A stretch of 37,880 bases of DNA from NCBI GenBank assembly GCA_016208425.1, contig JACQYA010000008.1, positions 1 through 37,880 on the forward strand, read 5' to 3'. The number at the start of each line of letters is the position of its first letter. Position 1 is the first letter of the stretch. Origin of the DNA: Betaproteobacteria bacterium (GTDB lineage: Bacteria; Pseudomonadota; Gammaproteobacteria; Burkholderiales; Rhodocyclaceae). The notes beneath the pieces are model-generated. The model was not told the DNA's origin, made no database searches, and was given only the letters and a program-made list of their open reading frames with translations. The position numbers were made by a program, and so were the translations under genes. Of the stretch, positions 1 through 37,880 are shown one piece after another.

Positions 1-349
1 CCTTGATGAGTTTGACGATCTTCTTCGCCAGCTCGGATTCGATACCGATCTTGATCTTCAGTTCCTGCTTCACCTTGCTGCCGGAAATCTTCTGCACCGG
101 CTGATGGTCCAAGCGCTTGGTGCTTTCCTTTTCCTTTTTCTCCATCGCCGGAAAGAGCAGATCCTTGATCTGGTCGAGCTGGAAGTCGGAGTCCCCGTGC
201 AGGGTAATCACTTTATCCTTTTCGTTGAGCTCGACCTTGGCGCTGGTGCCCTTGAAGTCGTAGCGGTTGTCAATGGCGCGCGCAGCAACGTCGATCGCGT
301 TGTGCAACGCCGCCATATCGGCTTCGGAAGAAAAATCGAAAGTAGGCAT
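1..349 (-). CDS. yajQ: YajQ family nucleotide-binding protein, C-terminal part missing at window edge
   Basis: The reading frame starts at ATG 349 behind a good AGGAG site and runs off the left edge after about 116 codons, so the C-terminal portion is outside the window. The N-terminus reads MPTFDFSSEADMAALHNAID, matching the MPSFDIVSEVD-type start of YajQ (UPF0234), followed by a FKG..AKVELNEKDK strand, SDFQLDQ and the KQELKIKIGIESELAKKIVK segment typical of the family. Family members are small cytosolic proteins; some bind cyclic-di-GMP or tRNA. It is the last gene seen of the minus-strand run that begins with argD and lies 16 bp after ppnP. Family assignment is strong; the ligand is not deducible from sequence. 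Confidence 0.9.
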   Translation of the reverse strand, partial: MPTFDFSSEADMAALHNAIDVAARAIDNRYDFKGTSAKVELNEKDKVITLHGDSDFQLDQIKDLLFPAMEKKEKESTKRLDHQPVQKISGSKVKQELKIKIGIESELAKKIVKLIK

Positions 350-365
350 GAGCGGCTCCTGCCGG

Positions 366-671
366 TTAGCCGAAGTGGCAGACGTAGTGATAAGCCTCGT
401 CGCAGGCGATCTCGAACGAGGAGTTGCCCGGTACGTCGAAGGATTGGCCGGCGCCGTAGTTCGTCCAGGCGCCGGGTTGACCATCATTGCCCTGCAGACG
501 CACGCGGCACGATCCGCCCACCCCTTCCATCGTTTCCGGCGCACCGGTGTTGAAGGTGAGCGAAGACGGCAGGATGACGCCTATGGTCTTCTTGCTGCCG
601 TCCGCAAACTGGACGGTATGACTGACGCACTTGCCGTCGAAGTAGACGTTGGCCTGCTTGACGACGCTCAC
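366..671 (-). CDS. ppnP: Pyrimidine/purine nucleoside phosphorylase (DUF1255 cupin)
   Basis: This 101-residue protein matches PpnP (formerly YaiE/DUF1255) along its whole length: N-terminal [18 protein letters not shown], the central [23 protein letters not shown], and the cupin core [21 protein letters not shown]. The family cleaves several nucleosides phosphorolytically, yielding ribose-1-phosphate and free base, in the cytosol. The start chosen is GTG at 671 because a GAGAGA ribosome site sits 5-6 bases upstream and it follows within a base of the stop of the preceding 32-codon frame. It is co-directional with argG and yajQ and probably co-transcribed. Length is normal for the family. Confidence 0.88.
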
Positions 672-672
672 A

Positions 673-771
673 TTATCTCTCGCCGACGATGAACAGCATG
701 TAAAGCATGAAGGCGCCGAGCACGAAGGTCATGCCGAAATCGGCAATCTGCTCCTCGGTCAGCCCGAACAT
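673..771 (-). CDS. Very short membrane protein, DUF2788-like N-terminus (possibly truncated)
   Basis: A 32-codon frame fills the gap between argG and ppnP. It begins [17 protein letters not shown], has one hydrophobic segment (roughly residues 12-29), and ends at GE-R. A GGGAG sequence lies about ten bases before the ATG, and the stop is one base from the ppnP GTG. From memory the start resembles DUF2788 proteins, small membrane proteins of beta- and gammaproteobacteria of about 70 residues, so this would be the first half only. No frameshift that restores the second half is visible. It may be a decayed gene whose start still drives ppnP translation, or a genuine micro-protein. Function unknown. 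Confidence 0.4.
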
Positions 772-786
772 CAACGCGGCGCTCCC

Positions 787-2012
<1,226 letters not shown>

Positions 2013-2016
<4 letters not shown>

Positions 2017-2219
2017 AAGTCATCTTCGCGGATACCCGCGCTTTTCAATAAATGGTTCAACAACCCGGCCTTGAGGGTTTGACCCGCATGAACCGGAACC
2101 GACAGCCGCACAATGCTTCCCATGCGGCCAAAAATATGATGGCTGCCGTTAACCCGCAACAGCTTCCAACCCCGCTGTTCCAATGCCCGGCATAATGTCT
2201 TGCCGGAAACCGACTTCAA
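2013..2219 (-). CDS. hicA: HicA-type mRNA interferase toxin
   Basis: A 68-residue YcfA/HicA-family protein. HicA has a double-stranded-RNA-binding-like fold and cleaves mRNA; the catalytic histidine lies in the NGSHHIF motif, here at about residues 24-30, followed by the typical [23 protein letters not shown] ending. The start is TTG at 2219, overlapping the hicB stop (TTGA); no ATG exists further upstream in frame. The stop overlaps the argG start codon by ATGA. All key residues are present, so the toxin is probably intact. The order is antitoxin first, unlike the toxin-first hicAB arrangement of E. coli but common elsewhere. Position inside an arginine operon is unusual. Confidence 0.9.
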
Positions 2220-2419
2220 ACGGCTATCTCCAGGATACGGTCATTGGCCGACATCGGAATATCTGCCATATCCACTGAAAGACAGCCTTCCACGGCCTCG
2301 TAAAGATTGGCGAGCAATTCCTCGAATGTCTCGCCCTGCGTGGCACAACCGGGAATGGCGGGAACCTCTGCCCAGTAGCCGCCTTCCTCTGCTTCATGAA
2401 TCACCACTTTGACTTTCAT
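2216..2419 (-). CDS. hicB: HicB-type antitoxin (partial RNase H fold only)
   Basis: A 67-residue HicB antitoxin: MKVKVVIHEAEEGGYWAEVPAIPGC is the classic start, with CATQGETFEELLANLYEAVEG following. HicB folds as a degenerate RNase H domain that caps HicA. No DNA-binding helix-turn-helix or ribbon-helix-helix domain follows, so this short form may not repress its own promoter unless acting through the complex. The ATG at 2419 has a GGAG site eight bases upstream, and it overlaps the TGA of the argG-like relic frame. It is translationally linked to hicA through a four-base overlap. Confidence 0.9.
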   Translation of the reverse strand: MKVKVVIHEAEEGGYWAEVPAIPGCATQGETFEELLANLYEAVEGCLSVDMADIPMSANDRILEIAV

Positions 2420-2526
2420 CGGACCATCTCCTTCGAGGCCACATCTACCACCGATGCAACACCCTGATTGTCTAAGTCAACGAACTCCGGGAGGTCAGCC
2501 AATACCGCCTTCTTGATGTCGCGCAT
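2416..2526 (-). pseudogene. Relic of an argG start: ten argG-like codons then unrelated sequence
   Basis: A 36-codon frame begins [10 protein letters not shown], nearly identical to the true argG start [10 protein letters not shown] 510 bases downstream. Over the first 30 bases 25 match; four of the five differences are at third codon positions, one changes Ser to Arg. After codon ten the similarity ends (DLPEFVDLDNQG and on), the frame supplies the hicB ribosome site, and its TGA overlaps the hicB ATG. The wobble-type divergence suggests a start from a related but different argG allele rather than a recent exact duplication. It marks one edge of the inserted hicBA segment. It is unlikely to make a functional protein. 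Confidence 0.7.
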
Positions 2527-2549
2527 CAGAAACAATTTCTTTAATCCAA

Positions 2550-2882
2550 TTAAATATCTTTAGTCGCCAGGAAAGCCACATCACGCGCAAACAAATCAGG
2601 GTATCGAGCACGGAATCCTCTACCCCCTTTTAATACCCTGATTTCCTTGATTTCAAAATGACATCGCAACATATAAATAACATCTTCATATTTAAAGAAG
2701 CGCAAGTGCGTCGAGTCCACATCCTGAGAAAGCAGTCTTTTACCCCGAAGAATTCTCAGTCGATCTGTTCAAGAGGAAAAGAGCTCACCACGAACCACAG
2801 ATTCAAATGACCGGTTGTACCTGCCACCTTTTTCATGGTGAACTGCATATACCGATTGCAAAAAAGATTCGTTCTGGCTCAT
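2550..2882 (-). pseudogene. Remnant of a class I SAM-dependent methyltransferase (core deleted, in-frame stop)
   Basis: Read from ATG 2882 the frame gives 37 codons (MSQNESFLQSVYAVHHEKG...RGELFSS), a TGA at 2769-2771, and then continues in the same frame for 72 codons as TDRLRILRGKRLLSQD..., with STHLRFFKYEDVIYMLRCHF and a FLATKDI ending. The second part looks like the C-terminus of a Methyltransf_11/23-type enzyme (the HLRFF...L...F motif after the Rossmann core). The SAM-binding core expected between the two parts is absent, so an internal deletion is inferred. The ATG overlaps the argF stop by ATGA, so it was once a proper operon member. Base composition is clearly more AT-rich than its neighbours, suggesting transfer. 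Confidence 0.65.
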
Positions 2883-3823
2883 TTGGCCACCCTCCCGAGG
2901 AGCAGATACTCCATCAGCGCTTTTTGTACATGCAAACGGTTTTCCGCTTCGTCCCAAACCACGCTCTGCGGCCCGTCGATCACCGCCGCTTCCACTTCTT
3001 CACCGCGATGCGCCGGCAGACAGTGCATGAACAGCGCGTCCGGCCGCGCGACGCGCATCATCTCGGCATCGACCTGCCAGTCCGCGAAATCGCGCAGACG
3101 CTCTTCGTTCTCGGCCTCGAAGCCCATCGACGTCCACACGTCGGTGGTCACCAGATCGGCGCCGCGCGCGGCCTCCATCGGGTCGGAAAACTCCTCGAAA
3201 TGGTCGTCGCCGTACAAACCGGCGCGCTCGGCTTCGACTTCATAGCCCGGAGGGGTCGACACATGAACGTTGAAATCGAGCACCTCGGCAGCCTGCAACC
3301 AGGTATTGCAAACGTTGTTGGAATCGCCGATCCAGGCTACCGTCTTGCCTTGTATCGGGCCGCGATGCTCGATGAAGGTGAAGATGTCGGCCAGGATCTG
3401 GCAGGGATGATATTCGTTGGTCAGCCCGTTAATGACCGGAACGCGGGAATTCGCGGCAAAGCGCTCGATAATTTCCTGTTCGAAGGTGCGGATCATCACC
3501 ACGTCGCTCATGCGCGAAATAACCTGCGCCGCATCTTCCACCGGCTCGCCGCGCCCGAGCTGCGAGTCGCGGGTATTCAGGTAGATCGCCGATCCGCCGA
3601 GCTGCTGCATCCCCGCCTCGAAAGAAAGCCGCGTGCGCGTGCTCGCCTTCTCGAAAATCATCACCAGCGTGCGGTCGGACAGCGGCCAGTACTGCTGGTA
3701 GGACTTGAACCGATCCTTGATCCAGCGCGAGCGCTCGAACAGGTAATCGAACTCCTCGCGCGTGAAGTCCTTGAACTGTAGAAAGTGCGTGACAGGTTTG
3801 GATACGGGTTTGGAAAAACTCAT
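2879..3823 (-). CDS. argF: Ornithine carbamoyltransferase
   Basis: ArgF transfers the carbamoyl group from carbamoyl phosphate to ornithine, giving citrulline. The 314-residue protein carries the carbamoyl-phosphate site EKASTRTR (residues 58-65), HPCQ at 139-142, the DSNN ornithine-binding stretch at 167-170 and the HCLP motif with its active cysteine at 267-270. Length is normal. It lies 12 bp downstream of argD and its stop overlaps the start of a methyltransferase remnant. The natural next gene for the pathway, argG, lies about 860 bp further on, beyond the inserted elements. Confidence 0.97.
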   Translation of the reverse strand: MSFSKPVSKPVTHFLQFKDFTREEFDYLFERSRWIKDRFKSYQQYWPLSDRTLVMIFEKASTRTRLSFEAGMQQLGGSAIYLNTRDSQLGRGEPVEDAAQVISRMSDVVMIRTFEQEIIERFAANSRVPVINGLTNEYHPCQILADIFTFIEHRGPIQGKTVAWIGDSNNVCNTWLQAAEVLDFNVHVSTPPGYEVEAERAGLYGDDHFEEFSDPMEAARGADLVTTDVWTSMGFEAENEERLRDFADWQVDAEMMRVARPDALFMHCLPAHRGEEVEAAVIDGPQSVVWDEAENRLHVQKALMEYLLLGRVAK

Positions 3824-3835
3824 GGCAACTCCTTC

Positions 3836-5008
3836 TCAAGCGGCAAGAAAGTCGCGTATCAGCTGCGCCAGGCGCGACACCAGCTCGCGCCCTTCGTCGG
3901 CGCTGAAAATCAGCGGCGGCAGCAGGCGCACCACCTTGTCCGCCGTCACGTTGATGAGCAGCCCGGCATCCAGCGCGCGCGCCACCAGTTCGCCGCAGGG
4001 GCGATCCAGTTCGATGCCGATCATCAGCCCCTGTCCACGAATATCGACAATGCCGTTCACGCCGTCCAATGCCTGCGCCAGACCTTCGCGAACCGAACGG
4101 CCGACGGCTTCGGCGCCGGCGATCAGCTTGTCTTGTTCGATCACCGCTATCGTCGTCAAAGCCGCAACCGCCGCCAGCGGGTTGCCGCCAAAGGTCGACC
4201 CGTGGTTGCCCGGTTTGAACAGGCCGGCCGCCTTGCCCGCCGTAATGCAGGCGCCGATCGGCACGCCGCTGCCCAGCCCCTTGGCCAGCGTCGCCACGTC
4301 GGGGCGGATACCCGCGTGCTGAAAGCCGAACCAGGTACCGGTGCGGCCCATGCCGCACTGCACCTCGTCGCAAATCATCAGCCAGCCCTTCTCGTCGCAA
4401 ATCTGGCGCACGCCGCGCTGGAAACCGGGATCGGCGATATGGATCCCGCCCTCGCCCTGAACGATTTCGAGCATCACCGCGACGACGTTATGGTTGTGTT
4501 CGGCAACCGCTTCGATCGCGCCCAAATCGTTGTACGGGACGCGCACGAAACCCGAAACCAGCGGCTCGAAACCGGCCTGCGTCTTGCGGTTGCCGGTGGC
4601 CGACAGGGTGGCCATCGTGCGCCCGTGAAACGCTTTTTCCATGACGATGATCGCCGGGCTGTCGATGCCCTGCCGGTGGCCGAAGAAACGGGCGAGCTTG
4701 ATCGCCGCCTCGTTGGCCTCGCAACCCGAGTTGCAGAAAAAAACTTCGTCCATGCCGGCGAGCGCCGCCAGCTTGTCGGCCAGTTCCTCCTGCTGCGGAA
4801 CCCGGTAGAGGTTCGAGGTGTGCAGCACGCGCGCCGCCTGCGCGGCGATTGCGGCGACCAGCGCCGGATGGTTGTGGCCGAGCGTCGACACGGCAATCCC
4901 GGCCAGCGCATCGAGGTAACGCTTTCCGCCGGTATCGGTAAGCCAGCATCCCTCGCCGTGGCTGAAAGCGACGGGCAGCCGGGCGTAAGTATTCATCAGG
5001 TGAGACAT
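3836..5008 (-). CDS. argD: Acetylornithine/succinyldiaminopimelate aminotransferase
   Basis: A class III pyridoxal-phosphate aminotransferase of 390 residues, converting N-acetylglutamate semialdehyde to N-acetylornithine. Visible features are the NSGCEANEAA cofactor-phosphate loop (93-102), CDEVQCGMGRTG with the PLP-binding Asp214, the catalytic lysine in TLAKGLGSG (Lys243) and the HGSTFGGNPLA region. The frame is open further upstream to 5125, but that extension runs through a GC hairpin and low-quality sequence; ATG 5008 has an AAGGGG site six to seven bases upstream and gives the family start MNTYARLPVAF. It is the first gene of the minus-strand arginine operon, divergent from the ParA-like gene. 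Confidence 0.95.
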   Translation of the reverse strand: MSHLMNTYARLPVAFSHGEGCWLTDTGGKRYLDALAGIAVSTLGHNHPALVAAIAAQAARVLHTSNLYRVPQQEELADKLAALAGMDEVFFCNSGCEANEAAIKLARFFGHRQGIDSPAIIVMEKAFHGRTMATLSATGNRKTQAGFEPLVSGFVRVPYNDLGAIEAVAEHNHNVVAVMLEIVQGEGGIHIADPGFQRGVRQICDEKGWLMICDEVQCGMGRTGTWFGFQHAGIRPDVATLAKGLGSGVPIGACITAGKAAGLFKPGNHGSTFGGNPLAAVAALTTIAVIEQDKLIAGAEAVGRSVREGLAQALDGVNGIVDIRGQGLMIGIELDRPCGELVARALDAGLLINVTADKVVRLLPPLIFSADEGRELVSRLAQLIRDFLAA

Positions 5009-5040
5009 AGTGACCCCTTGAGGAGGCTCTGAAACTGAAA

Positions 5041-5058
5041 CGGCGGCTTGCGCCGCCG
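5041..5058 (-). promoter_or_regulatory. GC-rich hairpin in the argD 5' leader
   Basis: On the minus strand a perfect seven-pair stem CGGCGGC/GCCGCCG closes a GCAA loop, followed by a T-containing stretch, between the candidate argD promoter and the argD start. A GNRA-type loop makes it a stable RNA hairpin. It could act as an attenuator, mRNA stabiliser or weak terminator; there is no leader peptide rich in arginine codons visible, so attenuation is only a possibility. Confidence 0.4.
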
Positions 5059-5141
5059 GAGTTTTCACAAATTTGCACAAACCCGACCAGCGCCTCGAGC
5101 GCATGCCCGAAAGCCGCTGCGGCAAACTCGCAAGGGGTGGA

Positions 5142-5170
5142 ATGTTAAGGGAAAACCGGCGCCTTGTACA
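5142..5170 (-). promoter_or_regulatory. Candidate sigma-70 promoter of the argD operon
   Basis: On the minus strand TGTACA (-35, 5170-5165) and TAACAT (-10, 5147-5142) are separated by exactly 17 bases. Each box matches the consensus at four of six positions. It is placed about 130 bp before the argD start, leaving a leader that contains the GC hairpin. No ArgR box was recognised with confidence. Confidence 0.35.
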
Positions 5171-5218
5171 TATGCGCGCGAAGAATGCAGAAGGCGCCGT
5201 AAAAGGCTACAATGAGCC

Positions 5219-5989
5219 ATGCGAATTGCCGTTTTCAATCAGAAGGGTGGCGTCGGAAAAACGACGACGGCGCTCAATCTGGCCGCCGCCATCGTCCGTG
5301 AAGGCGGGACTCCGCTGGTGCTCGATCTGGACCCGCAATGTCACTTGAGCGGTATACATGGCAATGTGCCAAAGGACTCCGGCCACAGCCTGTTCGGTTT
5401 CTACCAGTCGTCGCGCGGGCTCGACGAGCTGGCGGTTCCTTGGGAAGGCATCGGCAGGCTGGTTCCCTCGCATCAGCAGCTCATCAAGATTGACGCGACT
5501 TTCGGCAAGGGGCCGGCCATCCTGAACAGGTTGCGCGTCGGTCTGGACGCGGTAGACGCCGCCGTGCCCGGCAACGCGGCGCAGGCCACGCTGATCGATT
5601 GCTGCCCCTACCTCGGGGTGCTCGCCCTTAACGCCGTTTTCGCCTGCGATGTTCTGCTCATCCCGATTTCGACGGACTATCTGTCGCTGCAAGCCGCCGA
5701 ACAGATGACCCGCACCCTGAGCATTCTCGAACCGGTACTCAAACGCCGCGTCGAGCGCCGCTACCTGCTGACCCGCTACGATAGCCGGCGCAGAATGAGC
5801 GGCGACGTGCAGAACCGCCTGCGTTCAAGCTATGGCGACGAAGTCTGCGAAACGGTCATTTCGGAAAATGTGGCGGTCGCGGAAAGCCCCTCCAGAAACC
5901 GGGATGTCTTCAGCCACAACCCCACCAGCAGGGGCGCACAAGACTACGCGGCGCTCTACCACGAACTGAAGCAACTGCGTTTTCTGTAG
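5219..5989 (+). CDS. ParA/MinD-family ATPase, orphan
   Basis: A 256-residue ParA-type ATPase with the deviant Walker A KGGVGKTT at residues 9-16, the DLDPQCHLSG Walker A' region near 37-46 and a LIDCCPYLG Walker B segment near 125. Such ATPases dimerise on DNA and position plasmids, chromosomes or large complexes. No ParB gene or parS-like site adjoins it, so it is an orphan and the cargo is unknown. The start ATG 5219 is poorly served by ribosome signals: AAAAGG lies 12 bases upstream, while a TACAAT box ends only five bases before it, which would suit a leaderless transcript. It is divergent from argD and convergent with the next small gene. Confidence 0.85.
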   Translation: MRIAVFNQKGGVGKTTTALNLAAAIVREGGTPLVLDLDPQCHLSGIHGNVPKDSGHSLFGFYQSSRGLDELAVPWEGIGRLVPSHQQLIKIDATFGKGPAILNRLRVGLDAVDAAVPGNAAQATLIDCCPYLGVLALNAVFACDVLLIPISTDYLSLQAAEQMTRTLSILEPVLKRRVERRYLLTRYDSRRRMSGDVQNRLRSSYGDEVCETVISENVAVAESPSRNRDVFSHNPTSRGAQDYAALYHELKQLRFL

Positions 5990-6005
5990 CCCGCCGGCGG
6001 CCGAT

Positions 6006-6233
6006 CTATCCGGCCGAGATGAGATCGACCACTTCTTCGTACGTCACCGTACCGTTGCGCGACCCGCCGGCTACTTGCTGCCGGGTTTCCAGAATCTCGC
6101 AGCCGGGGTAAATCTGGCGCAATTTGCGCTCGGCTTCCGACTGGTCGTTGCCGATAATCGACAGGTTGTCGACCGTAGCGCCGCCCCGTGTGCGAATGCG
6201 AAAACCGAATTTGGTGCAAGAGGAGATATTCAT
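6006..6233 (-). CDS. Small conserved-looking hypothetical protein
   Basis: A 75-residue protein starting MNISSCTKFGFRIRTRGG, with a predicted mix of strands and one helix (SEAERKLRQIYPGCEILE) and ending EEVVDLISAG. No named domain was recognised. The codon use fits the genome, the frame is closed by TAG, and it sits convergent with the ParA-like gene, separated by 16 bp. No clear ribosome site precedes the ATG. The 276 bp between this gene and the next one (6234-6509) is AT-richer at its left end and shows no convincing gene; it probably holds divergent promoters. Confidence 0.6.
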   Translation of the reverse strand: MNISSCTKFGFRIRTRGGATVDNLSIIGNDQSEAERKLRQIYPGCEILETRQQVAGGSRNGTVTYEEVVDLISAG

Positions 6234-6509
6234 CGAAGATTTATTGATTGAAATATTTTGCGGTAAAACATAGGGGTTGCATTCATGCGGTAAATTATCA
6301 CAACCGGCGGCGACCCGCTACCGCCTGCAAGCCCGGTGTAAGGAAATTCGCGCATGATCGCACGGAACATGGCGTTTATCGCATCGTGCGGCGCAGGGTG
6401 GAGATATCCGGTTATTGGCGGTACCGGCACCTGCGTTCGAGACAACTATTCGCGCCACCTTACAGCCTTACACTAGCCCTATACTTCGCCGCCGGGACGT
6501 AGCCGAAAT

Positions 6510-6812
6510 ATGAGCACTTTCTCGAATACCCCAGTCATCATCGTCGGCCTGACCACGGCCGGAAAAAAGTTTCGGCCCAGCGATTGGGCGGAACGTCTGT
6601 GCGGCGTGTTGTCGGCCTTCGGCGCAGAAAAAAAAATGAAATATTCGCCTTATGTCGGCCCCGGCGATTTCAACGGCGAGAAAGCGGTTTTCGTCGATGG
6701 CCGGCTCTACGAGATCGAGCCGATGGCCTACCGTTTCATTCTCAATTTCGCCCAAGACAACGATTTGCAGATCGTCGAAGGCGTCTGCCCGATCGACGGA
6801 AAAAAGGCTTGA
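6510..6812 (+). CDS. DUF3579 domain-containing protein
   Basis: A 100-residue cytosolic protein containing the DUF3579 signature: FRPSDWAERLCGVLSAFG (about 22-39), KYSPYVGP, and IEPMAYRFILNFAQDNDLQIVEG near the end. The family is typical of betaproteobacteria and has no known biochemical role. It stands alone, convergent with rpsT, and shares the terminator between them. Start ATG 6510 gives the expected family length. Confidence 0.85.
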   Translation: MSTFSNTPVIIVGLTTAGKKFRPSDWAERLCGVLSAFGAEKKMKYSPYVGPGDFNGEKAVFVDGRLYEIEPMAYRFILNFAQDNDLQIVEGVCPIDGKKA

Positions 6813-6862
6813 ACGAAGCCGCCGACCGCCGACAATCCGGCAACTATTCCGCGACGGCAACA

Positions 6863-6888
6863 AAAACGGCGCCCGGAGGCGCCGTTTT
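6863..6888. terminator. Bidirectional intrinsic terminator between DUF3579 gene and rpsT
   Basis: A perfect 11-pair inverted repeat, AAAACGGCGCC / GGCGCCGTTTT, closes a CGGA loop. It reads as stem plus T-run on both strands and lies between two convergent genes, so it can stop transcription from both sides. Confidence 0.88.
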
Positions 6889-6912
6889 CTATCCTGCAAG
6901 ACTCCGGCGGAA

Positions 6913-7182
6913 TCAGGCGGCGGCAAGCGCCTTGATTTGCGCGGAAAGGCGGCTCTTGTGACGTGCCGCCTTGTTCTTGTGGATAATTTTCTTGTCGGCG
7001 ATGCGATCGAGCACCGAGACCGACTCCTGGAAGACGCTTTGAGCGGCAGCCTTATCGCCAGCGACAATCGCTTTCTGCACACGTTTGACGGCAGTGCGCA
7101 ACGTAGAGCGCAGGCTTACGTTGTGAGCGCGTTGCTTGACGGCTTGACGGGCGCGCTTGCGAGCTTGTGCGCTGTTGGCCAT
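6913..7182 (-). CDS. rpsT: 30S ribosomal protein S20
   Basis: The 89-residue basic protein starts [14 protein letters not shown] and carries the [13 protein letters not shown] and [17 protein letters not shown] segments of S20, which binds the 5' domain of 16S rRNA during 30S assembly. Length is standard. It is monocistronic, preceded by a clear promoter and followed by a shared terminator. Confidence 0.97.
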
Positions 7183-7227
7183 AAATGTTAATCCCTCTAA
7201 AACTGATGAGTTGGTCGAAAACCGCGC

Positions 7228-7256
7228 ATTTTACAGACTTTGAGCGGGCGATGCAA
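7228..7256 (-). promoter_or_regulatory. Sigma-70 promoter of rpsT
   Basis: On the minus strand TTGCAT (-35) and TAAAAT (-10) are spaced by exactly 17 bases. The predicted transcription start lies about 40 bases before the rpsT ATG. Confidence 0.7.
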
Positions 7257-7348
7257 GGTGAAGATGTCTTTTTTCAACCGCTTGGCGCCCCGTCGACACG
7301 AGGGTTTTATTGGCGCCAAACCCACCCAAACGGCGGCAACCGCCCGCC

Positions 7349-7381
7349 CTTAATGCTGCCTTAATCCGGCAAACCCATACT
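7349..7381 (+). promoter_or_regulatory. PmrA/QseB-type direct repeat with -10 box upstream of shp
   Basis: CTTAATGCTGCCTTAAT (7349-7365) is a perfect direct repeat CTTAAT-N5-CTTAAT, the architecture bound by PmrA/QseB-subfamily response regulators. A CATACT -10 candidate follows at 7376-7381, placing the repeat over the -35 position, as in promoters activated by this subfamily. The regulator of that subfamily is encoded four genes downstream. Binding is inferred, not shown. Confidence 0.65.
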
Positions 7382-7411
7382 GGCTCCCGTCTTCACAGCA
7401 AGGAGCCATTC

Positions 7412-7804
7412 ATGGAAAAATCGCTTGTCGCCCTAGCACTGATCTTGTCGCCCCCGGCTTTCGCGGCCGAAAACCCCGTTCTCGAAAGCTATCGCGGCGC
7501 CGCAAAACAGGAATCCCCCGCCTTCAAGGACTTTTCCGCAGCGCGCGGACAAATGTTTTACCACGCGAAATCGGGCGAACTGTCGTGCGCGAGCTGTCAC
7601 ACCGAATCGCCGAAAGCGGAGGGGAAACACGCGGTCACGGGCAAGGAGATTCTGCCGCTGGCGCCGTCGGCCAACGCCGGGCGCTTCGGCGATCCGGCAA
7701 AGGTCGAAAAATGGTTCAAGCGCAACTGCAACGAGGTGCTGAAGCGCGCCTGCACGGCGCAGGAGAAGGGGGATTTCATGTCCTACGTGCTATCGGTCAA
7801 ATAG
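7412..7804 (+). CDS. shp: Sphaeroides heme protein (SHP), high-spin monoheme cytochrome c (DUF1924)
   Basis: A 130-residue secreted cytochrome: signal peptide about 1-18 (MEKSLVALALILSPPAFA), one heme c site CASCH at 59-63, and the C-terminal signature GKEILPLAPSANAGRF...WFKRNCNEVL. This closely matches Rhodobacter SHP, whose heme iron has an unusual asparagine axial ligand that swings away on reduction so O2 or NO can bind; here the equivalent is probably Asn105 next to Cys106, and Cys106/Cys114 could form the disulfide of that loop. Start ATG 7412 has AAGGAG seven bases upstream; an upstream extension in frame lacks a ribosome site and signal peptide. It is first in an operon with dhc and a b-type cytochrome, its known partners. 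Confidence 0.9.
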   Translation: MEKSLVALALILSPPAFAAENPVLESYRGAAKQESPAFKDFSAARGQMFYHAKSGELSCASCHTESPKAEGKHAVTGKEILPLAPSANAGRFGDPAKVEKWFKRNCNEVLKRACTAQEKGDFMSYVLSVK

Positions 7805-7813
7805 GAAAAGCGC

Positions 7814-8305
7814 ATGAAAATTGCTTTCAACCTCTTGCTCGCGCTGACGCTTGCTCCCTGGGTTGCGCTGGCCGACAGCGGCAACAAATACGGCGGCGAG
7901 AACCGCGGCAAGCCCCTGCAACCGGCCAAAGCGAGCGCCAGGTGGCAGGAAGAATGCGCGGGCTGCCACATCGCCTACGCGCCCGGCCTGTTACCGGCCG
8001 CATCGTGGCGCAAGGTAATGGCGTCGCTGGACAAGCATTTCGGCGCGGACGCTTCGTTGAGCGAGGCGGAAAACGAGGACATTACCGCGTTCCTGGTGAA
8101 CAACGCCTCCAACCGCTGGAGCGCAAAAAGCGCGCCCTTGCGCATCACCGAAAGCGCATGGTTCAAAGCGAAGCATGGCGCCAGGGAAATTGCGCCCGGG
8201 GTCTGGAAGCGACCGGCGATCAAAAGCCCGGCCAACTGCCAGGCCTGCCACGCCGGCGCGGCAAAGGCGGATTTCAACGAGCGCCGGATCAAGATCCCCG
8301 AATAA
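7814..8305 (+). CDS. dhc: Diheme cytochrome c (DHC), electron partner of SHP
   Basis: A 163-residue periplasmic cytochrome with signal peptide 1-20 and two heme c sites, CAGCH (48-52) and CQACH (142-146). The family features HFGADASLSEAE and LRITESAWF between the hemes match DHC, which passes electrons to SHP in purple bacteria. It starts nine bases after the shp stop. Its sequence is clearly paralogous to the C-terminal half of the next protein (same ASWRK.. KHFGAD, LRIT, CxACH landmarks), so the operon holds two DHC modules. Function as an electron carrier is known for the family; its donor here is inferred to be the adjacent cytochrome b. Confidence 0.9.
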   Translation: MKIAFNLLLALTLAPWVALADSGNKYGGENRGKPLQPAKASARWQEECAGCHIAYAPGLLPAASWRKVMASLDKHFGADASLSEAENEDITAFLVNNASNRWSAKSAPLRITESAWFKAKHGAREIAPGVWKRPAIKSPANCQACHAGAAKADFNERRIKIPE

Positions 8306-8324
8306 CGCACTCCCTCACCACACC

Positions 8325-9488
8325 ATGAAACGTATTCTCGTCTGGGACATCCCGACCCGCCTTTTCCACTGGCTGCTCGCCGCCAGCTTCGCCGTCGCCT
8401 GGGCCAGCAGCGGGTCGGACGAGTGGCTGTCGGTACACGGTTTCTCCGGCTACCTGATGCTGGGACTGATCGTCTTCCGTCTGATCTGGGGCGTCGCGGG
8501 AGGCAACTACGCCCGTTTTTCGTCATTCCGGCATGGGTCGCTAGCGGGACTGGCGTACCTGCGACAACTGCTGGCCGGCCACGCGCGGCGGCATATCGGC
8601 CATAACCCGGCGGGCGCCCAGGCGGTGTTCCTGATGCTCGCCCTCGGGCTGGCCGTCTGCCTGACCGGCGTCCTCACCCAGGGCGGCGAAGAAGGGCACG
8701 GTGCGGCAGCCGGCCTGACCGGGGTCGCTGTTGGCCGGCTGTTCAAGGAAGCGCACGAGATTGCGGCCACGCTGATGCTGCTCGTCGTCATCGGCCATCT
8801 GGCCGGCGTCGCGCTGGAAAGCTGGCGGCACAGGGAGAACCTGCCGCGCGCGATGATTACCGGCTTCAAGGAAGCGCCGGACGAGGCTCTGGACGATTCG
8901 CCGGCCTCGCGCCGCTACCCGCTGGTCGGCGCATCGCTCCTGCTCTCGGCGATCGCCTTTGGCCTGTGGTGGTTTTCCTACGCCCTGCCCGCCGCGCTTG
9001 CGCCAAAATCCACGGCAGACGGCGCAGCGCCGCAGGTCGCCTTCGTCGGCGCCAGGCTGCCCGACGATCCGCAGTGGCGGGAGGAATGCGGCAGCTGCCA
9101 CCTCGCCTTTCATCCCAACCTGCTGCCGGCGCGCTCGTGGCGCAAGCTGGTGGCCGAACAGGACAAGCATTTCGGCGCCGATCTGGCGCTCGATGCGCCC
9201 ACCGCCCAGGCGCTTCTCGTCTTCATGGAAAACAATGCGGCAGAACGCGGCCCGACGGAAGCCGCCTTCAAGATCGAACGTTCGCTGCGCGACGGCGCAA
9301 CGCCGCTGCGCATCACCGAAACCCCTTACTGGATCAAGAAGCACAAGGAAATTGCACCGGCCGACTGGCGCTTGCCGCAGGTCGACAGCCGGGCCAACTG
9401 CGCCGCCTGCCACCGGGATGCCGAGGCCGGAACCTTCGAAGACGCCGCGATGCACATCCCGAAAGCGGCGCCAAACGCGCGTTTTTGA
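8325..9488 (+). CDS. Cytochrome b561-type membrane protein fused to a C-terminal diheme cytochrome c domain
   Basis: A 387-residue fusion. Residues 1-220 are a di-heme cytochrome b561 (KRILVWDIPTRLFHWLL start; likely heme ligands His15, His38, His144, His158; helices near 13-30, 40-58, 97-117, 147-165) with a further helix at about 200-220. Residues 235-387 form a DHC domain with CGSCH (255-259) and CAACH (359-363). It would oxidise membrane quinol (or a similar donor) and hand electrons through its own c hemes to soluble DHC and then SHP. Start ATG 8325 follows dhc by 19 bp; the ribosome site is weak. The separate-gene version of this b cytochrome is known beside SHP/DHC; the covalent DHC is the notable point. 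Confidence 0.88.
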   Translation: MKRILVWDIPTRLFHWLLAASFAVAWASSGSDEWLSVHGFSGYLMLGLIVFRLIWGVAGGNYARFSSFRHGSLAGLAYLRQLLAGHARRHIGHNPAGAQAVFLMLALGLAVCLTGVLTQGGEEGHGAAAGLTGVAVGRLFKEAHEIAATLMLLVVIGHLAGVALESWRHRENLPRAMITGFKEAPDEALDDSPASRRYPLVGASLLLSAIAFGLWWFSYALPAALAPKSTADGAAPQVAFVGARLPDDPQWREECGSCHLAFHPNLLPARSWRKLVAEQDKHFGADLALDAPTAQALLVFMENNAAERGPTEAAFKIERSLRDGATPLRITETPYWIKKHKEIAPADWRLPQVDSRANCAACHRDAEAGTFEDAAMHIPKAAPNARF

Positions 9489-9605
9489 CCGGCGACAACG
9501 CGGGGTTGGCGTCTCCGGCCGGGGCGGAGGGTGGAAAGCCGTTGTTTTTCGCGCTCCCGGCTCCGAAACTGGCCGCCATCCTCCCCCCGACCCCGGGTCG
9601 CTATA

Positions 9606-9633
9606 ACTATAGTGCTATGACTATAGTAATATG
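9606..9633. repeat. Tandem 14-bp repeat with paired ACTATAGT palindromes
   Basis: ACTATAGTGCTATG (9606-9619) is followed immediately by ACTATAGTAATATG (9620-9633); each contains the perfect palindrome ACTATAGT, one helical turn and a third apart. TATAAC/TATAGT are also -10-like. The site lies about 90 bp upstream of the chemoreceptor start and looks like an operator or overlapping promoters. The same octamer occurs at 22926. Confidence 0.5.
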
Positions 9634-9723
9634 GCCGACGATGGGAAGCGCCGGATTCTGTGGTTTGCGGAGCGCGAACTTTCCCGTTTGACGCCACCAA
9701 AAAAACAAATCGGGGAGCCAACG

Positions 9724-11823
9724 TTGAAGACCAATCTGCCAGTCACCCAGAAAGAAAAGCCCTATCCGGCGGGGTATTATCTGACCTCCAGAACCGATCT
9801 CCGGGGGATCGTGACCGATGCCAACGATGCTTTTGTCGAACTCTCGGGCTATTCGCGCGACGAGCTGGTCGGCCAGAGCCACAACATCGTCCGCCACCCC
9901 GACATGCCGCCGCAGGTTTTCGCGGATCTCTGGGGCACCCTGGGCGCCGGCTTGCCGTGGCGCGGGATCATCAAGAATCGCGCCAAGAACGGCGACCACT
10001 ACTGGGTCGAAGCCTTTGTCGTCCCCGTGGTCGAAAACGAACGCCGGGTCGGCTACATGTCGATGCGCTCGCAAGCCTCGCGCGCGGCGATCGCCCAGGC
10101 CGAGGCGAACTACCAGCGCCTGCGCAAGACGGGCGCGTCTTTCGACAACCGGCCGCCGATCTGGCGGCGCCTCACGATCCGGGTGCGGCTGCTGGCCGCG
10201 ATGGTGTTCATGGCGGTCATGATGGCCGGCGGCGGCGCCATCGGCGTCATCGGCATCGCCTTGTCCAACAGCGCGCTGGAAAACTGCTACCGGATCTCGC
10301 TGGAACCGATTGCGGCCATCGGACGGATCACGGCGCTGATGGCCGACAACCGCGCCCAGATCATGCTCGCGCTGCAGCACGACAGCAAAAACGCTTTTTC
10401 CGCGCTGCACGAGCACCCGGTGACGATGCATACCGACGCCATCGTCAAAAACCGGGACGAAATCAGCGCGCTGATCGGCGAGATGGACAAGCGCCCGCTC
10501 GCCGCCGGAATCGCCGCGCTCATGGAGCGCTACCGCATCGAGCGCGAGGCCTTTGTCGCCCAGGGGCTGGTTCCCGCCCGCCAGGCGATTCTCGACCAGC
10601 AGTTCGACGAGGCGAACGCTATCCTGCTGAAAGACATAAACCCGACCTACAAAAAGGCCGTCGGCGCCGCAGAAGAAGTGCAGGAGGCGCTGAAAAGGGT
10701 GGCGCGCGACGATTTTGCCGCCGCCGAGGAACGCTACCGGAACGTGCTTGCCCTGGCTGTCGGCGGCACGGCGCTGGCGCTGCTGCTGGTGGGCGTGGCC
10801 GCCTTTTCCCTGCTGCGCGCCATCGTCGAACCGCTGCGCCGCGTGATCGGCCACTTCGACCGCATTGCGCAGGGCGATCTGACCGAGCGCATCGACATTT
10901 CCGGGCGCGACGAAACCGGCCGGGTGCTCACCAAACTGGCCGGCATGCAGGTGCACCTGACGGTGATGCTCGACGAAATCCAGAGCGCCGCCAAGGTCAT
11001 CGAGCGGCAATCGATGCGCGTCGAATGGCAGACCGCCAGCGTGATGGATCAATCCGAACAACAGAGCGACCGGGCCAGCAGCGTGGTCGCCGCCACCGAA
11101 GAGTTCTCCGAGTCGATACGCGAGGTCGCCGATGCCGCTGCGGCCACGGCGGTTGCCGCCGAACAGGCCGAACTCCAGGTACACGCCGCCCAGACGAGCA
11201 TGGCGGAAAGCTCGGAGGCGACGGGGCGCGTCGTCAATGCCGTGCAAGCATCCAGCCGAACGATCAGCGACCTCAACCGATCCATCGAAAGGATCGGCGA
11301 CATCAGCCAGGTCATCAAGGAGATCGCCGAACAGACCAACCTGCTCGCGCTCAACGCCGCCATCGAGGCGGCGCGCGCCGGCGAGACCGGGCGCGGCTTT
11401 GCCGTCGTCGCCGACGAAGTGCGCAAGCTGGCCGAGCGGACGAGCAAATCGACGACCGACATCGCGGCGACCGTGGCGGATGTGCGGCGGGTCGCCGACA
11501 CTGCCGTCGTCACCATGGATCACGCCGTCACCGAAGTGGAACAGGGCATCGGCCTGATCCGCGACAGCGTGGCGGGGCTCAACCAGGTCACCGGCTCCAG
11601 CCGCGAAGTGACCGGCATGGCGCGCCACATCGCCAACGCCGCCCGCGAACAGTCGGCCGCCTCCGAACTGGTGGCGAGCAACATGGAGCGCATCGCCGGC
11701 CTGATCGACGGGAACCTGGAAGCGGCGCGCGAAGCCAAGGGCGCCACCGATTCGCTCAACGGCGCCGCCGGCGAGCTGCGGAGAGTCGTCGGCCAGTTCA
11801 AGGTGATCGAAGAAGCGGTTTAG
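9724..11823 (+). CDS. Aer-like PAS methyl-accepting chemotaxis receptor with an additional ligand domain
   Basis: About 699 residues. An N-terminal cytosolic PAS domain (roughly 15-110; [34 protein letters not shown]) resembles the FAD-binding PAS of Aer. A first membrane helix near 155-180 is followed by a four-helix-bundle-like extracytoplasmic stretch, a second helix near 340-362, a HAMP domain and the MCP signalling hairpin with [19 protein letters not shown] at about 535-553. Such receptors steer swimming by redox state. Start TTG 9724 is preferred: GGGGAG lies about seven bases upstream and it yields the family start MKTNLPVT; an in-frame ATG 31 codons earlier adds a poorly conserved extension. 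It lies between the SHP operon and the two-component genes. It lacks an obvious C-terminal NWETF CheR tether. Confidence 0.9.
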
Positions 11824-11859
11824 CGCCGGCGCCGCACCGCGTTTTCCGGGAGGGTGCCG

Positions 11860-12534
11860 ATGCGCGTTCTGATCGTTGAAGACGACCGCCTGCTCGGCGA
11901 GGGCATCCAGATGGGCCTGCGCCAGGCGGGCTGGCAGGCCGACCGGGTAAGCGATGGCCTGGCCGCGCGACACGCGCTGGCGGGCGAACCTTTTGCCGCG
12001 CTGGTGCTCGATCTCGGCCTGCCCCGTTTATCCGGCCTGGAAGTTCTCAAGGGGCTGCGCGCGGGCGGTAGCAAGCTGCCCGTACTGATCCTCACGGCGC
12101 GGGATACGCCGGAAGATGTCGTCGCCGGCCTCGACGCCGGCGCCGACGACTACGTCGTCAAACCCTTCAACCTCGGCGAACTGGCGGCGCGCCTGCGCGC
12201 CCTGGTGCGCCGCGCCGGGGGGCGCGCCGCATCCGAGCTGATTCACGGCGAGTTCCAACAATTGCGGCTCGATCCGGCGAGCCGGCGGGTTGTCTTTCGC
12301 GGCACCCCGGTCGATCTGTCGGCGCGCGAGTTCGATCTGCTGCACGAACTGCTCGACAACGCCGGCCGCGTGATGACCAAAGCGCAGCTCTCGGAACGCC
12401 TCTACGCCTGGGGCGACGAACTGGAATCGAACGCCATCGAGGTGCATATCCACCATCTGCGCCGCAAGCTGGCGCCCGAGCTGATCCGCACCGTGCGCGG
12501 CGTCGGCTACCTGATCCCCGGGCCAGGCCAGTGA
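11860..12534 (+). CDS. OmpR-family response regulator, PmrA/QseB subfamily
   Basis: A 224-residue regulator: receiver domain with DD at 8-9, phospho-acceptor Asp51 in LVLDLGLP and the conserved lysine in VVKPF near 103; C-terminal winged helix ending IRTVRGVGYLIPG. The start is ATG 11860 because GGGAGG lies six bases upstream; a GTG two codons earlier touches that site. It overlaps the kinase gene by four bases (GTGA). Subfamily members bind CTTAAT-N5-CTTAAT repeats, exactly what lies upstream of shp, so shp control by this regulator is a testable inference. Confidence 0.92.
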   Translation: MRVLIVEDDRLLGEGIQMGLRQAGWQADRVSDGLAARHALAGEPFAALVLDLGLPRLSGLEVLKGLRAGGSKLPVLILTARDTPEDVVAGLDAGADDYVVKPFNLGELAARLRALVRRAGGRAASELIHGEFQQLRLDPASRRVVFRGTPVDLSAREFDLLHELLDNAGRVMTKAQLSERLYAWGDELESNAIEVHIHHLRRKLAPELIRTVRGVGYLIPGPGQ

Positions 12535-13922
12535 GCGCGCCCGCCCGGCCGACGCCCTCCCCCGCCTACTCGCTGCGCCTGCGTATCCTGTTTGGCGTGC
12601 TGGCGGCGGTGACGGTCGCCTGGATCGTCGTTTCCTTCTTCGCGTATCGCGAGGCCAAGCACGAAGCCGAAGAGCTGCTCGACGCGCATCTGGCGCAGTC
12701 GGCGAGTTTGCTCTTCTCCTTTCTTGGCGACGAAGCTCATGAACTTGTAGAAGAAGAGCACGCTCCCCGCCACCGTTATGACAAGAAAGTCGCCTTCCAA
12801 GTATGGGAAGGCGGCAGCCGTCTCCTCACCCACTCGGAAAGCGCGCCCAATATCCGGCTATCGGCGAAGGACGAGGGCTTCTCGGATGTTTCCGTCGGAG
12901 GCAGAACATGGCGCGTATTCAGCACCTGGAACCCGGATCGCGACTATCTGGTGCAGGTCGCCGACGCAACCGGCAGCCGGGACGATGTGAGCCGACACAT
13001 CGCCTGGCGTTTGCTGACCCCCCTGGCCTTTGGCCTGCCCGCGCTGGGGCTGGCGCTGGGCGGTTTTATCGTCGCCGCCTTCCGCCCGCTGACGCGGCTG
13101 GCCGACCGGATTGCGACGCAAGCGCCCGAACGCCTGCAAGCGATCGACTTGCCCGGTGCACCCAGCGAAGTGCTGCCGATTCTCGAACGCCTGAACCGCC
13201 TCTTCGAGCGGGTGAACCGCACACAGGAAGAAGAACGGCGCTTTACGGCCGACGCCGCGCACGAGCTGCGCACGCCGCTCGCCGTAATGCAAACCTGTGC
13301 CGAAGTGGCGAGCGCGGCCGGCGACGACGCGGCGCGGCGGCACGCGCTCGACAATCTGCTGGCTGGCAGCCAGCGCGCGACCCGCCTGCTGGAACAACTG
13401 CTGATGCTCGCCCGGCTCGATGCCCGGGCCGAACTGTCGGGGATAGCGCCTTGCGATCTGCGCGCCATCGTCGTCGGTACGGTCGCCACGCTGATCCCGG
13501 CTGCGATGCGAAAAGGCGTCGAGGTCGAGGTCGACGAAGGCGCGCCGGTGCCGGTCGACGGTGCGCCGATGCTGCTCCAGGTGCTGGTCCGCAACCTGGT
13601 GGACAACGCCATCCGCTATACGCCGGCCGGCGGCAGCGTGCGCGTCGAATTTGAACTCGCGCATCCGCCGGAAAGCGGCGCCCGCCTGCGCGTCGCGGAC
13701 AGCGGCCCGGGTATCCCGCAAGCCTTGCGCGCCGAAGTCATGGGACGTTTTCGGCGGCTTGACGAAAGCGGCGAGGAAGGGCACGGGCTCGGCCTCTCCA
13801 TCGTTGCCCGCATCGCCGGGCTGCACGGTGCGCGGATCGCGCTGGGCGAAAATAAACCGGCCGGCGGTTTGAGCGTCTCGGTTGTTTTTGCCCCGGAAGC
13901 GGCGCCCGCGCGCCAAGAGTAG
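12531..13922 (+). CDS. Sensor histidine kinase, QseC/PmrB-like
   Basis: A 463-residue membrane kinase: first helix at about 16-38, periplasmic sensor region 40-158, second helix 160-184, HAMP-like linker, H-box FTADAAHELRTPLAV with phospho-acceptor His244, N-box around NLVDNAIRY, and ATP-lid motifs DSGPGIP and GHGLGLSI. It starts with GTG overlapping the regulator stop. Its periplasmic domain is acidic with several histidines (EEEHAPRHRY), which might bind a cation, but the signal is not deducible. Partner of the preceding regulator by overlap and domain pairing. Confidence 0.92.
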   Translation: MSAPARPTPSPAYSLRLRILFGVLAAVTVAWIVVSFFAYREAKHEAEELLDAHLAQSASLLFSFLGDEAHELVEEEHAPRHRYDKKVAFQVWEGGSRLLTHSESAPNIRLSAKDEGFSDVSVGGRTWRVFSTWNPDRDYLVQVADATGSRDDVSRHIAWRLLTPLAFGLPALGLALGGFIVAAFRPLTRLADRIATQAPERLQAIDLPGAPSEVLPILERLNRLFERVNRTQEEERRFTADAAHELRTPLAVMQTCAEVASAAGDDAARRHALDNLLAGSQRATRLLEQLLMLARLDARAELSGIAPCDLRAIVVGTVATLIPAAMRKGVEVEVDEGAPVPVDGAPMLLQVLVRNLVDNAIRYTPAGGSVRVEFELAHPPESGARLRVADSGPGIPQALRAEVMGRFRRLDESGEEGHGLGLSIVARIAGLHGARIALGENKPAGGLSVSVVFAPEAAPARQE

Positions 13923-13971
13923 CCGGGGGTACACCCCTCTGCCATGGCAAACACCCAGCGAGGATGATCGC

Positions 13972-15237
13972 ATGCTTGAAATTCATCGTATTGTTATCAA
14001 ACGCCTGTTTCTGGCCTGGCTGGCGCTGTCCATCGTCGCCGGAACAGCGATCTATATCTACGAGATCGAAAAGATCGACGACACCATCGTCGCGCACGCC
14101 GCCGCCGAAGCCGAGCGCTTCGCGCCCGATGGGATAGACACCGCCAGCCTGACCGCCGCCGAAATCGAAAGCCTGCGCCTGAAGGCACAGCACTTCATTA
14201 GCAAAAACTTCGTCGTCCTCGAAACCTACGATCAAAGCGAGAAAAAGCTGTTCGAGGCGGTCAACCCGGCGTACGAAGCGATTGAAAAAGAGCTGGCGAA
14301 AACCGCCCATCGTTTCCCCCGCGACGGCCAGCACCACTATGAAAGATTCAACATCGGCGGCGAAACGCTGGTGCGGATACTGATGCCTTTGACGGGCAGC
14401 GCGGGCGTAAGCGCCGGCTATTTCGAGGCCGTCTTCGTCGTCGACCAAGAAGAGCTGGCCCATTTGCAGGCCGATCTGGAACGCTTCGTGCTGATCGCTC
14501 TCCTGTGCGTGCTGGGAACGACGCTGCCCCTCTATCCCGTAATCATCTCTCTGAACCGCGACGTGCTGCGTTTCTCCAGCGAAGTCGTCAAGGGCAACCT
14601 GGACACCGTCTCGGTGCTCGGCACCGCGATCGCGCAACGCGATTCGGATACCGGCGACCACAACTATCGCGTCACGCTGTACGCGATACGGCTCGCCGAA
14701 GCGATCGGCACCGAGAAGATGGACATGCGCTCGCTGATTCTCGGCGCCTTCCTGCACGACGTCGGCAAAATCGGCATCAGCGACAACATCCTGCTCAAAC
14801 CCGGCAAGCTCGATGAAGGGGAATTCGCCATCATGCGCACCCACGTCGACCTGGGCGTCCGGATCATCGGCGCTTCGGCCTGGCTGCTGGCTGCGAGGGA
14901 GGTCATCGAATGCCACCACGAAAAATACGATGGCGGCGGCTACCCGCGAGGCCTGCGCGGCGAGGAGATCCCGCTGGTCGCGCGCATCTTCGCCGTGGTC
15001 GACGTCTTCGACGCCCTGACCTCGCGCCGCCCCTACAAGGAACCCTGGCCGTTCGACAAGGCGATGGACACCCTAGAACAAGACGCCGGCAGCCATTTTG
15101 ACCCGCGAGTGGTGGCCGCCTTCAAGACCTTCGCCGCCGCGCTGCACGCGGAAATCGGCAACGCCAGCGAGTCCGACCTTTCGGCGCGCATGAGGCCGCT
15201 GGTCGAACGCTACTACCTGCGCTCTCCGCCACGCTAG
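13972..15237 (+). CDS. Membrane-bound HD-GYP cyclic-di-GMP phosphodiesterase
   Basis: A 421-residue protein with a helix at 10-30, a periplasmic segment of about 140 residues, a second helix near 170-193, and a C-terminal HD-GYP domain with HDVGK at 262-266 and HHEKYDGGGYPRGL at 315-328. All metal-binding and GYP residues are present, so hydrolysis of cyclic-di-GMP is expected. Start ATG 13972 has GCGAGGA upstream at correct spacing; an upstream extension is open but lacks support. It follows the kinase by 49 bp and may be co-transcribed, tying redox sensing to motile/sessile choice. Confidence 0.9.
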   Translation: MLEIHRIVIKRLFLAWLALSIVAGTAIYIYEIEKIDDTIVAHAAAEAERFAPDGIDTASLTAAEIESLRLKAQHFISKNFVVLETYDQSEKKLFEAVNPAYEAIEKELAKTAHRFPRDGQHHYERFNIGGETLVRILMPLTGSAGVSAGYFEAVFVVDQEELAHLQADLERFVLIALLCVLGTTLPLYPVIISLNRDVLRFSSEVVKGNLDTVSVLGTAIAQRDSDTGDHNYRVTLYAIRLAEAIGTEKMDMRSLILGAFLHDVGKIGISDNILLKPGKLDEGEFAIMRTHVDLGVRIIGASAWLLAAREVIECHHEKYDGGGYPRGLRGEEIPLVARIFAVVDVFDALTSRRPYKEPWPFDKAMDTLEQDAGSHFDPRVVAAFKTFAAALHAEIGNASESDLSARMRPLVERYYLRSPPR

Positions 15238-15559
15238 CGGACACTCACCCTGAAACGCGCGGACGCCGTCGGAGCGGCCTTGGCCGTGAATCCGAAGCAG
15301 AACGGGCGCAACGTGTCGCGGACAGGTTTCGTCCAAGCATTTGATTGCTTGAGAGCCGATGCCATTTTGGGGCGCCTCGCAAAAACGGCGGATATTTTCT
15401 CGAATTTTCCGCCGATTTGATTTCCCTCAAACCCGCCGCCCCTTCCGGCCTCCCCCTGCGACGATATGCCGCAGAGTCGCCCCCGCCTTTTTCGTTACGA
15501 TTCGCCTCGCCTTGAAACAAGATAAACACCGGCGAGCGACGCAGGTTTACGGAAAAGCG
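15238..15559. other. Intergenic region with two hairpins, no gene seen
   Basis: This 322-bp gap separates the signalling block from the TonB cluster. Two inverted repeats are visible: CAAGCA/TGCTTG (15334-15351) and CGGCGGA/TCCGCCG (15386-15414, 15-base loop). Either could be part of a terminator for the HD-GYP gene or of a leader for the TonB cluster. No Fur box, cobalamin riboswitch box or strong promoter was recognised. Confidence 0.4.
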
Positions 15560-16090
15560 ATGGGATTGATTTACAGGAGTGGCACAATTTTCGGCATGCT
15601 GGCCGCGCTGCTGGCATCGGCGGCGCTGGCCCGTGCGGGAGATCGCGTCCCGTCGCCGGCCGGGGCGGCCGAAAACCGGGTTCGTCCGTTTGTCGCCGGA
15701 AGCCTGGCGGAGATCGTCGCCGCCCGCGCCGGCAAGCCTTTTGCGATGGCTTTCTGGTCGGTGGGCTGTGCGCATTGCCCGGCCGAGTTGAAAGCGCTCG
15801 GCGAGCTGAAGCGCCAATACCCGAAGCTGGATGTCGTTCTGGTCGCCGCCGATTCGCCGGACGAAGCGCCGGAGGCGGCGCGCTTGGCCGAGCGGTCTGG
15901 CCTTGGCCGCGTCGAACAATGGGTTTTCGCCGACCCGGTGCCGGAACGTCTGCGTTTCGAGATCGACAGACGCTGGCTGGGCGAGTTGCCGCGCACCCAT
16001 TTATACGACCGCCTGCACCGGCTCGAACCGGTGTCGGGCGTCGTTTCCCGGCGGAAGCTGGCCGCCTGGATTCGGGGGAATCCGCCTTGA
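15560..16090 (+). CDS. TlpA-like periplasmic thioredoxin-fold protein
   Basis: About 176 residues with a signal peptide (1-26, GMLAALLASAALARAG) and a thioredoxin fold whose active motif is CAHC at 70-73 in AFWSVGCAHCPAE. TlpA/ResA-type proteins reduce disulfides, for instance in apocytochromes or copper sites. The start chosen is ATG 15560, supported by a GGAAAA sequence; ATG 15596 is possible but would shorten the signal peptide. It overlaps tonB by four bases and is first in a TonB transport cluster, so it may keep cysteines of the secreted CxCC protein or the receptor reduced (inference). Confidence 0.8.
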   Translation: MGLIYRSGTIFGMLAALLASAALARAGDRVPSPAGAAENRVRPFVAGSLAEIVAARAGKPFAMAFWSVGCAHCPAELKALGELKRQYPKLDVVLVAADSPDEAPEAARLAERSGLGRVEQWVFADPVPERLRFEIDRRWLGELPRTHLYDRLHRLEPVSGVVSRRKLAAWIRGNPP

Positions 16091-16779
16091 CCCCAGAATT
16101 GAACGCCGGCGAATCGGCCGTGGCGGTCGCAGTGGCGTATTTCGCGCCGCCGGAGCAAGCGCGCCCGGCGTTCTGGCGGCGTTGCTTTTCCTTCGGCTCG
16201 GTGGCGGGCCTGCACTTGCTCGGCCTGCTGCTGGCGGTCGGTCTCGCCGTCCGGCCGGATCTCGCCCAACCGTTGCACGCGCTGACGGTGCGCGTGCTGG
16301 AAATCGCGCCGACGCCGCCGAAGGTCGAGCCGCCACGGCCGAAACCGGTGGCTCCGCAGCCCGAGGCGCCTCTTCTTCCGCCGCCTGTCCTGACGGCAGC
16401 CAGTACGGCGGCGACCGTTTCCACCTTTGCCGTCGCCCCGCAGCCCGAACCGCGCCCTGTCGAAAGCCATCCTGCGCCGCCGGCGGCGCTCCCCGTCGTC
16501 GCCGCGCGGTTCGACGCCGACTATCTGCAAAACCCGAAGCCGGTCTACCCCCCGATGTCGCGCCGCTTGGGCGAAGAGGGCAAGGTCATCCTGCGCGTGC
16601 GCGTCGGCGCGCAAGGCGCATCGCTGGCCGTGGACATCAGGCAATCGAGTGGCCACCCGAGGCTGGACGAGGCGGCGCGGGCGGCGGTCGAGAAATGGCG
16701 CTTCGTTCCCGCCCGCCAGGGCGGCGAAGCGGTTGAAGCCACCGTGCTGGTGCCGCTGCACTTCACGCTGGATCGTTGA
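16087..16779 (+). CDS. tonB: TonB energy-transducing protein
   Basis: About 230 residues: one membrane helix at 34-55, a proline-rich spacer (74-134; PTPPKVEPPRPKPVAPQP) and a TonB C-terminal domain (143-228) with NPKPVYPPMSRRLGEEGKV and FVPARQGG. It transmits proton-motive force from ExbBD to an outer-membrane receptor. The start is best placed at TTG 16087, which overlaps the upstream stop (TTGA) and has GGGGGAA close upstream; the frame stays open upstream inside the previous gene. Dedicated to the receptor two genes on, judging by order. Confidence 0.88.
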   Translation: MTPELNAGESAVAVAVAYFAPPEQARPAFWRRCFSFGSVAGLHLLGLLLAVGLAVRPDLAQPLHALTVRVLEIAPTPPKVEPPRPKPVAPQPEAPLLPPPVLTAASTAATVSTFAVAPQPEPRPVESHPAPPAALPVVAARFDADYLQNPKPVYPPMSRRLGEEGKVILRVRVGAQGASLAVDIRQSSGHPRLDEAARAAVEKWRFVPARQGGEAVEATVLVPLHFTLDR

Positions 16780-16812
16780 TCGTTGATGGTGCGAAGAGAA
16801 CATTTCCAAATT

Positions 16813-16880
16813 CGTCATTCCCGCGCAGGCGGGAATCCAGGGGAGCACCACTGGATTCCGGGTCAAGCCCGGAATGACGG
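16813..16880. repeat. REP-like CGTCATTCC...GGAATGACG intergenic repeat
   Basis: The 68-bp element starts CGTCATTCCCGCGCAGGCGG and ends CCCGGAATGACGG, with mirror-image halves around a CTGGATTCC/GGAATCCAG core. It is a widely dispersed bacterial intergenic palindrome; a related copy lies at 33155-33220. It separates tonB from exbB. Confidence 0.8.
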
Positions 16881-16917
16881 ATGTCTTATTTAGCCGGTTT
16901 GTCAAGGAGCGACAAAA

Positions 16918-17652
16918 ATGCCCGTTGAACTCGGACTCTCCCATTTCTGGGCGCAAGGCGATGCCGTCAGCCGCTCGGTGGCTGCGGTTCTCTTCCTGTT
17001 ATCGGTCGGAAGCTGGTATCTGGTGGCCGGCAAGATCGTCGCGCTGAGTCGGGCGCGGCGCTGCCACGCGCGGGCGCTGAACGCCTTCTGGGGCGCCGAT
17101 TCGTTGCCGGCGGCGGTCGACGCGCTGCGCGCCGAAGACCAGACCGGCATTCTCGCCAGCCTCGCCGTTGCCGGCGCCAACGCGGCGGAGCTGCATCGCC
17201 AGCATGCGGCACGCGGCATCGGCGCGGGCGTTTCGGCCAGCGAGTTCGTCACCCGCGCGCTGCGCAACCAGATCGTCGAGTCGCAGGCAAGCATCGAAAG
17301 CGGTTTGACCTTTCTCGCCTCGGTGGGATCGACGGCGCCGTTCATCGGCCTGTTCGGCACCGTGTGGGGCATTTATCACGCGCTGGTCGGTCTCTCCGGC
17401 GCCACCCAGGTGGTGCTCGACAAGGTCGCCGGGCCGGTCGGCGAAGCTCTGATTATGACGGCCGCCGGTCTCTTCGTCGCCATCCCGGCGGTGTTGGCCT
17501 ACAACGCCTTTACCCGCGGCAACCGCCTGACGCTGGCCCGCCTCGACGGTTTCGCGCACGATCTGCACGCCTATCTGGTGACCGGGCTGCGCGGCCGGCC
17601 CGGCGACAAGCTGGTCGACCTCGATGCGGCGCGTGTTGCGCGCAGCGCGTAG
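16918..17652 (+). CDS. exbB: ExbB/TolQ/MotA-family proton channel subunit
   Basis: A 244-residue inner-membrane protein with helices near 18-38, 133-155 and 175-195; the second and third carry the ExbB signature FLASVGSTAPFIGLFGTVWGI and the proton-path threonine region LIMTAAGLFVAIPA. With ExbD it powers TonB. ATG 16918 follows AAGGAG by eight bases. It is 138 bp after tonB, the gap being filled mostly by a REP-like repeat, so exbBD may have weaker or separate expression. Confidence 0.92.
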   Translation: MPVELGLSHFWAQGDAVSRSVAAVLFLLSVGSWYLVAGKIVALSRARRCHARALNAFWGADSLPAAVDALRAEDQTGILASLAVAGANAAELHRQHAARGIGAGVSASEFVTRALRNQIVESQASIESGLTFLASVGSTAPFIGLFGTVWGIYHALVGLSGATQVVLDKVAGPVGEALIMTAAGLFVAIPAVLAYNAFTRGNRLTLARLDGFAHDLHAYLVTGLRGRPGDKLVDLDAARVARSA

Positions 17653-17673
17653 GACATTGCAAGGAGCAGCACC

Positions 17674-18093
17674 ATGTCGTTCGGATCCTTCGACGAAGGC
17701 GGTCGCGCGCGGCCGATGGCCGAGATCAACACCACGCCGCTGGTCGACGTGATGCTGGTGCTGCTGGTCATCTTCATCATCACCGCACCGCTTTTCCACC
17801 AGGCGGTGCCCATCGACCTGCCGCGCGTCGATTCGGGCCGGCTCGACGATAAACCCCGGGTGGTCAGCCTGGCGCTGGACGGTAGCGGCGGTCTGTTTCT
17901 CGACGGCGCGCCGGCCAGCCGCGAGGCGGTTTATGCCCGCCTCGCCGAACTGGTTAAATTGGCCCCATCGCAGCCCGAACTCCACCTGCGCGCCGACCGC
18001 CTGACGCCTTATGAAAAGGTAGCCGACATCCTCGCCGTGGCGCAACGCGCCGGGGTGGCGAAAATTGCTTTTGTCACCGAAGCCACCCGCTAA
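17674..18093 (+). CDS. exbD: ExbD/TolR-family biopolymer transport protein
   Basis: A 139-residue protein with a short cytosolic N-terminus, a single helix at about 23-44 carrying the essential aspartate (Asp25 in TTPLVDVMLVLLVIF) and a periplasmic domain ending KIAFVTEA. It completes the ExbBD motor. It lies 21 bp after exbB and 36 bp before the receptor gene. Confidence 0.93.
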   Translation: MSFGSFDEGGRARPMAEINTTPLVDVMLVLLVIFIITAPLFHQAVPIDLPRVDSGRLDDKPRVVSLALDGSGGLFLDGAPASREAVYARLAELVKLAPSQPELHLRADRLTPYEKVADILAVAQRAGVAKIAFVTEATR

Positions 18094-18129
18094 AAAAACC
18101 GACCAACCCAAAAAATGGAGTCAGACGCC

Positions 18130-20562
18130 ATGATTCGCCAACCCGATGTGGTCGCGGCAAGCAATACCCGAAACCGGTTGTCGGCCGCCGTTGCGGCAAC
18201 GTTCGGCATTTTCTGTGCCGGCCATCTCGTCGCCGAGGAAAGCGAGGTCAAGCTCGGGGAAATGACCGTTTCGGCGGGCGCCGACAAACCTGCGACGCCG
18301 GCCAACGCGCCGAATACGGTGGAAAGCATCACCGCCAAGCAGATCGCCGAAAGCGTCAATTCGATGTCGTCGGCGGGTGCGCTGCTCTACCTGCCGAGCG
18401 TACATGTCCGCGAACGTTTCATCGGCGACGTGAACGGGGGGTTGGCGATACGCATGTACGGCGTCAATTCCAGCGCGGAAACGATGGTCTATGCGGACGG
18501 CCTGCTGCTCTCGAATTTCCTGACCAATAGCTGCTGCCCTGGCCCGCGCTGGGGCATGGTGCCGCAGGCGGCAATCGACCGGGTCGATGTCATGTACGGC
18601 CCGTTCTCCGCGCTTTATCCGGGAAACTCGGTCGGCGGCGTGGTGCTGATGACGACGCACATGCCCGACAAGTTTGAAGCGCACGCAAAGCTGGATGCCT
18701 TCGGCCAGAATTTCAAACTCTACGGAACGGACAAGAACTTTACCGGGGTGCATGGCGCCGCGACGCTGGGCGACAAGGTCGGCGACTGGTCGTTCTGGTT
18801 GAGCGGCGATCGCCTGGACAACCACAGCCATCCGACCGATTTCACGCCGGCCACCGCCAAGACGGGGGCTGCCGCCCCATTGGGGCAATACACCGTGGTT
18901 ACCGGCGCGCAATTCGACAACGATATCGCCAATAAAGCCCGGGTCACCACGGCCGCAACCAGCAGGGATCACACGGTGAAGAACGACGGCACGATCAAGC
19001 TGGCCTATGATTTTTCGCCGACGGTTCGCGCCACCTATACCTTGAACGTCTGGCAAAACACCTCCGATAAATTGATCGACAGCTATCTGAAGGACGTAGC
19101 GGGCAACACGATCTACGGTACCGGCACGACGGCAGGCCCTTACCGGTATGTGCGCATCGACGGCCGGGATTACTCGGTGACGGCGCCGAGCGTCAGCCAC
19201 GCCGACAGCGAATATCGCCTGCATGGGCTGGCGGTGAAATCGGCGAGCGGCGGAATATGGGATTGGGAGATCAATGCCAGCACTTTCAACCAGGTCAAGG
19301 ATGTCACCCGCGTCTCCTCGGGCAATTTCGGAACAACGCCCAGTGTCGATGCGACGGCCGGCACGATCGCCTTTGCCGACGGAACGGGGTGGCGGAATCT
19401 CGATCTGCGCGGTATCTGGCGACCCGATGGCAATCCGAAAAGCCGGCATCACATCAGTTTTGGCTTTCACACCGACACCTACACGACCCGATCGGATCAA
19501 TACGCCCTGGCGGCGGGAAATTGGGCGACCAGCGGTATCGGTGCGCTGAACACCAGTTCGCGCGGCGAAACTTCGACCGATGCGTTCTACGTGCAGGATG
19601 CCTGGCAGGTTTCGCCCGGCGTCAAACTGGTTTTCGGCGGACGCGAAGAGGTGTGGACGGCGTCGAACGGGAGCAACTTCGCCAACGGGACGAACGTCGG
19701 CTATCGGGACAATACCGTTCGCGCATTCTCGCCCAAGGCATCGCTTTCCTGGCAGGCGGCCCGCGATTGGACGCTGCGGAGTTCCTTTGGGCGCGGCGTG
19801 CGCTTCCCGACCGTCGGCGAGCTGTTCAAAAACGTCGGCATTACGGCGGTCGGCGGCGGTGCGGCGACTGCGGCGCAGATTGCCGGGTTTCCGGCGCCGT
19901 ATAACACCGCGCTGACCAACAACCCGAACCTCAAGCCGGAAACCGGCGACGGCTGGGAGTTTACCGCCGAACATTTTCTGGAGAACGGTGTCTGGCGGAC
20001 CTCGCTGTTCGGGGAGGAGAAGAAGGATGCGCTCGTTTCGCAGAGCGACATCACGACCTTGCCGGGGTTCAGCATCGGCAGCGTTCAGAATATCGACAAA
20101 GTCCGTTCCTACGGTATCGAAACATCCTTGCAGACCAGCGATATGGGGATACGCGGCCTCGATATTTCCGGCAGCGTGGCCTACGTCCATTCGCGGATTG
20201 CGAAAGATGTTGCGAACCCCGGGCTGGAGGGCACCGAGCTGCCGCTGGTGCCGGTCTGGCGCGCATCGATGCTGGGCGTCTACCATGCGTCGGATGCGCT
20301 TTCGGTCAGTCTGGGGTGGCGTTACAGCGGCAGGCAGCATAGCGGTCTCTACAACACGTCGACGCGGCAGTATCCCGACCCCAACCCGAACGTCTACGGC
20401 GGGCGCAGTTCTTTCAGCATCTTCGACGCCAAGGTCGTCTATAAAATCGCCCGGCAGTGGTCGGCCTCCGCCGGCATCGACAACATCGGCAATGCCAAAT
20501 ATTTCACCTTGTACCCTTATGCCCAGCGGACGTTTTTTGCCGGCGTGAAGTTCGACTACTGA
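18130..20562 (+). CDS. TonB-dependent outer-membrane receptor, substrate unknown
   Basis: About 810 residues: signal peptide to about 35, plug domain with NTVESITAKQIAESVN, the RMYGVNSSAETMVYADG segment and a YGPFSALYPGNSVGGVV hallmark, then a beta barrel ending in ...RTFFAGVKFDY with terminal aromatic. The start ATG 18130 has GGAG nine bases upstream; ATG 18115 lacks one. A Cys pair in SCCPGPRWG (about residues 134-142) within the plug is unusual for siderophore receptors. The GEMTVSAGADKP stretch is a TonB-box candidate region. Encoded with its own TonB-ExbB-ExbD. The substrate could be a metal complex, but no sequence motif settles it. Confidence 0.88.
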   Translation: MIRQPDVVAASNTRNRLSAAVAATFGIFCAGHLVAEESEVKLGEMTVSAGADKPATPANAPNTVESITAKQIAESVNSMSSAGALLYLPSVHVRERFIGDVNGGLAIRMYGVNSSAETMVYADGLLLSNFLTNSCCPGPRWGMVPQAAIDRVDVMYGPFSALYPGNSVGGVVLMTTHMPDKFEAHAKLDAFGQNFKLYGTDKNFTGVHGAATLGDKVGDWSFWLSGDRLDNHSHPTDFTPATAKTGAAAPLGQYTVVTGAQFDNDIANKARVTTAATSRDHTVKNDGTIKLAYDFSPTVRATYTLNVWQNTSDKLIDSYLKDVAGNTIYGTGTTAGPYRYVRIDGRDYSVTAPSVSHADSEYRLHGLAVKSASGGIWDWEINASTFNQVKDVTRVSSGNFGTTPSVDATAGTIAFADGTGWRNLDLRGIWRPDGNPKSRHHISFGFHTDTYTTRSDQYALAAGNWATSGIGALNTSSRGETSTDAFYVQDAWQVSPGVKLVFGGREEVWTASNGSNFANGTNVGYRDNTVRAFSPKASLSWQAARDWTLRSSFGRGVRFPTVGELFKNVGITAVGGGAATAAQIAGFPAPYNTALTNNPNLKPETGDGWEFTAEHFLENGVWRTSLFGEEKKDALVSQSDITTLPGFSIGSVQNIDKVRSYGIETSLQTSDMGIRGLDISGSVAYVHSRIAKDVANPGLEGTELPLVPVWRASMLGVYHASDALSVSLGWRYSGRQHSGLYNTSTRQYPDPNPNVYGGRSSFSIFDAKVVYKIARQWSASAGIDNIGNAKYFTLYPYAQRTFFAGVKFDY

Positions 20563-20573
20563 AAGAGGGCGCG

Positions 20574-21809
20574 ATGAATCGCAACCGTCGCAACTCCCGG
20601 TTTGGCGCCACCGTCTCGCTGGCTGCCCTGTTCTTTGGGCTGGCGGGCGCGGCGTTTGCCGCCGACATGGCGGCCACGCCGGGCATGGGCAAGAAAGCGA
20701 AAGTCGAGCTTGGTAGTTCGGCAGCGTTTGAACCGGGAGGATCTTTGCTCGCGGTGACCCAGCAGGGCGAGCATCTGTTGCTCTACCGCAGCAGCGATGA
20801 AGGCGCCAACTGGTCGGCTCCGGTTGTCGTCAACGCGCAGCCGGAAGCAATTTCGGCCGACGGCGAGAACCGTCCAAAAATCGCTTTTGCACACGATGGC
20901 GGCGTGCTGGTCTCGTGGACGAAGCCGCTCGGCAAGCCCAACACCGGGGAAATACGCCTGGCGCGCGCGGACGACGGCGAACATTTTTCCGCGCCGATCA
21001 CGGTGCATCGGGATCGCGCCGAAATCACGCACCGTTTCGAGTCGATGCTGGTAGCCCCCGACGGCAGGGTGCTGCTCGCCTGGATCGACAAGCGCGACCT
21101 GGAACAGGCAAAGGCGGCCAAAGCGGCCAAGGAGGCAAAAGAAGCGTATCGCGGCGCGGCGATCTATGCCGCCGTATCGACCGATGGCGGGCGCAGTTTC
21201 CAGCCGGAAAGAAAGCTGGCCGATCACTCTTGCGAGTGCTGCCGGCTGACCTCGGCGAACGATGCGGACGGCACGCCGCTCTTCATGTGGCGACACGTTT
21301 TTGCGCCGAACGAGCGCGATCACGCCATCGTCCGCGTCAAGCCCGATGGCTCACCGGAGGCGTTGCAGCGCGCCACCTTCGACCGCTGGAAAATCGACGG
21401 TTGCCCGCACCACGGCCCGTCGCTCGCCGTCGATGCCGCCGGTGTCCGGCATGCGGTCTGGTTCAACCGGAAGGACGGCGAAAGCCGCGTCTTCTACGGT
21501 CGTTTGGAGCCCGGCAAGGAAGAAACGACGGTGGCCGGGCAGCGAACGGTAGGCGGCGCGCGCGCCGAACACGCCGATCTGGCGGTGGCCGGGCGTCGCG
21601 TCGCGGTCGTCTGGAAAGAATTCGACGGCGAGCGCGCCCGGATATGGGCCGAGATGTCGGACGATGGCGGGCTGACCTTCCGCGCGCCGCAAATGCTGGC
21701 CGATTCCGCCGGCTCTTCCGACCAGCCCAGGGCGCTGGCGCGCGGCGCTACGCCTTACGTCTTTTGGCGCACCGAGCGCGAGGGAATGCGCGTTTTTTCG
21801 TTGCGGTAG
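20574..21809 (+). CDS. Secreted BNR/sialidase-like beta-propeller with CxCC and CPHHG motifs
   Basis: About 411 residues with a signal peptide (1-29) and several Asp-box repeats (SSDEGANW, STDGGRSFQ, SDDGGLTFR) of the sialidase/BNR propeller superfamily. Catalytic sialidase arginines were not identified, so glycosidase activity is doubtful. Two motifs stand out: SCECCR with cysteines at 220, 222 and 223, and CPHHG at 277-281; clustered Cys and His suggest a metal site. A lysine/alanine-rich insertion (AKAAKAAKEAKEA) precedes the first. It starts 11 bp after the receptor gene with an AGAGGG site, so the two belong together. Tentative role: periplasmic partner of the receptor, perhaps metal-related. 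Confidence 0.75.
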   Translation: MNRNRRNSRFGATVSLAALFFGLAGAAFAADMAATPGMGKKAKVELGSSAAFEPGGSLLAVTQQGEHLLLYRSSDEGANWSAPVVVNAQPEAISADGENRPKIAFAHDGGVLVSWTKPLGKPNTGEIRLARADDGEHFSAPITVHRDRAEITHRFESMLVAPDGRVLLAWIDKRDLEQAKAAKAAKEAKEAYRGAAIYAAVSTDGGRSFQPERKLADHSCECCRLTSANDADGTPLFMWRHVFAPNERDHAIVRVKPDGSPEALQRATFDRWKIDGCPHHGPSLAVDAAGVRHAVWFNRKDGESRVFYGRLEPGKEETTVAGQRTVGGARAEHADLAVAGRRVAVVWKEFDGERARIWAEMSDDGGLTFRAPQMLADSAGSSDQPRALARGATPYVFWRTEREGMRVFSLR

Positions 21810-21870
21810 CGTTGTACGCAGGCAGCAAAAGGAAATGTCGCAAACGATCTGGAAGTGGAACGGCCTTCAG

Positions 21871-21899
21871 TTGTCGCGTTACTGCTTTTCTGCAATACT
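21871..21899 (+). promoter_or_regulatory. Candidate promoter of the abrB-PIN pair
   Basis: TTGTCG and AATACT are separated by exactly 17 bases and each match the sigma-70 consensus at four of six positions. The -10 box ends seven bases before the abrB ATG, so a transcript from it would be nearly leaderless; no ribosome site is visible before that ATG. Confidence 0.35.
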
Positions 21900-21906
21900 G
21901 CCATTC

Positions 21907-22146
21907 ATGAAAACGACACTGACGATCACCGGGCGTGGCGTCATCACGCTCCCGGCTCAATTTCGCAAGGCGCTCGGCATCTCTGCGGCGGATCAACTGA
22001 TCGCGGAGACAACTCCCGAAGGCATTTTGTTGCGACCTGCCGTGACCTTGCCCATCGAGCTCTATAGCGATGAGCGCTTGAATGAATTTGAAGAGGCCGA
22101 AGCCCGGTTGGCTGCCGTGCTGAACCAAAAAGCAAAATCGAACTGA
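21907..22146 (+). CDS. AbrB/SpoVT-type antitoxin
   Basis: A 79-residue protein with an N-terminal swapped-hairpin DNA-binding domain, MKTTLTITGRGVITLPAQFR followed by KALGISAADQLIAETTPEGILLRP, and a helical C-terminal tail (DERLNEFEEAEARLAAVLNQK) that would wrap the toxin. Four bases separate it from the PIN gene. Start ATG 21907 gives the family start. Antitoxin and autorepressor by family knowledge. Confidence 0.85.
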   Translation: MKTTLTITGRGVITLPAQFRKALGISAADQLIAETTPEGILLRPAVTLPIELYSDERLNEFEEAEARLAAVLNQKAKSN

Positions 22147-22150
22147 CGCG

Positions 22151-22561
22151 GTGCGGATCTTCCTGGACGCCAACATCCTTTTCTCGGCAGCCCGGTCTGA
22201 TGGCGCGGCCAGGCAACTGCTCGCGCTCGCCGAGGCGGCCGGACATGAACTATGGGCGGATGCTTATGTGTTCGAGGAAGCGCGGCGCAATCTCGCCGCA
22301 AAAACACCCAGCGGTCTTCCCGTGCTGAACGCGATGGCCGACAGGATCAAGATCGGCGGCATGAGTTCCAGCAACTTGCTGCTGCCCGATACGGTTGACC
22401 TGCCAGAGAAAGACCGGCCGGTGCTTGCCGCCGCCATTCTGCACCGCTGCGCCATCCTGGTCACTGGCGACCGTACTCATTTCGACCCGCTCTACGGAAA
22501 GATAATCGGGGGCGTGACGGCACTCTCGCCCGCGATGCTGGCCGAAACCGTATTGGGCTAG
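22151..22561 (+). CDS. PIN-domain ribonuclease toxin
   Basis: A 136-residue PIN domain beginning with GTG: MRIFLDANILFSAARS with the first catalytic aspartate at 6, a glutamate in VFEEARRN, EKDRPVLAAAI with the third acidic residue, and TGDRTHFDPLYGK. The set of acidic residues is complete, so Mg-dependent RNA cleavage is expected. Paired with the AbrB-type antitoxin as a type II system. It is larger and differently arranged than classical VapC and fits the PIN_3 group. Confidence 0.82.
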   Translation: MRIFLDANILFSAARSDGAARQLLALAEAAGHELWADAYVFEEARRNLAAKTPSGLPVLNAMADRIKIGGMSSSNLLLPDTVDLPEKDRPVLAAAILHRCAILVTGDRTHFDPLYGKIIGGVTALSPAMLAETVLG

Positions 22562-22650
22562 AAAGCTTTGCCCTTGTCGCTCTTTCCGATCATGGTCGCG
22601 GTGGCGCACCGGGCTGCGCATTGACGAGTGGTAGTTTGCAGCGATGAGGT

Positions 22651-22918
22651 TCAGACCGGAAAGAACGCCCTGAGCACCAGCATGACCATGCCGCCGACGA
22701 TGATGCCAAGCATCCATTTGATCGCCTTGAATTCTCCCTCGAATTCAATCAACTTGCGCTCGATACGCTCAATATCCACGGGTCGCCAGCGTGGAATCCA
22801 GCGCTTGGGGCAGGATTTCTTGCTGCGCACGAACAAACGCCTCCGCTTGCAAGGGCGGCACACCGGCGGACTCGAGGTCTTTGACGAATTTATGAGTATC
22901 GAATGTGATGGTAGTCAT
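22651..22918 (-). pseudogene. DUF1640 (CCDC90-like) coiled-coil membrane protein, single-base frameshift
   Basis: From ATG 22918 the frame reads MTTITFDTHKFVKDLESAG...LATRGY and stops; removing one base of the doublet at 22776-22777 continues it as ATRDIERIERKLIEFEGEFK, then a helix (AIKWMLGIIVGGMVMLVLRAFF) and stop at 22651. Joined, it is an 88-residue DUF1640 protein: N-terminal domain, short coiled coil, one C-terminal membrane helix. Such proteins are common in Rhodocyclales, often near toxin-antitoxin genes, with no known function. The extra G may be genuine decay or a sequencing error. Confidence 0.75.
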
Positions 22919-22923
22919 GCTGC

Positions 22924-22935
22924 GGACTATAGTCC
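22924..22935. promoter_or_regulatory. GGACTATAGTCC palindrome before the DUF1640 frame
   Basis: A perfect 12-bp palindrome six bases upstream of the DUF1640 ATG. Read on the minus strand it contains TATAGT, a -10-like box so close to the ATG that a transcript would be leaderless. Its core ACTATAGT is the same octamer repeated at 9606-9627. Confidence 0.4.
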
Positions 22936-23086
22936 ACTTGGCCGCTGCACGTAAACCACACCCTTGTTCACGGAGGGAAAAGCAGGGGGCACGGTCTTCT
23001 GTCTCGACGCTTCGCGGGGCTGCGGGGGCGGGTTCGGAAAGCCAAATTCCACGCGGGTCTTCGACCTGCTGCTACTGATAGACAGG

Positions 23087-23245
23087 TCAGCGCCCGCCTT
23101 TGCTGCCACCCTTATCCCATCCGTAGCGCACCGTCCGCTGCCAGCGCGAATCTTTTTGCGCCAGCGCGTCAGGAATAGCGGGCGCCGGACGCGGGGTCGG
23201 CGCTTTGGGTGCGGGCTTGGCGGGTGGTTTGGGCTTGCCGGTCAT
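23087..23245 (-). CDS. Small proline/alanine/lysine-rich protein downstream of flgT
   Basis: A 52-codon frame beginning MTGKPKPPAKPAPKAPTPRP and ending WDKGGSKGGR lies 19 bp after the flgT stop on the same strand. The composition is low-complexity, with PAP/KP repeats, and no domain was recognised. A further 60-codon frame (22927-23109, GTG start, ISSSRSKTRVEFGFPNPPPQ) overlaps its end; it has no recognised homology and weak start signals. The 22919-23086 stretch otherwise holds nothing clear. The gene might be a periplasm-spanning linker, or a chance frame in GC-rich DNA. Confidence 0.35.
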   Translation of the reverse strand: MTGKPKPPAKPAPKAPTPRPAPAIPDALAQKDSRWQRTVRYGWDKGGSKGGR

Positions 23246-23264
23246 AACGTGCGGGCTGGGGGCG

Positions 23265-24419
23265 CTATTGCGCGTAAAGAATATCCCCGGGCTTGACTGC
23301 CAGCCCTGCGGGGATGTCATTGATTTCGATGACCGAGAAGCGCGGGTAGACCGCGCGAATGCTCGCCGAGGCGTGTATTTTCTTCTCCTTGCCGAGCACC
23401 AGGCCATTTATCCCGTGGATGGGCGGCTCTTTCCAGTTGTGCAGGTTGAGCGTATCGCCTGCCGCCAGGCCCGATTCCGCTCCGCTATCGATATGGATCT
23501 GCTTGCCGGCCACCTTCAAGACGCGGGCGCTAAAAGGCAGGCAAGCCGCCTGCGCCTCCGCCCAAGCGGCGATGTCTTCGAGCAGTGCCCCCCAAACCTT
23601 GCCAAAATCGGTCTTGTAAAACTCGTCGGTTCCGATGGATGGTTTCGGCGTCAGCAAAACGGAGCCCTCGGCCTCCCGAACAAAACTGCTTTTCGCCAGC
23701 ACTTCTCCGTTGACCCCATCATGGAGAAACGCTTCGATCTCGATCCGGCGCGCGCTGGGCGACCATGACCAGCCTTTCAATCCGAAATCGCGATACACCC
23801 CCGACAGAATGTATTGCGCGCGGAAGTTCTTCGATAGCGAAGAAAATGGCGTCTCGGTATCACCGGGCGCCAGATTGGGTTCCGGCGCTCTGCTCGGGGA
23901 AACGTAGGGAAACGCGGAGCTGCTGAAATCCGACAGCAAGCGCCGCCGCTGTTTGATTTTCCGCGAAAGTTCGACAGCGCTTGCCTGGCTCGGCCGGCCC
24001 GCTTCGGTCTTCAGCTTTTGTTCGGGAAACTCCATCGCAAAGCCGGTAACGAGCAGCCGGTTCGTATAGGCCCCACGGCAGGTAGGCTGGCATCCGGCTC
24101 CCTCGCTGACCGTGACGCTGAGCGCCACGGTCAGTTCGTTGCCCTGCACCCGTTCCGAAACCGGCTGCGCGTTTTCCGTACAGGCCGAACTTCTCAGTTG
24201 CACCGTGTCGTAGACGGCATCGGGGCGAACCAGCGAAGTCGAGCTGACGCTTGCGCTTTTCAGCTCGGCGGCCCGCGCTAAGGCGCGACGTGTCGCGAGT
24301 TCCCGGGCTTGCCCAAGGTCGCCACCGATCACCGGGGCGCTGCCTTCGACGACCAGATCATCGCCCCAGGCCGGCAGCGCCACACCGAGAAAAATCAGCC
24401 AGATACTTGCTTTGAGCAT
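23265..24419 (-). CDS. flgT: Flagellar assembly protein T (H-ring component)
   Basis: A 384-residue periplasmic protein with a signal peptide (1-19, LIFLGVALPAWG), an N-terminal domain starting VVEGSAPVIGGDLGQARELATRRAL, a middle domain and a C-terminal SH3-like domain (FSARVLKVAGKQIHIDSGAE; KPGDILYAQ). The order and length match Vibrio FlgT (377 residues), which builds the H ring around the flagellar basal body. The start ATG 24419 gives the signal peptide; the frame is open upstream into flgP but unsupported. It follows flgP by 22 bp. No other flagellar genes are in the window. Confidence 0.85.
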   Translation of the reverse strand: MLKASIWLIFLGVALPAWGDDLVVEGSAPVIGGDLGQARELATRRALARAAELKSASVSSTSLVRPDAVYDTVQLRSSACTENAQPVSERVQGNELTVALSVTVSEGAGCQPTCRGAYTNRLLVTGFAMEFPEQKLKTEAGRPSQASAVELSRKIKQRRRLLSDFSSSAFPYVSPSRAPEPNLAPGDTETPFSSLSKNFRAQYILSGVYRDFGLKGWSWSPSARRIEIEAFLHDGVNGEVLAKSSFVREAEGSVLLTPKPSIGTDEFYKTDFGKVWGALLEDIAAWAEAQAACLPFSARVLKVAGKQIHIDSGAESGLAAGDTLNLHNWKEPPIHGINGLVLGKEKKIHASASIRAVYPRFSVIEINDIPAGLAVKPGDILYAQ

Positions 24420-24441
24420 ACCCGGAAACGGTTCGCCGAAT

Positions 24442-25035
24442 CTAGTTGCTGATGTAATTGGCGCTGGAAACGGAACACCCCGGCGCCTGGCAAGCGGCGG
24501 GAGCGCTTGAGCGAACCGCGCTGCCGCCCTGCCGGCGCAAGGTGTCGAGAAATTGCTGGGACAGTTCGATCTCGACCGTCGTTTCGACATTGCCGTCGGC
24601 AACCGTGGCCGTATTGACGACCCGCGCGCCACGAATGAAGGCATCGACATAAGAACGCGCATTGTCATTCTGGGTGGCGAACGCCGACACGGCCGTGTTG
24701 CCCAAGATGCGGAACCCATAAACCTGCTCGGCCAGATTGCGGTAGGCGTCGACCTGGGCGGCGCGCATGGCCATCAGCTTTTGCTGCCCCGGCGTGTATT
24801 GCGCGTAATTGCCCGGAGCGCCGTACCCCACCGCCGATAGCTTGACCGGAACCGCCGGAGCGCCGCGCGGCGGACAGGCCGCCTCACCACACGCCAGAAA
24901 TGTCGTTACCGTCTCGGTGGTGGTAGTGGTGACCACTTTTTCGGCTTCGCAGCACGGGGTGGCGCACCCTGAAAGAACTCCGGCAATCAGCGCAAGCCCG
25001 ACGAGCTTGCTTGCAAATGGCGGGGCAAATGACAT
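24442..25035 (-). CDS. flgP: FlgP-like outer-membrane lipoprotein (LPP20 family)
   Basis: A 197-residue lipoprotein with lipobox LSGC (Cys24) after a hydrophobic signal (LVGLALIAGV), a threonine-rich linker (TTTTTETVTT), then an LPP20 domain with QQKLMAMRAAQVDAYRNLAEQVYGFRI and a second strand-rich half ending VETTVEIELSQQFLDTL. FlgP of Vibrio and Campylobacter is an LPP20 lipoprotein that stabilises flagellar disk/ring structures. Coupling with flgT and a FliA-type promoter upstream strongly support this reading. CAGGAG lies seven bases before ATG 25035. FlgO, the usual third member, is absent. Confidence 0.8.
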   Translation of the reverse strand: MSFAPPFASKLVGLALIAGVLSGCATPCCEAEKVVTTTTTETVTTFLACGEAACPPRGAPAVPVKLSAVGYGAPGNYAQYTPGQQKLMAMRAAQVDAYRNLAEQVYGFRILGNTAVSAFATQNDNARSYVDAFIRGARVVNTATVADGNVETTVEIELSQQFLDTLRRQGGSAVRSSAPAACQAPGCSVSSANYISN

Positions 25036-25078
25036 TTCGGACTCCTGCAGGAATACGGGACGGGTTTCGGGGTAGGCT

Positions 25079-25105
25079 TGATCGGCGGATCTTAAAATAA
25101 CTTCG
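25079..25105 (-). promoter_or_regulatory. FliA (sigma-28) promoter of flgP-flgT
   Basis: On the minus strand CGAAGTTA, an 11-base spacer, and GCCGATCA match the flagellar consensus TAAAGTTT-N11-GCCGATAA at 5 of 8 and 7 of 8 positions with exact spacing. The start of transcription would fall about 37 bases before the flgP ATG. Confidence 0.7.
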
Positions 25106-25265
25106 GGTGTTCTTTTGTCGGCGGGTGATTGTATATGACCCTTAAAACACGCGCCCTGGTTTCGACCGAAATAGCCCTCCCCGGATCTTTCGGAAGCGCC
25201 GACGGCAAGTGAGTTCCGGGCGCTATGATAAACTTCCCGCCCATTCCCACGCCACCGAGAACCCC

Positions 25266-26366
25266 ATGTCCGGCAACATTTTTGGCACCTTGTTTACCGT
25301 CAGCTCTTTCGGCGAATCGCACGGCCCGGCAATCGGTTGCGTCGTGGACGGCTGTCCGCCGGGGCTGGAGATCTGCGAAGCGGATATCCAGGCCGAGCTG
25401 GACCGGCGCAAGCCGGGGACTTCGCGCCACGTCACGCAACGGCGCGAGCCGGACACGGTCGAAATCCTCTCGGGTGTGTTCGCGGGCAAGACGACCGGCA
25501 CGCCGATCGGCCTCTTGATCCGCAACCAGGATCAGCGCAGCAAGGATTACGGCAATATCGCCGAAACGTTTCGGCCGGGGCATGCCGACTACGTTTACAC
25601 GCAGAAATACGGCTTTCGCGACTATCGCGGCGGCGGCCGTTCGTCGGCGCGCGAGACGGCGGTGCGCGTCGCGGCCGGGGCGATCGCGCGCAAGTGGCTG
25701 CGCGAGCGTTACGGCGTGACGATACGCGGCTGGATGAGCCAGCTCGGGCCGATCATCGTCCCCTTCGCCGATGCCGGGCAGATCGCCGAAAACGCTTTTT
25801 TCGCGCCGAACGCGGCCATCGTTCCCCGGCTTGAGGAATACATGGACGAGCTGCGCAAGGCCGGCGATTCGGTCGGCGCGCAAATCACCGTCACGGCGAG
25901 CGGCGTGCCGCCGGGCTGGGGCGAACCGGTTTATGACCGCCTCGATGCGGAAATCGCCTACGCGATGATGGGCATCAACGCGGTCAAGGGCGTCGAGATC
26001 GGCGCCGGGTTCGCCAGCATCGCGCAGAAGGGCAGCGAGCACGGCGACGAAATGACGCCGCAGGGGTTTTTGAGCAACCACGCCGGCGGCGTGCTCGGCG
26101 GCATCTCGACCGGGCAGGACATCGTGGTGAACATGGCGATCAAGCCGACCTCGAGCATCCGTCTGCCGCGCCGCTCGGTAAATCTGGCCGGCGGGCCGTC
26201 GATAGTCGAAACGCATGGCCGTCACGACCCCTGCGTCGGCATCCGCGCAACCCCGATTGCCGAGGCGATGCTGGCGCTGGTGCTGGTCGACCACGCGCTG
26301 CGCCACCGCGCACAATGTGGCGATGTCGCCTGTCAGACACCGCTCATTCCCGGGAAAATCGCGTAA
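25266..26366 (+). CDS. aroC: Chorismate synthase
   Basis: The 366-residue enzyme makes chorismate from 5-enolpyruvylshikimate-3-phosphate using reduced FMN, the last step of the shikimate pathway. Signatures are [12 protein letters not shown] (13-24), the RPGHADYVY region (103-111), [10 protein letters not shown] (121-130) and the C-terminal [14 protein letters not shown]. Length is normal. ATG 25266 gives the family start [10 protein letters not shown]. It is divergent from flgP; a TATGAT box lies 37 bases upstream, but no matching -35. Confidence 0.97.
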
Positions 26367-26421
26367 AATTCAAACTTTTTGCCGCCAGAATGGCGGGAAT
26401 CGCCGCACGAGGGAGCACAAA

Positions 26422-26688
26422 ATGCATGTCGAACACCACGATCTTCAACACGAATTCCCGGAAATGGTGGAGGCCATCACGGTTCTGAAGGGGTCGAACG
26501 CCCTCTTCGCCAAGCTTCACGCCAGCTATAACCGCCTCACCGGCAAGGTCGAGGATCTCGAAGCGCACGACATGCCGGTCGCCGACTTCACGCTCGAAGA
26601 CATGAAGAAGCAGCGCGTCAAACTGAAAGACGATCTGTATCACATTCTTCTGGCATTCCGTGCCGGCCAGAAACACGGCAAAGCATAG
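26422..26688 (+). CDS. YdcH family protein (DUF465)
   Basis: An 88-residue helical protein starting MHVEHHDLQHEFPE with the family pattern FPEMVEAITVLKGSNALFAKLHASYNRL and a charged helical end with MKKQRVKLKDDLYHIL. YdcH proteins are small coiled-coil proteins with no established role. GAGGGAG lies upstream of ATG 26422. An inverted repeat CCGCCA/TGGCGG (26382-26396) between aroC and this gene may be part of a leader or terminator. Confidence 0.85.
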   Translation: MHVEHHDLQHEFPEMVEAITVLKGSNALFAKLHASYNRLTGKVEDLEAHDMPVADFTLEDMKKQRVKLKDDLYHILLAFRAGQKHGKA

Positions 26689-26746
26689 TTTTCGCCGCTT
26701 CCGGCGCATCCGGTAGAATTCGGCGGGATTCGGTAGAGTTCGCCGG

Positions 26747-27934
26747 ATGCATGTTTTGCCCTATTGGCGCCTTTCCGGCTACTACTTTTTCTATTTCGCC
26801 TTCATCGGCGTCTTCTCGCCCTACTTCGGGCTTTACCTTCAGTCGCTTTCGTTTTCCGCCTGGGACATCGGCCTGCTGATGTCGCAGATGCAGTTGATGC
26901 GCCTGTTCGGGCCGTATCTCTGGGGCGCGCTGGCCGACCGCCTGGCGCAGCGCGTGGCCATTGTCCGGCTGGCCGCGCTGATTAGCCTGGTGGGGTTTTC
27001 GTCGTTTTTCTTCGTGCGCAGCTTCGAGGCCATCCTGCTGGCGATGGCGCTGCTCGCTTTTTTCTGGAGCGCCGCGCTGCCGCTGGTCGAAACGGTCACT
27101 TTCGACCATCTGCGCGAGCAGTCGGCGCGCTACAGCCGCGTACGTTTGTGGGGGTCTATCGGCTTCATCGTCGCCGTGCTGGGCACCGGCGCGCTGCTCG
27201 ACCACCTGGCCTTGCCCAACCTGCTGTGGGTGATTCTCGCGGCGCTGGCCGGGATTCTCGCCTGCGCCGCGCTGATCCCCGAAGCGCCGCCGCACCCGTA
27301 TACCGGCGACCATCCGCCGGTCGGCGAAATTTTGCGCTTGCCGCACGTCAAGGCGCTGTTCGCCTCGTGCTTCGCGATGTCGGCGGCGCATGGGGCGCTG
27401 TACGTTTTCTATTCGATCCATCTTGCCGGCAACGGCTACAGCAAGTCGCGGGTCGGCGGCCTTTGGTCGCTCGGCGTGGTGGCCGAAATCGCCGTTTTTC
27501 TGTTCATGTCGCCGCTGATGCGGCGGTTCGGCCTGCGCGGCATCCTGCTTGCGAGCTTTGCCGCCGCCGTGCTGCGCTTCCTGATGATCGGCTGGGGCGT
27601 CGGATCGCTGGCCGTGATCGTGCTGGCGCAGTTGCTGCACGGGATGACTTTCGGCGCTTATCACGCGGCGTCGATAACGGCCGTCAACCGCTGGTTTCCG
27701 GGGCGTTGCCAGGCGCGCGGACAAGCGCTGTACTCCAGCCTCTCGTTCGGCGCCGGCGGCCTGCTCGGCGGCTTGATGAGCGGCTGGATGTGGGATAGCG
27801 CCGGCGCCGCAGCCACTTTCGCCCTCAGCGCGGGGTTTGCCCTGCTCGGGCTGTTGCTGGTGGCCGGCTGGGTGCGCGACGACGATCCGTGCGCCCCCCG
27901 GCACGGACGCCAACGCGCCGATAATCCGCAATAA
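26747..27934 (+). CDS. MFS permease (phenylpropionate/oligosaccharide permease-like, MFS_1_like)
   Basis: A 395-residue inner-membrane transporter with twelve predicted helices, starting YWRLSGYYFFYFAFIGVFSPYFGLYLQ and containing the ADRLAQRVAIVRLAAL loop and SRVRLWGSIGFI motif of the HcaT/LacY-like branch. Substrate not deducible. The ATG is preceded by a duplicated CGGTAGA(A/G)TTCG motif rather than a clear ribosome site. It follows the YdcH gene by 58 bp and precedes the MBL-fold gene by 32 bp. Confidence 0.85.
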   Translation: MHVLPYWRLSGYYFFYFAFIGVFSPYFGLYLQSLSFSAWDIGLLMSQMQLMRLFGPYLWGALADRLAQRVAIVRLAALISLVGFSSFFFVRSFEAILLAMALLAFFWSAALPLVETVTFDHLREQSARYSRVRLWGSIGFIVAVLGTGALLDHLALPNLLWVILAALAGILACAALIPEAPPHPYTGDHPPVGEILRLPHVKALFASCFAMSAAHGALYVFYSIHLAGNGYSKSRVGGLWSLGVVAEIAVFLFMSPLMRRFGLRGILLASFAAAVLRFLMIGWGVGSLAVIVLAQLLHGMTFGAYHAASITAVNRWFPGRCQARGQALYSSLSFGAGGLLGGLMSGWMWDSAGAAATFALSAGFALLGLLLVAGWVRDDDPCAPRHGRQRADNPQ

Positions 27935-27966
27935 TTCCGTACTGTCCGATCAAAGCAAAATCCCGC

Positions 27967-28953
27967 ATGGAGAAAACTATTGTGAAAACCTTTCTCGCCC
28001 CCCGCGCATTGACGCCCTCGAAGCGACTACGCCACCTGTTCCTCGTCGCGCTGGCCGTTCTGGGTTCCGGCGGCCTGCGCGCCGAACCCCAATACACGCC
28101 GCGCGCCGAGCGCGTCGCCGACGGCGTTTACGCGATTGTCGGCCCGCTCGGCCAGCGCAGCGCCGGGAACGACGGCCTGAACGCCAATTACGGCTTTATC
28201 GTCACGCCGACCGGTGTGATCCTGATCGACTCGGGCGCCAGCCGCTTGGGCGCGGAGAAGCTGGAAAAGGCGGTGCGCGCCGTCAGCGGCCGGCCCGTGC
28301 GCTGGGTCGTCAATACCGGCAGCCAGGATCACCGCTGGCTGGGCAACGACTATTTTGCCGGTCGCGGCGCCGAAATCATCGCCCTCAAACGCACCGCCGA
28401 CACCCAGGCAAGCTACGCCAGACAGCACCTGCAGAGCCTGGAGACCTTCCTCGGCGAACGCCTGAAAGCGACCGTGGCATTGCCCGCGACAACCGCGCTC
28501 GCCGGCGACGAGGCGATTATCGAACGCGGTGGCGAAACGCTGGTCTTGCGTTACACCGACGCGCATTTTCCCGGCGACGCGATGCTTTTCGCGCCAAGGC
28601 ACAAGGTCGCTTTCGGCGGCGATCTGGTTTACGTCGGCCGCTTGCTGGCGGTGCTGCCCGGGTCGAGCGTCGGCAAAAGCCGGGCCGCGTTCCGGGCGCT
28701 GGAAGCGCTGGCGCCGACGCGCATCGTTCCCGGCCACGGCCGGGTGTGCGACCTGCCCGGAGCAAAGCGCGACAGCGGCGACTACTACGATTTTCTGGCC
28801 GACAAGGTCGGCGCCGCCGCGAAGGACATGGAGGCGATGGACGAAGTGCTCAAGCGCTTCGCCGATCTGCCCGCCTTCAGGCATCTGGCGCACTACGAGA
28901 TGTTGCACCGGGGCAACATGAACCGCGCCTTCACGGAATTCGAGTCGCAGTAG
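27967..28953 (+). CDS. Secreted MBL-fold protein with altered metal motif
   Basis: About 328 residues with a signal sequence (to about 39) and a metallo-beta-lactamase fold: GVILIDSG strand, FPGDAMLFAP, AFGGDLVY (Asp219) and VPGHGRV (His257). The usual NTHxHxDHxxGN is NTGSQDHRWLGN (116-127), losing two histidines while keeping the framing residues. A distinct subfamily with this change exists to my recollection, so it is probably not decay. Activity may be altered or mono-metal. ATG 27967 lacks a ribosome site; GTG 27982 has GGAG nine bases upstream and keeps the signal peptide, so it may be the true start. Just upstream of the sigma-54 activator gene. Confidence 0.8.
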   Translation: MEKTIVKTFLAPRALTPSKRLRHLFLVALAVLGSGGLRAEPQYTPRAERVADGVYAIVGPLGQRSAGNDGLNANYGFIVTPTGVILIDSGASRLGAEKLEKAVRAVSGRPVRWVVNTGSQDHRWLGNDYFAGRGAEIIALKRTADTQASYARQHLQSLETFLGERLKATVALPATTALAGDEAIIERGGETLVLRYTDAHFPGDAMLFAPRHKVAFGGDLVYVGRLLAVLPGSSVGKSRAAFRALEALAPTRIVPGHGRVCDLPGAKRDSGDYYDFLADKVGAAAKDMEAMDEVLKRFADLPAFRHLAHYEMLHRGNMNRAFTEFESQ

Positions 28954-28982
28954 CCGCCGACGCTTGCCCGGCAGAGCCATGA

Positions 28983-28997
28983 CTGCCATTATGGCAG
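28983..28997. promoter_or_regulatory. CTGCC-N5-GGCAG palindrome upstream of the sigma-54 activator gene
   Basis: CTGCCATTATGGCAG lies 27 bp before the activator start. The same half-sites with a different centre recur just after the gene. A likely binding site for the activator (autoregulation), by position and symmetry. Confidence 0.55.
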
Positions 28998-29024
28998 CTT
29001 GCCGACACCCGCCCCGCCGCCCCC

Positions 29025-30365
29025 ATGCCGCTACCGCAACTCCCGGAACTGGTCTCCTTCATCGAATCGCTGCCCGAGCCGCACATTCTCTGCGACCGGC
29101 ACTACCGGATTCTGGCGGCGAACGCCGCCTACCGGATGAGTTTTGGCGACCAGCAGCCGATTGTCGGCCGCACCTGCTTCGATGTCTCGCACCATTTCTC
29201 CGCCCCCTGCGACCGGTCGGGCGAAACCTGCCCGCTCAAGCGCAGCCTCGGTTCCGGGCAGCGCGAGCGCATGCTGCATCTGCACCATACGCCGCAGGGC
29301 GAGGCTTACGTCAATATCGAGCTGTCGCCGGTACGCGACGGCGACGGCCAGATCGTCTATTTTGTCGAAAAAATGGAGCCGGTCGCCGTCGCGCGCGGGC
29401 TGTCGCACGCGCAGGGGCTGGTCGGCCGGGCGCCGGCTTTCAAACGCATGCTCGAACTGGTGGCGCGTGTCGCGCCTTCCGACGCCACCGCGCTGCTGCT
29501 CGGCGAATCGGGCACCGGCAAGGAACTCCTCGCCAAAGCGATCCACGACGCCAGCCGGCGCGCCGGCCAGCCCTTCGTCGCGGTCGACTGTTCGGGCCTG
29601 CCCGAGACGCTTTTTGAAAGCGAGATCTTCGGCCATGAGCGGGGCGCCTTCACCGGCGCCAGCGCGCGCCGGATCGGCCTGGTCGAAGCCGCCGGCGGCG
29701 GCACCCTGTTCCTCGACGAAGTCGGCGACATTCCGCTCGGCATGCAGGTCAAGCTGTTGCGCCTGCTTGAAACGGGCGCCTATCGCCGCGTCGGCTCGGT
29801 CGAGCCGCGCCAGGCCAACATCCGCCTGATCTCCGCAACGCACCGCGACCTGCGGGCGATGGTCGAGGCCGGGAGCTTCCGCCAGGATCTCTATTTTCGC
29901 CTCAACACCTTTCCGGTCGCGCTGCCGCCGCTGCGCGACCGGCGCGCCGACATCCCGCTGCTCGCCGCGTCGCTGTTGTCGCGCGTCGCTCCCGAACGCA
30001 AACTGGCGATTGCCGGCGAATCGCTGAACTTGCTGGGCCGCCACGACTATCCGGGCAACGTCCGCGAACTGCGCAACATCCTGGAGCGCGCCAGCCTGAT
30101 GTGCGACGGCGAGACGATCCGGCCGGAACACCTGCCGGAAGAGCTGCGCCTGGCCGTCCGGCCCGCCGGCGGAGCGGCCAGGCCGACAGCATATGATGGC
30201 GTGCGCCGGGGACGGCTCGCCCAGGTCGAGCGCGAAACGCTGGAACAGATGGTGGCCCAGCACCGTGGCAGCCGAAAAACGCTGGCCGCCGCGCTCGGCA
30301 TCGGCGAGCGCACGCTGTATCGCAAACTCAGGCAGCTCGGCCTGACGGAAACGCTGCCAAGGTGA
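29025..30365 (+). CDS. Sigma-54-dependent Fis-family activator with Cys/His-rich PAS domain
   Basis: A 446-residue enhancer-binding protein. Residues 10-118 are a PAS-like sensor with Cys51, His56-His57, Cys62 and Cys69 in [20 protein letters not shown], a possible metal, heme or redox switch. The AAA+ domain has Walker A GESGTGKE (160-167), the sigma-54 contact loop GAFTGA (207-212) and Walker [14 protein letters not shown] Fis-type helix-turn-helix ends the protein ([21 protein letters not shown]). All parts for sigma-54 activation are intact. ATG 29025 has no strong ribosome site. Palindromes flank the gene, and a sigma-54 promoter lies 134 bp after its stop. Confidence 0.92.
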
Positions 30366-30371
30366 CATTTC

Positions 30372-30388
30372 GCTGCCGTTCTGGCAGC
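30372..30388. promoter_or_regulatory. GCTGCC-N5-GGCAGC palindrome, putative enhancer for the sigma-54 promoter
   Basis: GCTGCCGTTCTGGCAGC shares its half-sites and spacing with the palindrome at 28983. It lies seven bases after the activator stop and about 110 bp before the -24 element at 30499, a normal enhancer distance. Confidence 0.6.
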
Positions 30389-30498
30389 AAAATGCCCGTT
30401 ATTCCCGGCGACGATAGCCGCGTCGCGCCCTCGCCTTCTTCGCTTCCCAAAGCGTTATCCCTTTACTCTCAGCGGCTTGCCTCCGGCCCGGCAACGCT

Positions 30499-30513
30499 GG
30501 CACGGTACTTGAT
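30499..30513 (+). promoter_or_regulatory. Sigma-54 promoter (-24/-12)
   Basis: CTGGCACGGTACTTGAT (from 30498) matches the YTGGCACGRNNNTTGCW consensus at every fixed position except the -12 C, which is A. Spacing between the GG and the G of the -12 is exact. It reads toward the 51-codon membrane protein gene. Confidence 0.7.
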
Positions 30514-30552
30514 AAGGACGTATCGGAGGCAGCGCGACAGTCCGCCCCCCGA

Positions 30553-30587
30553 CCAGATCCGAGGTCTTACTCCTGCCCCGGATCTGG
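30553..30587 (+). promoter_or_regulatory. Inverted repeat in the leader of the small membrane protein gene
   Basis: CCAGATCCG (30553-30561) and CGGATCTGG (30579-30587) form a perfect nine-pair stem with a 17-base loop, within the predicted untranslated leader. It could be an operator or RNA structure. Apart from this and the promoter, 30366-30642 shows no gene. Confidence 0.45.
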
Positions 30588-30642
30588 CCGGCGCCCGCGG
30601 CCAAAAACGCTGCTCCCCCCTTCCACCACTCTGGAGAACCTT

Positions 30643-30798
30643 GTGAAGAACCTGGCCAGCAAGCCGCAACCGATGTCCCTGGTGATTGCCGCCGCCAGCG
30701 CACCGATCCTGTTTGCGTTCGTTCTCGGCAGCCTGCCGGTGCTGCTGCCGGTGATGGTTGTCAGATGGTTCGGCCGGGGGAAACCGCAACCCGCGTAA
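30643..30798 (+). CDS. 51-residue membrane micro-protein behind the sigma-54 promoter
   Basis: A GTG-started frame with TGGAGA six to eleven bases upstream encodes MKNLASKPQPMSLVIAAASA followed by PILFAFVLGSLPVLLPVMVV and a basic, RWFGRGKPQPA tail. It has a hydrophobic core of about 33 residues (one long or two short helices) and a positive C-terminus. No family was recognised. Support comes from the ribosome site, the sigma-54 promoter about 130 bp upstream, and a hairpin after the stop. It is the only gene that promoter could serve before a convergent gene, so it is the probable target of the adjacent activator. It might equally be part of a small regulatory RNA. Confidence 0.55.
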   Translation: MKNLASKPQPMSLVIAAASAPILFAFVLGSLPVLLPVMVVRWFGRGKPQPA

Positions 30799-30812
30799 AC
30801 AGCGAAAAGCGC

Positions 30813-30835
30813 CCCGTCGCGCTCACCGCGACGGG
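30813..30835 (-). terminator. Hairpin terminator between convergent genes
   Basis: CCCGTCGCG/CGCGACGGG with a five-base loop. On the minus strand it is followed by GCGCTTTT, fitting a terminator for the spermidine-synthase-like gene; on the plus strand no T-run follows. Confidence 0.6.
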
Positions 30836-30877
30836 AGCCAGCGCCGAATTCGGGGCGCAACGACCAAAAATACCGTT

Positions 30878-33073
30878 TCAATCGCGTATCTCGATGCTGT
30901 TCAAGCTGCTGAAATGGTCTGTCCACAACGGCACATCGGGCAGATTGGGGTCGTCGACGCGGATCAGCGTCCCCTTGTCGTCGTAGTACTTCCGGTTCTC
31001 CGAAGGGAAGCGTTGCAGGTACTCGCGGTCGTCGGTCATCACGAAATACTGGTTGTGGCGGATTTTTCGCCCGGCGTCGGGCGGCTGGTACTTGTTGCGG
31101 TAGCCGATGCCCAGATGCTCGGCCTGACGCTTCACCACGGGGTAGAGGTTGAGGTAGGCGTTGGTGATGTGGATGGCGATGAACCCGTCGGGCTTGAGGT
31201 GGCGCTTGTAGATCTCGAACGCTTCCCGGGTCAGCAGGTGGATCGGCACCGAGCCGCCGGAGAACGCATCGAGCGCGATGACATCGTACAAAACGTCATC
31301 GGGCAACTGCTCCATTTTCAGCCGCGCGTCGCCGATGATAACCCGCTTGCTTCGCGCGAGACATTTCGGCACGTTGTCGAACCACTCGTTGGCGACGCGC
31401 GCCGCCGCCGGGTTGATCTCGTAAAAATCGTAGCGGTCGGATTCTCGGGCATAGGTCGCCAGGGTGCCGGCGCCCAGCCCGACGACGGCGACGCGCAGGC
31501 TGGCCTTTTTCGATTTCGCGTAGGCCAGCGTTTCGCCGACGCCGCTGCCTTCGGAGTAATAGGTGGTCGGCAGCCGGCTTTTCGCCGGGTCGAGGAATTG
31601 CAGGCCGTGCGTCACCCGGCCGCTGTAGTAGACGCGAAAATCGTTCGCCGGGTCGTCGCGGTAGCGCCGCTCCCGGACTGAGATCGTGCCGTAGAAGTTG
31701 CGCGACTGATGCGTCCGGATCTCGGTGTACCCCTCGTCCGACGTGGAACGCCAGTGCCAGGGGTCTTCCCAGAAAAGCACCAGGCCGGCGAACAGCAGGC
31801 CGGCGAGGATCGTCCCGACAGCCGCCGCTTTCCCGCCGCCCGGCTTGCCGGCGCGGGCGATTTCCTGCCCGGCGATAAAACACGCCAGGCCGGTTGCCGC
31901 CACCAGGCACAGCGACCACTCGTAGTAATCGGCGAAAAAATTCGTCGCTACCAGCGCGACGAACAGCCCGCCACACGCGCCGCCGAACGACATCCACAGA
32001 TAGAACTCGGTCAGATGCTTCGGGTTGGCCGGGCGCAGCCGGTACAGCTCGCCGTGCGCCATGAAGCAGACCAAGAACATCGCGGTCAGGTGGCTCCAGC
32101 GCACCTCGGTGACGCCAAAATCGAGTTCCAGGCCAAACCAGCCGGGGAATTCCCGGTAGCCGGCGATGAACACGACGGCGGCCAGACAGGCGGCGGCGAC
32201 CCAGCGGCGGCGATACCAGCGCGGATGGTCGAAACAGACGATGAAGGTGAGCAGATAGAGGCCGAGCGTGGCGATCCACAGCCGGGGCTCGGGCGCGATG
32301 TTGTGGCTGACGTGATCCGTCGTCGCGATGAACGCCAGCGACGCCAGCGCCGGCAGCAACACCCAGCGGGCGCGCTGGGTTAGCGGCGGCGGCGCGGCGG
32401 CGGTGCCAACGTGCTCCGGGGCGACGTGGATCGGAAAGGTGTGGCTCAGGCGTTTGACCTGCACCGTGACCGCCGCGCACAACAGCACAAAGATCCAGAA
32501 CCCCACCGTCCAGAAATGCCCCAGCTGGGTCAGTTCGAAAAACGGCTCGAAGACGTAGGGAAACGACAGCAAGGCCAGGAACGACCCGACGTTGGACAGC
32601 GCGTAGAGCCGGAACGCGGAACGGCCGGGGCAGACCTGCGTAAACCAGTACTGGATCAGCGGCCCGGTCGTCGCCAGACAGAAATATGGCACGCCGACGC
32701 TGACGCCGAGCAGCAGCAGGATCTGCGCGATCGGCGCCTCGGAACCGGTCGGCTTGAGCGCCTGGCCCGGCACGACGAAGATGGCCAGCACCGCCGCCGC
32801 GGCCAGCAGCGCGATGTGCGTCCACGACTGCACGCGCGGCGAACCGTAACGCGAAACGACATGCGCGTAGGCGTAACCGCCGAAAAGCACGCACTGGAAA
32901 AACAGCATCGCCGCCGTCCACACCGACGGGCTGCCGCCGAACCAGGGCAGGATGAACTTGCTGATTAACGGCTGCACCTGGAACAGCAGATAGGCGCTAA
33001 CAAAAACCGTAAGCGCAAAAAGCACGACCGACTTGCGATCGATGGACATCGTTACCGTCGGCATGGGTTGCAT
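30878..33073 (-). CDS. Membrane-anchored spermidine-synthase-like (SpeE-fold) protein
   Basis: About 731 residues. The first two-thirds hold many membrane helices (VVLFALTVFVSAYLLFQVQPLISKFILPWFGG start, typical of this fused group), and the last 230 residues have an aminopropyltransferase/methyltransferase Rossmann fold: VAVVGLGAGTLATYA, YDFYEINPAAARVA and YDVIALDAFSGGSVPIHLLT. Family knowledge: such fused proteins are annotated as fused MFS/spermidine synthase; substrate unproven. The open frame extends upstream through a REP-like repeat to 33247, which cannot be coding by design, so the start is one of ATG 33073, 33064 or 33049; none has a good ribosome site. No polyamine genes adjoin it. 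Confidence 0.82.
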   Translation of the reverse strand: MQPMPTVTMSIDRKSVVLFALTVFVSAYLLFQVQPLISKFILPWFGGSPSVWTAAMLFFQCVLFGGYAYAHVVSRYGSPRVQSWTHIALLAAAAVLAIFVVPGQALKPTGSEAPIAQILLLLGVSVGVPYFCLATTGPLIQYWFTQVCPGRSAFRLYALSNVGSFLALLSFPYVFEPFFELTQLGHFWTVGFWIFVLLCAAVTVQVKRLSHTFPIHVAPEHVGTAAAPPPLTQRARWVLLPALASLAFIATTDHVSHNIAPEPRLWIATLGLYLLTFIVCFDHPRWYRRRWVAAACLAAVVFIAGYREFPGWFGLELDFGVTEVRWSHLTAMFLVCFMAHGELYRLRPANPKHLTEFYLWMSFGGACGGLFVALVATNFFADYYEWSLCLVAATGLACFIAGQEIARAGKPGGGKAAAVGTILAGLLFAGLVLFWEDPWHWRSTSDEGYTEIRTHQSRNFYGTISVRERRYRDDPANDFRVYYSGRVTHGLQFLDPAKSRLPTTYYSEGSGVGETLAYAKSKKASLRVAVVGLGAGTLATYARESDRYDFYEINPAAARVANEWFDNVPKCLARSKRVIIGDARLKMEQLPDDVLYDVIALDAFSGGSVPIHLLTREAFEIYKRHLKPDGFIAIHITNAYLNLYPVVKRQAEHLGIGYRNKYQPPDAGRKIRHNQYFVMTDDREYLQRFPSENRKYYDDKGTLIRVDDPNLPDVPLWTDHFSSLNSIEIRD

Positions 33074-33154
33074 GGGCTGGAATCTTTCTAGGAATGGCGG
33101 AAATAGGCTGTTGAGCGAGGCCGTTGAGCCCGGCCGCAAAACCGTCTCGAATTT

Positions 33155-33220
33155 CGTCATGCCGGGCTTGACCCGGAACCGGGGGGGCACCTCTGGATTC
33201 CCGTTTTCACGGGAATGACA
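33155..33220. repeat. REP-like repeat, second copy of the CGTCAT...ATGAC family
   Basis: CGTCATGCCGGGCTTGACCC... CTGGATTCCCGTTTTCACGG ...GAATGAC mirrors the element at 16813 with its halves exchanged. It lies in the 312-bp gap between the spermidine-synthase-like gene and murI; the rest of the gap holds presumably divergent promoters (a TAAGAT box at 33312-33317 may serve murI). Confidence 0.75.
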
Positions 33221-33385
33221 CATTTCAAAACAGTTTGTTGAAAACACTTAAGTCGGGCTGTCGGGTCGGGATGCCCGTTCGGCAACGGCGGTTATTTTCT
33301 CACGGCTGGCGTAAGATCCCGCGACTTGAAAATGGCGCCGGCGCGGCAAATTCGCCGGACACCCCTTCTACGACGGAAAACAACC

Positions 33386-34171
33386 TTGATCGGCATCTTC
33401 GACAGCGGCATCGGCGGGCTCTCGGTACTGGCGGCCATCGCCCGCGCGTTGCCGCAGGCCGACCTGATCTACCTCGCCGACACCGCGCATCTACCCTATG
33501 GCGACAAGGACGACGCCTTCATCCGCCAGCGCGTGCTCGACATCGGCCGCCATCTCGTCGACCTGGGCTGCACGCTCGTCGTCGTCGCCTGCAACACGGC
33601 GACGGCGGCGGCGGTGGCGACCTTCCGCGACGCCTTCCCCGACACCCCGGTGGTCGGCGTCGAACCCGGCGTCAAGCCCGCCGCCGCCGCCTCGCAAAGC
33701 GGCCGCATCGCCGTGCTGGCGACCGCCTCGACGGCGCGCAGCGAACGCCTGGCGCGCCTGATCCACCGGCATGCCGGCAAGGTGCGGGTCGACGTCGAAG
33801 CCTGCCCCGGCTGGGCAACGCGCGTCGAAGCGCTGCATCTGGACGACCCCGGCTTCGCCGCCGAAGCGCGCCGGCACCTGGCGCCGTTGCTCGCCAGCGG
33901 CGCCGACCGCATCGTCCTTGGCTGCACGCACTACGCCTTCCTGATTCCCATGCTCGAACCCATCGTCGCCGGCCGCGCGCAACTGGTCGACGTCGCTGAC
34001 GCCGTCGCCCGGCAATGCGTCCGCCTCGCCGGCGCGACGGCCACCGGCGACGGCCGCCTGACCCTGCTCGCCACCGCCCATCCCGAGCGCCTGCAAGCCG
34101 CCCTGCCGAAACTCGGCCTGCACTGGCTGACGCCGCGCCTGTTAGTACCGGCGAGGCTCACGCGGATCTGA
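33386..34171 (+). CDS. murI: Glutamate racemase
   Basis: A 261-residue racemase that makes D-glutamate for peptidoglycan. Both catalytic cysteines are present: Cys69 in VVACNTATA and Cys180 in VLGCTHYAF; the substrate loop IFDSGIGGLSV is at the N-terminus with Asp6. Start TTG 33386 is preferred: GGAAAA lies upstream and the protein then begins at the conserved IGIFDSG; the frame is open about 20 codons further but that stretch is basic and unconserved. Confidence 0.93.
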   Translation: MIGIFDSGIGGLSVLAAIARALPQADLIYLADTAHLPYGDKDDAFIRQRVLDIGRHLVDLGCTLVVVACNTATAAAVATFRDAFPDTPVVGVEPGVKPAAAASQSGRIAVLATASTARSERLARLIHRHAGKVRVDVEACPGWATRVEALHLDDPGFAAEARRHLAPLLASGADRIVLGCTHYAFLIPMLEPIVAGRAQLVDVADAVARQCVRLAGATATGDGRLTLLATAHPERLQAALPKLGLHWLTPRLLVPARLTRI

Positions 34172-34339
34172 TTGATTTTTTTCCATCGGCAACAACGGAA
34201 TACCCGTCTGACGAAAGATTAAAGTGCCAGGTAAGATCCGGCAAAATCCGGAAATCTGTGCGCACAAGAAAGGCGATCTGGCGGCGTTACGGGTCCACAA
34301 ATTCCGCGGCGGAGAACAGTGGTAGAACCGGGAGCGAAA

Positions 34340-34645
34340 ATGCGCGCGCAAACAATGGGGATAGGGGTGGCGGTGGCGGGCGCGCCGCAGGCAAGCGCAA
34401 CGCAGGGGTTTTGCGGCAACGCGCCGGCTTTCTATCGCCGGAACATCGGCTCTGCTTGCGGTTATACCACGACGCTTTCCCGCGTCTTCACCGTCTTCTG
34501 CCCACCCCGTGCCATGAGTTTTCGCGGCGATGGCCGGGTGTGGCTCAAACCCGCCTTCGGCCGGCGTTTCGACCAGGGCTGGCCCGGCCGTTTTCAGCCG
34601 GCAACGATCCGCTACAAAACGCGCGGCTTGCGCGGCGCGCGGTGA
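34340..34645 (+). CDS. Doubtful 101-residue hypothetical protein coupled to menC
   Basis: ATG 34340 has a GGGAGCG site with good spacing, and the frame ends in TGA overlapping the GTG of menC (GTGA). The N-terminus MRAQTMGIGVAVAGAPQASA could pass as a weak signal sequence; the rest (GRVWLKPAFGRRFDQGWPGR) is arginine- and aromatic-rich with no recognised family. The remainder of the murI-menC gap (34172-34339) shows nothing. It may be a chance frame. Confidence 0.25.
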   Translation: MRAQTMGIGVAVAGAPQASATQGFCGNAPAFYRRNIGSACGYTTTLSRVFTVFCPPRAMSFRGDGRVWLKPAFGRRFDQGWPGRFQPATIRYKTRGLRGAR

Positions 34646-35715
34646 AGATCGCCGCCGCCCTGCCCCGGGCTTACCGCTTGCCGCTACGCGGCCGGTGGGC
34701 GACGGCGGCGGGCGGGTTTTCCATCCGGCAAGGCTGGCTGTTGCGGCTGGAGTCCGACGACGGCCGGCACGGCTACGGCGACTGCGCGCCGCTGCCGATG
34801 ACCGGCACGGAATCCTTGGCCGAGGCTGAAAACGCCTTGCGCGTGCAGACGCGGCGGATCGTCGGCATGCGGGTCGAAGAGGCGCTTGCGGCGCTTGGCG
34901 ACCCCGCCGCTGCCGGCGCGCCGGCCGCCCGCTGCGCCGTCGAATGCGCGCTGCTCGACCTGCTCGCGCAAACGCTCCACTTGCCGCTGCACCGCTATCT
35001 GGCCGCCGATGCGGCGGGCGGGGTACGGGTCAACGCCGCGCTCGGAAACCCGCTGCAAACCGCCGACGACGCCATCCTCGCCGCTTGTGCACAGGGGGTT
35101 GACGTGCTCAAATTCAAAGTCGCCACCGCTCCGCCGGACGGCGAGCTCGCCCGGCTGCGCGACATCGCCGCGTTGCTGCCGCCGGGAACGAGCCTGCGGC
35201 TGGACGCCAACCGCGCCTGGCGCGGGGACGACGCGACACGCTTCGTCGACCGCTGCGTCGCTCTGCCGGTCGACATGCTCGAAGAGCCGCTCGCCGATCC
35301 CGGTCCGGCAGCCTTGAGCCGCCTGCAAGCGCGCTGCGCATTCCCGCTGGCGCTGGACGAATCCGTGCCCGGCCGCATCTCCGTGGATACCCTGCTGGCC
35401 GCACCGCCGGTGCGCCGCCTGGTACTGAAACCGCCGCGGCTCGGCGGGCTGCTGCCCGCGCTGGCGCTCGCCCGCCGCGCCCGCGCCGCCGGCATCGAAA
35501 GCGTTGTCACCAGCAGTGTCGACAGCGCCTGCGGCGTGATGGCCGCCGCACACCTGGCGGCGGCTCTGGATAACGGCTTGGCACACGGTCTGGCAACTTC
35601 CGCCTGGCTGGCCGAGGATCTCGGGGCGGCGCCGGAAATCGGCGGGGGATGGATGAAGCTTTCGGACACGCCCGGCCTGGGCTTTACGCCCGCCGGCGGC
35701 CGACAGCGGCAATAG
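34642..35715 (+). CDS. menC: o-Succinylbenzoate synthase-like enolase-superfamily enzyme
   Basis: A 357-residue enolase-superfamily protein with the muconate-lactonizing-subgroup catalytic set: KFKV (Lys157, Lys159), metal ligands Asp188 (LDANRAW), Glu214/215 (EEPL) and Asp239 (LDES), and Lys263 in LKPPRLGG. This pattern fits MenC, which dehydrates SHCHC to o-succinylbenzoate in menaquinone synthesis. Other members (dipeptide epimerase, N-acylamino-acid racemase) share the residues; the short capping domain and GDCAPLP start favour MenC. No other men gene is adjacent. The start GTG 34642 gives a family-like N-terminus. Confidence 0.8.
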   Translation: MKIAAALPRAYRLPLRGRWATAAGGFSIRQGWLLRLESDDGRHGYGDCAPLPMTGTESLAEAENALRVQTRRIVGMRVEEALAALGDPAAAGAPAARCAVECALLDLLAQTLHLPLHRYLAADAAGGVRVNAALGNPLQTADDAILAACAQGVDVLKFKVATAPPDGELARLRDIAALLPPGTSLRLDANRAWRGDDATRFVDRCVALPVDMLEEPLADPGPAALSRLQARCAFPLALDESVPGRISVDTLLAAPPVRRLVLKPPRLGGLLPALALARRARAAGIESVVTSSVDSACGVMAAAHLAAALDNGLAHGLATSAWLAEDLGAAPEIGGGWMKLSDTPGLGFTPAGGRQRQ

Positions 35716-35731
35716 GAAGCGGGGAGTGGGA

Positions 35732-35753
35732 GATGCGGTGAGCGCACCGCATC
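35732..35753. repeat. REP-like palindrome GATGCGGTG/CACCGCATC
   Basis: A nine-pair stem around an AGCG loop, flanked by a CCTACC edge. It is a common REP-type element in proteobacteria and lies between convergent menC and the response-regulator gene, where it could also slow transcription from both sides. Confidence 0.7.
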
Positions 35754-35844
35754 CTACCGACTGCAAAACGGCACCCAAGGCGCCGCTGATGTGGCGTAAC
35801 CGCCATCAATCCGCACCCCGCGCCCTTGAATTATTCCCCATCTC

Positions 35845-36960
35845 TCACACCAGCTTCCGCAGATCTTCCGTGACCGTCCGCAGTTTGTCGGCGATCGAAG
35901 AATCGTCGTCGCGCAGGCTGTTGATCCGCTCGTGGGTGCGCTGCGCCATGGTGGCGAGCGCGGACTCCTGATCTTCCGAGAGGCCGAGCTGGACAAAAGC
36001 GTGAACCAGGTCTTCCAGGTAATGGCGGTCGATCTCCATGGCCTGTACGCGGATTTTTGCCTGATTTTTTCCGATTTCGTCCAGCGCTTGCGAGAGCACG
36101 GTCACGGCCTGCCCGATGCCCCGCGCCTGCGCGAGTTGCCGCAGCTCGCTTTGCATCGCCTGCAGCCGCGCGTCGGCGCCTTCGGCCAAAACCGCCAGGT
36201 GGTCGCGCAACCGGCCGACGCGCTCGGGGTCGGCGAGCGGCAAGGCCAGAACCAGCAAGGTGACACCCGGATAGTTGATGGCCAGCCGGTCGCGGAACTG
36301 GAAAACGCGCCCCATGTCTGCCGCATGGCCGAGGATCGAGGATTCCAGCGGCGAGCACTGCGAGCACTCGCCCTGGCCAGAATAGCTGCGCTGGCCGGTG
36401 CCGGCGCGCAGTTGCAGCAGGCAGGGCAGGCCGTACTCGCACATGGCGGCCAGCACCTCCCGCGCCAGCTCGTCGGGGTCGGCGCAAGCGAAGGACGTGC
36501 GCAGAAAATGCAGCACGACGCCCATTTCGCCCATCGAAGACATGGCGGTAAAGGCGGTTTGTCGCGCGGCGCGCGCCTGTTGCGCGAGGTCGCTGCGCCG
36601 CGCGAGAAAAGTCTCCGCGACGCGCACCTTCTGCACCAGCTCCTCGGCCGCATAAGGCTTGAGGATAAAATCGGCACCGCCGGCATCATAGGCGACGAGG
36701 CGCGTTTCCAGGTCGTCGTGGGCCGAGACAAAGATCACCTGCACCTGTTCGTGACCCGCCTGGCGCAGGGCGCGGCAGGCGGCGATACCGTCCATTCCGG
36801 GCATCTCGATGTCGAGCAGAACCAGGTCTGGCTCCTCGGCCATGGCCGCCAGCAGGCTGGCGCCGTCGGCGAACTGCCGCAACGTGTAACGCGGCTCTTT
36901 GAGCTGGTCGACCACGATCATGCGGGCGACCGGGTCGTCATCGACGACAAAAATCTTCAT
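35845..36960 (-). CDS. Response regulator with a large C-terminal domain of unknown type
   Basis: A 371-residue protein. The N-terminal receiver has acidic residues at 7-9, phospho-acceptor Asp50 in LVLLDIEMPGMDG and Lys100 in FILKPY. After a coiled-coil-like linker (RRSDLAQQARAARQTA) comes a roughly 150-residue domain resembling a GAF-like sensor (CEYGLPCLLQLRAG...SGQGECSQCSPLESS), then helices rich in ELRQLAQARGIGQAV to the end. No DNA-binding or enzymatic output motif is recognised. The CSQC pair is of interest. It lies downstream of the hybrid kinase on the same strand and is probably its partner. Confidence 0.82.
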   Translation of the reverse strand: MKIFVVDDDPVARMIVVDQLKEPRYTLRQFADGASLLAAMAEEPDLVLLDIEMPGMDGIAACRALRQAGHEQVQVIFVSAHDDLETRLVAYDAGGADFILKPYAAEELVQKVRVAETFLARRSDLAQQARAARQTAFTAMSSMGEMGVVLHFLRTSFACADPDELAREVLAAMCEYGLPCLLQLRAGTGQRSYSGQGECSQCSPLESSILGHAADMGRVFQFRDRLAINYPGVTLLVLALPLADPERVGRLRDHLAVLAEGADARLQAMQSELRQLAQARGIGQAVTVLSQALDEIGKNQAKIRVQAMEIDRHYLEDLVHAFVQLGLSEDQESALATMAQRTHERINSLRDDDSSIADKLRTVTEDLRKLV

Positions 36961-37003
36961 TTCCTGTTGCTCCCCGTTGAGTGTGGATCGTACGCCAGCG
37001 CGC

Positions 37004-37033
37004 AGGTCGGGTTGGCGCGGCGTAACCCGACCT
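37004..37033. repeat. REP-like palindrome AGGTCGGGTT/AACCCGACCT
   Basis: A ten-pair stem with a ten-base loop (GGCGCGGCGT), a widespread bacterial intergenic element of the type GGTCGGGTTAGC. It overlaps the stop codon of the kinase gene by two bases, and lies between it and the response regulator. Confidence 0.75.
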
Positions 37034-37880
37034 ACCGAACTGTATTGCCTCCTGCATCGCCCGCCCCGCCCCGGGCGTCCAGCGCGGCGAGCAGCGCATC
37101 GGTCGCTGCCGCCAGTTGTTCGGCCAGTGCCGGCGCATCACCGGCGCCGGCGCGGGCGCTGGCCTCGACCTGCCGGGCAAGCTCGTGCATCGGGTCGGCG
37201 CTGATATTACCGCACACGCCTTTCAGCGAATGGGCGATGAAGGCGAGGGTTTTGTGGTCGCCCCGCCGCGCCGCTTCGCGCAGCTTTTCAGCGGTGTCGG
37301 CATGCGACTGGCAGACCGTCGCGAGCAGCTTGTCGATGAAGGCCTGGCGGCCGCCGAAGCGCGCCAACAGGGCGGCTCTGTCAATCATGCCGCCGAGCGC
37401 CGGGAGTGTTGACAAACCCGTTGCCAAACCCGTTGCCAAACCCGTTGCCAAACCCGCTGCCAAGCCCGCCGGCAAACCCGCCTTCAACCCCCGCACAAAG
37501 CCGGCAGCCGGAAGCTGCGGCGCGGGTTTTGTGCCGGCGTGGTGCAGCATGGCGGCCACCAGCTCTTCCGGTTCGATCGGCTTGGTCACATGATCGACCA
37601 TCCCGGCGTCCCGGCATCTGCCCCTTTCCTCGGCCAGCGCGTGGGCGGTGAGGCCGATCACCGGCAGATCGGGCGCGGCCGTCTTCAGGCGCCGCGTCGC
37701 TTCCAGGCCGTCCATCACCGGCATCTGGATGTCCATCAGCACCAGGTCGAAAGCCGGGCCGCCTTCTTGCGTCACCCGTTCGACCGCCTCGCGCCCGTTC
37801 TCGGCGAAGACCACGGCGGCCCCTTCCTGTTCCAGCAGATCGGCCAGCACCAGGCGGTTCACCGCCACGTCCTCCGCCGC
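37032..37880 (-). CDS. C-terminal part of a hybrid sensor kinase (receiver plus HPt), cut by window edge
   Basis: The frame enters from the right edge as AAEDVAVNRLVLADLL, the early part of a receiver domain, with phospho-acceptor in LVLMDIQMPVMDG and the lysine in VTKPIEP. A linker with repeated GLAT units follows, then a histidine-phosphotransfer domain with FIAHSLKGVCGN, whose histidine accepts the phosphate. The kinase core is presumably upstream, outside the window. A hybrid kinase with receiver and HPt would feed the response regulator just downstream, or another one. Confidence 0.85.
   Translation of the reverse strand, partial: AAEDVAVNRLVLADLLEQEGAAVVFAENGREAVERVTQEGGPAFDLVLMDIQMPVMDGLEATRRLKTAAPDLPVIGLTAHALAEERGRCRDAGMVDHVTKPIEPEELVAAMLHHAGTKPAPQLPAAGFVRGLKAGLPAGLAAGLATGLATGLATGLSTLPALGGMIDRAALLARFGGRQAFIDKLLATVCQSHADTAEKLREAARRGDHKTLAFIAHSLKGVCGNISADPMHELARQVEASARAGAGDAPALAEQLAAATDALLAALDARGGAGDAGGNTVR
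37408..37479. repeat. Six tandem 12-bp repeats coding for GLAT units in the kinase linker
   Basis: Units GTTGACAAACCC, GTTGCCAAACCC (three times), GCTGCCAAGCCC and GCCGGCAAACCC. In the minus-strand protein they give repeated GLAT/GLAA/GLPA between the receiver and HPt domains. The exact central copies indicate recent slippage; the number may vary between strains and would change linker length in steps of four residues. Confidence 0.85.

Follow-up and report, generated by a model that had tools for sequence, protein, structure and literature searches.

The best described relative of the locus treated here is the SHP operon of Rb. sphaeroides, in which the sphaeroides heme protein (SHP, DUF1924), a soluble diheme cytochrome c (sDHC) and a chimera of a cytochrome b with a membrane-tethered diheme domain (CytB/mDHC) are encoded together, and the available text of the paper on this operon reports the set in five other named species as well (Meyer, Kyndt and Cusanovich 2010, PMC2909971). 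An electron path from quinol through CytB, mDHC and sDHC to SHP was proposed there already in 2010, electron transfer from DHC to SHP is cited as demonstrated (Gibson 2006, cited in Meyer 2010, PMC2909971) and an NO dioxygenase activity as reported (Li 2008, cited in the same paper), and a QseC-related kinase (SK2) is assigned to 12 SHP operons (PMC2909971). It is the only paper with the SHP operon as its main subject that was found in the open-access literature searched. The window, by which the whole analysed stretch of 37,880 nucleotides from a bacterium of the family Rhodocyclaceae is meant, contains at positions 7412-9488 the same three parts with the same proposed chain, and its SHP is like that of Rb. 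sphaeroides, as the text at hand describes it, in having an Asn ligand with Trp and Cys-Cys neighbours (PMC2909971). The gene order is SHP-sDHC-CytB/mDHC in the window, whereas it is CytB/mDHC-SHP-sDHC in Rb. sphaeroides, and the latter operon is described without regulators, whereas in the window the fusion is followed by a chemoreceptor, a QseBC-like pair and an HD-GYP-like protein. A beta-class chimera of Rhodoferax ferrireducens, compared by its published description only, has SHP before CytB, as in the window (PMC2909971). The layout and the core reading have been known since 2010, the window is a further example of a known system, and the value of the locus is therefore comparative, lying in a set of CytB/mDHC chimeras that is larger than that of 2010.

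The gene of SHP (7412..7804, 130 aa, ATG start at 7412) encodes one CxxCH motif, a predicted Asn sixth ligand and a signal peptide apparent by eye, the gene of the free sDHC (7814..8305, 163 aa) encodes two CxxCH motifs and a signal peptide that is likewise apparent by eye, and the gene of the fused protein (8325-9488, 387 aa) consists of a b561-type CytB part (8325..9071, PF01292, with His 15, 38, 144 and 158 conserved) and the mDHC part (9072..9488, stop codon within the range), which has two CxxCH motifs and both distal His. The fused reading frame is open from 8175, and the start common to its relatives (MKRILVWD) lies at 8325. All these parts are on the + strand, and the three genes stand in tandem with gaps of 9 bp between SHP and sDHC and of 19 bp between sDHC and CytB-mDHC. 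An earlier note, made from the sequence alone, had described SHP, a free DHC and a b561-DHC fusion as neighbours at this place, with which the open reading frames and the Pfam matches agree, and it had also spoken of one operon; the tandem same-strand layout stands, and a single transcript for SHP, sDHC and CytB-mDHC would be expected from strand and spacing only. A scan for promoters and terminators gave 2 promoter-like sites, with 0.7 expected. In the assembly that contains the window (96% complete), the one SHP match and the two DHC matches at E <= 0.001 are all at 7412-9488, and no further SHP or DHC was found there at this threshold.

SHP matches PF09086 (DUF1924) with E 4.9e-38 and has 1dw0 and 1e8e (SHP/cytochrome c'') as relatives in the PDB. 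The signature of an Asn sixth ligand is present in the window's protein (W, N, C, C, with the Trp four residues before and the Cys pair after), which supports the Asn-ligated heme that had been predicted, and the Asn is conserved in 185/187 SHPs and in 28/28 at fused loci. The sDHC matches PF09626 (DHC) with E 3.5e-35, and the fused protein matches both PF01292 (b561, E 2.4e-23, with a score above the cut-off) and PF09626 (DHC, E 1.6e-38). The free and the fused DHC each have two CxxCH motifs and two distal His, and both have the DHCs of Rb. sphaeroides and Shewanella baltica (2fw5, 2fwt, 3u99) as PDB relatives; the fold of mDHC is also that of a DHC in the structural model (match to 2fw5, Z 14.1), and for the free sDHC the assignment comes from sequence evidence only. 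With 42% identity over 133 aa (BLASTP, E 1e-33) the two domains are alike well beyond chance, and the landmarks SWRK, KHFGAD, LRIT and CxACH are common to both, as claimed. Both heme c signatures and both distal His are present in 23/23 full fused DHCs, and the four His for the b-hemes in the CytBs of 23/23 full and 5/5 half fusions. Having its CxxCH motifs at residues 255 and 359, the fused polypeptide of the window is predicted to carry four hemes, i.e. two at these c-heme sites and two b-hemes, and the heme sites outside the fusion are on separate proteins (two on sDHC, one on SHP). A fixed wire of five or more hemes, as it had been suggested for the fusion, is ruled out by this count of four sites in the fused chain, and four complete relatives even lack the first c-heme domain.

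The domains agree with a chain from the b561 cytochrome over two DHCs to SHP, which is the chain of the earlier note and that proposed by Meyer 2010 in the text at hand (PMC2909971). On balance we regard it as probable that the locus is an SHP operon of the CytB/mDHC form that works in this direction: the b561 cytochrome would accept electrons from quinol and move them across the membrane to the periplasmic mDHC, which would pass them on to the soluble sDHC and this in turn to SHP, and SHP would lose its Asn ligand on reduction and thereby become able to bind a small molecule, for which O2 and/or NO are the likeliest candidates.

AlphaFold predicts the fused protein (pLDDT 86.9, pTM 0.83) with five long helices in its b561 part, four of which exceed the hydropathy threshold. 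Besides 2fw5, the model matches the cytochrome b of FdnI (1kqf_C, Z 13.8) and the E. coli superoxide oxidase (5oc0, Z 12.8), where by the aligner's own caveat helical bundles near Z 13 may have only their arrangement in common, and Foldseek gave for the same model 1kqf_C only at E 0.012 and 5oc0 only at E 0.28. Both proteins are like the membrane part in fold, with matches that span only model residues 1-194 (FdnI) and 4-182 (5oc0) and leave the C-terminal diheme domain outside. CybB, which is the superoxide oxidase of E. coli, presumably belongs to the same Pfam family as the b561 part of the window, and it works opposite in direction to the proposed chain. The fold match to 5oc0 is why a reverse flow has to be kept as a rival, in which the b561-DHC protein would take up periplasmic electrons from SHP, sDHC or superoxide and reduce quinone in the manner of the superoxide oxidase. 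This is improbable, as a direct reduction of SHP by DHC is cited in the available text of Meyer 2010 (PMC2909971), and a second argument against it comes from the membrane partners in related loci.

For a comparison of such loci, PF09086 was searched and found in 113/199 genomes of the same family and in 86/398 genomes of a phylum sample. From the same family, 111 of the 132 matches outside the window were taken into the survey (in 110 loci), and 50 of the 89 further matches of the phylum sample were surveyed after hand-picking across families, with weak or fragmentary matches among those left out; to these 160 loci came 15 named ones and 20 that had been retrieved with the fused protein as query, and the genes were typed with profiles built from the window. 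The total is 186 distinct SHP loci with the window counted and L237 dropped, which shares a contig with L062. The b561-DHC fusions were thereby searched together with their gene neighbours, as had been proposed in the earlier note, and the gene set recurs: 28 of the 186 loci are of the fused type, a share enriched by the fused-protein searches, and they comprise 23 with a full CytB-DHC, 4 with a half DHC and L244, which is truncated by the contig end and counted with the half fusions through its CytB kinship. In the samples drawn by SHP only, the fusion occurs in 3/111 same-family loci (window counted) and in 10/50 phylum loci, and a sample of the order (399 genomes, the window's own counted) contains 7 full-length fusions in one frame, 4 complete short forms and 1 that is cut by a contig end. 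The fusion follows SHP in this order and the named relatives (13 full, 5 short) and precedes it, as in Rhodobacter, in 10 loci of other classes, that is, loci marked as same phylum, which we presume from their Rhodobacter-like gene order to be mostly alphaproteobacteria. L224 was scored as CytB-first, as its SHP match falls after CytB and the opposite assignment came from an over-long SHP frame.

That a duplication lies behind the two DHC domains holds, but it did not happen within this operon, as had been supposed. In a DHC tree of 117 rows, in which 64 representatives stand for the 159 sDHCs of unfused loci, a branch with SH-aLRT 96 separates the 23 full fused domains, which come from this order and from other classes, from all other rows, and in a careful tree of 60 rows with hand-picked unfused rows the same branch has a support of 93/93 and 94% of the bootstrap trees agree. 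The window's free and fused DHC as sisters are rejected (AU p 0.0225), so that trees and test exclude a local duplication in this genome, and a clade that unites this order's free with its fused DHCs, a group chosen after the first tree, is also rejected (AU p 0.0004). With the fused DHCs grouped together and the window's own pair placed apart, the duplication appears to predate this operon, and the fused domain would be of one origin within the sampled groups. Several origins of the fusion were thought likely in Meyer 2010, whose available text refers to members from Campylobacterota and Rhodoferax (PMC2909971), and the chimeras of these two are outside the sample that the single origin covers. 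The unrooted CytB tree is less simple, as it does not unite the full fusions and needs 4 changes for them. In it 18 fused CytBs (13 full, 5 half) cluster with a support of 100, but the wider fused set (supports 83-90) also takes in 11 unfused CytBs, most of which belong to this order, as would be expected if the domain had been lost again later or an old mDHC had been transferred repeatedly.

The half fusions were found in five genomes, all of a single genus outside the window's family, and their CytB ends in the second half of the DHC only: four are complete and keep a single CxxCH together with the distal His that belongs to it, whereas the fifth is cut by the contig end and its half-fusion state is not seen. 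In L246 the match covers positions 55-116 of the 116 of the Pfam DHC, and the AlphaFold model of a half fusion has a pLDDT of 53-72 from residue 211 on, too low a confidence for a claim on its fold. As the half-fusion CytBs are nested within the full-fusion group in the CytB tree, it is likely that they arose by loss of the first heme domain, and as such half fusions exist in nature, a wire of fixed heme number is not required.

In 44/186 loci the strand of SHP carries no b561 up to a distance of 2.5 kb, and in 39 of those 44 (39/186) a ferric-reductase/NOX-like flavocytochrome, i.e. a flavin-based partner that is absent from the window locus, follows SHP and DHC downstream on the same strand, whereas only 1 of the 142 other SHP loci has such a gene. 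The frames are 432-677 aa long as opened and are in 18/39 loci more than 40 bp away from the DHC gene, sometimes after a small PepSY_2 protein. Four of these flavocytochromes were tested, and Ferric_reduct and FAD-binding domains are over the Pfam cut-off in 4/4, NAD_binding_1 in two and just under it in a third. The top PDB match of one of them is 8qt6, an FAD-binding FR-type protein that we take to be SpNOX, and dual oxidase 1 and NOX5 match as well. No relevant paper on the flavin-type partner was found in the open-access literature searched, by which no wider claim of its being unpublished is made, and the words NADPH, ferric and chemotaxis are absent from the text of Meyer 2010 as available (PMC2909971). 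Since the SHPs at these 39 loci cluster together (support 86), the flavin-type partner is probably the result of one replacement and counts as one data point, not as 39.

These loci bear on the earlier claim that the architecture restricts the possibilities to a quinol-driven reduction of a small ligand, which cannot be upheld, as a flavocytochrome is encoded without a b561 beside SHP in 39/186 SHP loci, so that quinol drive is not forced by the layout, and as no ligand is fixed by the sequence. They also speak against the reverse flow considered above: NOX-type enzymes move electrons outward, according to the literature at hand, and the replacement of b561 by such a flavocytochrome argues for a flow from the membrane partner into DHC and SHP. 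It is quite possible, and we put it forward as tentative, that SHP and DHC are a periplasmic module that can be placed on interchangeable membrane inputs, these being a plain b561, a b561 with the single-origin diheme domain (as here), a b561 with the second heme only, a b561-SHP fusion, and an NAD(P)H-driven ferric-reductase/NOX-like flavocytochrome, and that the fused diheme domain is an old adaptor, invented once, whose first heme is dispensable.

Downstream of the fusion, several signalling genes follow on the same strand (+). The first of them, 142 bp after the fusion, encodes a methyl-accepting chemotaxis receptor (9631..11823; PAS, TarH, HAMP, MCPsignal), which would belong to the operon as judged solely by strand and spacing. 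Then come an OmpR-type response regulator (11854..12534) with QseB as its top NCBIfam match, below the cut-off (236.2 vs 345 bits), and a sensor histidine kinase with a 2CSK_N sensor (12531..13922), which matches QseC best, also below the cut-off (282.5 vs 475 bits), and which would be SK2-like in the terms used in the available text of Meyer 2010 (PMC2909971). An HD_5 (HD-GYP-like) protein with an N-terminal membrane part (13972..15237) is encoded 49 bp downstream of the kinase. The QseBC-like two-component pair probably controls the SHP operon. That the chemoreceptor, the kinase and the HD-GYP-like protein would instead read the ligand state of SHP, in a redox or gas sensing system, is suggested by their position on the same strand and by the full-length HD-GYP-like homologues, which are found at 4/28 fused loci (window counted, a partial homologue in the fused locus L063 excluded) vs 2/158 other SHP loci (Fisher p 0.005, or p 0.023 without the seed window). 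Such a role is nevertheless very improbable, since the close fused relatives L063-L066 have the regulator immediately behind the fusion and lack the intervening chemoreceptor, although L063 carries one at a more distant downstream position, and since the electron-transfer genes recur among the surveyed loci without these signalling genes. At 5/186 SHP loci a chemoreceptor lies no more than 300 bp from the cytochrome genes, which is not clearly above the ~3 loci estimated by hand from the 25 MCP matches of the own genome, and chemoreceptor linkage was thus rejected as a special feature.

Returning to the chain from quinol to SHP, the use that is favoured for it would be that of an NO dioxygenase or of NO removal. 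In the 199 genomes of the same family, the cd1 domain PF02239 (E <= 1e-50) is present in 89/113 genomes with SHP and in 38/86 without (Fisher p 7e-7), and with one genome per genus (first 68), which is the only way in which phylogeny was handled, the numbers are 31/37 vs 14/31 (p 0.0017). The genome of the window carries cd1, the domain is missing in 24/113 SHP genomes, and PF02239 presumably also takes in relatives of the cd1 nitrite reductase. As a control, cytochrome bd goes in the opposite direction, both in the 199 genomes (39/113 with vs 40/86 without SHP, p 0.11) and with one genome per genus (9/37 vs 14/31, p 0.08), and a reductive dehalogenase was uninformative as a control with 0/199 genomes. 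The co-occurrence of SHP and cd1, which is a correlation only, fits an NO-related chemistry without proving it.

In Allochromatium vinosum (A. vinosum) on pyrite, the gene of the DUF1924 protein is among the most induced (+7.1 log2), and among the top induced genes the text available names Alvin_0022 (DUF1924), Alvin_0023 and Alvin_0020 (diheme cytochromes) and Alvin_0021 (b561), with Alvin_0025 (regulator) and the efflux genes Alvin_0013 and 0014 in the same list; 'SHP' as a word is absent from this text (PMC11267869). The induction is a sign of metal or redox stress more than of NO, and it fits a rival reading in which the system is a periplasmic oxygenase or a defence against such stress, with reduced SHP activating O2 and oxidizing an amine or another small substrate, and with induction by metals or redox conditions, not by NO. 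An oxygenase role was in fact proposed by Meyer 2010, whose available text also names Czc metal-transport neighbours in some species (PMC2909971). The association with cd1, however, is not predicted by this reading, which we consider rather unlikely, and an SHP that would be reduced from quinol through the two DHCs, probably for use in NO chemistry, is preferred.

What is newly brought by the comparison is the evidence for one origin of the fused DHC in the sampled groups, the natural fusions with one heme, and the flavin-type partner that replaces b561. The half fusions and the flavin-type partner lift the otherwise modest interest of the locus somewhat, and together these natural variants make the route and the direction of electron flow to SHP testable.

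Among the 186 distinct SHP loci surveyed, 39 have no b561 beside SHP and carry downstream of SHP-DHC a ferric-reductase/NOX-like flavocytochrome, the identity of which was checked with Pfam on four of the 39 loci. This set consists of L229 (6228-7547, minus strand), L090 (8892-10214, plus strand), L121 (6170-7480, minus strand), L123 (6149-7624, minus strand) and 35 more loci. Of these 39 loci, 35 have a divergently oriented response regulator no more than 1.5 kb away, and a PepSY-profile match is found within 3.5 kb, likewise in 35.

In the window, the kinase is followed by an HD-GYP-like protein (13972-15237), homologues of which separate the regulator from the fusion in L240 and L242. A distinct cluster at 15359-21809 combines genes for an ExbB-like protein and a TonB-dependent receptor with one whose product contains a CECC stretch and matches BNR below threshold; as a guess, the cluster may serve metal uptake.

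In the Alvin_0020-0025 region of Allochromatium vinosum, a DUF1924 (SHP-family) gene ranks second in the table of pyrite-induced genes, and its DHC and b561 neighbours are also pyrite-induced (PMC11267869); the term 'SHP' is absent from that text.

In L195, L200 and L225, SHP itself is fused to CytB, like in the CytB-SHP fusion described for Rhodospirillum rubrum (Meyer 2010, PMC2909971). In the Gallionella MAG L069, a single ORF from 7881 onward, flanked by SHP and a CytB that is not fused, encodes two tandem DHC domains; these group as sisters in the DHC tree and are a local duplication. In L243 (6543-7412), L245 (6530-7399), L246 (7048-7941) and L247 (6808-7701), the part of DHC fused to CytB is limited to its second haem half, the C-terminal one; the first haem domain has probably been lost naturally in these half fusions.
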